Shown here: in pieces, positions 1-64,000 of the stretch
Layout: every line of letters begins with the position of its first letter
How positions within the stretch are numbered: position 1 is the first letter of the stretch
NCBI GenBank assembly: GCA_950295325.1
Contig: OX485803.1
Span: forward strand, 24,180,001-24,244,000
Length of the DNA: 64,000 nucleotides
From: Polytrichum commune
Taxonomy: Eukaryota; Streptophyta; Polytrichopsida; Polytrichales; Polytrichaceae
Direction of reading: 5' to 3'
Made by a program: the position numbers and the translations under genes
The notes under the pieces: model-generated
The model's database searches: none
What the model was told of the DNA's origin: nothing
What the model saw: the letters and a program-made list of their open reading frames with translations, nothing else

Positions 1-1060
1 CATCGTTTAGGATTAGTAAAGAAACCTTGCTTTAGATGCCTTGCTTTAGGGTAGCAATCTCCCTTTCCACATGGGTGGAACCCATCATTGAGTTTAGAAG
101 CCAACCTTTTGCATGAGCCCTCTCCACCTTTGGTTCAATGCATTTCACTCAATGTTGGTTGTGGAATTTTCATGGGCAAGTTTTGAGCTTAAAATGGGAA
201 CTCTCTGTAGGATTTTGAGACATGGAAGATGAGCTATTCCGAGGGGGGAATGGCCATGACTAACCCTTCATGTTTCTAGATTATAGCATTTGAAGGCAAG
301 GATGTACATAAAAAATGCCATGTTTTATCAACCCCCACCCCTGAAAGATCTTTGACAAATCAAATTCACATGAATAATGAGCAGAACTTATGTGATCCAG
401 TAGATGGGAACAACTCGATAGTTGAGCACCTTTGCAAATTGTCATGCCAAAATGTGCAAATCACAATAAGCTAGCCACTTTGCACTTGGACTACTTCAAC
501 TATCCCCGTATTTCTAAACATGTATATCTAGAAAATTTCTTAAAAAATATAATTTTCAATTTGTTAAACCAAACAATCAATGTGCGCCTGAAGGCCGTTT
601 TTACATGAACATTAAATGAAACCACTTTACGAACATCATTGATGTTCATCCAAAGTTTGCGGTGGAGTGACAACTATTGTTTGGAGTCAACACCCTCACA
701 TGAACTCCCAACACAACAAAAATATGACCACTTGCCACTTTGATAATTTTTGTCCACATTCTAATCATCTCCAAATTGCATGGCTCAAGTCTCTATGGGT
801 AGATATTCATGCTTGCTTGATGTTTATAGTTATTTTGATTACAGTTGAATGAGTTACGTGGGGCTAATGTTGGAAAGATATCATCCATCGATCAAAAATG
901 GGTTGCTCAGAGAGTTAGGGGGTTAGGGGTGATGGTGAGGTGATGTGAATATCCCACTTCCTGAAAGGAAGGCAACCTGCCCCCAACGTGCATCATGAAA
1001 TACTATGATCAATGCAAGGCTAACCAACTCACATTCACATTGGCGTAAATACATAGGAGT
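1..1060. other. No gene seen
   Basis: AT-rich sequence with only short, unconvincing open frames and no recognisable protein motif or inverted repeat. Treated as intergenic or very old repeat sequence. Confidence 0.5.
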
Positions 1061-1091
1061 TTCTTTTTATGTCCCTTTTTTTTTTGATGGT

Positions 1092-1430
1092 GAGGTGAGT
1101 TGAGGTTGGAGATGAGATGAGATGAGATGAAGTATGGTTGATATTGAAAACGATGGAGATAGAGCTAGAGTGAGGAGATGTTGAGTTGAGATTGAGGTTG
1201 TTAGTTGAGATTTGAAGTTTCTAATAGGTGAATTGAGATTGAAAATGATGAAAGATTGAGATTGACATAAAAATTGAAATGAAGTCAAGGTAGCTTAAGA
1301 TGATTAAGAAGATTGGGAAGATCGTTATGGTGGAGATTGAGGTTGAAGAATGTACTAATACTTTGACTATCCAAACATGTTGGGATTCTCCTCCTATTGA
1401 AAATGTGACGAAGGAAATGGATGAGTTCAA
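1092..1430. repeat. GA-rich low-complexity tract
   Basis: The plus strand is strongly purine-biased with repeated GAGAT/GAGGTTGA units, including several tandem GAGAT copies near 1,108-1,131. The minus-strand frames over this stretch are rich in Ser, Ile and His only because of this bias. Confidence 0.7.
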
Positions 1431-1664
1431 AATATATTAAAGTGGTGAAGGGTCTTAGCACAAAAAGGCTTAGGTCAAAGATCTTTAGTACACATTCAAA
1501 TTTGTAATATGCTATATGCTAATCATACTTTGAGCCACAAAACTTGATGTTGTTTATGATGATGTTATGAATGGTTTTGATAAGGTGTGGGTGTGTCAAA
1601 GGCATTATTGCTACTAGGAGTGTTATGTGGAAGATTAGAATTGAATTCACATACACAAAAGACT

Positions 1665-1951
1665 GATTCTCACAAGATACAATAAACAATAAAATTCAAA
1701 AATATCAACCATTAATTATTAGCATCATTCACCAAGGATGGAAAGTAGATCCACTTATAGTCATCTCAACTGGTGCTAGAGGTACTACGCACGGCCCGTC
1801 AATGAAACAACTTGAAACAAACTTTAAATTATTTGAAACCTCTGTCAAACACACATTTAAAGAAATAAACCCTATTGCTATACAATATGCCGGATCAATC
1901 CTTCTACATAAAAGACGAATAGAAAACAACCAATCAATACCAATAGAATAA
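1665..1951 (+). pseudogene. Retroelement C-terminal endonuclease-like fragment
   Basis: An open frame after a stop near 1,662 runs to TAA at 1,949-1,951 and contains GWKVDPLIVISTGARGTTHG followed by a helical tail ending near HKRRIENNQ. It aligns along its length with the minus-strand frame at 8,929-9,345 (GWNTNPLITITAGVRGAIHE, then LNKRKLDNKQ). The second copy also carries KLRPDI and a hydrophobic-E strand, a layout like the restriction-like endonuclease at the C-terminus of early-branching non-LTR retrotransposons (R2/NeSL/Utopia type). That family name is my inference. The rest of the element is missing, so this is a 5'-truncated relic. Confidence 0.5.
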
Positions 1952-2114
1952 AAAGAGGGGGGTAGTGGTGAAGACCACTATTTGTTTTAAACAATTAGCA
2001 CGGTGTCACCACTTGTCTCAGGAAGATGGGTAGGGGCCGGTTGGTTGGTACAACTTTCCTACCTATGATAAATTCACTAGCAGCACCAAGTCATGGATAT
2101 TACAATAACGCTCA

Positions 2115-2205
2115 AACATACCCAACAGGAATCGAACCCGGACCGTATAATTGTAACACAAACATCCTCCTCCAACCAACTAGGAACCATGACTTGGCGA
2201 CCATC
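2115..2205 (-). repeat. tRNA-like SINE head (remnant)
   Basis: Read on the minus strand, a B-box-like GGGTTCGATTCC (2,128-2,139) lies about 45 bases downstream of an A-box-like TGGTTCCTAGTTGG (about 2,176-2,189). This fits a tRNA-derived SINE promoter. No cloverleaf with paired acceptor arms is visible, so it is not called as a tRNA gene. Confidence 0.35.
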
Positions 2206-2420
2206 AACATAATAAACTTTGTTTTATACCATTACAAATGATGTAAATACTTGGTAATGGTTATTGTGCGTTACTTTTACTTGGTTTTGGTTACTAAAGT
2301 GTCTATTCCCGGAAGGGGAGAGTAGTCTTGTACCAATGTTCCTTTGCCCGGTGGGCACTGGCTCATTGTCAAGACGAACAAACACTTTATTCACGCCAGC
2401 CTCGCAAGAGGACCGGAGTT

Positions 2421-2451
2421 TCTATCTATCTATCTATCTATTTATCTATCT
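2421..2451. repeat. (TCTA)n microsatellite
   Basis: Seven to eight TCTA units with one TTTA interruption. Confidence 0.9.
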
Positions 2452-2459
2452 GGAAGATT

Positions 2460-3740
2460 AGAGCCAAGACAAATATTATTACTTGATGCCCCGTGGGTTC
2501 ATGGGTGGGGTTTTTCCCGCGGTGGTTTATTTCTAGTTACCTTTTGCAATTGACTCTTTTCAATTTATACCAAAAAAAATTGGAAAAAATTGGAAAATTT
2601 CTAAAATTTAAACCTTTGAGCCACACTTTACTCATAGTTGAATTTTTTGTAGTTCCAATATAATTCAAGGTTCATTTGGGCAAGGTATTGGAAATCATAA
2701 AAGTTCTAGGTTTGTCTAGGCAAGGTTTTACAATGATCACCAAATTTTTGGCAAGGTAAAAAAATATGCATGTACAATATTGTTTATAAAAATAAATAAA
2801 TTTGAATGCTCATCTTTCACACTCTTTATTGCACAAATATCCATATCTTAACCTAAACTTGGTGTACCAATATTCTTGTCATTTATTGCATTAACATTAT
2901 TCCTATTAATCATGTTCACATTAACACATAGCATATCCAAAATTGAGAAGCGACAAGGTAGGTGGGTCCTAAATGGTGACCTTTTTTCCAACTAACTCAG
3001 ATCTCTTAGGGCATGCCCAGGAGAGATAGTAAGCAACCCGCCAAAAATAATTTATTATATGGTGTTTAGGGTGTTTGGGGAGCCCTCCATCTTGGGCGGG
3101 GCAGCTCATCTTGAGTCAGAGCCCACCAAAGCCTAGGCATACCCCCGGTATAATTAGGAAGCAATCAATAAGACAACGACACCTATTATCTTACATGGGA
3201 TAAAGTAGGATATCGGAGTATCTGATATTAAAGTAATCTCTTGGCGGGCCGGAGGAGGGTCGCCATATGAACCATTTATGGCGTTGGAAGGCCTTTACTA
3301 TACCCGGGCCGGTTCTAAATTATGCCGGACCGGACATTGGTGGGGCTCAATTTATGCCGGTACCGCCACCTAAGAACCCGGGATGCCCCATTTTTGGCGT
3401 CGGCATGCCCCATGGCGAGGCTGCTGGGGACGCCCTTAGCGTATGAAATGCGTGATTGGTAGAAGATAGTTAGCAAATTTAAATCGAGGACGTAGCCACT
3501 TTCTTCCTTTTGATTAGATCATAGGAATATCTTAATATTCCTATCAGAGTGGAGATTCTCACACTATTTAAATGGTCATCCATGTCCCCTAGTTTTGTTC
3601 ACTTTTGATTCTCAAATAAATATCGTACATTGACCATGAAATCCAACCTCTTTTAAAATCATCAAAAATCACATTTGATAATATGAATGAGGTTTTTCTT
3701 GCTAAAGAGTAATACTCTTTCTAGCTCTTGGAGAAGAAAC
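2460..3740. other. Intergenic, with GC-rich block
   Basis: No coding frame is convincing. Around 3,050-3,440 the base composition turns GC-rich with recurring GGGCCGG, ATGCCGG and GGCATGCCCC words. It looks like a fragment of a foreign repeat inside AT-rich sequence, type unknown. Confidence 0.4.
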
Positions 3741-3742
3741 TA

Positions 3743-4101
3743 CACTAAATATGATATTGAGTGTCACCGATTCTAATCGTCTTGCTCAATGCTAATTGTA
3801 AACCGCACTAAATGTTAAATCACCAACACTAAATGTTAACCCAACATTTTCAGTCATTCCCTGAAACCTTTTTGGGGGATTGTAAATATACAGTGTTCTA
3901 ATTATCATCACCTACCAAGTGATTTTCATCTAAATTTCAATCATCCATGACAATATTTCATCACAAGTTGTTGGCTAGAGAAGGTAGGGTTTTGGCCAAT
4001 GGATGAGCTCATCCATCATCCATGACAATATTTCTTTATTTTTTTCATAAGAAGTGTCATCTGGAAAGTTACCATACTGACATTAAATATCATATTTAGT
4101 G
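3743..4101. mobile_element. MITE, CACTAAAT-palindrome family
   Basis: The element starts with CACTAAATATGATATTGAGTG and ends with a near-inverted copy finishing TATCATATTTAGTG. Each end is itself a near-palindrome. The same ends recur at 25,975, 31,949, 36,822 and 38,405. CACTA...TAGTG termini suggest a non-autonomous CACTA derivative. Confidence 0.6.
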
Positions 4102-4146
4102 TAAAATTACCTACATCTCAAGGAATTTCTCAAATACGAATGTAAA

Positions 4147-4299
4147 TTGTACTTGAGGCAATCATTGACACCATCACAACACAAGATCATTGCCGCTTAC
4201 TGCACCTCAAATCATAGACTTGCCATCAAAATTGGACAGTGGTCAACTATCCTTATCTCTAGAGATAATAGATTATGCCACTTTCGTTATTATAATGTA
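4147..4299 (+). pseudogene. LINE reverse transcriptase C-terminal fragment, 5' part
   Basis: The frame reads NHRLAIKIGQWSTI then SRDNRLCHFRYYNV. This is the tail region of plant L1-like LINE reverse transcriptases, where such a motif precedes a Cys/His segment. The reading breaks at the TA (4,298-4,299) where a pogo-like element is inserted, and continues after it at 5,213 with EAHFVSECPLYNPI. The upstream reverse transcriptase core is absent, so this is a truncated pseudogene. Confidence 0.6.
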
Positions 4300-5212
4300 C
4301 AGTCTAACCTTGATAATGTCACCCTTGTTAACAGAACACCTTGATATTGTCACCTAAAAGTTTGAAACCGATTTTCATAGTGTAAAACTCCCTCGTTATT
4401 ATCCCTATAACCCTTGGTAATGTCACCATTTTTTTTTCCAAAATCCGCAGTGTAAATGTGATAATACCAAGTATGGATGGATTGTATGTGATGGTTGGAT
4501 GGATAGATTATAGTAGCTGAAAGGGTCATGAGCCGCCCCTGTGATAAATGCAATGCTATTCTTGGAACTTGATCGTGCATCATCCCTGAACGGTGCTATC
4601 TATACATGGCACTCAAAGGTGTTGTCTTTTCACGGCGTTGTCAAGACTTCTCGGCCTCTACGCACCCCACCTTCCGTCACATGTGTTCAACTGTGTGTCT
4701 TTTCACGGTGTTTTCACGGTGTTTGCGCATGTGGGCACAAGAAGAAGAAGATGAAACCAAGGAATTTTGCTTCACGGAGCTAAAGATGTTTTGAATTTTA
4801 TGGCTAGCCAAGGTTCTCAAATTTTCAACACTCTGGAGTTGTTAGGAATGGAAAAAATCCATGACAAACTCATTAGAATTGGTGTTGCACATTTAACATC
4901 AACAAAACAATGTGACATTAGAAGCTTCTTTGTCTCTAGTGAGAGGTCTTTACCTGATCTCAATGACACATTATGATGTGATCTTGTTGTTATTCACAAT
5001 TTTGAATTAGATTTTACATTCAAAAACATTGAAGTCTCGTATTTTTTATTTTCTTTTTTACATTGTAATTTTATTTTGATTTTCTACCTTCTTTTTTTTA
5101 ATATCACATTATGCACAAATCTTCAAAATGTGACATTATCAAATATGTCACACCTTGTTTATAGCACTCTTTTTGGTGAAACGGATGGTGTGACATTATC
5201 AAGGTTAGACTG
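4300..5212 (+). mobile_element. pogo/Tigger-like element, non-autonomous (913 bp)
   Basis: Perfectly matching inverted ends, CAGTCTAACCTTGATAATGT at 4,300 and its complement ending in GGTTAGACTG at 5,212, are flanked by a TA duplication (4,298-4,299 and 5,213-5,214). A short open frame at 4,767-4,976 ends in a CDIRSFFVSS-like tail. A similar tail (RSLDSYFKSS) ends the frame inside the 23.8-kb relative. The catalytic DDE domain is not present. It is inserted into a LINE tail and so is younger than it. Confidence 0.75.
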
Positions 5213-5486
5213 TAGTTGAAATGAGGCACACTTTGTGTCGGAGTGTCCCCTATACAACCCCATTAAAGATAAGTTAAAATCATTATCTGAGAAGGTAATA
5301 TTAGGGAGTCTCAAGTTTTTCTTTCAACTAGACCAACAAGTTGATATTAGCCTCTATCTCACGGAGGCCACCGCACTCTGCCACTCTAGGGATATTCGCC
5401 AGTTTGACGCCACCCTGTATGTTAGTCCTATTAGCCTTTCGGCTTTCCGGACTCTAATATCAAATTTATTACATTTTTTTATTTGA
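5213..5486 (+). pseudogene. LINE reverse transcriptase C-terminal fragment, 3' part
   Basis: Continues the frame broken at 4,299: EAHFVSECPLYNPIKD, then LGSLKFFFQLDQQVDISLYL and a short tail ending at 5,486. The second copy at 6,729-6,948 on the other strand has ECPLYNPIRD-type and VVLGSLKSFLRLDHQVDIGL motifs, confirming one repeated protein family. Read as the zinc-binding tail of a LINE ORF2. Confidence 0.6.
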
Positions 5487-5489
5487 AAA

Positions 5490-6205
5490 TTTTCTTAAAG
5501 CCATGCTAGATCACATACCACTCAATATTTATGTCATATTAAGAAAAGAAAAATAATGAATAAGGATTGTCTTCCTTAGCCACATGGATCCAAGTTGTAC
5601 ATATTTAGAAAAATCGTGCAATAATAAAGAATTGTGAAAACAAAATCGGTTGATTGAACGCACTAGTTATACTAATACCCCGACCCTATGATTTTGGAAC
5701 GACGACCTCCCTTTGTTACAATCTTGATGAAATTAAGATTATGTTAAACAAGTAAGGCTTCATTCTTTATGACATGGTTAGAATTTTTTTTTATGAAAGT
5801 AATAAGATGATCGCTCTTATAGATTCCACATGGCAAGGGTAAATCCTTTAAAATTAAAAGTGGTGAGTTTAAGCTCCTCATGAGAAATTTAAGTAATGTT
5901 TGCATTTTTTGGGGAAGCGTCATATGGTGGCGGGAGGAGGGTCATGAGGTGCTACACAAACATCGATACTAAAAGAAACGGTGGCAAGTGCCAAACACCC
6001 ATGCAAGGTATCAAAGAGGCTTATCTTAAATATAGGATTAACTATTGGGTTAAAAAATAGCACGGAGCTTTGGAGCATGCTTGGTGCTTTTGCTCACAAT
6101 AGGCCCCTTCAAACAAGCACCCGTGTCTCCTGCTTGCCTTGAGATAGCCTCAAGCATGGCCTTTATCCAAATTTATTACTACATTTCCAATGAAATGAAA
6201 TTGAT
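5490..6205. other. No gene seen
   Basis: AT-rich spacer between the LINE tail and a Tourist-like MITE. No motif, repeat or plausible exon was recognised. Confidence 0.5.
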
Positions 6206-6209
6206 TTTA

Positions 6210-6728
6210 GGGTCAGTTCACATGGGGTCCCAAGTCCCAACATGGAGGCTAAGTCCCAACTTTTGAGCCCTCAAAAAATATTTAGATATGGTTGATCAAT
6301 ATTAAAGTCAAATCTTGATTATTTAAGAATAAATATTTGTGGGATTTGTTTTGAGAATTGGGTCTAGCTTTTTGCTCGACCCAACTCTCAACACAAGTCC
6401 CAAGCCACTAGCCCCGAATGTGGCCTACCATGACATTCATGACAAATTTGATTTGACTTGGGGGGTCAGAAGGCTTATTATGACCCAAAACAACTTAGTC
6501 ATTACTTGGAAGGATAAGCCTCAAATGACTATTATTTCTTGATTTCCACTCGGCTTGCGCTATTTCGGTTGGGTTGGTTGTATTTTGGGTTCTCTCTGCA
6601 ATTGAATTTTCAATTTGTGCCAAAAAATAGAAAACACAAGTCCCAAGCCTCACTTCCAAAAAGTATTGACATGTAGGCATCCATATCAAACTCGGGACTT
6701 AGGACTTAGGACCTCATGTGACTGGCCC
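6210..6728. mobile_element. Tourist-like MITE, copy A
   Basis: Starts GGGTCAGTTCACATGGGGTC after TTA (6,207-6,209) and ends CATGTGACTGGCCC before TCA. The interior holds repeated AAGTCCCAA and GACTTAGGACTT words. Two other copies lie at 54,736-55,121 and 63,368-63,708. The TTA target duplication and GG-CC ends fit PIF/Harbinger-type (Tourist) MITEs. The right duplication is one base off, so this copy is older. Confidence 0.65.
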
Positions 6729-6948
6729 TCAAGAGTCTGGGAAACCAAAAGGCTAATGGGACTGAAAGTGGTTTCAAACCTGCTAATTTTTTAGAGTGGC
6801 GGAGTCTGGTAGCCTTTGGGAGATAGAGACCAATGTCAACTTGATGATCCAATCGAAGAAAAGACTTGAGGCTCCCTAGTACTACATTCTCAAATAGTGA
6901 TGGAAACGTATCTCGAATGGGGTTATAAAGGGGATACTCCAACTTTAA
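6729..6948 (-). pseudogene. LINE reverse transcriptase tail, second copy
   Basis: Minus-strand frame with EYPLYNPIRDTFPSLFENVV and LGSLKSFLRLDHQVDIGLYL, ending with a short tail against the MITE at 6,728. Homologous to the fragment at 5,213-5,486 and in the opposite orientation. No upstream reverse transcriptase domain is present. Confidence 0.6.
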
Positions 6949-6949
6949 T

Positions 6950-7695
6950 GGTAGGTGTCACCTCTTTCCTATTAAGAGTTCAATAGAACTCCATATGTCA
7001 AGTTCAATATTGCAATCTATGTGAATTCCCTTGCAATTCATTTTTTGAATTTAGAAATCTTTGAGAGATCTTAAATTTCAAATTATGATACGACTAATGG
7101 ATTTGGCTAGCTTGGTCCAACAATCCTAGAATGGCAAGCTAGAAAGACATTTCTTGTAATCCAATGTCAATCTTTGAACATATTCTCACTTCATTATTAA
7201 TAAAACTTTGGGTTGCTTTATGCTTAGGCTCTTGAATCCTCCTTTTAGCCAACTTGCCTAGATTTTGACCTTAATGATTTAGGTATTTCGCGTATGACAA
7301 TCAAATGTTTGCCGGTTGTTGGCCAATTTGAGCTTGGACTACAAATGCAAAAGTCAAGCACGTCAACAACAAACATGTAATGGCCATGGATACAATGCAA
7401 AAATACACTAAGGTACAAAGGCCTTATAAAAGCAACACTTTAAAAAACTTTTTCTATTTCAAGTAGGTTAGATAGCTTGGGTATCTTTCCAAAAAATTCA
7501 TAGATTCACAAATCAATACATAGTTCACACAAAACATTCCAAAAAACAATGAATTCATATGCAACATACAAAAATTTGTAGAGTCGTCTTAAAGAAAGAG
7601 CTTTTTACTCTTCACTAGGGGGGCCTATTGATGTTGGATTGCTAAGTGATAATCACTACAAAATCAACCATATTGCGGGTGAGGATCTTTTACTA
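6950..7695. other. No gene seen
   Basis: AT-rich sequence without a recognisable coding segment or repeat boundary. It may include the decayed 5' part of the CACTA element that follows. Confidence 0.4.
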
Positions 7696-7904
7696 AATGA
7701 AGTTCTTGTCCCCCCTTTTGTGGATCACTTCTTATGTAATTGTGTTAAATATCCGTCGCATGCATGGAGCTTCGAATACGTTAATAAATGAGCTACTATA
7801 TGTAATAGCTATTAGCATACTACCGGAGGTTAACTCACACCCCGAAATTGCCGAAGCTACTACAATATTAGAAAAAAATAGGTTTGGGATACAAACTAAA
7901 GGTT

Positions 7905-8396
7905 GCTTTACACCTAGAGGCCGGGCCAATTCCCCTTGAGGCCGATTGCATGAAATTTCAACCCTTTTTGGGTTGGAGGCCGGCCTCAACTACACATTAT
8001 AATAAGATTATAATGGGGGCCAATTTTCCCATATGTAAGGCCTTAGGGCCAAGAAACTAGGCCAATTCAAGAAATCTAGCATAATCCAACGGATCTAGCA
8101 TAATCTAGCATAGAGCCATTCATATTTCCATATTATCCAATGAATATGGTTCGTTTAAAACATCAAATTTTATTATAAAAAGTTTTATTTATTGAAATTT
8201 GACATTGACCCCAAGGCCAAGAATTAGCTCAGGCCATGTCATACCATGCATTCTTGGATTAAAAAATTCATACCACCAAATCGGCCCGGCCTCTAGGTGT
8301 AAAGGGGTTGGGGCCGATTTCAGCCTTTTGACCAATCATAAGTGAAGATTTCAAGCCTCTTACACAACGAATTGGCCCGGCCTCTAGGTGTAAAGC
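7905..8396. mobile_element. MITE inside TNP2 relic (492 bp)
   Basis: Perfect inverted ends: GCTTTACACCTAGAGGCCGG at 7,905 and its complement ending at 8,396. Extended ends fit GGGCCGC with a TAA target duplication (TAA at about 7,897-7,899 and 8,401-8,403), so Tourist/Harbinger-like is likely. A third inverted copy of the end motif lies inside at about 8,284-8,307, suggesting a nested or rearranged MITE. It separates two homologous parts of the TNP2 frame. Confidence 0.6.
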
Positions 8397-8772
8397 GGCC
8401 CTAACTCATGCATGTATTGACGGATGCACATTCTTTAGGGGGGCGCATGCAAATGCCACATAATGCCCTGTATGTAAGAAATCTGGATTCAAGGCAGTTG
8501 GAAAGTCTATGGTGCCAATGAAAGTGGTTAGACAATTTCCTTCAATTCCATGTCTTAGACGGATGGTTTGCAACCAATGACCTTGCTAGATTAATGACAT
8601 GGCACAATAAGACCCATTCAACCGACTTGATGATGAGGGGGGCTAGTGGATAGTCCACAAATCAAACACATTAGGCAAAATTGCGGTGATTTTGCATATA
8701 TGTGGCCCTCGTAACAATTCGCCTAGGACTATGTGCGGATGGTGTTAACCCTTATTGCCAAAGAAGGTCTAC

Positions 8773-9350
8773 AAGAAAAGAAAAGAAAAGATAACGCCCG
8801 TATTATGCATACCGGCGTGAATGTGAGCCCGTTAACCCTATATTGATCTCGGGAATCCGAGATGCAATATTGGGTGTTATGCCTCCTGTGGGAGGTGGGC
8901 TCTGGTGTAGTGCAAGATAGTTTCCACCTTATGATGGTGGGATAGGGTTTTGTTTGTTGTCAAGTTTCCTTTTATTTAAGACCAAGTAGGTAAGGTATTT
9001 AATGGCATTTTGGTGTATGTTTTTCATGAGGGTTTTGATGTGGGATTTGGGGATTTTCAGGTTGGTTAATTGTTCGATGGAGTTTTCGTGAATAGCACCT
9101 CTTACTCCTGCGGTGATAGTAATGAGGGGGTTGGTATTCCATCCGTTAGCTCTTAGTGTGGTAATTAGCGGGTCATATTTGTTGTGTTTGTGTGTGCGGG
9201 CTTGTTCGGGGAATCTATCGTGGCAGTAGGCGAATTCAATGAATTGTACGGTGTGGCTTGGGGAGGGTAGTATTGGAGTTTGCGTTTGGTTGGGAGCTCC
9301 AATAATGCACATTATGTCTGGTCTTAATTTGGCTTGGCAATGACATGGTG
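8773..9350 (-). mobile_element. 5'-truncated non-LTR retroelement fragment
   Basis: The minus-strand frame 9,345-8,929 reads KLRPDIMCIIGAP, then a hydrophobic strand with IEFAYCHDRFPEQA, HKHNKYDPLI, GWNTNPLITITAGVRGAIHE and LNKRKLDNKQ. The order PD-x(n)-E-x(n)-K..KY fits a PD-(D/E)xK restriction-like endonuclease at the C-terminus of an R2/NeSL/Utopia-type retrotransposon (inference). A short 3' region follows with a hairpin-capable ATCTCGGGAATCCGAGAT and a (CTTTT)n-like tail at about 8,773-8,791. No reverse transcriptase domain is left. The fragment interrupts the TNP2 relic. Confidence 0.5.
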
Positions 9351-10499
9351 CTTGCGTGCATATACATTGGAGGAGCCAGGTCTACATATTCAGTTTGGCC
9401 AATACTTCTATTCAACTACAACATCCCCCCATGGTCGACAACCAATTTTTTTTCATCATGATGGTTATGATAATCCTAGGCCCGGATTGTGTAACAACAC
9501 TGAACTTCGATGGAATGGTGGTGCCAATATTGGAAGAACTATTGGAATGTTGGATGCCGGGTGTGGTGTGTTTTGAAGCAACGAGATGGAGTGTTTATGT
9601 CGAAGGCCATGATAATCGAGGAGGAGGCTTATAGTCCTTTCCAGAAATGCCGCCCTCTGAGGCGGCCACGTCATTTGTTAGGGGTCAGGGTTAGCGTTAG
9701 AAAAGCACCAAAAGTTTGGTGTTTGCATGACTTTCCCGTGTACGCCATGTTGTCAGGTGTGTCAAAACAAGGGGCGCGTGGTGTGTCCAACTTGTGGACT
9801 GTACACACCCACACGCTCATCAAAGTCATTGAAGGAGATATTTTGCGGGGGGGCAACATCGGAGATGGTTACCTCAAGGACACCCATTTAGATAAGACAT
9901 AGCAACATTTGGTTTTGTGGAAATACGGGAAGCACCTGAAAAATCAAGTAGCATGTCACACTTGTGTTGGGGTCTTATGCAGGAAGAGTATTTGGCTCAT
10001 GGCGGGGAACCTAATGGTCCATTGGACCCAATGAGTGCATCCGGGGTGAAACATGGGCCAACACTATACATGTTGCCATACTTGGAGGCAAGTTTATTCT
10101 AAACCACCTTCCTTTGAGCTAGATGCTATCAGTTTGACTTTCATATAATGAGTTTCACAAATCAAGTGTCACTATATAAGATGCATAAATTCACATTCAT
10201 ACAATGAATCTAATATGGTTAGTGTGTTGTGATTACATTACTTAGGAAAAAATAACATTCTTAGCAAAAAGTTATAGCACTAGGTAACTCCAAAAACAAG
10301 TGACACAAAATACCATAAACGGTGTAGATGTTTAGAAACGTATGTGCATTGAATATTTGATGAAAGTAAATAATATTGACATGTGATACGTCTAACACAT
10401 AGGGATTGCTAGTTAGACACATATTGGACACTATGCATGTGGAAAAGAATGTTTGTGCATTGCAACTATATGTGGTTGAGGCATTCATCTCAAACTCTC

Positions 10500-10765
10500 A
10501 CATGCTAAATTTCAATGCCATGTCAATCACCAATTGAATTGGCATTGAGTTGAGGTTTGGAAGGTACAATAAATTCCATTGCATTAACACATCTATACTC
10601 AATGCCAACTCAATCGACAACAAAATTAGCATTGAATTATTCATCCATTGATTCGATACTATAAACACACTATAAAAATTGGAATTTGAAATAATAGATG
10701 ATTGAGTTAATATTAAACTTTCCAGCCATTGATTTGGTGCTGTGAACATATTGGATTTTTTTGAA
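10500..10765. repeat. Left subterminal repeats of the Plavaka-like element
   Basis: Recurrent words GCCAACTCAAT, TTGATTCGATACTATAAACA and CATTGATTTGGTGCTGTGAA occur here. Their complements appear at 21,670-21,785, so the two ends face each other. Such subterminal arrays are typical of transposase binding regions in CACTA elements. Confidence 0.55.
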
Positions 10766-12244
10766 ATATTATGAAACAATACTAAGTTGACACAAAATAT
10801 AAGAAATATTCAATGCAAACTTAGCATCTACTCAACAACAGTAAGAGTGCAGACTAGGCTATGCATCTTCCTCAAAACTTAAAGGAGTTTATAAAAAAAG
10901 AGCCTTCCTTGCTAAAATTCGGAAGCACATGAATGGCTCTAAGAATATTTTGAACATCAAGAATCATGTAAGATTCACACTTTCCTACGTTACTCTTGTT
11001 CCTTGCTTTACTAATTTGAGACTTAGTTTTAGGCCAGATGAGTTGGGAACATTCAACTAGCCTACTAAGTTGAGTGGTAGGAACTTCTTCATACATTCTA
11101 AGAAATGCTAAATCTTTAACAACTCGATTTTGGACTTCATCTTCAAAAGACACTTTGAAAATCAATCGAAGTTGACCATAATAGGTCAATTCAGACTTAC
11201 CAGGTGCCTCCATCTGAATGGCAACACTACTAAACCATGGTGAACCAAAAAATTTGCTTGTTGCTCGTACATATTGTGGCATGCTACCAAAGCGGTCACC
11301 AGGACCGGCAGGGATGGCGATAGAAGTGAAAACATGAAGCACCTGTTCATGTCAAGAAATTAATCATCACCCAAACATGGATCATCCTAATAAAACAAAA
11401 TTTTTAATTAGCAAAAATTGCAAACTAAATACTTCAATTATAGCAAAGCTACATATAATAACATTGAACCGGTGTAAAGCATACCTCTCCACCTGTGAAA
11501 TTGTTTTCAACTTTGAAGGTATTAAAAGTTTCATAGAAATTGGTTTGTAGCTCTGGTTGCCCATGAATGAGATTCTGAGCACTCCTGGATACAAAAAGTT
11601 GCGTGGACTCAAATGAAAATCCAAAAGCTGGATCCAACCATGAACTTTGCAAGTTGACTTTTGCTCCCCATAAAACATTCAAACCTGATTCCACAGCCTT
11701 CAAACCCACAATACATTAAATAAATACCAGTCAAATTTGGAAACCACTCTAGCTTTTATAATAACAAATGCCACACTTTAGCCAACTTCAGAAACAAGTC
11801 CAATAATGACTTTCTGAACAATGATAGAATAAACCATATGATTGAAAACTTACTTGGTCTAGTGAAGTATATTTCTCTTTCTCTCTAGAGTTATCAAGCC
11901 CCTCCATAGTGTCTTGCATCTTCCGTAAGGCAACAAGTCTTTGATTATGTCGGGCAATTTGAGGAGTAGCTTGCCTCTTATTGCTACTTTTGTATCCAGC
12001 CTTCATCAAAGTTGTATGCATTTGTTCATACATATTGGTACTATACTCCCATGGAAGTCCAGATCGGCGGATACAATCATTAAAATGTGACATGGCATGA
12101 ATTTTCACTGTGTTAAATCCAGATTTTTGCCATTTCAACATGGCTCTCTTCATAGCTTGTACAGACCTGATTAGCCAAAGACATTTGAAGATTATCAATT
12201 TGTTACTAAAAAATTAAAACACCTAGAACTTAATTCCATTAAAC

Positions 12245-12421
12245 CTCAATTCCGTTAAAATGGCCTTCCATGTGCCATTTGGAAGAGCATATGTGCAATT
12301 TTGGCATCCGTTGAGAAACATTGTACCTTGAAAAACCTCCCAAAACCTTATAATTTTATTGACTTTTCGTACCCTAAAACGCGCCATTTTGGCATTATAA
12401 AGCCGTTTCAACGGAATTGAG
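12245..12421. mobile_element. 177-bp MITE in a transposase intron
   Basis: Ends are CTCAATTCCGTTAAAATGGC at 12,245 and, inverted, CTCAATTCCGTTGAAACGGC from 12,421. It sits in the intron between exons 12,655-12,513 and 12,166-11,854. No clear target duplication. Confidence 0.6.
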
Positions 12422-13115
12422 TATATTTCTTACAATCAAATTGTTTCATTTCTAAAAAGAACTGAATTGCTAACAATATGACATGACCATAGCAAAAAAA
12501 ACCAAAACATACCTTATCATAAGCTCATCCATTTTGGCCAATGAATCTTGTGTGTGTTTTGGACTACGAGTAGCAACCTTGTACCATTGTAGAAACAATA
12601 CAAAGGCTCTAATGACATCATCTTTGTAGATCCCGACAAGGCACAAAACAATCACCTGAAAATGATACAACAATAACAAAAACTTCAATACCAAAATGAT
12701 ATTCACTAACAAAACTTTTAGAAAGATGTTCGAAGTCCATGAAGGTAGTAAAAAACAAAAGCAAACCTGCATAATTGCTCGATGCTCAAACCCTGCAAAG
12801 TTTGCATTTGATCCAAAGTATCCCCCCTTATCAGTTCCTGGAATCCTGGAAAAATAATAAATAAAAGTATCAATTAACAAACAACCAAACAATTGTCATG
12901 TTTTTTAATTGAAAACTATTTATTCAAAATCACACATTTTCTACAAAAAAACATGCAAATATGACAGATTAATAAATTCAAGATAAAACAAACTTTAAAT
13001 TATGAAAATTCTAAGTAAATTAATGATATTTCACCCAAATAATTCTAGGGATATGAAATAAACACCTAAAATGAGCATAACGGGCCTCCTTTTTTATGAC
13101 AAGTAGGCGTTGATC

Positions 13116-13613
13116 CACGGGTAGATCACTCTAAGGCATTTTTGTGCACCACGTGTGGCTGGGGTTTTTTTTGTTTTGGGGCTATTTACCTTCAAGGGCT
13201 GAATTAAAGCCTCCCTATAATTACTTAAATTTCAAAAATGGCCCATTTGTTTGCACCCTTCCATTACTTATATTGTCCAAGTCACTGCAATTTTTTTATT
13301 CTATATTCCTTTTAAGTAATTTTGGACAAACGGGAATCCCAATTATCATCCATCCACGTGAGTCCTAAACCCATTTACATACCATACTAAACATACCTTC
13401 TAGGATCCTTATCTTCAGCCCCTATATTAATTTTACAAAATTTTTTTTTGCCCACGTTTTATGTCCATCTACCTTACTTATAATGGGATTGTCTACATTT
13501 AATGGCCCCTTCATTATTTGGAATTCCTTTATAATTTTTATTTCAAATGATTTTAATCCTCTCTATATTATGCCGCACGTCATTTTTAAAATGCACTAAG
13601 TGATCTACCCGTG
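13116..13613. mobile_element. hAT-like MITE inside a transposase exon (498 bp)
   Basis: Perfect 15-bp inverted ends, CACGGGTAGATCACT (13,116-13,130) and its complement (13,599-13,613). The 8-bp flanks CGTTGATC (13,108-13,115) and CGTCGATC (13,614-13,621) differ by one base. An 8-bp duplication is the hAT signature. The transposase frame reads AIKELD up to one flank and QRLLVIKKEARYAHFR from the other, so the insertion point in the coding sequence is exact. No transposase is encoded. Confidence 0.75.
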
Positions 13614-15952
13614 CGTCGATCAAGCTCTTTGATTGCCCTTGAGTGCATAATATCACCATCACTTGCCATAGATCTCAAAATTCCTATAAGCATCTTGAAT
13701 ATACCAACATTTGTTTGATGGAGAACATCAACTTGAATGGCCAAGTAAGGATTGCCAAACTCAGTGTTTCCACCATTGAATCCCCAAAGAGCACACTACA
13801 ATAAAACAAAGGAACTTCTTTAGACCAAAATAGTCAAAGTACCATATTGGAAGTACCAAATCCATTGGAGAAAACATTGAATTATTTGAACACTTACAGG
13901 GATTGGATGCAATGACCATTGCTTGGAGAGGGCAGCCACATCTTTCTTATCTCTTGTTTCCATCATGGCTTCGTACACCTCTTGCATATTTTTCTCTGTG
14001 CGTACTGAATGTTTTTGATGAACATCTCGTAAAGAATCCTTTCCACACAAGCAGATGCTACAAGGAAATTGACATTTGTTTGTATCAAATGTGCAACTTA
14101 CTTGCAAAGATTCTCAATTATAATCAACTTTATATAAAAAATAATAATATCATACAAATAATTTAGAGTTACAATCTGAAATTTCAAACTATCAACATAA
14201 TTAAACAATGAGAATAAACTTACTTTACAACCTTCGGGATGGTCACAAATGTACGAGTAGAGGAGTGGATAAACCCATTGTGCTACACCATGTGGGTCCA
14301 CAAGTTGAAGTCCACTAATTATTCAGACAACAAAGAAAACTTATAAATTATCATTTCATAGGACAAAGAAAAGAAAAGAAAAGATAATAATTATACAAAA
14401 ATGAAAATAAAAAAATTCAGTCAATACCTAAAGCTTGCTTGTTTTAAAGGCTCCATAATGCAAGCAAGACATTCTTGTAAGACTTCTAACTTGCGTGCAG
14501 AAAAATCCACCTCTGATATTGAAGCACCTGTATTATTTTTCAATCATGAATTCAAACTTGGGTTATGGAATTTAGAACTTCCTCTAGCTTTATCAACTAC
14601 AATAGTAATATTCATACCAAGTAAACAAATTTTGGTGCAAATAAGAACTTACTTGAAGTTAAGATCGGCAATATTGCAAGGAGAGTATGGCCTTGCGGAA
14701 GGGGTCGGTTTTCACAAGCAACATTTCCTAAAGACATCATCAAAGGATACCCATGGACTCTTCTATCATTGGATAATGTGGTTTGGTCACTAAAGAAAAT
14801 TAGAGGTGCAATAACAGCTCCATCGCAGTTCACATGTTCCTGCTAACACAAAAGTTTCAAATTCGTGACAAGATTTAGATTCACTTGCATAAAAATCCAA
14901 CTTAGAGTTTGAGACAAAAAAATAATTAAACAATCAAATTGGTCACATACCTCCATGGAATTCCACCACAAGCCAGTGTCAGGAGTTGATATTGCTTCTG
15001 ACAAGCAAGAATGCAACTTGAAATTGTCAGCATTTGCTGGGTTAGAAAAAATCTCTGTGAGAGCCTCCACTGGGTCCTTGTAATACATCACTACTTCATG
15101 GAGGTCATATGGAACACAAAGTACTTGATGCTTCAGCCAACCCTGAAACCATACAAGACTAGTGTACTTAAGAAATCAAGTATCACACACATAAAAAGCT
15201 CACATAAGAAAGGTACCATACTAACAATTCTACCTACACTATACATATTAATTACTCACGCTTCAATGCATGTGATAAAGACATTGCTTTGAAATAAAAC
15301 AATTTGAAAATTAGTTAAATAAACTTACTTGCTCGCCTTTGTATAGATCATCTTCAAAGTGCTCAACATCACGCACATTCCTCAAGGAGATTGAATCCAA
15401 GTCAAAGGAAGGATGAAATAGCATCTTTAACATGGAATCAGTATCATGTTGAGATAAACCTAAATTGTTTCGACAAGTTCTAATAAAATGAATTAGATGT
15501 GTCGTTGAGTCATATGCTTTCTTCGGGTGGTCCTAAAGCCTTTCAAATCCTGATAATTCTAGGCCAAGCTCTAGCATTAAACTTGTATTTGATGGTTGCA
15601 TTCCAATGGTCCCAGTGACATGGGGAGTTGAACAAGGTTGGGCACCGGGGCAAAGGACTGTAGGACAAGATTGGGCATCAAAACTATCAGCTGAAGGTAG
15701 ATGAATAGATGCAACATGCCTTGAAGAAGAGACACGAGTGGATTGATCAACACCATCTGGAATCACATGCAAATATTGAAAAAATATTTGGTTAGATTGA
15801 ATGTATTATTGAATAATATTGTTGCATAACCGGTATTCTCTATATTATTGACTAATAAACTAATACACAAATGAGAATGTCTTAACTTACTTGCAAAGGT
15901 CGACTTTTGGCTGACAAAGCTGCAATGCCAAATTTTGTTGAGGCTTGATGTA

Positions 15953-17109
15953 CCGTACGTTAAGGGCAGCTTCGGCACAAAATAATTCTAAAAATAGACG
16001 CCGAAAATTTTGGAAAATTATTGACATTTTTTGCCGAATATAAAATTAATTAATTTTCAAAATTGCCGAAAAGTAAGAAATTTTAACTTCTCACTAGAAT
16101 TTTACTTACACTGGAAGCATATATGAATTCTGATGGAGAGAAGGTGCTCATTTTGTAATCAAGCTCACTTACATTAGTCCACAAAGAATATGGGTTAAGA
16201 AGTAGCAAGACTCTAAGTGAGGCTTTTCAAATGTGTTGTACACAATTTTTTGGAGTCCAATTGAGCATAGAAGATGAAGTTTTATAGAATTTTGTCCAAC
16301 TAACAAAAGTTGAGAAATCAAGTAATCTTCCACCCCCAACAAGTTTTGTGTCAAAATAAATCTTTATGCAAAAGATATGGACAAAACATTGCAGCCGTGT
16401 AAAGATCAAAAAATTAAAATGCGTTCATAACAGTTTTTCGGAGCTCATTTGTGCATAGAAGATCAACTTTTTTGGAATTTTGTTGCTCTAAGAAAAGTTT
16501 AGAAATCAAGTAATCTTCCACCCCAACAAGTTTTGTGTCAAAATAAATCTTTATGCAAAAGATATGGACAAAACATTGCAGCCGTGTAAAGATCAAAAAA
16601 TTAAAATGCGTTCATAACAGTCTTTCGGAGCTCATTTGTGCATAGAAGATCAACTTTTTTGGAATTTTTTTGCTCTAAGAAAAGTTTAGAAATCAAGTAA
16701 TCTTTCACCTCCAACAAATTTTATGTCATTTGAAGACTCTATGCAAAAGTTATGCGTGTTATAAAAATGAAGTCTAACTAGGTGCTTCACCTCAAACTTT
16801 ACATATCCCATATGCATTGTTGAACACAACTCCACTCTACTTGTATAAAGCACAGAGCATTCTCAACTCTTCACAAAATCGTGAAAGATTTATATCTTTT
16901 GTAAAACTCTTCACACAAATTGTGAAATCGTAAATAAACATTCTTGTTTACCGTTAGGTAATAACTTCTTGGATGTATGCCGAAATTGCATTATTAAACT
17001 ATTTAAAATGCCGAAATTTTTAGTAATTTTTTTTTTCCCGCCGAACACTGTTTTTTTACTTTTAATAATTATTCGGCAAGAGAGCGCCGAAGCTGCCCTT
17101 AACGTACGG
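15953..17109. mobile_element. Non-autonomous TA-target element (1,157 bp)
   Basis: The 24-bp perfect inverted ends begin CCGTACGTTAAGGGCAGCTT at 15,953 and mirror this at 17,109, flanked by TA on both sides (15,951-15,952 and 17,110-17,111). A single TA restores an open exon in the transposase zinc-finger region, supporting a TA duplication (Tc1/mariner-type integration). A TTAA target inside the repeat is a less likely alternative, because the repeats extend outward past it. The interior carries a 187-bp tandem array and no transposase frame. Confidence 0.7.
16230..16757. repeat. 187-bp tandem repeat, about 2.8 copies
   Basis: The anchor word CATAGAAGAT occurs at 16,266, 16,454 and 16,641, giving periods of 188 and 187. 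Copies 1 and 2 share a long identical 3' half (AAGTTTTGTGTCAAAATAAA through CAGCCGTGTAAAGATC). The third copy diverges after about 120 bases. The array lies wholly inside the 1,157-bp TA element. Confidence 0.85.
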
Positions 17110-17271
17110 TATTCGAAGAGCCCTTTCACTTGAAAACTTGGACGCACCACATGTCGGGCAAGTTAAATCTAGCTTTGGCTTTGACATCTCCTGCATTATA
17201 AAAATAAATTCAAACAAATTAACAAATTGAAGAACGAACCACAATGAATAAAAATTCTTCCCACAAGCCAA

Positions 17272-18960
17272 AGATTCTTAAAGCTTTCTTTAAGATTAGA
17301 AAGTTTGCCTCGAACATCTTAGTCCCGCTCTCATGCCCAATTCAATTCACATATATCGTAAAAACCATATTACAGATGAGGACAATGTCAGAGCATGTGA
17401 TTAACGAACACCAGTCAGAATACGTTGATTGTAAGTCTTCACACAAATGGGATGCAAGGGAGTAACAATGGCAGTAGATATATCACAACTTGTACTGTAC
17501 AACTCTTCAGAAGCCATGAGTGACTGAACTCATACTTATCACCATCGTACGATTCCTTTTTATTCTTGCCGAGACTTGCTCACAAATGGCGTACGTGGAG
17601 GTGGATTACTTACAAGAAATAGCACCAAGGCTTCACCACGTTTTGGCCGTTCTGCAACCGAATTTGTGGATGTTCTTTGCTGTAGTCTTGTTCAAAACAT
17701 CGGACAATGAACACAATGAGAAAAGCGTAATGCAAATGAGTCCAATTTTGGTAATGTTGAAAAGGCAACAACAACTACCACTTACAACACACTAATTACA
17801 CATACACTATGAGAGCGCAATGCCAATGAAAGAAGTATAAAGAAGAAACCAGACAGGGTAAGAATTTTAATTTCGAGGCCTGATTTTGGACCAAAGGAAA
17901 TGAAGTTATTAGATCTCCAGGTGATGTTAGTCACTATTTGGTATTCTGAAAGCATGAGCATTGTTTTTGTAGAAGTAGGGTATTCTTTCAACCTATGGCC
18001 TGACATGACACTCTTCATCAGATTTTTATTCTAGGTCAAACTATGAAATTCTTGGAATATTTTTGCTGGTGAAAATTGAGAATCACTATTGCAAACTGAA
18101 TATGTCCATGGGACCTTCATCTCTCATGGGGTTCAAATTACTGTTGAGAAGTGGTATTAGCGCTTTGATATACTCAGGTCTTTGTAAGAATACTGTTCAG
18201 TCTCATACCTGGTCATAGATCAAGATCTACCAAGCTTGTAGCTTGTCGTTGCTGCATCTATTCTAAGCATGTCCTCGTTGTGAAACTACAACATCAACAA
18301 TCCCAACTGATTCAAACACAAGCATCTGACCCATTAAAATTTGAATTTACACAACCAAACACAGATACAAAAGTATTTGAGTTCATCTTCGATTAGAGCA
18401 TCGACCTTCAAAAGAGAAATTAAACTCCTTCATGTATTCTTACAGGCCAAATGACTTCAACCTTAAGAAAATTACAGATTACAAGAAACGCAGACATAAA
18501 ACTAAAACAAGCGTCTGAACAATTAGAGATGAAAAGGGCTATACATAAATGTGTTAGATTCAAAATAAACTTTGGATGAACAGCAGGGATGAAATGCACC
18601 TCATTCAAAATTTCCCACTGCGTGTCGTGATGCTCTTGAAGCACTCGCCATGGCACACCATACGAGAATTCAATTGTATTTCCCTGAGCACCATGAGATG
18701 TTGCCACTGCATTTCTCTGCATTCACACAAAACGAGTCTTTTATGGTGAGCACCATGCTTTACTAAATCTTCACATCAACCAGTGTGATACACCAATAGA
18801 GATTCTGACTTCTATGATTTCAAATGCAACCTATAGTCCACACTACCATTTGATGAATATACTATGCAACTGAAGACTCAGAAATATCCATGATCCAGAG
18901 GCCAATAGCAAGAGAGAAAGCAAAATATAAATTGTGTGAAAGACTAGAAATGATGAAATC
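17272..18960. promoter_or_regulatory. Central region between the two divergent transposon genes
   Basis: No exon is firmly called here. By position it should hold the first exons and promoters of both the transposase (leftward) and the accessory gene (rightward). Short open frames such as 18,420-18,722 (minus) show no recognised motif. Confidence 0.35.
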
Positions 18961-18971
18961 AGCTTGTACTA

Positions 18972-21188
18972 ATGTCTCACATATTCTGTAATTCTTTGAT
19001 GTCATGCAGGTGGATGTATGTCAGCATGCAGCCTGTTCGAGGAGCCTTCAAGCATGTCCAAGGACAACGAAATATTCGTAGCCCTAATCAGACTATACCA
19101 TGCACACCAGAGGATCTTCTCAGGATTCCTGAGGCGACTGGTACATTCATCAGATGACTGTCATTAAATGTAAAGATTAATTGAGCAATTTAGTAATTTA
19201 TTAATAGTATAGATTTGGATTTACAATAGTTAATACTAATATGTGATCTTTTGTTTGCATTGCAGTTAATAATACACATTCTTTTAGGGCAACATTCAGG
19301 AGTCCGTTAAATCGGCGGTCCAAGCGTTCCAATAGCCAGCATGTGTCATGTACACAAGTGCGTCTTAGTGAGAATACACCTCCTCGAGATCAACCTTATC
19401 CTAATCCATTACCATCTGGTAATCATCAAAACTTTCTTGAATTGATTTTCTTAAAAGAAAATAGTTTGTTCTAGTTTTTGTACAAAGCCATTAAGATAAG
19501 CCATGTGATAGATATAATTATCTAACAAAATAGTTGGTTTACTAATTCCCTACCAAGTATTTTAGTAATTCTCAACTAAGTAATTTTCCTTATTTGAAGT
19601 TGTTGGAGGCAGCTCCCGTGTGATGGCAACTCCAACTGCTCAGATTTCAAGAGGGGATGAAGGGCATCCGGATCTAAGTCATCAGGTTTCTGAGGAGGTA
19701 ATGTTTTCATAATTGCTTAAGTTGAGTTTTTTTAATTCTCTTTTTAATTTTTTTGTTTTATTATTTTCTTATTGAACTACCTTGTGACTACAGAGGGAGT
19801 CCCCAATTGAGGATGATGGTGTTGTGAGAACCATGGGCAATACAGTGACTGTTAATAAGTCAGCATTTGAGAAGCTGCGGAGTGAACAACTAAAGAAGCT
19901 CACCTCTGTTCAAGCTAAGCAAATTGCAGTACTCACTGAAGCGCTCAAACAATATCAAGAGAAGAGTGATATTCCACATTGCTGCCAAGTTATGCATGTG
20001 AAGGTAAATTCTTTTATGATTTATCTTTTGCTTTACATTATTTTTTCCCTTTATTAATTAGAATCTAAATTAGAATTAGTTATAATGTACAAACTCATTC
20101 TTTACTAATGATAATCATATTTAGAATGACTATTTGTAGAAGGGTTATTCATGATTTGTTTGGCATACATATTCACTAATGTAAGGTTTTTTATGACAGA
20201 AAATTATGACAGACGTGGCTACTAAACTCTTGTATGGGAGCCATCCGTTTTCCACCTTGTACCCATCTGAGGAGGTGGTGAAGGAGTGCATCCTTTCAGC
20301 TTTGGATATTACTGAGGAAGATTTAGCGACACAGGCCAAATTTGATAAGGAATGGGGCCCTCTGGGTGAAGGAAAGCAAGGTAGCTTACAACATTTTGCT
20401 ATGAAAAATACACGAGATAGGCGTGGTCTTATGACCAGTGAGTTGCGGAATGAATTCTACCGTTTGATAGATCATCCAAAACTAGAGGATGATGTGGATG
20501 GTTCCAAAATTGAAGCATGGAAGGAATATTTGTGTGTTTCATACAAAGGTAGGCCTTCTAGAGAATTCAAATTCATTTTGAATATGCAAGTTTTAATTTT
20601 TTTTTCCAAAGTTGGAGACACATTAAAAGTATGTGTAAATGTATGGTTGTGAGAATCTTTGTTGTTTTTTTCTTTTTCTTATTGCTATTTCTTTTTTTTG
20701 AATCAAACAGGGAACACATGGCAAAACGGCGTTAATGATGATGGTGTAGTGGATCCCTATGGGTCAAAAGCAATTCATGGTGCTATTGGTAGGGTGCTAC
20801 ATGGGGCACACTATGACCGTTCAAAACCTGTCTACATCACCCAGGAGCAGTTTGGCTTTTTCATATACGTGGTGAGTTCAATTCTTCTATTCTATGTGAT
20901 TTTATTAATTCATGGTTGTGCATGAATTTTGAATTAATTCAACTTCTTGTTTAGTTCAGTTTTTTTTCAAATTGAATTTAATACAAATTATATTTTGAAT
21001 TTATTTTACTAAAGGAGTTTTTTTTTCCAATGGGAGTGGTACATGTATAGATACAACTTGCAGCTTTGGGAAGAGACATGAAATCTGGCCATCCATCCAT
21101 GCATTTTCGGCTTATGAAGCAACTGGAAGAGTCAGTTCTTCCGAAGATGAGGAACATGCGACGATTAATAATTGTAGAGAAACAATGA
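18972..21188 (+). CDS. Intact 425-aa accessory protein of the Plavaka-like element (unknown function)
   Basis: Seven exons: 18,972-19,140; 19,266-19,418; 19,600-19,697; 19,794-20,003; 20,200-20,548; 20,711-20,871; 21,051-21,188 (TGA). All six introns have GT-AG borders and compatible phases, and the total is 1,278 nt. The start is the first ATG of the frame; an acceptor at 19,009 could instead join an upstream exon. The N-terminal third is Ser/Pro/Arg-rich and probably disordered (TFRSPLNRRSKRSNSQ). A helical segment follows (KLTSVQAKQIAVLTEALKQY). The C-terminal half looks globular, with HPFSTLYPSEEVVKECILSA and GAHYDRSKPVYITQEQFGFF. I recognise no domain. It is read divergently from the transposase, inside the same subterminal repeats, and may be a DNA-binding or accessory factor like CACTA second proteins (inference). 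Confidence 0.65.
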
Positions 21189-21664
21189 TTTTGTATTAGT
21201 TGGACATTTAGGCGTGATTTGTTTTTGGAACTCATTGATTTGATTGATTGTTGATGATTTTTTACCCTCACAGAAATAAATTGAATTTGGCAATTTGGCA
21301 ATTGAAAGATATTATAGGTTTTTGGAGCCTTTTGTAACATTTAGGATTTGACTCATTTATTCAATTTTTACCAAATTTGTGGTTGATGCAAGATTCTCAA
21401 AATAATTTAATTAATTGAAAATTCAATCATATATTTCAATGTTGAGATTATATATTTGGATTGTAATTGTATTGGTACTTATATAATATTTGTTGGCTGT
21501 GATTGAAATAATATCGAATTTGAACTTTAATAAAAATGTCAAAGTTGATACTATGTTAATATTTGGTATTTATTTTAATTTCTAATTATTAGTTGTAATA
21601 ATAAGAAATAAATGGATGAAGAGTTTAGTATTATTTTAATTATCTTTTGTTTCAAATTTGATTT

Positions 21665-21790
21665 TTATAGTGTATTTATAGTATTAACTCAATAGTCAAA
21701 TGTTTCAGTGTGTTTACAGTGTTAAATCAATTGTTGAATACCTCAGTACTAACTCAGTCGACAATCAAGTTGATATTGAGTTGGCGCTAA
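21665..21790. repeat. Right subterminal repeats of the Plavaka-like element
   Basis: Read as complement this stretch gives GCCAACTCAATATCAAC, ATTGATTTAACACTGTAAAC and TTGAGTTAATACTATAAA. These mirror the left array around 10,590-10,720 in the same order. Confidence 0.55.
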
Positions 21791-21899
21791 AAAAGCACAC
21801 CCCGATAATCCAAATGAAATAGTACTAAAAATTACCATTTTAGTGTTGATTTTGACACTTTGGAAGTTTGTGATGAAGTTGTGCATCCCATAGGCATGT

Positions 21900-22112
21900 C
21901 TACCCACATCTTTCTTTGATGTTATGGAGCATCCAAATGTCCATTTAGTGAATGAAATAAAGATGTGTGGACCAGTGTGCAGGAGATGGTGCTACCCTCT
22001 AGATTGGTATTTGGGTATTTTAAAGGGTTATGTAAGGAATAAAGTGAAACCAGAGGGGTCAATGGCAAAGGTATATCTGGTGATGTTGTGCAAAATTTCC
22101 ACACCCTTTTGA
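21900..22112 (+). pseudogene. CACTA DUF4218-like fragment
   Basis: The frame reads PTSFFDVMEHPNVHLVNEIK then GPVCRRWCYPLDWYLGILKG and YVRNKVKPEGSMAK. This is the conserved block following TNP2 in CACTA transposases (GPVxxRWMYPFERxLxxLKxYVRNxxxPEGSIAE). It has the same orientation as the TNP2 relic ending at 10,103 and begins just outside the right end of the Plavaka-like element, so the two are probably halves of one CACTA gene. Confidence 0.7.
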
Positions 22113-23447
22113 AAGCCTGAAAGCAAATTATCACATTGCCTTCTGTTCAATACTTATTCCCTCGATAATATTGTGGGAAATTCGACAATACTCATTGCTA
22201 GCCACAAAATATTTGTCATTATGAGAGGTTTGATATAGTTGTAAATAATCTCAATTGCAATACTCAAGGTATCCTTCGCTTGAAGATCATCTATAATTGT
22301 TGATGAATAGGCTCACTAAAATTTAAACCTATAAATACCACAAGAAACATTGAATACTAGAAAAACTTACAACATTGACACTAATTGATTAAAGAAGACA
22401 AGACATTTCATAATAAGGTGTAGATGCTACTCTCTATTAGAATGTAATATTTGATAAATGGGAACTAAAATTATAGCATTGAATCTATAAATTTATAGCT
22501 GCAACAAACGTTTGTCCACCCCATGACATCATTGTAGATTAGATGTGTTTATTTTCTCACAAAGCATTTGACATCAAACTTCTATTCTCTATTATTGAGA
22601 ATTCTTTTTGCGATCAGTTTTCCTTTCTCGGCATCCAATTGTATGACCAAAATTGATGATGCCCTCCATGCTTCCAAAGTTGTTGCAAGTAGCAAAGATC
22701 TTTAGAAATGTCCATGCTCCACCTTGTCAATGTGTGCAAATATCATGAACTATGTTGGTTTTGTAGTACAATCCCCAACATAATCATTGCTTTACGTTGA
22801 TGCAATTGGATTTATGGTGAGTAGGTTAACCTTCAAAATCCCAACCCTCGCTACATCCACAATATAAGTCCAAAATCAGGGGACATGCGCAATACAAGAG
22901 AGACTAGAAGAGGTGACAAACACATATAATTCACAAGCCCAACGAAAGCACACTACATGTTCTAGTCACACTCTCTTGCAGTACATTGATTCACTGTGGC
23001 CAACAACCAATTTCTCACATTTGTGGGTTTCCTCCATCCGCCCAAAATCCATGTCGATACAACATTGTTCACCTCATTCCCCGGTGACACAATTTATGGT
23101 ACAAGACCCTATCATACGCTTGTCCTTACTTGTAGACCAAATTTTATTTGTTCATAATGACATTCGTCTTCATCTGTATTGTATGACAAGGACTGTAATC
23201 GCAAATAGACACCAAAAAGTCATGTGTAAGGATGAGATTCAACTACGGTATGTGCTCAATATGTAGACACCGACCTATATTCAATACAAAACAAAATTAG
23301 AGGAGACAAAGAATTACCACTAAACCTAACGTTGTAAATTACTGTTTGTGCATACCCATTCCTCGTGTCTAAGAATGATCATCCAGACACCATCCAGGCT
23401 TGATATTGAACTTGTCACCAAGTGTAATTTGATCTATTGATTCTAAG
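22113..23447. other. No gene seen
   Basis: AT-rich sequence, perhaps the decayed 3' part of the CACTA element. The open frame at 22,913-23,266 (plus) has no recognised motif and skewed composition, and is not called. Confidence 0.45.
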
Positions 23448-23730
23448 TTGCAACTCGGGGGGTTCACTGCCGAAAATCGTAGAACAATGTGCGATAAAAA
23501 ATAGGGTCTAATATATTCATTGTAGATAAATTTTGTAAAAAACTTACATATAATATAGGGGGTTTTAAAATAATGAAAAAGGATTACATGTAAAATACCA
23601 TCACACCTTTATTTTGAAAAATACCATACCTTATAATCTTTTCTGCAAGGTAAATAGCCCCCCAATAAATAGGTCCTGAACGCACGTGTATGCAAAATAT
23701 AAGAGGGAGTGAACCCCCCGAGAGTTGCAA
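23448..23730. mobile_element. 283-bp MITE with TTGCAACTC ends
   Basis: The left end TTGCAACTCGGGGGGTTCAC matches, inverted, the right end AGTGAACCCCCCGAGAGTTG plus CAA, apart from a two-base indel. The interior is AT-rich and non-coding. Confidence 0.6.
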
Positions 23731-23813
23731 GGATTATGGGTAAATAGGATACCCTAGTTTCGTGAATACACAAACGCTTGCAACATTATGAGTAAACACT
23801 TCTCGTATTTTCT

Positions 23814-24570
23814 ACTGCAGTCTAACCTCGTCAATACGATACCCTCGATATTACGACACATTTTTGCGAGACCAAACTTTTTTTGTTCAAAACTCCCTCT
23901 TTTAGACAACTACGGCACTCGATAATGCGACATTTAGAATCTCCGTTGTGTCATATTAAAGAGGTAGTTAATGCTAAAATTCCGTTCATCTATGTTATGT
24001 ACATCTAAAAGACATCCATTTTCACTCGGGAACTACTTGGGAACTTCACTTATCATTGGGAACTTCATGAAAATTAGGGTTACTAGTGTAGAATGGACAT
24101 GGTTAGGGTTAGAGTGGCCTCCTAATCCAACACATGTGGATGATGTTGCTGCACCTACAATATAGCTTAGTGATGCTAAACGTCATGCATCATTGTTGTC
24201 TAGTTTCTTATCAGAGAACTCCTTATATTTTGGTGTTAATGAAATGATTAGTTTTCAAAAGTTTGTAGGGAATTTAGATAAGATGACAATTGCTAACTTG
24301 GGTAGGCAACACTGTAGATCTTTGGACTCCTATTTCAAGAGTTCTTGAAAATATTTATATTTGTTTGGAGTTATAAGTTATTCTTTCATACCATATGTAT
24401 TGCTTAAACTTGTTGTATATAAATTTAAGCTCATATTACTTATGTTTTTGTATTCCCTCAATAATACAACATTTTTACACCATTTGTCATATTAATGAGA
24501 AGACGACACCTCGATAGAACGACTTTTTTTGTGTTTCCCAAAAGTGTCATACTAAGAAGGGAGAACAGTA
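23814..24570 (+). mobile_element. pogo/Tigger-like element, decayed
   Basis: The left end is CAGTCTAACCTCGTCAATAC. The right end finishes CATACTAAGAAGGGAGAACAGTA, a diverged form of the expected inverted end. The interior has a short frame ending FQKFVGNLDKMTIANLG and RSLDSYFKSS, like the tail in the 4,300-5,212 element. No DDE core remains. Confidence 0.55.
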
Positions 24571-25974
24571 TAGGCAATTGTATGCAGTGTCATAAAATGC
24601 TATGCACTTTGGCTTTCGGAGTCCATTCTTCATAGTGACATGACACAGTGTAATATGGAAAAACTTTCATATCTCACACTTTCACCATTGCCAATTTAGA
24701 TTTGCTCAAACTAGGGCAAGCTTCGAATACTTTGAGCTTCAGCTCAAACATTGTCCAATTAAAGCATCAATCTCCCGACAATTTTACACAAACTCTTCAT
24801 GTAGTGGGACACAAACTCTTCATAAATAGTCATGCCTTGGAAGACCATGTCACAAGTGTTTTTATGGAAGATCATGTAGATTAGCTAGTCTTTTATACAT
24901 CTCAACATAATTATCTCTCAGCCTACGAATGGGGAGATATGACCCGTGTCACTAAGGCATTGTGAATGAGTCTTGTGTGGTCACGGGCATGGTGCATCCG
25001 GGCCATCGATCCACCAAGCCCCATCCAAAGGCCTCAGTGGCCCTCATTGGCGTTAGGGCTACATTGTAGAAGTAGGCCTAGGTCGCTAGTAGCTAGGTAG
25101 GTTGGGATTGATAACTAGTGGGTAGGTACTAACTAGGTAGTCACTAATCCCTTCTCATGAAATCTTCAGAATTGTTCAAACTTTAAGCTTAACTTGTCAC
25201 TTGGTGATACTAATTGTCATGATCACAAATGCCCTCTCCTCTAATTGATTTTTTCTTGTTTAAATCACTAAATCTTGTAGTTTTGTTGCTCAAGTGAGGT
25301 ATGTAAGTTGAGCGGATCCAATGGAGGGAGGGAATTATTGTATATGAGCGTATCTCTCATTCATTCAACATACAAACCTTGAAATAGTATGCAGTCTGGA
25401 GGTTACTTTTTTTTTTGGGTTAAATTGACACAAGAATTAGCTTTAAAGACTCTAAATTAGTCTTTCTGAATGCCATTTGAGATGAATGAACAACAAGCCT
25501 ATGGGGGGATATATTTTTATGGTGGAGATTTTCAATGATGACACAAATAAATGATATGTTGGTAGACTATCATATTACAATCATTGCAAGGAGGGAGACT
25601 ACCCACAATCATATAGCATAGATTTACAAGACAATTGTACTTTCATTAAAGGCATTACATTCTTGGATGAAAATATTTGGTTTGCTTGTTGATAGGCATA
25701 CATATGATTATGTATTGTAGGTGATACTAAGTATGATACAATTATAGACTAATCTATGTAGACTTTTTTGTCGCCACTCTTCTTAATTGGACATGTCTAT
25801 TTGAGTTGTATACATGCAAGTCTTAAAGTTAGGTATATATAATAATAAGTGTCAAAATATAAAGACAAGCTTCCCTTAGAAGTTTATGTGAAGTTGGATT
25901 CAATGCCCAACATGCTCCAAGGTCCAAAACTTCCATGCCTAGCACATTTTTGGGCTTAATTGGTAAAAATACTA

Positions 25975-26395
25975 CACTAAATATACTATTTTGTGAGGTT
26001 GGTACTAATTCAAGTCACACGCACCATCTAGCCAAATCACAAAATTACCGAGGGTCGAAGTTGCTATTGAGTGACACTAAATTCATGACTACAGTAAATT
26101 CTATGTTCATATACCATAGATTTCAAGAAAATTAGTGTGTTCTTGTGATTAGTGCACATCATATGCTTGTCCATGAATAATGCCAAGTGCTAATACATTC
26201 AGTGATTAGTGCCATGTGCCGGTGTTTTAAGTGAAAGTGCCAAGTGCCAAGATGAATAATGCTAACTAGTCTTAGATCTAAGATCTGTTGGTGACACTAA
26301 TTCATAGCGTAAAGGAATTTAGTATCACCTTCACTAATTTCCAACCCTCACTAATTTCCCATGCTCACTACTTGATATATTAGTGTAGTGTTTCC
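25975..26395. mobile_element. MITE, CACTAAAT-palindrome family
   Basis: Begins CACTAAATATACTATTTTGTG and ends ATATTAGTG. Diverged member of the family seen at 3,743, 31,949, 36,822 and 38,405. Lies within the left arm of the 24.9-kb element. Confidence 0.45.
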
Positions 26396-26767
26396 AAGTC
26401 CAAGCAGTTACATGTTACGATCTTTCAATTTGTCTTTATTAATTTGAGATATCTTCTCTAGATTCCTCTAAAATGTTGGGTAATTATCTTGAAGTCTTGA
26501 ACTTCAACCGATTATTTCTCAAACTCAACCGCTTCATTGGGTAACTAGTGGTCGGTTCTCCCCACTCATTGGCCTAGTGTAGTTTAGTCCATGTGTGAGA
26601 AGGGACTAGTGAACTACCTAGTTAGTACCTACCCACTAGTTAGCAATCCCAACCTATCTAGTTACTAGTGACCTAGGCCTACTCTTACTATGTAGCCCAC
26701 CTCAATAGAAGCCTAGCCCCTTATTATCTTGGCAAGCTAGCTAACTAGGTACTAAACCTGATTCATG

Positions 26768-29700
26768 CAGTCTAACCCCGATAATACGACACCTTGTTTA
26801 TATGACACATTTCCCGTTGACCAAACTTTCTAGTGTTAGTTTACCCCGATATTATGACTACGATGCTTGTAATACAACATTTTTTAGGTCCAATTTGTCA
26901 TATAATAGAGGTAATTAATGTGCAAATGTGATGGGACCCACAATGGGATATGCCTTGGGGGATTGGGGAGTACATGATGAATTCATCAATTAGTTAACTT
27001 AACTTAACTTAACTTAACTCAACTTAATTGTTTAAAACCTTAATTCAAAACATACATTGCACTTCTAAGTCTTTGGCTTTGGGTGGAGGTTGAAGGGTTT
27101 AGGGATTGTTGGATCTACAAAATATAATTGAGAAGCTGTTGATTTATCTTCTTGATTTGGAATTTTAGTCTTCACACGTGAATCTCACATCTCTTTAGAT
27201 TGGAAATTTCAGTCCTCGCAAACCTTATACTCCTAGATTTGCCCATGCCACTTTTCAATTTCTTGGCTCTGGAGGTGTTAGGGCGAGGTTCTATGTACCG
27301 GTCCTAGTTCATTTTTTGAAAAATAAATGGGTGGATGGGTGAAAAAAGGGTGGTACCATGTGCCCATCCCCCTCACCCAAGGACAGATAGCCCACATGGA
27401 TGGGTGTCCCGCATTATATGTTGTGCAAGAATGGGTGCCAAAGGACCAGCGGTCCTAACGGTCAAGAGAAGGACATGTGCCGGTTAGAGAGCTCCGGTCA
27501 CCGGAACAGCCGGTCACCTTGGGTACTAAAGACCATATTGTTCTTCAAGTCCTTTCTTTTGGGGTACTCCTAGGGCTCCATAGACTTGCATCATGCACTC
27601 TTTGTACACTCAAAGCCTAGTTGTGAGAAGAAATGAAAAGGAAAGAAGAGATAGAAAATGTTTGTATGTTATATTGTTGGAGTTCTCATCATGAACTCAT
27701 GGGAACTCATGGGAACGTGTATCTCATTATGTTTTCAAGAATTTAGATCTTAATAACACGAAAAATACATATATAAAATGCAATGTGATGGTAAGTGTTG
27801 GGTTTAATAAAATAAAATAAAAATGAAAGACTATAAAAATGTATAAAGAATAACTTATAAACAATGTGTTATCACAATTTCAACTGAAAGTAAAAAATAA
27901 AAAATAAATGTATATATTTCCATAGATGACATCCATGCCAACCTGTGAACACCAAGAACACATAATTGAAACTTCATTCAATAAATGTATGGGAATTCTT
28001 GTACAAGTCAAATATCAAAAGTTAAATGATGATGATCTTCATTACCGGTCACCTTCATAAAGTGTGACATCTTATTATTCACCAAATTTGGTAAGAAAGT
28101 AGGAAATCGAAATAAATCGGCACCCCACATAGAAGTACCCCTTCATTAAATGGGTGACATCACTCTTTTTTGGATGATGTCACATGTTTCTCACCCACTT
28201 AAAAAATGGACCAACACTAGCACATGGAACTTAGCCCTTAGTAGTCGTGAGTGGCGGATGTTTTTATTAGGATTATGATTTCAATAACTTTGGTGTTGAT
28301 GACCACGTATACACTCAACACAACTTGCACACAATTTGGTAAGCATTGACCTCCTCCACATTGGTTATGGCACTAGAAGATGTTTATAATATGGATGAGA
28401 TTGGTTTATTTTATTGTGCCCAACCAAACAAGACATTGCGCAAGGAAAACTTCGTGGGCACGAAATTCAGAAGGACTTTCTCACTCTTGCTCTTGTTGTA
28501 AACATGATAGACATTGACAAGTTTGACATATGTGATTATTTACAAATTTCTATGCCCATAATGCTTTGGAAGGTGGTTGCCAACATATTATGTGTGATGG
28601 TTTGTAGACCAAACGGCCTAGATGACATCAAACATATTTGAGAGTTGGATGATGAGCCTCAATGTACATTTCAATTATCAAAGCAAAAGGTACTTTTAAT
28701 AAAGGATAATTTTGCTACTCATTCCCTTAAGCATATTGATAGGGGTGAATCATTTGGTTTTCTAATCTTGTAGTTGAGCAAAATAACTATTTTTTTCTTA
28801 ACACCTAATGTTACAAGTGTGATACAACCTTTGGATCAAGAACTAATTGCTTTATTCAAAGTTCAATAAAAGAAGAAGCTTTTGGAGTGCATTCTTTTTT
28901 AGTTGGATTATTCTACTACTAACCATGACTTGAGGAAAATAATGCCTAATGTAAGGCATGCTATTGTGTGGTGCTTTCAAGTTGGAGAGGTATAAATCCC
29001 CAAATGATACGAAATAACTGGAGAATGTCCAAGATTGTACTTGTAAAATAGAGTGCCGATTTTGCCATGGATGATGAATGTGAGAAATTGAGAATGAAAG
29101 AAGTAACAAGTGTATTGGCATGTCTCATTTCCTCTTTGAATCTTGGAAGTGAAGAAATGCTTATTGAAGAATAATGCACTTGGCATGACATGAAACTGTT
29201 GATGCAGAGTACAACATTGTTGAGTTGGTGGATTTGGCATGTGATAGAGAAATTCATTTGGGTTTAGATGTGAATGAAGAGCCATCTAAGGGAATGATGT
29301 GGATGACCAACCTGCACTAATAGTCAAGTTTCCTCAAGCCTGTTAATATGCCCAATTACTATCAAATTTTGCAGTGGAGCATCCTTTGGAGTTTTTAGTT
29401 GTAGATGTGACGAACATGCAATCTTTTATGGATAAATTGAATAATAGTCAATTTCCAACATCAACAAACAACATCAAAGACAAAAAATCTTACTTTCGTA
29501 GTGTGTGATATGGTGAAGACATCGTCATGGGACTAGATTGTTTTTAAACTCCATATTGTGTGACGTTGTGAACATATTTCTTTAATAAAAATGTTCTTTC
29601 ATGCCTATGTATTTTCAATGTGTATACAAAATGATATTTTATGTTCAAATAGGCCATTTTCTTGAAAACCTTGATAGTATGACATTTGAGACCAAATGTC

Positions 29701-29780
29701 ATAGTATGCAGAATATGACTTTCGGACAATATGACACTTTCTTGCCCCACCAAACATGTCATATTAAAGGGGCAGAACAT
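26768..29780 (+). mobile_element. pogo/Tigger-like element, formerly autonomous (about 3.0 kb)
   Basis: The left end CAGTCTAACCCCGATAATAC at 26,768 is the family TIR. The right end is the diverged form CATATTAAAGGGGCAGAACAT near 29,780. It contains a dead DDE_1 transposase at about 28,380-28,900 and an (AACTT)n run at 26,996-27,028. By length and content it is the closest to an autonomous parent of the shorter copies at 4,300 and 23,814. Confidence 0.6.
28380..28905 (+). pseudogene. DDE_1 superfamily (Tigger/Jerky) transposase remnant
   Basis: Near 28,392 the frame reads MDEIGLFYCAQPNKTLRKE, matching the MDETGLFxxxxPxxTL motif that holds the first catalytic Asp of DDE_1 transposases. Further on, KDNFATHS matches the second-Asp motif (DNxxxH), and NVTSVIQPLDQELIALFK matches the TSxxQPLDxGxIxxFK block. 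Many stops and frameshifts separate the motifs, so it is a pseudogene. The N-terminal CENP-B-type DNA-binding part is not recognisable. Confidence 0.7.
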
Positions 29781-30104
29781 TATTATGTAGCATACTCATC
29801 GCCTCCTAGCCCTGATTAGCCCGAGAAGCTAGCTAGTTACTAAACCATGCATTTATGCCATGCGTACCCATATAGCCTAGGCCCTAGTATGTGCCCATTT
29901 CATCTGTCATGGGCCGCCCCACCCACCTAGGTGGCATCCACTCCCCTAGCCCCATCACCAACAAGGACCACTGAGGCCCTAAGATGGGCCTTGGTGAATT
30001 GACGGCCCGGATGCACCATGCATGCGACCACACAAAAACCCTTTGACAATGCCTCATTGACACAGAGATCCGACTACTAATTACAAATGGGCTGATTGAG
30101 TTTG

Positions 30105-30142
30105 AGTTGTACTAGTGTGACTAGTTCAGGTCACACTAGTAC
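30105..30142. repeat. Near-perfect palindrome with CACTA-like ends
   Basis: TTGTACTAGTGTGAC is followed by an 8-base loop and then GTCACACTAGTACAA. The right arm continues CACTAGTACAAAACATGG, resembling a CACTA terminal repeat. It may be two CACTA ends joined head to head, or a solo end with a subterminal copy. Confidence 0.5.
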
Positions 30143-30379
30143 AAAACATGGCACTTGTTTTGACACTAAAAGGTTCATTTGACATGTCTTCAAATTTTGG
30201 TTCATGGCTCCTAAGGTGGTCCAAAGAACATCATTTGGGCCATGTGCTAAGGGTCATGCCCCTTTTGATGTGATAATTTTCGGGTCCATGGTAAGTTTTA
30301 TGCAATTAAGTTGGTTAGTAATTTGTAGGGGTAAATTTAGAAAATGAATAATTATATTTATCCCATAAGAAGACTATCT

Positions 30380-30540
30380 AACAACACATGTTGGTAGACC
30401 CTCCACACCTAAGACACACAACCACCTATAAGGTTAGGCCAAGGGTGGTGGCCAAGGGATTCAAAGCTTGGACCTCGTGGCCCTCACTTGAATATCTTAG
30501 CCACCGACTCATTGCACCTTACATGTGTAAAGAGAGTGCT
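30380..30540 (-). repeat. Possible tRNA-derived SINE remnant
   Basis: On the minus strand a B-box-like GCTTTGAATCCC follows a TGGCTAAGA A-box-like stretch at roughly the spacing of a tRNA promoter. The match is weak and other explanations are open. Confidence 0.2.
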
Positions 30541-31074
30541 CTATATGTGAAGGCCACTTTTATCTCGTAATGAAATAATGTGCTCAGTAAAGTACCTCTC
30601 ATCCATCCAACATATAAACTTGTCCCTAATTGATTTTTGGCGGATTCGTCTCAAATGACTTGGACTACATTAATTTATGGTCTTTGAACCTATATCTGGT
30701 GTCTAATTGACTAAAATAGAAAAATATGGACCCTTACTATTTTAGTGCTTAGATGTTGGATGAATAAAAGACACACTTGTATGTGGTAATTCCTTCTATC
30801 TCACATCGGTAATTACTAAGGAATGTGACTCACATTTAGATCCAGATGTAGATCTCCAAAACTAAACAAAGATAGAACATTCGTTCACGGACATTCAATA
30901 ATGAACATGGAATCTAGTGTGTAAGCCAAAAATATAACAATTTGGAGGAGGGGAAACAAATCATTACAAGAAGATTCCTAATCTAAACAATGAGAGAACA
31001 TTAGTTCTTTTATATTGCACATTGAATAATATACATGGGATCTAGATATTGTGAATAAACTTGAATGGAGTCTA

Positions 31075-31707
31075 CAGTCTACCCTCTATAAATGTTAACC
31101 CTCGGGAGTGGATCAAAGTTAACATTTATAGAGGTGTTAACAGTTAACAATTATAAAATTATTTTTTTGAGCAATATACAAATCTTAACATTTATAAATA
31201 TAAGCAATTGTGAAGAGTCCTTGTGAGAGAATACCATTCATAAAATTGCAAACCCAATCAAAACTTTATTCAATATCAAGTTTACAAATCACGGGTGAAG
31301 TATGAATCAATGGTTTTTTGGTGAGATTCATCTGCATGCACAACTTGCAAATATTTCTCAATCTGCACCAACAAACCCACATACTTGGACACATCACATG
31401 AACGTGATTCCATGTACCTTCTAATGGTACCAAAACTAGATTGCAAGTCACTATAAGATGGAATGGGTTCCTAACGCATGGTGAGAGAGAGAGGAATGTA
31501 ATTGGATGTGTAATTTTTATCATCCATATTATGGTTGTATTTCATTCGTTAACATTTATAGAGTCAAATTTACAAAGAAGGGAGTACCATTTTGTTAATA
31601 GTTAACACGTTTAACATTTATAGTGTGCAATATGTGGGGAGTAGAAGAAAGTTAACATTTAGAGAGGGTTAACACTTATAGGTGTAACATTTATAGAGGG
31701 TGGACTG
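31075..31707. mobile_element. pogo-type MITE (633 bp)
   Basis: CAGTCTACCCTCTATAAATG at 31,075 is mirrored by CATTTATAGAGGGTGGACTG ending at 31,707, with TA duplications at 31,073-31,074 and 31,708-31,709. Internal copies of AACATTTATAGA recur near 31,120-31,190 and 31,545-31,695. The TIR resembles plant Emigrant/Lemi (pogo) ends. Confidence 0.75.
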
Positions 31708-31948
31708 TATGTCTAATAAGTAGCCAAAAATATAAAAAAACTTCATAAACCTTGCGCATGGCCAATAAAATAGCAAGACGACATCATGACCCACAAGAAT
31801 GTGATTATAATCTAGAAGATTAATAACACAAAATTAGTGGTGGTCCAAATGACAAAATGGCTCAAATGATCGTCTAAAAGAGCATAGATTTCGACACGAA
31901 AAAATCCATGTCGAAGTCAAGTGTTCGAGAGAGCCATGTTATGTACTA

Positions 31949-32270
31949 CATTAAATATGATATTTAGTGTTTGTTACACTAAATATGAATGCATATACAC
32001 TAAATGTCAATAACCCTATGAAAGTAAGTAACATCAAATGTAAACTCAAACATTAAATATCAACTTTGGTATTATGTGGAAGTTACATGTTTGAATTTAG
32101 TGTTAGTAAAGATATGGGGAAAAAAAAATAACAGTGATAAAAGGAGAATTCTAGCCCATCTTCTAGCATATCTTCTAACACTAATTGTCGAGGAATTGAA
32201 AATCAGTGTTGAGCAAGGTAGGGCGGTAACAACATCAAATATAATTAGACACTAAATATCATATTTAGTG
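31949..32270. mobile_element. MITE, CACTAAAT-palindrome family
   Basis: Begins CATTAAATATGATATTTAGTG and ends CACTAAATATCATATTTAGTG, each a palindrome. A further CACTAAATAT copy lies near the left end. Confidence 0.6.
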
Positions 32271-32279
32271 CAGTGAGTT

Positions 32280-34240
32280 GAAGACTTTAGGCAAATACCG
32301 ATCATTTTAAAAGGATCTATAGAATATACCTTGAATTAATAAAGAGACATTGAAATATATCAACATGTGACTCCCCAAAACACTGCTTTCAACTTGTTTC
32401 AGCTTCATACAAGAAGTTTCTCATAAACAGTTATAACCTGAAAAACATGACATAACCTAAGCCTTGTCTTGCAATTTTATGTCAATGCAAACGTGAGGAG
32501 TCACATATCTTTCCACCTATTTTAAGACTTGTAGTCGGGTTCAAAAATGGTCAATTCTCAAACTCAACTGGCCCATTTGTAACTAGGGGCCGGATTTTCC
32601 ATTTGTAGGCCCGGCGCCTACTTTGGTGAACATGAAGGTCATGGGGGAGTGGATATTATATGTAGCCATTGATTGTGCAAGGGCTTCATTCAAAGTGACA
32701 TGGGGCAAACCATCTCAAAACATTTTGTTACCACAAGTGATATATTAAATGTGTTGCTCAACTATAATTTATTTTGATTCGACGTCTTGGCCACTAGCAT
32801 AGGATGTGTTGGAGGTTCTTGTGTTGAGAGTACAAGTTGGGTATGCATGTACTAAGTTGGTGCATTGGATGTGGGCATGTTTGACCATGTTGGATATGCT
32901 ACAAAGTCCACAAACTAGTAGAGTTTTCCTTAAAAAACTATGGGGATGGAGGGTGAAACACTGCACAAGAAAAAAATCAGGAGTTACATTGTATTTCTTT
33001 TCTTGTATAGCTTGCCTCTCCCGTCATGTTAGGACCTTCAAATGAACACATGTCCTCGAAGAGTTTTTCCTTCTATTCTCCTAATCAACTTCAATGAACT
33101 AAGTATTGGCTTTGATTGTTCATTCTTGGGAACATGTAAATTGGGCTTGGGGACTTTTTGAGAAGTGTGAGAGAGCCTTGAGGTTGGTAGGCACATATAT
33201 TTGTTCGAACCAGAGAGTTTCTTGCTAAGGTAACTACATTTATTGTGGACACTTTTGACGAGTTTGAGGTTTTTGGAGTGATCTAATTGAATTGTCGATC
33301 ATCTATTAGGAATTCAAAGTGGTTTTGGAAGCCATGCAAGTCAAAATATTTCAATCAAATCAATATTTTTTGTAGAATGTCAAAGTGAAAAGCTTTCATG
33401 ACCCATTGTAGTCACATAGGGACATCCATTTGTGTCACCCATCTTGGTTATGCCCCACCTTTTGCACAGGATGATGTGCTTCTTGAATGACCTCTTATGA
33501 TCTTAAATAACACCTCTTAATTGTGAGAATGTGGTACCACCAAGTTCCATGCCATGCTTGCTTTTAATGCCTTATGTAGAGTTATTTGAAGTATAAAACT
33601 GACAAATCTACAGCCTTACTCATGTTAGAATTGCCACTCACTTATCAAGAGGAAGGCCCTGGGTGTCACATCACCTTCCTTTTTTAAACCGTCCGACGAT
33701 GCATGTCTTTCTCCATGGCCGTTGACGTCTCCCTTTCTCTCCCAAACCCTGAATTCATCGCAACTGATTTGATCGATGTGGATGCATGCAATCGAGAATT
33801 TTTGAGGTCGAGGCGCTTCTCCAATTGGTGAAGTGTTGCCTTAATTGGTGGACAACACTGGTTTCAAAGCATGCAAAGGCACCATGGATGATTTTCAGCT
33901 TGCAGGGAATTCGATAGAGTATGAATTCTTCGCTTTGACAATTCGTGCCACTGATGAAAGTTGTTGCATCTATGTCCGCATGGCTGGTGCTCACCCACAC
34001 CACTGGTGTGCTGACCTTCACATTCTTGGCGGTGATGGAAAATCCCAATTCTTCCAACTCTCCAAAGCATCGTGCTTCCTTCGGATTGGGTAGAGGCGGT
34101 TACGCAAGAGGCCGACCCACTAAGCTATCATCAGTGATCAGTAAGACTTCCTCATTTGCCACAAAAAAGTTGATTCAATGCTGGATGTTCAAGTTGGAAT
34201 TCAAGTTTTGACCAGCAATTAGAGGTTGTTTTTGAAAGCA
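32280..34240. other. No firm gene
   Basis: Mostly featureless. At 33,755-34,211 open frames overlap on both strands and base composition is more balanced than around it, which could mark an old exon, but I recognise no motif (for example TMDDFQLAGNSIEYEFFALT on the plus strand). Confidence 0.35.
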
Positions 34241-34245
34241 TTTCT

Positions 34246-34705
34246 CTACATTATGATATGCTTTCTTTTTCGTATATGAAATGCATCATAATACACTTTG
34301 GAAAAGTGTCCTCACTTTTCTTCAGGTGCTCTGATTTGACTCTTAACTTTCAAAGAAATTCTTTATATTATGATCTACTTGCTTTTTTGGTGTCTAAAAT
34401 GGACATACATTGTGGAGAAATGTCATCATTTTCCCTGCAGGTAATGTGGTTTGGTTCTTAACCTTCTAAGAGCTCCTTCACATTATGATCTGCTACTTCT
34501 TTTGGTGGTGGAATGCATAGTGAACATTGTGGAGAGGAGTGTCACTACATTGTGGGAAAGTGTCATTGGTTTTTCTTCAAGCGCTCTAATATGGTTCTTC
34601 AACCTTCGAAGAAATTCTCTACATTATGATTTGCTTGTTTGGTGTTTAGAATGGACATACATTGTGGACAAGTGTCAACAATTTTCCTTCAGGTTTCTCT
34701 GACTT
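34246..34705. repeat. Degenerate tandem repeat, period about 116 bp
   Basis: The word (A)CATTATGAT recurs at about 34,250, 34,366, 34,481 and 34,622, each followed by a GGACATACATTGTGGA-like and a TTTTCCTTCAGG-like block. Spacing is 116, 115 and 141; the last unit has an extra GTGTCACTACATTGTGGGAA segment. Confidence 0.75.
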
Positions 34706-34709
34706 GGCT

Positions 34710-36510
34710 TTTGAACTTCTTCCAATGTAGATAAATTTCTTTAAAGGTTATTTCCCTTCAAGTTTGCACACAAGTCATGCTATGCCTCCACTTGGTTATT
34801 CATTTTTTTGGGAACCATTAACATATGCTTCGTGTCCACAACACCCTTAATTTTAGGTGTTCACAATAAGTCACAATCCGAAATGAGTGCATCTACCTTA
34901 ATACAACAAAAACAAGAAGCAACTTCAAACACCAAATTCCTGGACTTTGTTTGCTCCCATTCTTTTCAAGGATAACTTTATTGTGTCAAGCTCATCTAAC
35001 AAGTTTCAGGTACTATTGGGGTGAGTCCTTGTGAAATATCCTAGGGGTTCGGCCATTGAAACATCTCATTCTTTGATTTTGCCATAGATTTAGAAGAGTC
35101 TAGAATGATAACCAAAAATGTGTTTAGGTTGGGCTGCTGTTTATAGTGATACGAGCACCGATCGGTCCTTTAAAAAATTAATTATGTCTTGATGGGGATC
35201 CCTATGAGTATTGTCGGGTCGCGTATGGTTTGATATGAAACTCTTACAAAAACATTTTGACCACACATCATACCCACCTTGTCGAGGCTCACCTGGAAAT
35301 ATTATTTTGGCACTTCCAAACGACTCTTTCTGGGAATGTATTATAATGTAGTAGGAGAAATAATACATCAGATGTTCAATACAACTACTGATAAGCTGCA
35401 TTTAATCCCAAGAACGTGTCCAAAACGGGCAGTAAAATGGAAAGATGCTTTCATTATTCTAAGTTTAAAACTACGGCTCTTGAACGAATCATGTCCAAAG
35501 TCCTAACACGGTACTACACATATATGCACTACTGTATGTTTGTTGATGAATTTGATCCACTCATGAAGAGCAATGAGTTAGCTGCTAAAGCCTCTCCCTC
35601 TTTCGTGCCCCTAAAGGGTTGATGTGGATATGATATCGCACCAACCATAAGTTTTGTGATGATGCACCTGTCTAGTTGGTCAGCATAATCTTTGTAATTT
35701 CACATATCTTATCTGCAGAAGCAAGGCTAGTTGAATAGGAAGTGCGAAACCTAGCGAGCTGGTGAACGTTTGAAGGTTGAAAATAAACCAGTTAACTTTT
35801 TGTCTTTGTCTTTGTGGCGCTTGTTCTCATCATCTACATCTTGATTTACCTGAGAAAATATAAGAAAATGTATCAAAACAAGAACCAACTGTTAAAATCA
35901 TCTTACTAGTTTCTACATGACCGTTTTCAAAATGTAACTTAGACCATAAGTGGAAAGTGATAGAAATCTAGTGACCAGAATTGATTCCCAATTGATTTCC
36001 AGACTTTTCACGTTATGCAGAGCTATGCAATGGGGTTGACGTCCATCCATTGGAGACTTATCCATAAGGTCTCCGAGTTAAATTCCAGGTGAGTTGGCTA
36101 AAAGGTGAGTTTGAGAGCTTATGTATAGTGTCACCCAAGTTTTCTTGGAGTTTATATTAACATTCTAAACGAGTGGGGCTAGGCTATACAAAAACTGGCT
36201 TTCTGGCTTGTCATACTAGGATCGGTGGGCCAAGCTAACCTTGGATAGGCCAAGCCGGGATTTAGGGTGGTCGGTCCCATGGGTCAAACCCTACAGTAGA
36301 TCCTAAAGTTCTTTAAAAAAAAATTCAGATGTCACAGGAGTTTCACCCATGTTTCAAAATCAGGCTATCACACATGACATTATTATCATGAACTCTTCAT
36401 AGTACAGTCCCTCCCAAATAAGCACCAAACCAAACTCCTAGTCCAGTCCATATTTGAAAGACATTGTGTGTAACTCTTTTGATTATACATAACTAAGATG
36501 TGTCTGCCTT
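34710..36510. other. Spacer downstream of the kinase gene
   Basis: No gene is recognised. The stretch next to 36,517 probably contains the kinase 3' UTR. Open frames at 35,141-35,622 on both strands lack recognisable motifs. Confidence 0.4.
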
Positions 36511-36516
36511 TTCGCT

Positions 36517-39500
36517 TCAAAAGTTGGATTTGCTTAGTTTCCATACCTCTTTCAAGATCTCCTGAAGCACTGTAGTAATCTCGGAGAAATCAGGGCGCTC
36601 TGATGGATCTGCTTTCCAGCACCTCAGAAGCAGCTCGGCAAGTTTTGGGTTGATATTCTTAGGTATTGTGGGCCGTAAACCCTGAACAGCCAGAACATCA
36701 AAGAAACTTATCAACAATAGAATTCTTCTCTAGTGTGGGCCTTATTATTTTGAACAAATATATTATTGAGCCAATCATCTTCTGTCCATATATTTAGAAG
36801 CTAATCATTCTTTGACAACTACACTAAATATTGTATTTAGTCACTTACTATTTGGAACTACTATTAACAATGCTATAACTATGAACTGTATATCCTTTTT
36901 TTTTTTACCAGCAAAGGCCAAATTGGTTGCTTGGGCATTATAGAACATTAACATCTTTACTTGGTAAAACAATTCATAGATAGTAAGATGATATAGCATT
37001 GTGCAACACCAAATAGTAAGTGTCACTAAATACAATATTTAGTGTAGTTTCAGACCCCAAAGCTTGGGAAAAACATACCTCATCCACATCATTTAAAGTA
37101 CCCAAACTAAAGAGAATATATAGGGTACCGTCAAACCTATTTTTAGATCTTCCAATCCTCTGGAATGTGCATTTCTTGTGGCAGCGAAAAATATTGCAGG
37201 CAAGCAAGAAGTAAAGAAAATCTATAACACATCGAACATGTTGTTAGAAGCCCCCATATGGATAGTTTCAGTAGCATACCTTTTGAACAACTCCCACTGC
37301 AGCTTGAAGGGGAGTGAGATCTGCATATGGAACCTGTGCATGACACACACAGAAGTTACAATCTGAAATGTAGACATGCAAGTTGCCATTGACCCTTAAA
37401 GGACAGGGGTATGCATATACATTATACATGACAATTTGCACGAATCCCCCACAAATCTTGACATGATATTTTATCTGGTCTAGAATATAAAATCCTTATT
37501 TTCAAAAAGGAATCGAAAATAAAGTCATATGTGACAATGGTGATTAGATATACATGACATGTATTTGAGTAATTTATACAGCCTTAAATCTCCTTATAAT
37601 TCAAGTTGCATATATCTATGCTCCAATTGGAATAGCACATATGATAAATGGGATAATGTCAGATAGGGTCACTTTTGACACTTTTAGCTAAAAACATCAA
37701 GAAGCAACCTTAAACCCCTCCGAATGACAAGTTCAGGCTCAAAATGGCTGAGAGGGAATTTGTCACATATGAGCATAGCTCTCATTCATCCAACATAAAA
37801 ACTGGACCCCTATAATATGTTTGTGGATTCTTCTCAAAAGATGTTAACTAGACTAGATTGGGTTCTTTGAAGCTAGTTCTGGTGTTAAATCAACTTGAAT
37901 TTTTTTAATCCAGACTGCATGCTATTTCAGGGGCTTTCTATCGGATAATTGAGGTACTCTTGTATGTGATAATTTCTACTTGCCCCCAAAAATGGGCCTC
38001 TTGAACTTTTAAGGGAATAACCTAAAACATAACATCAGGATAATTTGTTGGTCCTTCAGAATGCTACAATAGGTCTGCAACCCGGATCCTAATTTTCATA
38101 CTCATGGACAAATGACCAGAGAATGTCTATAAAAGATTTGCAAGTCTAGACCGATTTGTGGTCCTGTAAAATTATCAATTATTCAGAAGTAAAAACAAAA
38201 CAGCAGTGGTGACTGACTACCTGTCCAGATAGAAGCTCCCAAAGCACTATACCAAAGCTGAAAACATCTGCCTTGCAGTCATAGGGTTTGTGCTCAATAA
38301 CCTGCACCACTTCATGACCTGCCATGTAAGTCCGCCACTTCTAGCATCTAAGCAGAAATATTAAATTACTACACATCACAACACCCACTAAGTCATAGTG
38401 ACTACATTAAACATCTGATTTAGTGTGGCCCACACTATTCATTGTCATCCCACTTAATTGTCTTGCAATCACTGGGGCAATAGAGAGGGGTTCATATGAC
38501 ACTTGGTGTTACACGACAAGGTTATGCAGACCACTCATTAACATGGCAGACCAATTTTAACACCACACCAAATAAGATGTTTTAGTGTATTGATAAAAGC
38601 CACCCCTCAAGGAGTTGGCATGTGCTCAGAAGTAATATTTGTTGGTTTTGTTTTCAATAACACTAAGGTTACTGAAAATTGATTCTCTTGATGATCAGTG
38701 TTTCTTTCAAAGTTTTTTTTGGGGCAAGGCCACATGCTCATTCCAATCCAAATCCTTAATGCCCACCAATTATTAAGAGACCAACCAACAATAGCTACAT
38801 TGAGAACAAAGAGATAAAAATATGTACCTCGGGAGCCATCCAACGGTAAGTACCAGTCTCTGCTGTCATGATTCCTGATTGCGCTTGCACTCTTGCAACA
38901 CCAAAATCAGCAACCTTCACCACCTGACCTCCCAATGCGATGAAATTGTCATTATTGAGAAAATTAGGAATCGACAAACGTTAGGTCAAAGACTGAAAAA
39001 TTTGAGGTCATGTTTGCTCTCTGCTATCTTGTAGGTGCAGACAAGTAAGAGAGATAACTCCAATGTTGCCACCGGCGTGATTTATGGTGTTGCTTCATCT
39101 TCAAGTTAGCCTAATTCTATCTGTAATTCCAAAATATCACAAGCACCAGAGGGATCTAGTAGACTACTGCATCAGTTCAAAGATGAACACCTTGAACGGG
39201 TGTAGACAAGTTGGCCCACACCCGAACTCTCCCAATGGCAAACCCCTAGGTCCCACATGATTGGCTAACAATACCCGGTTCACCCAAATACTCCCACTAT
39301 GATTGGGTGGCCCATAGTGGTATGGTTTACCAAAAAGCTAGGAAGGTCACCCATCTGAGAATTATTCTGACCTTAGGCAACTTAATCTTGGTTTAACCCC
39401 TAAACAATTGACCCCACTTAATGAGACACCTCAAGATTATAACATTTGAATGGGCGGTGGTCAGGACGCCGTAAGCATGAAAGAAATGGTTGAAAGTGGT

Positions 39501-42500
39501 TTTACAAACATTTAGGGGTTAAGGCCTTGGGTTTAAGCCATCCTTGCAGGTAAGGTAATAAAAGATTCAAGCTTAGTTACAGGTTTGTTACCTCGTTCTC
39601 ATCCATGAGCAGGTTGGCTGCCTTGAGGTCACGGTGAATGATCTTATTTTGGTGCAGGTAGTCCATACCTTTGGAAATATCAACGGCTACTCGCAGTAAC
39701 ATTGGCATTTTCAAGACTGCTTTTTGCTTGTGCAAGTAGTCATACACACTTCCCCCGGACATGTACTCTGTCAGAAAATAAAATTAATTAACCCACTTAG
39801 ACACAAGTACCTTGAGATGACCTTAATATGCACTGGCATCCAAACATAAATTTTAGTGCTTTTTACTCGTCAATACTTAAGGAGGCACATACAATGATAA
39901 ACTCCATGGAATGTGAGGTTCAAACCAGTGTTGATCTGGTATAATAATCACAACATCAATAATGGTATCAAAGATCCTACCTGTGGGTATCAAAGATCTT
40001 ACCCGTGAGTATCAAAATTTTAATACCAGTCAGAAAATTTATATTTGATGGGTATGTCAAGGTGAGAGAATCCTTGTATACCTAATTTCTTATTTGGGTC
40101 AATACCATTCTAAACCATATTAATACTAGGGCGGTTTTGCCTAGGTATGAAGGTTCTTACATGATACGTAGACAAATGGTATGAACACAAAAGTACCGTC
40201 AAATACCCATACCTTACTGGTGTCAAAAACTGTGAAATCCTCTTTATAGACACCCAAATGGTAGAAAAAAAGACCCACACTGGTTCAAACACGGAGAAAT
40301 AGGTCGATAAAAACTAATTATGTACCTGTAACGATGCACAAATTGGGAGGCTTGGTGCAAGCCCCAATGAACTGTACAATATTCTTGTGTCTGACTTTTC
40401 TGTTGAACAATATAAGCACTCACTGTCAGTTGATGCAAATTTCATAAATAAACATAACACCAACGATGTATTCTGTCTATTTTCCAATGCTAATCTGTCC
40501 ATAGTTTTCTTTCACAGGAAATACTTAGTCAAGCCATAAAGCCAAAATCATGTAATACACATACCGCATGATGAATACTTCTTGTTGAAACTCACGTTTC
40601 AAGTTATCATTCAACCTCTCGGGTTTCAGTACCTTGATGGCTACATCTTGTCCACAATAAGTCCCTCGATACCTGTAGGCAGATCCACAAACATCAGCTT
40701 CATATAGACCAAGTAAGTAGCATACAAAAGACATAGCCCAAAAGTACCACATGTGACTGGTTAGAACCTCTTATAAGATGGCGTAAAAAATGAATTAGGC
40801 AGAGACGTGCCCAATCAGACTTAAATTTACATTATGACCCAGATGATTCAAACAATAACCTCATTAACATTTTTCCCTTTTATCAGATAATCAGATAATT
40901 TCACTCACAAGTCTCCAAATGAGCCATTCGCCACCTTCTGCACGAATTTCAACTGGCTGCTATCAATTTCCCAGTCATCTGTACCTGTTGATGACAGGAC
41001 CAGTTCCAATGCATCTCCATTGGGAGTTTGCAGTACAGGTTCCGGAAGTAACAGAGCGTCAGGAGCTGGAGGGAATTTTGTCCATGCTCCTTTCTGCAGG
41101 TCAGATCAGTCAGAAAATGCTTCTTTGACAGCTACATAGCAAAATAAACTCAGGCTCCCTTTACACCAGAGCTCGAGTTGAGAGCTCGAACTTGCAATTT
41201 TTGGGATTTTGATACTTGAAATTCACAAGTAATCATCCAAAGCTCAAACTCATGAGAGCTTGAGCAATCTTCAAGATCTAAATAGTGTAAGCAAGTGTAA
41301 AGTGGCCATGCTCAAAGTGAGTTATCAAGGAAGAAAGGATACTAAAGAAAGGAGCATTCATGGCAACCCAAAGAATGCTTGAAAGCCCATTGGCTGGGGG
41401 CCACCGAAATACAAACTCGAGCTCTTGACATTCCAAAGCTACTAACTTGGAGCTCACCCAACCCAAAGCACAAGGTAAAGACCTCCAGCTATAGGAAATT
41501 TAGCAATGCTACTAAAAAACGTTTTTGACTTGAACTCAATGAGATATGGGGGTATACCTCCATTGCAGCCAGAGCTTCGTTTAGTGCCTGAGTCAAATCA
41601 TGAGTAGCCTACGTGAACCAAACAAAACAAAAATTAAGCAATTCCATATAAATTTACGACATGCTGGAAAATAATGCCCCACATTGTACACTTGAACTCA
41701 AATTTAGATATGCTTTTGGTTAAGATTATCAACACATCAGTTTTGAAGTTATTTGATGTTTCTCGTGCTCAACCTTTAGAACTTGTGGCTACCACAATAC
41801 ACTCTTGAAGTTTATTAAATTTTGGAAATCAGACTGTTACAGAAACTTAGGATATTTGACAGGATGCTAATTGGGATTCGCACTAGTATGACTAATTCTT
41901 GCCCGCCTTCCTTATCCCTACTAACCCTCCAAACAATTCTTAAGTGCTATCACTTACGCAGTTAGAAAAAGTTTTTAAATTTGCATGCACACTCAAAACC
42001 TGCGTAAACTAAACCCTGTCTGGATTCATCATGCAGTCTGTGTGCACACAAGATTCAGAAAATTAACATGACTGTACGTTCAGGTCTGGTTGGACACGTC
42101 TCTGCCTGAATTCAATTCCACATCATAGTTTGAAAGGTTTCAACCAATCACATGATGATATGTAGTACTTTTGGTAAGAACTAATTGATTTACATCCAGT
42201 TTGACCTGCACATAGGGCAACCGCAAACACCACAATTCCCACCAGAACAAAAGAGGAATGATCAACCACACTTCCAATTTTTACCTCTGAATGCCAGCCA
42301 TCGACCACAAAGACATCAAGTGAGTAGCCATCCGTGGTCGAAAAGACATGTGCCTCCCGTATGTTGAGCCCAACATCTGCAAGCAACGCGGACATCTGTA
42401 CCAACCAAATGAGAATCACTTCCATGTATTCATAATTTCCGAGTTTGAAGTACTTGTCCACAATACAGGTAGCCTTTAACTCAATAGGGTAATGCAGACT

Positions 42501-45474
42501 TCTTGTCCAACATGTGGTCTTTTATAGGTCTACCAAAGTATGTAGCGCATCAATTGAAAACTTTTAGATCAAGAATGTATTGGAGTATAATTCTGGAAGT
42601 GGGCCTTGCCTCAAAATCATTGTATGTACAATTTCTAGCACATATTGCTTCTCAATATCCTTGTTATCCATCCTCATATAAATCACGTTTTATGTATACA
42701 ATTTTTACTTGTACATTAACCTTGAAACACACTTTGATTGCTCACCTGGCTAAGAAGCTTGGGCTTATCTATAGTTGAAAAAGTGATTTCGTGCATTGGC
42801 AAGTGTGCCTGACATGTCGAACTGCCACAATACAATATTGATGTTAGTAATTGCATGCAAAATCTGTAGATCGTCAAGCAGTAGAACTTCCAAAATTCAC
42901 GAAAATCTGCATTCCTCCAACCACCACCTACACATCTTTTGTCTACCACCAGATTAAAAAAACAATGTACACAACTCAATTGTTTAAACTCTACTACATT
43001 CTTTTGCAAGAATGTGCATAATAGCAACAACGTGGTTCTAAAAGATGCATGAAACTGAAACAAAACACACAGTGACACAGTTTGTTGGGCAAAAAAGTGC
43101 ACAAAATTTCTTCCACCTCTGAGAGTGATGGCTATCATCATTATCATGTTCAACACCTCCTTTGTTGTTATTGAAATCCATAGCTAATGCCTCCAAATTT
43201 GGTGATGACCCAAAAGCCGGGGGCGCCAATCTGGCGTTTCAAAAATAGATAGAAGTGATGAGCAAAAACCAGACAAGGAAAAAGCTGTGGAAGAAGGTTT
43301 TTGAACTGCACTGAGAGCTACGATTAAGAAAGAAAGAAATCAAGAAAATTTGGGATTTAGATGTTTGTTTTACTTTGGCTTCGAAAAAGGGTTGAGGCCA
43401 TCCACTTCGTCTACAAGCCCTGGGTCCTCTTGCGTGTCAATTGGAAGAACCTGCCAGGCCACATTGGATGATGAGAAATTTAGTGACTACAAGAACAAAA
43501 AGATCTGCAATATGTATTTTTTCTATACAAGCTGAAACATTGACCTCCTGCTGAGAGGAAGTGATGGGCTTCTTTCTTACCTGAACTGCACGAACATGAA
43601 AGGCCGGCATCTTTTCTGGGATTTTGGCTTCTTCCAAAAGACGCTTGTGGGTAAGAACATCCTCCGCTCTGTCAATATGGACGTCTAATGCATACCTACA
43701 AAACCCAACCAGACAACATCCATAACTAACAAACAGAAAGCACCCCGGTGTAAATCAACCCCTTAAAAACAAAGACAGAACATACAGTAAGTAAATGACA
43801 TAAGCATGTACTCATCTAAGTTCTGGGTGGTGGTGAATTACAAGCAAACCCTGAGAACCTACTTCGAAGTCATGGCTTACTCTCGAAGCCACAATTTTAA
43901 TCTCAGGTTTAAACCCATAAAACATTTATGGCACTTCTACAAGGCAGGCGGCCCGCAAAGTTCCTGCCATCATGATTGCTACTAAAATGAGAGCTGCTTT
44001 GGGTTAAGTTTGAGTGTAATTTTTCTAAGAAAGGTCAATTTGGTGTTTCGAAAATCCCAGTTCCAACAAAGATGAGGACAGCAAGGGTAGGGTCGGGTCA
44101 GGTCAGGTCACTGCCAATTGTCACCAAAATTCTGCTTCGATAGGTAAGTTGGAGCAGCACTTGTGTGCTGTCTAAGATTAAAGGTACCATTTTTCTGGTG
44201 ACCTGGAGTAAGCAAGTATTCCCCAAAAATCCAATTTTGTTGCCTAGTGCCCCAAAATATCCAATTCACCCTACTGTTCACCCAATTTCCCACTTTTGAA
44301 GTAATATAGTAGTAAGTAGTACTGATAGTACCCGTCAAACTAAGTAGAGAGAGGTTGCAGTAACATCAATTGTAACATGAAAGAATCATAATAGTACCGG
44401 AAAAACAAAATCACCTCCATCAATTTCCCTCTCAGTTGCCTCTTTAAAGCGGCTTTTGATTTACTACCAATCTGCCAAAACCTTTCAAATTTCATCTCAA
44501 TTTTGTAAGTTGGACATATATATCCTAACAGAGGCCAAATTCTATCTGGGGGTTCAGATTCCGTCGGAGCTTGAAGCTGGTGTATCTGAAAGTCCAAAAT
44601 ATTCTATTTGAAGGTTGGACGAGTGACAGCCATTCGTAAAATTGCTACTTATATAAGTACAGCCCACCGGCTCCTTGTCGTTCTTCCTGGGCCATTTATT
44701 CCTCAGTTCGGTTCCCTTGACCGGGTGCATTGTACATACAATGCCAAAACCGTTCAGTATGACATAATTACTGCCCAGGTCAATTATAATGGCTCAGTAT
44801 AGTAGCAACTGATAGTTGATCTTCACAGCTTCGATTTGGAGGGATGTTCAACAACGACAGAGATCATCATCGCTAATTCACGCAATTCGCATCCTAATTT
44901 GATTTCTTCCGTCAATCCAGAACAGTGTTATGATAGGCCAGTTATCCAGAAACATCCCAACAACCACAAAACAGGCTTCCAATGGCCCCAGGTGAGTGAG
45001 TTGAAGGTGAAGAAGAGTAGCAACTCAAAGTTGTTCTTCACGGCTTTAATTTGATGTAGAGGGATGTTCATCACACTCTACTTCAAAAATATTGACTAAG
45101 ATCATCATCGACAATTCACGCAATTCGCAATGATCATAAACTCTTGGAATCCTAATTTAAGTATCCCTTGTCCTAAAGATGATTTTATTTCTTCAATCCA
45201 GTTGAACAGTGAGAATATTAAGCCAGTGATCCCAAAACATCCCAACAACCACACAAAAAGGGCTTCATCAAATGTGTGACATGACCAACCTCGTAGGAAG
45301 GCGGATGAAATGTGCTTGCAGATCCTGAGCAAAACCAGGCTGCTTAGCCGCTTCATTTCCAGTTTCCGCAAGCTGCCTTAATATGCTCCCACACACCTCC
45401 TTCTTCTTCTGCTTTCGCTGATTGCTCTGTTGCGTCATCTTGGTTTTCTCTTCACCGACCCCCATTAGTTCCAT
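36517..45474 (-). CDS. STY8/17/46-like ACT-domain protein kinase, 15 exons, 555 aa
   Basis: Exons (minus): 45,474-45,290; 43,695-43,581; 43,450-43,374; 43,230-43,117; 42,821-42,746; 42,395-42,285; 41,608-41,558; 41,093-40,909; 40,672-40,565; 40,399-40,326; 39,767-39,592; 38,923-38,828; 38,301-38,221; 37,333-37,280; 36,681-36,517. All borders are GT-AG, phases agree, total 1,668 nt. An ACT domain spans about residues 172-226 ([17 protein letters not shown], then [20 protein letters not shown]). The kinase domain is about 292-548: NGSFGDLYRG loop, Lys in VAIKVLK (318), HRDLKAAN (Asp about 412), ADFG (430), APE (454-456). Length and order match Arabidopsis STY8/STY17/STY46, cytosolic Ser/Thr/Tyr kinases reported to phosphorylate chloroplast transit peptides. 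The ATG follows an in-frame stop at 45,505-45,507. Introns carry several MITEs but no exon is damaged, so it is probably functional. Confidence 0.95.
36822..37044. mobile_element. MITE, CACTAAAT-palindrome family, in kinase intron 14
   Basis: Best-preserved copy. CACTAAATATTGTATTTAGT at 36,822 and its mirror ending TATTTAGTG at 37,044 extend inward into matching TACTATTTGG / CCAAATAGTA arms. TA lies on both sides. The copy is short (223 bp) and lies between the last two exons. Confidence 0.7.
37620..37740. repeat. Dispersed repeat copy in kinase intron
   Basis: GACACTTTTAGCTAAAAACA and nearby words match, in inverse orientation, the two tandem copies inside intron 2 of the gene at 59,648-62,483. 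Confidence 0.6.
38405..38587. mobile_element. MITE, CACTAAAT-palindrome family, in kinase intron 12
   Basis: Begins CATTAAACATCTGATTTAGTG and ends AAGATGTTTTAGTG, preceded by CTA and followed by TAT. Diverged copy, 183 bp, between the DFG and APE-side exons. Confidence 0.5.
41153..41475. mobile_element. Truncated CTTTACAC-type MITE in kinase intron 7
   Basis: Starts CTCCCTTTACACCAGAGCTC and aligns with the complete copy at 50,896-51,426 (shared GTGTAAAGTGGCCATGCTCA and AAGAATGCTTGAAAGCCCAT) over about 320 bases. The right terminal repeat is missing. Confidence 0.65.
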
Positions 45475-46330
45475 CAAGGATGTAAGGAAATATAAAATGA
45501 TGCTTCAAATGCCAATGGCAGTTCCTCCTACCCCTTCTTTTAAACCCAACTTGCTCCCCCAACTCACAATCATCCGGTGAAGGAAGCAACTGCAGCATCT
45601 GGATTAAGCTTCCCTGGGATGATGCCCAGTGGAGCGATCTTGCAGATCTTGCAAAACGATCAATGACGTTACCGAACACGAAAACAACACCCACTAACCC
45701 AACAGATGTAGGTATGGCCTAAGAAACCCAACCGTTTGCACTCAGGCTCACTCAAACTTTCCTGAGCACTCGGAATTCTGTCAGTGAGGAATGATGCTGC
45801 CTGCAGCTCAGAATACTAAGCGCACAGACAGACACAAGATCGGAGAGGTCGGCGTGCATGCCCGCGGAGGAGAAAGAATCGCACATCATCATGAGTGACA
45901 GTCTCGCCGAATGCATCAAAAAACCATCCTCACATCTTCATGAGTGGCTCCGGTAAAAAAACAATTTAGCTCCATCATAGTATCAGCATAACCCAACTCA
46001 GCTACTTTAAACCTCCTGCATTCCACAAGAGATGACATCATGGAGTCATTGGAGTGTCCTTAACTTCAACCTTCATCAGCATATACGAAGGGGTCGGCAA
46101 ATATACTAAGAGGTCAAAAAGTCCAAAAACCAGGGGGGAAAAGAGTTGTAAGGCCTGTAATCATCATCATCATCATCACACATCATGCCTCGAAATAATC
46201 ATCAGAAGCACTCAATTCACACAAAAAAACCCCAAAAAACTGATGTTGATTAATGACCCAATTGGATTCAATTCAAGCGAGTTAAGTTAGGCTAAGTTAA
46301 GTTATGACTTAATGCAAGCGTGGCAATTGA
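45475..46330 (-). promoter_or_regulatory. 5' flank of the kinase gene
   Basis: Upstream of the start codon. It contains the likely 5' UTR and promoter. No clear TATA box or conserved operator can be called by eye. A short (ATC)n run lies near 46,162-46,177. Confidence 0.35.
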
Positions 46331-46334
46331 TGAG

Positions 46335-47290
46335 GAACTTAGGGAGAGAGGTTAGAACTTAGGGATCAAGTTTGTGGAGGGGAGAATTATCCCATTTTCA
46401 ATGTTATCTGGGCCGACAGGTGACAGTCTCCCTAACTTAGTTCCCTTGCCTTCAAGCCTTGCGTCTAATTTTTGTCTTCTTATCCGTTTATCTGGCATTA
46501 AGTCCTCCTTGACTCTTGGAGCCCCCAAAGGCCAACATATCAATAAAAGCAGCTCAGGGAATCGAGTCGCGACTTCTAAGTTACTGCAGCCTGTGGCAGC
46601 ACCAGTGGCAACTAAGAACATCATTACTATTTGTTAAGTGTCAAAAAATAACATGGCAACATACACAGTTGAAAGATTTTTCAACCTGCGACCGTCGCAA
46701 GTACTTTTTGTACTACAATTGTCACGTTGTCCTGCGAGCATTTCCATTTGGCCGGGGAATGTTCCATGTCGTGCCAATAGGGTTCAAGTAAGCAGTTCTT
46801 AGTCGCATGGGTTGGGTTGAGTTATGTTCGCTTGCAGAATCATCTTGAATGATCATCGATGTGCAATTGTTTTTTTTATCCATGTGTTTTTGATTTGCCA
46901 GCGGCAGAACTTTAACCTAGAAGTGAAAAAACTCTGGACATGATGGTGATATGAATGAAGCATGCCTTGCCTGCCGTGCTAATGACATCTGTCAGGGTCT
47001 ACGGTTCTCCTCCCAGCTTTGTGACTATTTGGTGGTCTGGGGTTTTGATTTGTGGCCTACAAGTGTTGGCACACTGTTTCGAAATTTGGAAGTTCCGCAA
47101 AAGCATGCAGAAACCACGAAGAACAAAGATACTGTCAGTTGTGATAAGACAATCTGGAACAATTTGGGAACAGAGGAGCAGCCTACTGCGATGGAACCTT
47201 TTCAAGTTTTTCGACTGCGAGGGTTAGGATATGTTATGTTAATGTTATGTTGAGACAATCAGAATGAATTGCACTATTGTACTCCACATC
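46335..47290. other. No firm gene
   Basis: Frames are open on both strands at 46,352-46,640 with no recognised motif. Composition is less AT-rich than the surroundings. Not called as a gene. Confidence 0.35.
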
Positions 47291-47294
47291 ACAT

Positions 47295-48990
47295 CACATC
47301 GCAAGACAAGACAAGACACACTTCGCAAAACAATGCAAAATCATCACCACCGAAGTTGGAGGATTAGGGTTAACCCTGCACAGTAGACACTATTAGGTGT
47401 ACATACAAATATTCGTTCTCGCGGGGAAGAGAGATGCTGAGACAGATATGTGCCCCATGGGTTAAGCTTCTCAAGGTTTTGTAGGGGTTTTGCTGAGGCA
47501 ATGATAATGAAATGTGGAATCACCAGGTGGAGTGATGATAAGGTAGACGTGCCTGATCCCAACAACAACAATAATCTGGACACCTTAAGCTTATATCTGA
47601 GCGGGTATGTGGTCAGGTGCGGATCTAAGAACAGACACTGGAAAGACATGTGTTGGAAAGAGATTGGACTATGTGCTCAAAACACACTAACCATTCAAGG
47701 CTCAATAGCCAACATGATTAGGGAGACTTGTATGACCAATTATTGAGCACAAAAACCCTCCACTTTGTTGATGAATAAGATATTCATATGAGCTCTGAAA
47801 ATTGTGAGGCAAATGGTGACAGGCACAATGTGGATTTCTAATCATCTCACACTAATTTTGTGTTTCACATCCTACAAGAAGTGGGTGCAACGAGAAAAGT
47901 ATCAAAATAACGCACGTCTACCTTTCTCCACGTCACATTGCATCAGAAGACAGGACAAAACAAGATAAGGATACGTTTGCAGAACAATGCAAAACCCTCA
48001 CCACCGAAGTTGGGGAATTAGGGATTATAGAGGAGAGCATATAACCAATATATTATATGCTTGACAGTACTACATATAAATGAGGAATGAATCAGGGCTA
48101 CTACTATTGTTCAATTTGTGGTTGTGCTACAAAATACCATTAATGTTTGAATTTTGCATCCTCAAAAAACTATAAATTTAACCTAGAGTATATCATAGAG
48201 GCTAGTGGTAATTCCAATGCTATTACCTATTACCTAGTCGCATCGCCCAGTTGCCGGAAGCTACCATGTTGAACTGATGATTCAGGTGCAATGAAGAAGC
48301 CTAATTTCCAACAAAAAAATTGAATCAAATGGATACAAAAAATACCAACAGCAAGCAGTTGCATCGTATGTGATTCACAAGGGTCTTCATTCACAACTAT
48401 GTTATTGTTGGATGTAACAAATCAGTAGATTGCTGTGAGAGATTGCATCTTGAACCAATAGCACATGAAAACCTTTCTGGAATTTTTAACATTCTTCTAC
48501 TACTCCTTGATACTTTGTTCAAGTCCTCCCTGGTGAATTTTTCAAATTCCTAACAGTGACCAACCAAAAGCAATATGAGCACCTTCATTTTTTAGTATGT
48601 GGGCCGACAATTGAATCATTTTGTAGTAAGGTAGACACACCTAAATCCAACATAGCAATAATTAGGACACCTATAGTTGAGTGGTATGTGGTTAGGTATG
48701 AATCTAAGATCATACACCAAAAAGACATGTGTTAAAAAGAGATTGGACTTTGTGCTCAGAATACGCTAACCATTGTAGCCCCAATAATGAACATAATTGG
48801 GTGGATGGGGGGGGGCTATATGACCAATTAATGAGCATGAGAATCTTCACTTTGATAATGAATGAGATATTTGTATGAGCTCCAGAAATCATGAGGCAAA
48901 TGGCTAGACATGATTTGCGTTTCCTAATCATTTTACACTGATTGCATGTATCACATGCACCTGTGAGAAGTGGGTGCAAAGAGAGGTATC
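47295..48990. repeat. Segmental tandem duplication between kinase and sugar transferase
   Basis: The block 47,535-47,905 (GGAAAGAGATTGGACT, TATGACCAATTATTGAGCA, GAAGTGGGTGCAACGAG) recurs at 48,625-48,985. A second block, AACAATGCAAAAYCMTCACC with ACCGAAGTTGG, occurs at about 47,330 and about 47,980. The copies differ by perhaps a fifth of positions. One copy carries a run of nine G near 48,810. Confidence 0.75.
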
Positions 48991-49457
48991 CGAATAACAC
49001 ACATCTACATTAGCTTTGCATCTTCTTATGTCAGACCTCACTTTCACTTGTCTACAATCACACCTGATTGTAGGAATTTGAGAGTAAAGCTTGAAGTGCC
49101 CCTTGTTTGGGCTAGACAATTGATTCAATTGGCATAATAACATACATTTGGATGATGAAGCCTCTCTCTCTCGCTGGAAAAAAGTCCAATATTGAACTTG
49201 GCACAATCATCATCTGGTGAGTGCACTTAAGATGCTTCTAAGGGGAAGTGGTATTTGTCACGTCCAGTTTGAAGAAAGTTCCATAAATATTTTCAAGACT
49301 GCAGCAGCACTATTACTGGTACCTTGGTGGCAAATAGAGGCCAATTATAATCGACTGTGTTTTAAAGTTAAACTGTGTATAAGGAAGAAAACAAATTTTT
49401 GAAAAATTTGTTAAAAATTTTAAAAATAAAAACAAAAGCTATCGCCAATGACATGCA

Positions 49458-50360
49458 CTAAAATGAAAAAAGTCTCCACTTACTCTTCAGACATGCTTGG
49501 GGAGCTCGCCAGAGCTTGAGCTTCTTGGGGCTCTTTTGCTCATAGGCATGCATAGAATTTTGCATACTCCAGTCATCGAGAGCAAGCTGAAGATCGTAGA
49601 GTTTATTGGAGAGGCCTTTGCAACAATTTGCATGCATGGTAACAACCAAGGTCATGTTCTTGCTTTTCTGTACAAGCAGACAGGAGATCAGTGAGAAGAA
49701 TATTTTTCTAGTTCTGCAGAAATTCAAGTACAAACTTCAAGAATCTCTTGCACCTTAAAGAGAATAGATCAATTTCTTTTACCTTCATTTTCTCCACTAT
49801 CCTCTCCCCCACTGTTCTCTCCTGTTCACGAATTGATCTAATAGTGTGTAAAGGTCCCCAAAACTCCATCCAAAAAATCCACAGAATATGTGATTAGGGT
49901 TTTGCTAGAAAATGGACTTACCTGACAAAATCCTGAAAAGTAGTCAGTATCCAAGAAACGAATACTGACTTGCAAGCGGTGAAAAGCTCTCTCTCTAAAT
50001 ATGAGATTGAGCACATCTTGATCATGTTTCCCAGGATGTCTTAATCTGGCTTCATACCAGTATCTATACATAGCAATAGTGCGACGATTGGAACGGACAT
50101 AAACAAAACCTCCATTTGGTGAATTCTTATGGATATTGAAAGGCTGCCCATTGTACCGGTCGCATGCAATTTGAAAATCAGCATTGGTGTCAAAGCTTGG
50201 AAAGGGGTTACGAAACCATAGTATATCTGCATCCTGAAACAAAGTAATTGAAGAGTATTTTAAGCACAAGCCTGAATGACACAACACTTGCTCAAAGAAA
50301 GAATGCCTCACTGAGGGCAACGAACAAGACATTGAAATTAAATTGTCTCTAAAAAAGGCA

Positions 50361-50392
<32 letters not shown>

Positions 50393-52644
50393 CAACATAA
50401 TGCAAGCATCTTCCAACAAAGAGATATGAGACCCTTTAAATGAAAGTCTATGGGTTTGTTGTGTTGAACCGAGAAAATGAAGTTGTACTCCAACTTGAGA
50501 ACAGCTTCCAAAAACTTGATTCTCCTCCACATCATTCTCAAGTAATCTTTGGTCATGAATAATTTTTCGCCACTGAAGTCGACTCCAATGGTTCCGAGCA
50601 TGAAGCAGTGCGGGTGCAGCTGCAAGCATCGGTCTTGTGCTTTTTGATCCAGTGTCACAATCACCAGGTGGTCAAGAAGATGTCTAATTTTGTGGCCTTG
50701 ATGAAAACATGCGAGGTAAAGGTCAATCATGGTGTTATTAGCAGCCCATGCTTTATTCAAAGTTGTGAGAATAACTGTCTTATTTCGCATCGATGCTCTT
50801 GATAACACATCTTCCAGCTCCTTCACTTCCTTCTCACTCTAATAATCAGCAGATTTATCAGTCAGTAAGTAAGGGAGAGGAAAAACTCAAATTCAGACCC
50901 CCTTTACACTAGAGCTTAAGTTGAGAGCTCAAACTTGCAATAATTTTTGGGAGATTGATACTTGGAGTTGACAAGTTTCCATTGAAAGCTCAAAATATTG
51001 AGAGCTTGAGCAATCTTCAAGCTCTCGATGGATTGAGCAAGTGTAAAGTGGCCATGCTCAAAGTGAGATATCGAGAGGAGAAGATACTAAACCAAGGAGA
51101 TTCATGACAAGCTAAAGAATGCTTGAAAGCCCATAGGCTTGGGACTCACAAAGAAAATAAGAGCTTACATTCTCAACATTCTGAAGCTACCTCATTTTGG
51201 TAGCTTAGGATTTAGACCAAGAGGTTGTCAAAATGACCACATGGGATCCATCAAAGCACCACCTAAGCATTGCAAGCCCCATACAAAGTTCAAGCTCTCA
51301 AGTTGAAAAAAGCTTGTGTGTAAAGTGGATTAGAGCGAACAAGCATGTGTGAGAGGCTCCTTCCGCCAATGAGAAGGCTCCTTTCTTCAAGCTCTCAACT
51401 TGAGCTCTAAGTAGTGTGAAGGGTCCATATAAAATAATATATAATAAAACATTTTTCTTTTTAAAAAGCTCACATCAAATCTCTTGAAATAATCAACAAT
51501 TGAATGATGAAGTGACTGACTTGTTGTTACAAATGTTAATGTTACACTGCACTATATGATGCCTAATAAAGTAAATGTCCAAGGGTCTCTCATGTCATCA
51601 ATTCAGGTGTTTTGGAGCTCCCTGGACAATTTCAGGCTTTGACACCAGATCCAAAAGTTGCATTAGATTGTGATGGAATCAGGACGAGGTGAAGTGAAAC
51701 AAATACAAAAAAAAATTTAAAAAACTCTAACAAGAATGACACCATGTTCAACGTAAAGAAAGGAACCATGTTCCCTGAATGAAATTCTCAAGGTACCAAA
51801 GGTGATTTAGCTAAGATACATAGCCCCAAAAGCTTAATTTCTCTGAAACAGTGTTGATGAGAACCTCGTCGTAGGTGACACTCGTTAAGACAAACTAAGA
51901 TTTAAAAATATGAGTCAAAGAATTGCTTTGCGATTATTTGTCCACTGTTTGCAAATCTTACACGATTCTATATTTACATTGCTGCAGTGCACTATTTGGC
52001 TTGAGCTAATTAATAAACGTCCAAGGGTCTTTCATGTCACCAATCCAGGTGCCTTGAAGCTCCCTGGACAATTTCAGGCTTGGACACCAGATTCAAAAGT
52101 TGCATTGAATGTGATCGAATCCAGACAAGGTGAAGTGAATAAAAACAAGAAACCTAAATTGAATGACACCATGTTTGCTTAAAGAAAGGAACCATGTCTC
52201 CTGAATGAAACTAAGTTAGTAGGGCTTGTTAGGGCTATCAAGATTCCATAGGTGATTGATTGGCTATGATACATAGCCCAAGAGCTTAATTCCTTTGTCG
52301 TAGGTGGAGAAATTCATCAAAAACTCATCAAGATTCACCCGGAGGAGATGTAGAATATGATGCTTTGCAAAGCATTCGTGCACTGAGAAATTAAAATACC
52401 TACTCACATGATTGGAGTGTAGACCCAAATCACACAACAATGACATGAGGAGGCATGAGAATAAAGTATGAAAGAAAGAAAGAAAAATTCTCACCAGTTC
52501 TGAATCTTCCCTGGGTTGATGATTTAGGAGGTCAAAATTGGGCACTCCCGAAGCTTTCTGGTACGTGAACAAACATAGCAGGCCGATGAGTGTGGCAGCC
52601 ACAGCTGTGAAGAGAAATTCCCTCACCCTGAAATCCACACCCAT
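49458..52644 (-). CDS. Nucleotide-diphospho-sugar transferase family protein, 4 exons, 346 aa
   Basis: Exons (minus): 52,644-52,495; 50,838-50,470; 50,233-49,922; 49,667-49,458 (TAG). All introns are phase 0 with GT-AG ends, total 1,041 nt. The ATG opens a short cytosolic tail and a signal anchor (about residues 10-28, FTAVAATLIGLLCLFTY), so a type II Golgi membrane protein is expected. The catalytic region carries TLNKAWAANNTMIDLYLAC, then the DxD-containing DADILWFRNPF (174 onward, donor-sugar/metal binding), NGGFVYVRSN, KHDQDVLN and the C-terminal HANCCKGLSNKLYDL. This order is that of the plant PF03407 family (At4g15970-like, GT77-related). Substrate cannot be told from sequence. Intron 2 has a weak donor (TCG/GTTCAA) and a trinucleotide repeat. 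Intron 1 has a MITE and a duplication. Probably functional. Confidence 0.9.
50357..50392. repeat. (GAT)n microsatellite in intron 2 of the sugar transferase
   Basis: About twelve ATG/GAT units between exons 2 and 3. On the minus strand it reads as a run of Ile codons when the intron is translated. Confidence 0.9.
50896..51426. mobile_element. CTTTACAC-type MITE, complete copy (531 bp), in sugar transferase intron 1
   Basis: The left end GACCCCCTTTACACTAGAGC is mirrored by the right end AGCTCTAAGTAGTGTGAAGGGTC. Interior words AGTTGAGAGCTCAA and its complement form extended imperfect inverted arms. Ends resemble the 7,905-8,396 MITE (CTTTACACC). Confidence 0.7.
51541..52288. repeat. Tandem duplication in sugar transferase intron 1
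   Basis: CCAAGGGTCT, GCTCCCTGGACAATTTCAGG, CCAAAAGTTGCATT, GACACCATGTT and GATACATAGCCC occur in order at 51,579-51,824 and again at 52,021-52,277, a period of about 442-453 bases. Confidence 0.8.
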
Positions 52645-53885
52645 CGTTTCTCAGCAGCTTTGCAGCAGATTCCTCTATTAATTCCGAGCTCCGCAGCAAT
52701 ATCGACTTACAAACCCATAATCTCGACTTCAAGTTCTCTCCCCCTTCAATACAAAATGAATCAAATGATAGCACCGGTGGAAGATCTTCCCAATCTTCCC
52801 ACATCAGTGACCTTCGTCTTCCATCGCCCCACCGCATGATGAGTCTTCATTGTCTCAAAAGAAAAAGAAAAAGAAAAATAAACAGCAAAGACCCCTTCCA
52901 CAAAGCAATTGGAGGGTCAAATTTCGTCCTCAATGCCTAATTCGGAGGAATTGCCCAAATTTGGCGCCATAGCCGAAGCTCCCCCTCAAGTAGAAAAGAC
53001 ATGAGTGCTCATTCAGACTCACTGGAGCATCAAAACCCACACATGATGATTTATTAGCCTCAGCAAGCAAAGTTCCCCTCTCTCATCATCATCCTTCCCA
53101 ACATCATTATATGCCGCATCATCTCGACTACTTCAAAGGCTAATTTCAAAGCAACCCAAAAAAAGGAAAAGTGGGCGCCACAAAGTGATGTCATATCGTC
53201 CAACAGAGGGAATTCAATTACTAGGGATTCGTGGATCGGACCCGCAGATTGGGCCTCCCAAGACATCACAAGAGACACATTCATTAACTACTTACAAACA
53301 AACAAGCAAGCAAACAAACAAAATTCGTACCGGTGAGATCTGTAGTAAGAAACTTCACCAGTGTCCTCAATAGAAAGCGCCGAGGAAAAATTTTACATGT
53401 GCGGACTTGATGAGATTCATTCTTCAAGAAACCCTCAGCACTCCTTCGAAAGGAAGTGGCAAAATTAGTTTCACTCATTCAATTGTCTTTTCCTGCCACA
53501 TACAACTGGCCTTGTCATTTGATTTGCAGCATCTCTATGATCTTATGGGAGGAGGAGGAGGAAGAAAGAATTGAGCTCATCGTCATTTTGGAGGATGTGT
53601 TAAGTTTACCCATCATCTCTGATGACCAAGTTGGGGTTGCTTTGTTGAAGGGTTTTAATTACAGGATAAGCTTCAAAACTTGACATACTTGGTGGAAAAA
53701 TCTTCTTGACGCTTTGGGATTGGAGAACACCTTCTTCCCCCTGCAACCCTGGACCCATTCAGCTGCCTCGGTTGTGGTTCTAATTTCTGCCCCGCTAAAT
53801 CAAGAATGATGTTGAGGAAACGACAAACTAGAGTAGCATGCCACCAGATCTCAAGGAAACCTTACAAAATCATTTAACTTAAGTG
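52645..53885 (-). promoter_or_regulatory. 5' flank of the sugar transferase
   Basis: Probable promoter and 5' UTR of the gene starting at 52,644. Short repeats such as (ACAA)n near 53,300 are visible. No independent gene was recognised. Open frames on both strands have no motif. Confidence 0.35.
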
Positions 53886-53889
53886 CATA

Positions 53890-54516
53890 CAGTAATCTCC
53901 CACTTAAGTACGCATCCCAGTTAAGTGTGCAAATTTTTTGACAAAAATTAGGGTTCATACTTTATTGTTTGAACATGTCACGCAAAGTCATTTGTCGCAA
54001 AGGCATGATTTTTTTTAAGCTTGACAAACAATGTCAATTTGTTAACGTTTCGTTGAAATGTCTCAAACGATTATCGTAGTTCATCATACATTTGTCCAGC
54101 TTCCGTTTGAACATCGGAGCAAAGCAATTGGTCGTCGATGTCAAGCATAGTGTTGTGTAAAGCTTCAAAGCCTTTGAAGTCGATAACACTTTTAGATTCA
54201 ACAAATGTCTCAATAGGTTGGATTTTGTTGCAGTATATTCTCCCGATTGTCCCAAACTTTCCGGATGGCACCTTCACTAACTTCATACTCCCGCCCTAGC
54301 GCCCGCTTGCTTGGCGCATTTAGCTTGCTCGACTTTGCAATGATTTCACATCGATCAGGTTGCCTAGGCCTCATGTTGCCTCAGGTTTCATCCGTTCCCG
54401 TTGTGATTCATTGAATCAGAAGGTCTAGAAAGCAATATGATTAAAGTGTGCACCTAACAACTAAGTGCGCACCAATGGCTCCGGTTCAAAGTGCGTACTT
54501 AAGCAGGAGATTACTG
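53890..54516 (-). mobile_element. pogo-like element (627 bp) with protein remnant
   Basis: CAGTAATCTCCCACTTAAGT at 53,890 is mirrored by ACTTAAGCAGGAGATTACTG ending at 54,516, with TA at 53,888-53,889 and 54,517-54,518. A minus-strand frame (KLVKVPSGKFGTIGRIYCNK, DFKGFEALHNTMLDIDDQLL) is probably a transposase-derived remnant, but I cannot assign it. Same terminal class as the elements at 4,300, 26,768 and 31,075, though a different subfamily. Confidence 0.65.
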
Positions 54517-54519
54517 TAA

Positions 54520-55345
54520 TTTGTTTGTTCATTTTACTGTTATTTTTGTAAGGTATGTGGGGTGCTATTCGGTTCATTTTTCATGTTCTCCAACTTTCTA
54601 TCGAGTAGATTTACACAAGCGAAACTTGTGTTGCATTGGCAAATCTACGATGAAGCATTGCCAAAAAACGGATTCAATTTTAGACCTCCCCTATTGTAGT
54701 TATGGTTGTCTGCAGTGCATGTTTGTTAATTCCTTAGGACCAGTTCACAAGGGTCCCAAGTCCTAAGTCCCAAGTCACTTGAGGTCAATCTGTGCAATCT
54801 CAACCGTTGAGAGCCAAGAAGTTGGGACTTACCACTTCACGTGGGGTCCCAAGTATGACATGGATGCTTGCATGACAACACTTTTTGGAGGTCTGGCTTG
54901 GGACTTGTGTTGAGAGTTGGGTCAAGCAAAAAGCTAGACCCAACACTCAACACAAGTTCCGTGAATATTTTTGCATAAAATAATCAAAGATCGTACTTTA
55001 ATGACAATCAACCATGTTTTAATGATTTCTCGAGGCTCCAAAGTTGGGACTTTGCCTACACATTGAGACTTGCTGACATGAGTAGGACTTGGGATTTGGA
55101 ACCCCCCATGTGAACCGACCCTTAAACCGAATACACAGGTCCTCCCAATTGTGTTCACTATGAAATGTGGCGTAGTTGATAAAATACAAAGACACAGTCC
55201 AATCTCTTCAAAACATGTGTCTTCATGGTGTTTGTTCTTTAAACCCTCACCGAAGCACACACCAATCAAAAATTAGGTGTCCGGTTAAGAAAAAGTAAAT
55301 GAATAACACCTGCATGCCCCAGAATAACACCCACAATGAACATAC
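54520..55345. repeat. Dispersed duplication, copy 1 (interrupted by a MITE)
   Basis: Matches 58,290-58,645 across both sides of the MITE: TTTTTCATGTTCTCC and TGTGTTGCATTGGCAAAT on the left; CACAGGTCCTCCC, CAATCTCTTCAAAACATGTG and CCTCACCGAAGCACAC on the right. Confidence 0.75.
54736..55121. mobile_element. Tourist-like MITE, copy B (386 bp)
   Basis: GGACCAGTTCACAAGGGTCC at 54,736 and its mirror ending TGTGAACCGACCC at 55,121, with TTA on both sides (54,733-54,735 and 55,122-55,124). The related duplicated sequence at 58,440-58,462 lacks the insertion and has a single TTA, which confirms the target duplication. Confidence 0.85.
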
Positions 55346-55349
55346 CTTA

Positions 55350-58285
55350 TGCCCTAGATAAGGGTTGTTTTGTCGAAGTCAAAGATAGGCAGTCGATTAG
55401 CCCTCGGGATTCGAAGGCTGTAACCTCCAATGGTTGAGTTAGTATCACCTCGATCGGTCCCCTTAACCTAAAATTTGACAAGACGTGGATATAATGAGGT
55501 GCTTGTCGCACTGTTTGCACAGTGACAATATTATACTCGTACTATGTAACTGTTTGTGAAGTTAGGCGTCAACCTAAGTTTCTTTCTTAAAATTGAGGGT
55601 AAGAACCTCAAAAAGATGATTCTTCAACTCATATTAGCTGTCTGCAATTTCTTACTAGAAGTCGTCCACGTTGTGAGTCAAAATGTGGCATGGTGTGGAT
55701 CTGAAATGTTCGAGATGACCCTAAATTACGAGAGGTTAGTGGAGAGGTACACAAGATCGAATGGAGTGGTTGGCAATTCGATTCCCAACCGTGAAATCTT
55801 CTCTCTACTTGACAGAATATTTAGCCAAGTGGTTGCGTGCCTCCCGTGTTTCTATATATATATATATAGGATCTGAATTTATTAACAAGTGACGATTCAA
55901 ATAGTCTTACTCTATTTGATACTGAAATATTACTTACACGAGTAGGTTTAGGGGTCGTTATCAACACTTGGAGAGTTGGTATTTACACTGGTGGGGGGGT
56001 TTGGAGTTCAAAAGCTTATATTAATGCAAGGATGTTGTTTTTAAGGCATGTTGATACCGATCACCACAGGCGTGATGAATGCATAAAAGATCATAGGTGG
56101 GCCCCTTTGCTCTAGCAACTTGTAATTATCTGCTATCTTGGGAGCTGAAAGACAATCACTTTTTTTTTATTATAGGCATAGCAGTAAATGACCTGGGTAT
56201 CTTACCCGATAACACGTTAATATTAAATTACATGGTTTCATACATACTCTTGCCATGCGTAGAAAAATGGTTGTAGTAAATAATTTGTTTATTACTCCGT
56301 ATATATCTATGAAAAATGGTGTGGACTAGTGTTTCACTTTCTACTATAGAGTTGTTACCTCCAACATTGTATATTTGACAGTTCATCTTGGGCGCGTGCT
56401 GGCAATTGATTATTGGATTGCTTATACCCAATTTGGTAATTGTTTTATAATCTTTGAAAGGTTATGATTATTTGATAGACAAGGCCTATTTGATACTACT
56501 ACTATGTTGATTTAGTGATATTTACGGGCAGAGGAAAGGGCCGAATTAGTAGGGGATGTCTAGGCTGATGTTGAATCAAGGCAAACTTCAATAAGCAAGG
56601 AGCGTGAGTTTCTCGATAGAAAGTAGGAGATGGAAGAATTGAGCGGGAACACAACCTAGAAGGCAACCCATGGAGTTGGAGAGAAAATGTTGGGGGGGGG
56701 GGGAATTAAAACTAAAGATGTGAAGGAAGATTGGTAAGTTGCAATGAAATGTTTAAATGTGACTAAAATTGGCAACTACGCCACATGAATAAGTTTATGA
56801 GGAGAAACACCAAGCAAAAGTATAAGGGGAGAGAAACACGCGAAGATATGGCAAAAGACCGCACAAACATGGATTCCACAAAGTTACACGTTTTCTCTTG
56901 GACTAGGGTCTTTGACAGATGACAGTGTAGGAGAAGGGATCAACGAAGAGGACATGGGGTTGGACATGGAATCAAGAACCAATTTTTTTTTTTAAATAAA
57001 AAAAAATGCCTAAGTCTAACAACGACAACAAAATTGAAGAAAAGGTAGCACCTGAGGCTCAAAAAGGTGGTTGGAAGTTAAAGAGAAAGGCAGAATTTGG
57101 GGCCACAATAACGTCCTTAGCGTCTAGACCTAGAAAGGTGCCAAAATGAAAGAGTTTGTGGATGATGCAATGGTGGAAATGCTAAAGCTTTCAAACCTCC
57201 ACTAGCACTACATCAAAGTCCCCTTTGTTGATACAAGGAAGGGCACACAATTTTGCGATGGCAATAGTAGATTCAAGTTGAAGCTAAGGGCAAGGGCAAA
57301 ATTGAAAAGTTCGGTGGTTGAGCTAAAGTGGGGCAACATAAAGAGATTCAGAGACGTGATCAAGGAAACAATAGAAGCTTTATTTAATGCAACGAGGAAA
57401 GCATGGGTGGAAGTTTTTTTGGGTTGGAGTCAAAGTCTTCATACGAAGACTAGTAGGTGTGTTTAGATGTTGAGGGATGGCCATGCACAACTCACACAGG
57501 GGGGGAATAGTGGAACCCATCTTTCTTCTAGCGAAGGTTGCAGTGATGAGAGACAAAGACAATGGCAAGGCAAATGTTTCAAACATAGATAAGAGCTATG
57601 AAGAGGTGGCAGCTTAGAGAGAGGATCCTTCCTAAGAGATAAAACCACGGATAATCGATGAAATTGTAGCACCAATTCACCTATAGCGGGAAAGCAGGTT
57701 CAACAAACAATGGTGATGGCAAGAGCATGAAACGAAAGACTTGTTCTAGTAAGAAATTACCCCAAGAGGAATGTGGTCTAGAAAATAAACAAAAACAACC
57801 TCTTACTGGGCGTTTTCTAGGTTAGAACTAAGGTAAGTAGCAAGGGGGGAATAGAGATTTACATTTGAAACAGTAAATTTTGAGGAAAAAAAATGGAAAG
57901 AAAAGCATACCCCAAGCAATTTCAGAGTCCATCTTTTTAATTGGTGAGCATTTTGTACTCCACTTTGAAATTTTCTTTCCATATGCCATGTAGATGACAA
58001 AATTTTGACTAACACCAACTTATAATAGGCTAGGACGCAACCCACAGCCATGAGAATGCATTGTATCAACACAAGTGTTGATATTAAATTCCATATGACC
58101 ATGTAGTGTTGATAACTACCTTAAAACCTAGTAATGTTATTGTTGCATGTCTCATTAAATTAACCCAACTCCACTTGATCATTTATTATTTTCCCAATTT
58201 TTTTCTCATGTCATTCAAGGTCATCACATTAGCTAAACATTTTGCGGTATGGTGATGATCTAGAGATCGAGAGAAATTCAAGGTA
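55350..58285. other. Intergenic repeats, no firm gene
   Basis: No recognised gene. Contains a (TA)n run at 55,852-55,867 and a run of twelve G at 56,692-56,703. A long purine-rich plus-strand stretch (56,520-57,750) has broken frames (for example LKSSVVELKWGNIKRFRDVI) that may be a dead retroelement gag-like region. Confidence 0.4.
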
Positions 58286-58289
58286 TTTA

Positions 58290-58645
58290 GGTCTATTCTT
58301 TGGGTATTATTTGGTTTGTTTTTCATGTTCTCCTACCAAATGATTTACACATCAAAACTTTGTGTTGCATTAGCAAATTTGTGTTGAAGCATCAACAAAA
58401 ATCAAACCTCTCTTAATTTAGTTATAGTTATCAAAGTGCACATATCTTATTGAATACATAGGTCCTCCCCAATTGTGTTGACTATCAAGTGTGGAGTAGT
58501 TCACATACTTTGAAGACGTAGTCCAATCTCTTTTAAACATGTCTTACTGGTGTTTGTTCATTGATCCTCACCGAACCACACTCCAATCAAATATAGGTGT
58601 ATGTTCAAGAAAAATAACCCAATAACACCCACATACCTTATCGAG
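58290..58645. repeat. Dispersed duplication, copy 2 (empty site)
   Basis: Second copy of the 54,520-55,345 sequence without the Tourist-like MITE. TTATTGAATACATAGGTCC lies where copy 1 has the insertion. Confidence 0.75.
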
Positions 58646-58902
58646 AGATGATTTGAATAGTCTTATTCTATGTGACACTCTAATCTTCCTTATTGTTGCA
58701 TGTCTCTCATTAACCCAACTCAACCTGATTATTTATCATTTTGCATATTGCCTCTCTTTTGTTGGCTCTGTCTATAGGACAGTGACTATGCATCAACTTC
58801 TTCGCTTCAAGAGCAAATTTCCTAACCACTTTGTGTTCACACTTGGACATTACTTGTTCTTGTTATTTTTGGTCCACTTTATGTAATGTGGATGTTAACT
58901 AT

Positions 58903-58926
58903 AGTTTATATATATATATATATATA
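58903..58926. repeat. (TA)n microsatellite
   Basis: About ten TA units in spacer DNA downstream of the last gene. Confidence 0.9.
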
Positions 58927-58929
58927 AGT

Positions 58930-59647
58930 GCTCCCTAAAATGCATTGAAAGAAATCTAGTTAACTATAGTTATTTTGGTAGTTCTTGATTATTTATTTTA
59001 AAAATTTCGGGTGATAAATGAGTAGCTTCAATCCTTGACCCGCATTTGAGAAGAAGGTGCACAAAATCCAAGAAGGGTTTGGTATAGTGAATAGCCATGC
59101 ATTGGCATGAGCAAAGTAATCAGCTACAATTGTAGTCTTTCATAGCAAAGGACAGAGCCTCAAGGTTCTACCGTTTTCTTGTTATTTGGGTCATCACATT
59201 AGCTGCACAATTCGTCACAGGTTTTCATGACTAAGTTGGACCAAGACAGCAAACATATGACACCTCACAAACTGTAACGAAAATTGATAGCTGCACATTC
59301 AGATGTGATTACAATATTGCGATTTCACACCAGGACACAGTCTGGTTCAATGACTTGGGTGACCAGACTTGGGTAGGTTACTTAGGTTTTGGAGGTAATA
59401 ATTGTCACACCCTTTTTACCCAAATATAAAACCGTTGAGGGAGGGCTCTCTATTACAATAAGACATCAATTTTCCCCCTCAAGAGTGGCCCCGTGTCAAT
59501 CCTGCATTAGTTGGGACCCTCTTGCATCATAGTGGAAACTGCATTCCAGCACTAGTAAAGAAGAGATAAGAGTGCCCTTTACAGTACCAAATGAAACCGC
59601 ACTTTTGATGCATGTCTACCTAATAATAATAATGATAATAATAATAA
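58930..59647. other. 3' flank of the gene at 59,648
   Basis: No coding feature. A (TAA)n microsatellite (about 59,621-59,648) abuts and overlaps the stop region of the neighbouring gene, so it is probably in its 3' UTR. Confidence 0.5.
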
Positions 59648-62483
59648 TTACAAATTGATGGGGTCTGTGTAGCACTTGGTTTCCTTGACGCCACCATAAA
59701 AATCAGTTTCGTAGTTATCTGTATGCCTGAGGAGGTCTTCGCTTAAACCCACACAATACAAGCTAGTTAAGTACGAAAGCACCGATAAGGCAGCTTGGTC
59801 CTGCCGATGGTTCCACCTGTCGGAGCCTTCGGGAGCAATACACTGCCTTGTGATGGAACATTCATACCACGGCCGCATTAGTTTTTTATAACTGTCTAGA
59901 GTGAAGCCAATTCGTGATGCGTCACAGTTTGGTTGATTCTTGATGTACGGAGCGTTGGCTCGGAAGAATTTTAGCTGTGTTGGATATGTCCACTTTTTCA
60001 CGGTGTCTTCGGATTTGTGGCCGCCAAATCCAACTTCTTTAACCCAGTCCAAACTGCTGGTTAATGCTTCAGGTGTGAGAATTCGTCCACCTGCGTCGAC
60101 CCAGAGAATAAATCCTCGCTCTTGGAGTATGGTGTGTGCCATAATTGCCTTCCATGCATACTCTCCTGCATTTGTTTCAAAAATTACTCCATGTCAGCTT
60201 TCAAAATTCACAAACAAGTTTCGAGTTGCAAGGAAAATGTAGGAATTTCAGTTGTAGCCTTTAAGCATAGGGAAAAAATTGTTTACCCTTGAAGGTTCGA
60301 GAGAAGGCCTCAAGGTGTCATTTTTAAGGGATTAAGATTACTTGAAACGTTTAACTAAAAGAGTCAAAAGTGACCCTATCTCAAGATTAGTTCATTTATG
60401 CATGTGTTATTTTGATTGAAGCACACATATATGTAGAACAAATCATAGTGAGGTTTTGGCTTGTATAAATGACTTCAGTTTCAGGAAGGATCCTAAATTT
60501 GCAAGTTGCAAGAGATGTAGGTATCACCGCTGCAAGCTTTCAGCATAGTTAAAGATTTGTTAACCCTTCAAGATCCAAGACGTCCATTCTAGGCCTCAAT
60601 GTGTCATGCACAGGGGTTTAAGATTACTTCTTGATATATTTAGCTAAAAGTGTCAAGATTGACTCTATTCTGAAATTAGTCCAATTATTCATATGCATCA
60701 TTTCAATTGGAGCACACATATATTTAAAACAAATTTTAGGGAGATATAAGCTCATTAAATGACCTAGACTCAAAATCATACCAGGTATGTCACATATTAT
60801 CACATATTGTCATAAATTCACCATTGTCACATATGTTACTCACTTTGTTCTGAAAGTCTTTACATTCTGCCACTGGACATAAGATACACCAACAAGTTTT
60901 GACAAGTTGTCACAAATCAACCTGAGCAACATGCTTAATTTGGCTCATTCATTCAACAAGGAAACTGGATATGAAGAACATAGAATTTGCTACACGGATG
61001 GAAGACATTATTGAAACCATAGAGGACCAACTCCCGATGAAAAGTTCCATTGTGTTTGAAAGATAACTCTAATAGGTAAAAACAGGCATTCTTGGTTTTG
61101 ACATCAAGGTTTTCAGAATGGAGAGCACCTTTTCCACCATCATGATTTGCGATGAGGCTTGCGTTCAACCGCATCCATGTCGGGTAATTCTCAAACGGAA
61201 ACCTGCGAACTTCGGCCTCCACACCCACCTCTTTAAGTTCCTGAATTACACAATCCAGATACTTTTTCTCTACTTCATTGAACTCATCCATGGTCCACAC
61301 CACCATTGAGACACTGTATTTCTTCGAAACTGTTGGGTTTGAGGCCGCATTCCCCAACGAACGCAAAAGAAGAAGTCCATACTTGAAGTGGTTCCTACTA
61401 AATGCTGTTACAACCGTTGGTCTCCAAGCTGGAAGAAGCGGGGGTTGGTAAGCTGGATCCAGTGCGTCCAAGTCAACTATTTCAAGCTTCTTATAGGATA
61501 TCGGATCGGTCCATTCTCCACACGCTTGTTGGACGTATTTTTTGGTCTGCCCAACCACCAAGGTCTCACAATTGACCTGATCACAAGCCACCAAGAACCA
61601 TGAAATTAGTGGCATATAGGAAGGAAAGAAAGAAAGAAAAAGACGACTCCAACCCTAATCATCTATTTGAATCTTGCACAGTAAGTGGAAATGAAGTCAA
61701 ATTGCCTTCGATGTGAGATAATCTTCACATGTGTACAAAGACAGAAAATCCACAAAAAACTCATGATGATACAGCCACATTGGAAGAAGAAGATTTATTG
61801 AAAAGGCATAAAAAGGAAACAAAACTAACCCGTTGCCTTGTACTCGACATTTTGAGGAAGCTTTCGCACTTTACGGCGGGGCCGAGGGCATCCCGCACCA
61901 TCTTACACACAAGGGAGGTATAATCCACCCTCACCAACACCTCCTTCAAATCAGCCTCCACAAGTCCAACTTCCTCATTTATTCCTGCCACTTTGAGCAC
62001 TCGCTGGAAAAGCCGCCGCAAAGTCGCATACGGTAGCGCACTGAAACTGGGCAAGCTGCTATCATCCCCCACAACTATGACAACACAAATTTTTTGAACT
62101 GCTACCTGATTCGAACTGATGAATGATCTGTGCAATGGCAGAGCCGCCACGGTTTCGGAGCAACGAGAAATTGGGATGGTGAAGCGCAAGTAATAGGATG
62201 TGCTGATGAGAATTAGGGAAAGTAATAGAAACATAGCGAGCACCGAGATATGCACTGGTTTTCCACATACATGCAGCACCCGCTTAAAAAATGCGGGATG
62301 GTGATGATGAAGATGTTGATCCTGTTTCATAAAATTTGGTAGGGATGGTAATTTCCACCCCCTCCATCCCCAGGTTGAATTCCTGCTTTTGTGCTCATAA
62401 TGACTACCCGCTTGGCCTAAAGATTCGGACGAACCAATTGTCATAGTCCCTATAGCTTCAATGGGCAATCCCGCACCAAGCAT
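59648..62483 (-). CDS. Membrane-anchored glycosyltransferase-like protein, 3 exons, 536 aa
   Basis: Exons (minus): 62,483-61,830; 61,576-61,138; 60,165-59,648. The GT-AG introns are in phase 0 and 1, total 1,611 nt. The N-terminus is hydrophilic with a His-rich stretch, followed by one transmembrane anchor (about 77-97, VHISVLAMFLLLSLILIS), giving a type II topology. The lumenal part has WRPTVVTAFSRNHFKYGLLL (Rossmann-like start), VVWTMDEFNEVEKKYLD, RRFPFENYPTWMR, YAWKAIMAHTILQERGFILW followed by VDAGGR (about 388-392), and a C-terminal RQDQAALSVLSYL. The WVDAG segment after an alternating hydrophobic strand resembles the acceptor/donor acid motif of GT-A folds. I think it belongs to a DUF1647-like family, named with moderate confidence. 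Substrate is unknown. It could act in cell-wall or protein glycosylation. No damage is seen; exon joins are clean. Confidence 0.8.
60228..60775. repeat. Tandem duplication in intron 2 of the membrane glycosyltransferase-like gene
   Basis: Two copies, about 290 bases apart, share TTGTTAACCCTTCAAG-like, GATTAAGATTACTTG, TTTAGCTAAAAGTGTCAA-like and GCACACATATAT words (60,235-60,475 and 60,515-60,770). An inverted third copy lies at about 37,620-37,740. Confidence 0.7.
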
Positions 62484-62859
62484 ATCTGTTCTTTTGGTTT
62501 TGGGGATTCACTTTACCCACCAAACCTCTCTTTTCATGTATCAAACCTTACAATATGTAAAACGCTGATCCTCGTGTAAGATTCAGAAGCCGTGTCTCCA
62601 AGAAATAAAGTGATCCAAAACATTTTGGCATTCTTTACCACTCCGGCGCTCCATTGCAAGGAGCCTCTACGTAGCTCTTGTACCCAAAAAAAAATGATCC
62701 TTTCTTCCAAGAGCTTTGATCTTCTTGAGAAACCCTAACCCTTCTTTCAAAATGGTCCTTAAAACCCCGCCTAACTAATCAGCTGCCAAATTTTATTTTC
62801 TTCCAAGAACAGGGGACTAGCTAGGGAACTCCAAAAAATTTCTGGTGCCTCAAACACCA

Positions 62860-62895
<36 letters not shown>

Positions 62896-63360
62896 ACACC
62901 CCGAATCACGAAGGAAAAAATAAATAAAAGCTCGGAAAAGAGCCCTACCTACCTTCTTCGTCGAAACCAACTAAAAAACCATCACAGAAGGTGGTGTAAT
63001 CACCATCTCTTGGGATTCAAAGGAAATACCCACATAATGTTGGCTCTGGAATCCACCCCCTGCCGATTCTCCAAGACACCCACCATCGCCATTGACACTA
63101 ACTCGAAGCTTGGAAGCATCCAGGCAGTTTAGGAAGCTCCCTTTCTCTCAATTCATCAGGAAGGAAGGCGGGAAGAAGAGCCTCTGGTGATGAGTCAGAT
63201 CCTGGAGTCAACTCGCTTTCAATCGCACTTAATCAGGTCGTCCTGGGAGTTGGGAAAGAAGACTTCACCGAAGTTGCATACCCAGTGAACGGTATTGGAG
63301 CCACTATTCTTCTTCTCTCGACCTCCCTTCTCCGACGCAACGCACATCTCTTACATGAAA
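62484..63360 (-). promoter_or_regulatory. 5' flank with (CT)n tract
   Basis: Upstream of the ATG at 62,483. A pure (TC)n run at 62,865-62,892 lies about 380 bases from the start. On the gene's strand it is a GA repeat, a common motif of plant promoters and leaders. No other element is firm. Confidence 0.4.
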
Positions 63361-63367
63361 AAAATTA

Positions 63368-63708
63368 AGGGACCCAAGTCCCACTCACGTCGACTTAGCA
63401 AGTCCCAACATGCAGGCAAAGTCCCAATGTTTGAGTCCCAAGAAACCATTACAATATGGCTAATCATCATTGAAGTTCGATCTTGAGTATTTTATGCAAA
63501 AATATTCGCAGAACATGTGTTGAGAGTTGGGCCTAGTTTTATGCTAGACCCAATTCTCAACACAAATCCCAAGCCTCACCTCCAAAAGTGTTGACATTTA
63601 GGCGTGAAGTGGTAAGTCCCAACTTTCATGCTCTCAACGGTTGAGATTGCATAGATTGACCTCAAGTGACTTGGGACTTAGGACTTGGGACTCTGTGTGA
63701 TCCGGCCC
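63368..63708. mobile_element. Tourist-like MITE, copy C (341 bp)
   Basis: Begins AGGGACCCAAGTCCCACTC after TTA (63,365-63,367) and ends TGTGTGATCCGGCCC before TAA. Shares AACACAAATCCCAAGCCTCA and ACTTGGGACTTAGGACTTGG words with copies A and B. Confidence 0.65.
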
Positions 63709-63709
63709 T

Positions 63710-64000
63710 AAGGGTCGAATCCCATAGAGCGAACCAGGCATCATGGTCCAAAATACTCTTTTGGCTCCATTGGTGAGGACATGGTCATTAAGGCTCATTA
63801 AAGGTTTTAAGGATTAAAAATTCATGCTCTCCCGCCCTTGGATACGAAGGTCCCGAATCACGAGACTCGTTGACCACGTCACCAGCCTGATCAAAGTTAC
63901 CCATGAAATCAAGAGTTGTGATTGAAGGATAGACCACATTATATATTTATCAAATGTAAATATTCTTTAAGATCTTATAAGTGAACCACTCTAGTTTATA
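63710..64000. other. No gene seen
   Basis: Spacer at the window end. Nothing recognised. Confidence 0.5.

Follow-up and report, generated by a model that had tools for sequence, protein, structure and literature searches.

The locus described here raises the question of whether a land plant can carry a Plavaka transposon with two genes. The initial annotation of the window, by which we mean the whole 64,000-nucleotide stretch of Polytrichum commune DNA that was analysed, had proposed such an element in a plant genome, with a transposase gene on the minus strand and a second, unrelated spliced gene transcribed away from it. Plavaka elements are described mostly from fungi, and some of them include a TET/JBP gene thought to counter methylation (accessible part of PMC12730594); the records outside fungi, in the accessible parts of the sources, are from the green alga Auxenochlorella (PMC12636532) and the ichthyosporean Amoebidium (PMC11244446). 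No land-plant Plavaka, and no two-gene form from a land plant, was found in the mostly open-access literature searched. On the basis of searches of the 408-Mb genome (64 contigs, with the window on contig C1), we conclude that the window very probably holds a decayed Plavaka-type DNA transposon, one copy of a land-plant element that is present in low numbers and has two genes, the product of the second (referred to as P2) being an accessory protein. That the host is a plant is supported by NAC domains, which are not known outside the plant lineage and which the genome contains in 28 exon matches from about 14 genes, a lower bound. Such a small number may point to a bryophyte-like plant in preference to a seed plant and, taken with the seven large contigs, perhaps to a moss with n = 7. 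The window also has long open frames on the minus strand, at 49838–50671 (with the motif DADILWFRNPFPSF) and 59648–62507, which we take to resemble plant glycosyltransferases.

The transposase gene occupies positions 10872–17187 of the minus strand and is broken in the window copy. Its 13 exons join in one frame (933 codons and a stop when spliced) once two inserts are left out and an X is written for the one in-frame stop, giving a protein of 933 amino acids. All 12 intron donors are GT, and the acceptors are AG with the exception of those of exons 2 and 7, which read AA in the window and AG in another copy of the element, L001. The three landmarks that had suggested a Plavaka transposase are all present on the minus strand, with CPTCGASKFSSERAL at 17160–17116, SDQTTLSNDRRVHG at 14791–14750, and FAGFEHRAIMQ at 12799–12767. 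The profile search leads to the same assignment: the spliced protein matched the Pfam family PF18759 (Plavaka transposase) with an E-value of 6.7e-38 and 131.2 bits, against a cut-off of 26.3 bits, over profile positions 41–318 of 325. No other Pfam family was matched at E-values up to 1, and no KDZ family was among those matches. A search of the genome with PF18759 gave ten exon matches, whereas the same search of 14 control genomes, a weak control, gave none.

Plavaka and the CMCT clade are described as having the residue order D, D, C(2)C, H(3–4)H, E (accessible part of PMC12730594). The transposase shows this order, with its residues assigned by order and conservation. The proposed first catalytic Asp is D277 (within SDQT) in exon 4 (14653–14839, minus strand), the window exon that matched PF18759 on its own, and the conserved D361 (within DPHG) in exon 6 (14224–14314, minus strand) is proposed as the second. 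The C(2)C motif (C399, C402) is encoded by exon 7 (13898–14101, minus strand), whose acceptor is lost in the window copy, and the H(3)H motif (H625, H629) by exon 11 (11854–12166, minus strand), together with the proposed catalytic E649. In a query-anchored alignment with three more distant families of the same genome (B, C, and D; see below), D277, D361 (as DPxG), C399xxC402, H625xxxH629, and E649 are kept, with family D lying outside the alignment coverage at H625, H629, and E649. The exceptions are copy L003, in which C402 is replaced by Y, and copy L001 at D277, where the aligned row is in the wrong frame, though exon 4 of L001 does read SDQT. The Asp of VDVLHQ (D476) is conserved too; residue order points to D361 as the second catalytic Asp, with D476 as the alternative. 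Other candidate relatives of the protein were rejected: a search of 706 of its amino acids against the PDB returned designed trefoils as the sole matches (E-values of 0.002 or worse), and a NifW match of exon 11 fell under the Pfam cut-off.

The ends of the element were set from its other copies. L001, L002, and L003 match the window from CATCTCAAACT on the left to GTTTGTGATG on the right, and the breakpoints common to L001, L002, and L003/L017 delimit an element of 11,390 bp, later inserts included, at 10486–21875 (CATCTC…GTGATG). The element that had been placed at 10270–21850 is therefore borne out, but its ends were wrong, being at 10486 and 21875 by the other copies. The left terminal inverted repeat, CATCTCAAACT (10486–10496, plus strand), differs by one mismatch from the right one (21865–21875), which reads CATCACAAACT on the minus strand; with GATG at the right terminus, the last base is 21875. 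This region of the window is a DNA transposon with CATC…GATG ends.

Breakpoints common among copies, together with CATC…GATG ends, were found in three families. The termini are CATCTCAAAC and GTTTGTGATG in family A, to which the window copy belongs, CATCTCAAAT and CTTTGAGATG in family B, and CATCTCGATT and AATCGAGATG in family C. At the fifth base, the left end reads CATCT in all three families, and the right end reads TGATG in family A only and AGATG in families B and C. A T precedes CATC in all three of the family C left ends at L006, L010, and L011, so that the boundary of family C is less sure. Equal dinucleotides flank six of the seven copies with both ends in hand, corresponding to a 2-bp target duplication (TA in L001, AA in L002, TA in L003 with L017, TC in L007, AA in L008, and AT in L010); L014, the first bases of whose left end are gone, was left out of this count. 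At the base frequencies of the window, the probability of at least six matching dinucleotides in seven by chance is about 8e-7. The exception is the window copy, which has TT on the left, AA on the right, and no target duplication; recombination or a later change may account for its unmatched flanks. At L011, a 339-bp stretch of left-end sequence from family B (L011:697–1035) is directly followed by the start of a family C Plavaka element, a junction that looks as if the latter had inserted into family B.

These ends also bear on the possibility that the transposase belongs not to Plavaka but to the ordinary plant EnSpm/CACTA or the KDZ enzymes, which the relatedness of Plavaka to EnSpm (accessible part of PMC12730594) might favor. 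We consider it very unlikely, given that PF18759 is the sole Pfam match at E-values up to 1, that the ends are CATC and not CACTA, and that the duplications are of 2 bp and not 3. Membership in EnSpm/CACTA was rejected on the same grounds of ends and duplication length. The element thus has a Plavaka transposase, CATC…GATG ends, and a 2-bp duplication in most copies examined.

Genome searches with single ends list four near-identical copies with both ends, namely, the window copy on C1 and those at C6:9.06M, C3:21.58M, and C3:38.64M; in the last, an insert interrupts the right end, the outer portion of which is found at C3:38668710–38668868. These copies constitute family A. They are about 97–99 per cent identical to the window, from which we infer that family A moved in the not too distant past. 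Beyond family A, we distinguished three more distant Plavaka families: by our own grouping, the transposase matches fall into 15 loci, of which 4 belong to family A, 4 to B, 6 to C, and 1 to D. A 42-residue match at C1:39957794 (E-value of 8.5e-5) was left out of the locus count.

The plus-strand gene accompanies the transposase in other copies as well, as expected if both belong to one element. A protein search of the genome with P2 gave 56 matches, which we grouped into 20 places. Of the 15 transposase loci, 12 also have P2; they are spread across all four families, and P2 is divergent from the transposase in every one of them. Within family A, it lies inside the same ends in three of the four copies, and the copy at C6:9.06M has lost it through an internal deletion between intact ends. 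At C4:54.5M and C3:43.43M, P2 was not found in the 9.9 kb examined per locus or by the genome search. At C6:44.07M (L006), transposase and P2 are about 9 kb apart. Between them lies a PIF/Harbinger pair (DDE_Tnp_4 and Myb/SANT; L006:7206–9855) that is apparently nested; this transposase and Myb gene were considered as an alternative second gene and rejected as a separate Harbinger pair. Nested inserts abound in the region, which is what a chance neighbor or a nested unrelated element on the plus strand would call for, but the recurrence of P2 inside the same ends in three of four family A copies, and in divergent orientation at 12 of 15 loci of four families, makes such a coincidence exceedingly improbable. 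The head-to-head arrangement of P2 and transposase is fixed in four related families.

Most of the P2 places (18 of 20) carry other Plavaka element sequence. Among those outside the transposase loci, L023 and L024 retain the last transposase exon, L014 has both family C ends, and L013, L020, and L022 combine P2 with a right end from family B or C. The copies L013, L014, L023, and L024 (families B and C) have lost the transposase mostly or entirely and keep P2 and element-end sequence; L013, L023, and L024 have several pieces in common, in the same order. L016 consists of a bare 515-bp piece. At L021 (C7:35.47M), a diverged P2-like stretch (L021:2630–2908; 26–27 per cent), near which no Plavaka element sequence was found, may be what is left of a fifth family, or may be a host relative.

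The two proteins rank the families alike. Transposase identity by exon is mostly 53–67 per cent between families A and B and mostly 41–56 per cent for A against C, although a few short exons fall above or below these values; for P2, the values are about 44–51 and 28–39 per cent, respectively. Both proteins therefore rank A and B closer than A and C, as expected for co-inheritance.

P2 itself has an unbroken frame at 19014–21188 of the plus strand, head-to-head with the transposase, in agreement with the predicted second gene of seven exons transcribed away from it. The exons (19014–19140, 19266–19418, 19600–19697, 19794–20003, 20200–20548, 20711–20871, and 21051–21188) are separated by six GT–AG introns and encode 411 amino acids. 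Because exon 1 begins right after an AG, a further 5′ exon is possible. The positions and phases of three introns, i4 (phase 0), i5 (phase 1), and i6 (phase 0), agree among families A, B, and C (with i5 of family B from L008), and introns are hence kept in three of the four families. In six comparisons, P2 identity is.29–.40 at codon position 3 versus.59–.77 at position 2, a pattern that shows, on sequence comparison, constraint at the protein level. Individual copies are damaged: in L002, exon 5 of P2 contains a stop and is preceded by an altered acceptor, and in L004, the donor following exon 4 and the acceptors of exons 5 and 6 are altered.

The protein has a basic N-terminal part (residues 1–100, pI 11.3), a presumed coiled coil, and a conserved C-terminal region with the motif DPYGSxxxxGAIxxVxxGxxY. 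Its matches to Pfam were all under the cut-off, and no known accessory-protein domain, including Myb/SANT, was among them. One of them, Arfaptin (PF06456), reached E-values of 0.0005 with exon 4 alone and 0.0012 with the whole protein (20.2 and 18.9 bits, against a cut-off of 32); it covers the presumed coiled coil and was taken as a coiled-coil artifact. The best PDB profile match, poz1 (E-value of 0.23 over 36 profile positions), was taken as chance. A single-sequence AlphaFold model of exon 5, with a mean pLDDT of 42, was set aside and yielded no fold. Neither Pfam nor the PDB profile search nor AlphaFold thus revealed a fold or a DNA-binding domain in P2.

Could P2 be a gene of the host, picked up a single time by an ancestral element that has since carried it as useless cargo? 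Its introns, its lack of a family match above the cut-off, and its presence in the deleted copies L013, L014, L023, and L024 without most of the transposase would fit such an origin. Useless cargo is at odds, however, with protein-level constraint and intron conservation across families that are about 30–50 per cent identical, and the genome search for P2 found no clear host paralog, with C7:35471129 (L021) and the bare piece L016 as possible exceptions. We regard the cargo explanation as unlikely. P2 has been retained alongside the transposase for a long time, and we continue to treat it as part of the element.

The window copy is a dead fossil, because exons 1 and 8 of its transposase are split by inserts, exon 2 is interrupted by a stop, and exons 2 and 7 have lost their acceptors. 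Exon 8 is split by a later insert of ~0.5 kb (about 13116–13613) with perfect 15-bp inverted ends (CACGGGTAGATCACT) and a duplication of 8 bp (CGTYGATC) or 9 bp (GCGTYGATC), with one mismatch. The insert in exon 1 is a 1.16-kb MITE (15951–17111) that has 26-bp perfect inverted repeats, a 187-bp tandem repeat in its interior, and a TA duplication. Among the matches listed are 32 other full-length copies of it, at 97–99 per cent, which indicates that this MITE was very active recently. The region upstream of P2 is also rearranged in the window copy. Positions 17848–18986, a later insert or rearrangement ending 27 bp before the P2 start codon, match C1:71455048–71456187 at 99 per cent, the one other place among the matches listed, and L002 and L004 have another sequence in common at this point. 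The remaining family A transposases are damaged as well: in L001, a stop interrupts exon 1 and single bases are missing from exons 4 and 13; in L003, exon 1 is absent and single bases are missing elsewhere; and in L002, exons 1–6 are absent and additional stops occur. No intact family A transposase was found among the window copy, L001, L002, and L003.

Inside the ends of the element lie the subterminal inverted repeats that had been reported earlier and that hold up here. They pair 10597–10696 with 21682–21781 (70 per cent over 100 nt) and were found again by genome search, with E-values of 1.1e-12 in the window and 2.5e-11 in two other copies. In family A, a 27-bp motif occurs twice inside each end in inverted orientation: at 10645–10671 and 10726–10752 on the plus strand, and, within the inverted repeats, at 21669–21695 and 21707–21733 on the minus strand. 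The motif was absent elsewhere in the window at up to four substitutions, and, as it was drawn from these four sites, their count is not independent of it. Family C has 46-bp tandem repeats near its right end, arrayed in 6.6 copies in L009 (9535–9838) and lying within about 500 bp of the terminus in L010 (1220–1587); the array is a possible candidate for protein binding.

We propose that the transposase belongs to the DDE enzymes of the CMCT (RAG1-like) type and would excise the element at its CATC ends and reinsert it with a 2-bp stagger. P2, with its basic N-terminus, presumed coiled coil, and conserved C-terminal region, would be the accessory protein of the element and would most likely bind the inverted subterminal repeats as a multimer. 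Bound P2 could help to build the transposition complex or control expression from the shared intergenic region, by analogy with TnpA, which binds subterminal repeats of a similar kind in En/Spm. This function is suggested by the position of P2, its conservation, and the analogy. Alternatively, P2 may be a silencing antagonist or transcriptional activator, like VANC of the Arabidopsis VANDAL elements. Plant elements encoding such proteins are on record (accessible parts of PMC5735166 and PMC10398659), and P2 borders the shared intergenic region and shows weaker conservation than the transposase does (about 44–51 versus mostly 53–67 per cent between families A and B), but it has no Pfam match above the cut-off, and we view a VANC-like role as possible, if rather doubtful. 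Returning to P2 as an accessory protein, we see about even odds for a stronger form of the proposal, namely a land-plant Plavaka lineage in which P2 is an obligatory second subunit, a new co-evolved family needed for the recognition of subterminal repeats (or for escape from silencing).

The plant element can be compared with several known systems. Like VANDAL elements, it is a plant element with an extra protein that is not a transposase (the anti-silencing protein VANC in their case); VANDAL transposases are of the MULE type, and P2, having no Pfam match, is set beside VANC by description only. PIF/Harbinger elements have a comparable two-gene layout with a Myb-like accessory protein, but their transposase is of another superfamily, and P2 has no Myb/SANT match, whereas the Harbinger pair in L006 does. 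En/Spm (CACTA) elements have subterminal repeats and two proteins, TnpA and TnpD, both produced from one alternatively spliced transcript, together with CACTA ends and a 3-bp duplication. Fungal EnSpm elements have CAC…GTG ends and a 3-bp duplication, and their transposase clade is related to Plavaka (accessible part of PMC12730594). The plant element thus resembles En/Spm in its two proteins, its subterminal repeats, and a related transposase clade, and differs from it in having two divergent genes, with P2 lacking a domain match.

The closest likeness is to other Plavaka elements. The EnSpm-Plavaka elements of Auxenochlorella are likewise of Plavaka type and from the green lineage (accessible part of PMC12636532). 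As described in the accessible part of Kojima (2025; PMC12730594), PlavakaA has TGT…ACA termini, unlike the CATC…GATG ends found here, and PlavakaB of Agaricomycotina has a transposase with C(2)C and H(3–4)H, CATC…GATG ends, and 2-bp duplications, all of which the plant element has in common with it. The published PlavakaB ends, however, are CATCA…TGATG (PMC12730594), whereas the left ends here are CATCT and families B and C end in AGATG; the target duplication of 2 or 3 bp given for PlavakaB (PMC12730594) agrees with the 2 bp in six of seven copies, the window copy having none. A land-plant Plavaka would extend the RAG1-like (CMCT) transposases of plants beyond CACTA, and the ends and duplications given here could serve the annotation of such elements in other plants, where 'uncharacterised' genes that belong to elements would gain a name. 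Some PlavakaB elements carry a TET/JBP dioxygenase (accessible part of PMC12730594), whereas the partner gene in the plant element is P2; a land-plant lineage whose second protein is conserved and unrelated to that enzyme would be evidence that Plavaka acquired helper genes more than once.
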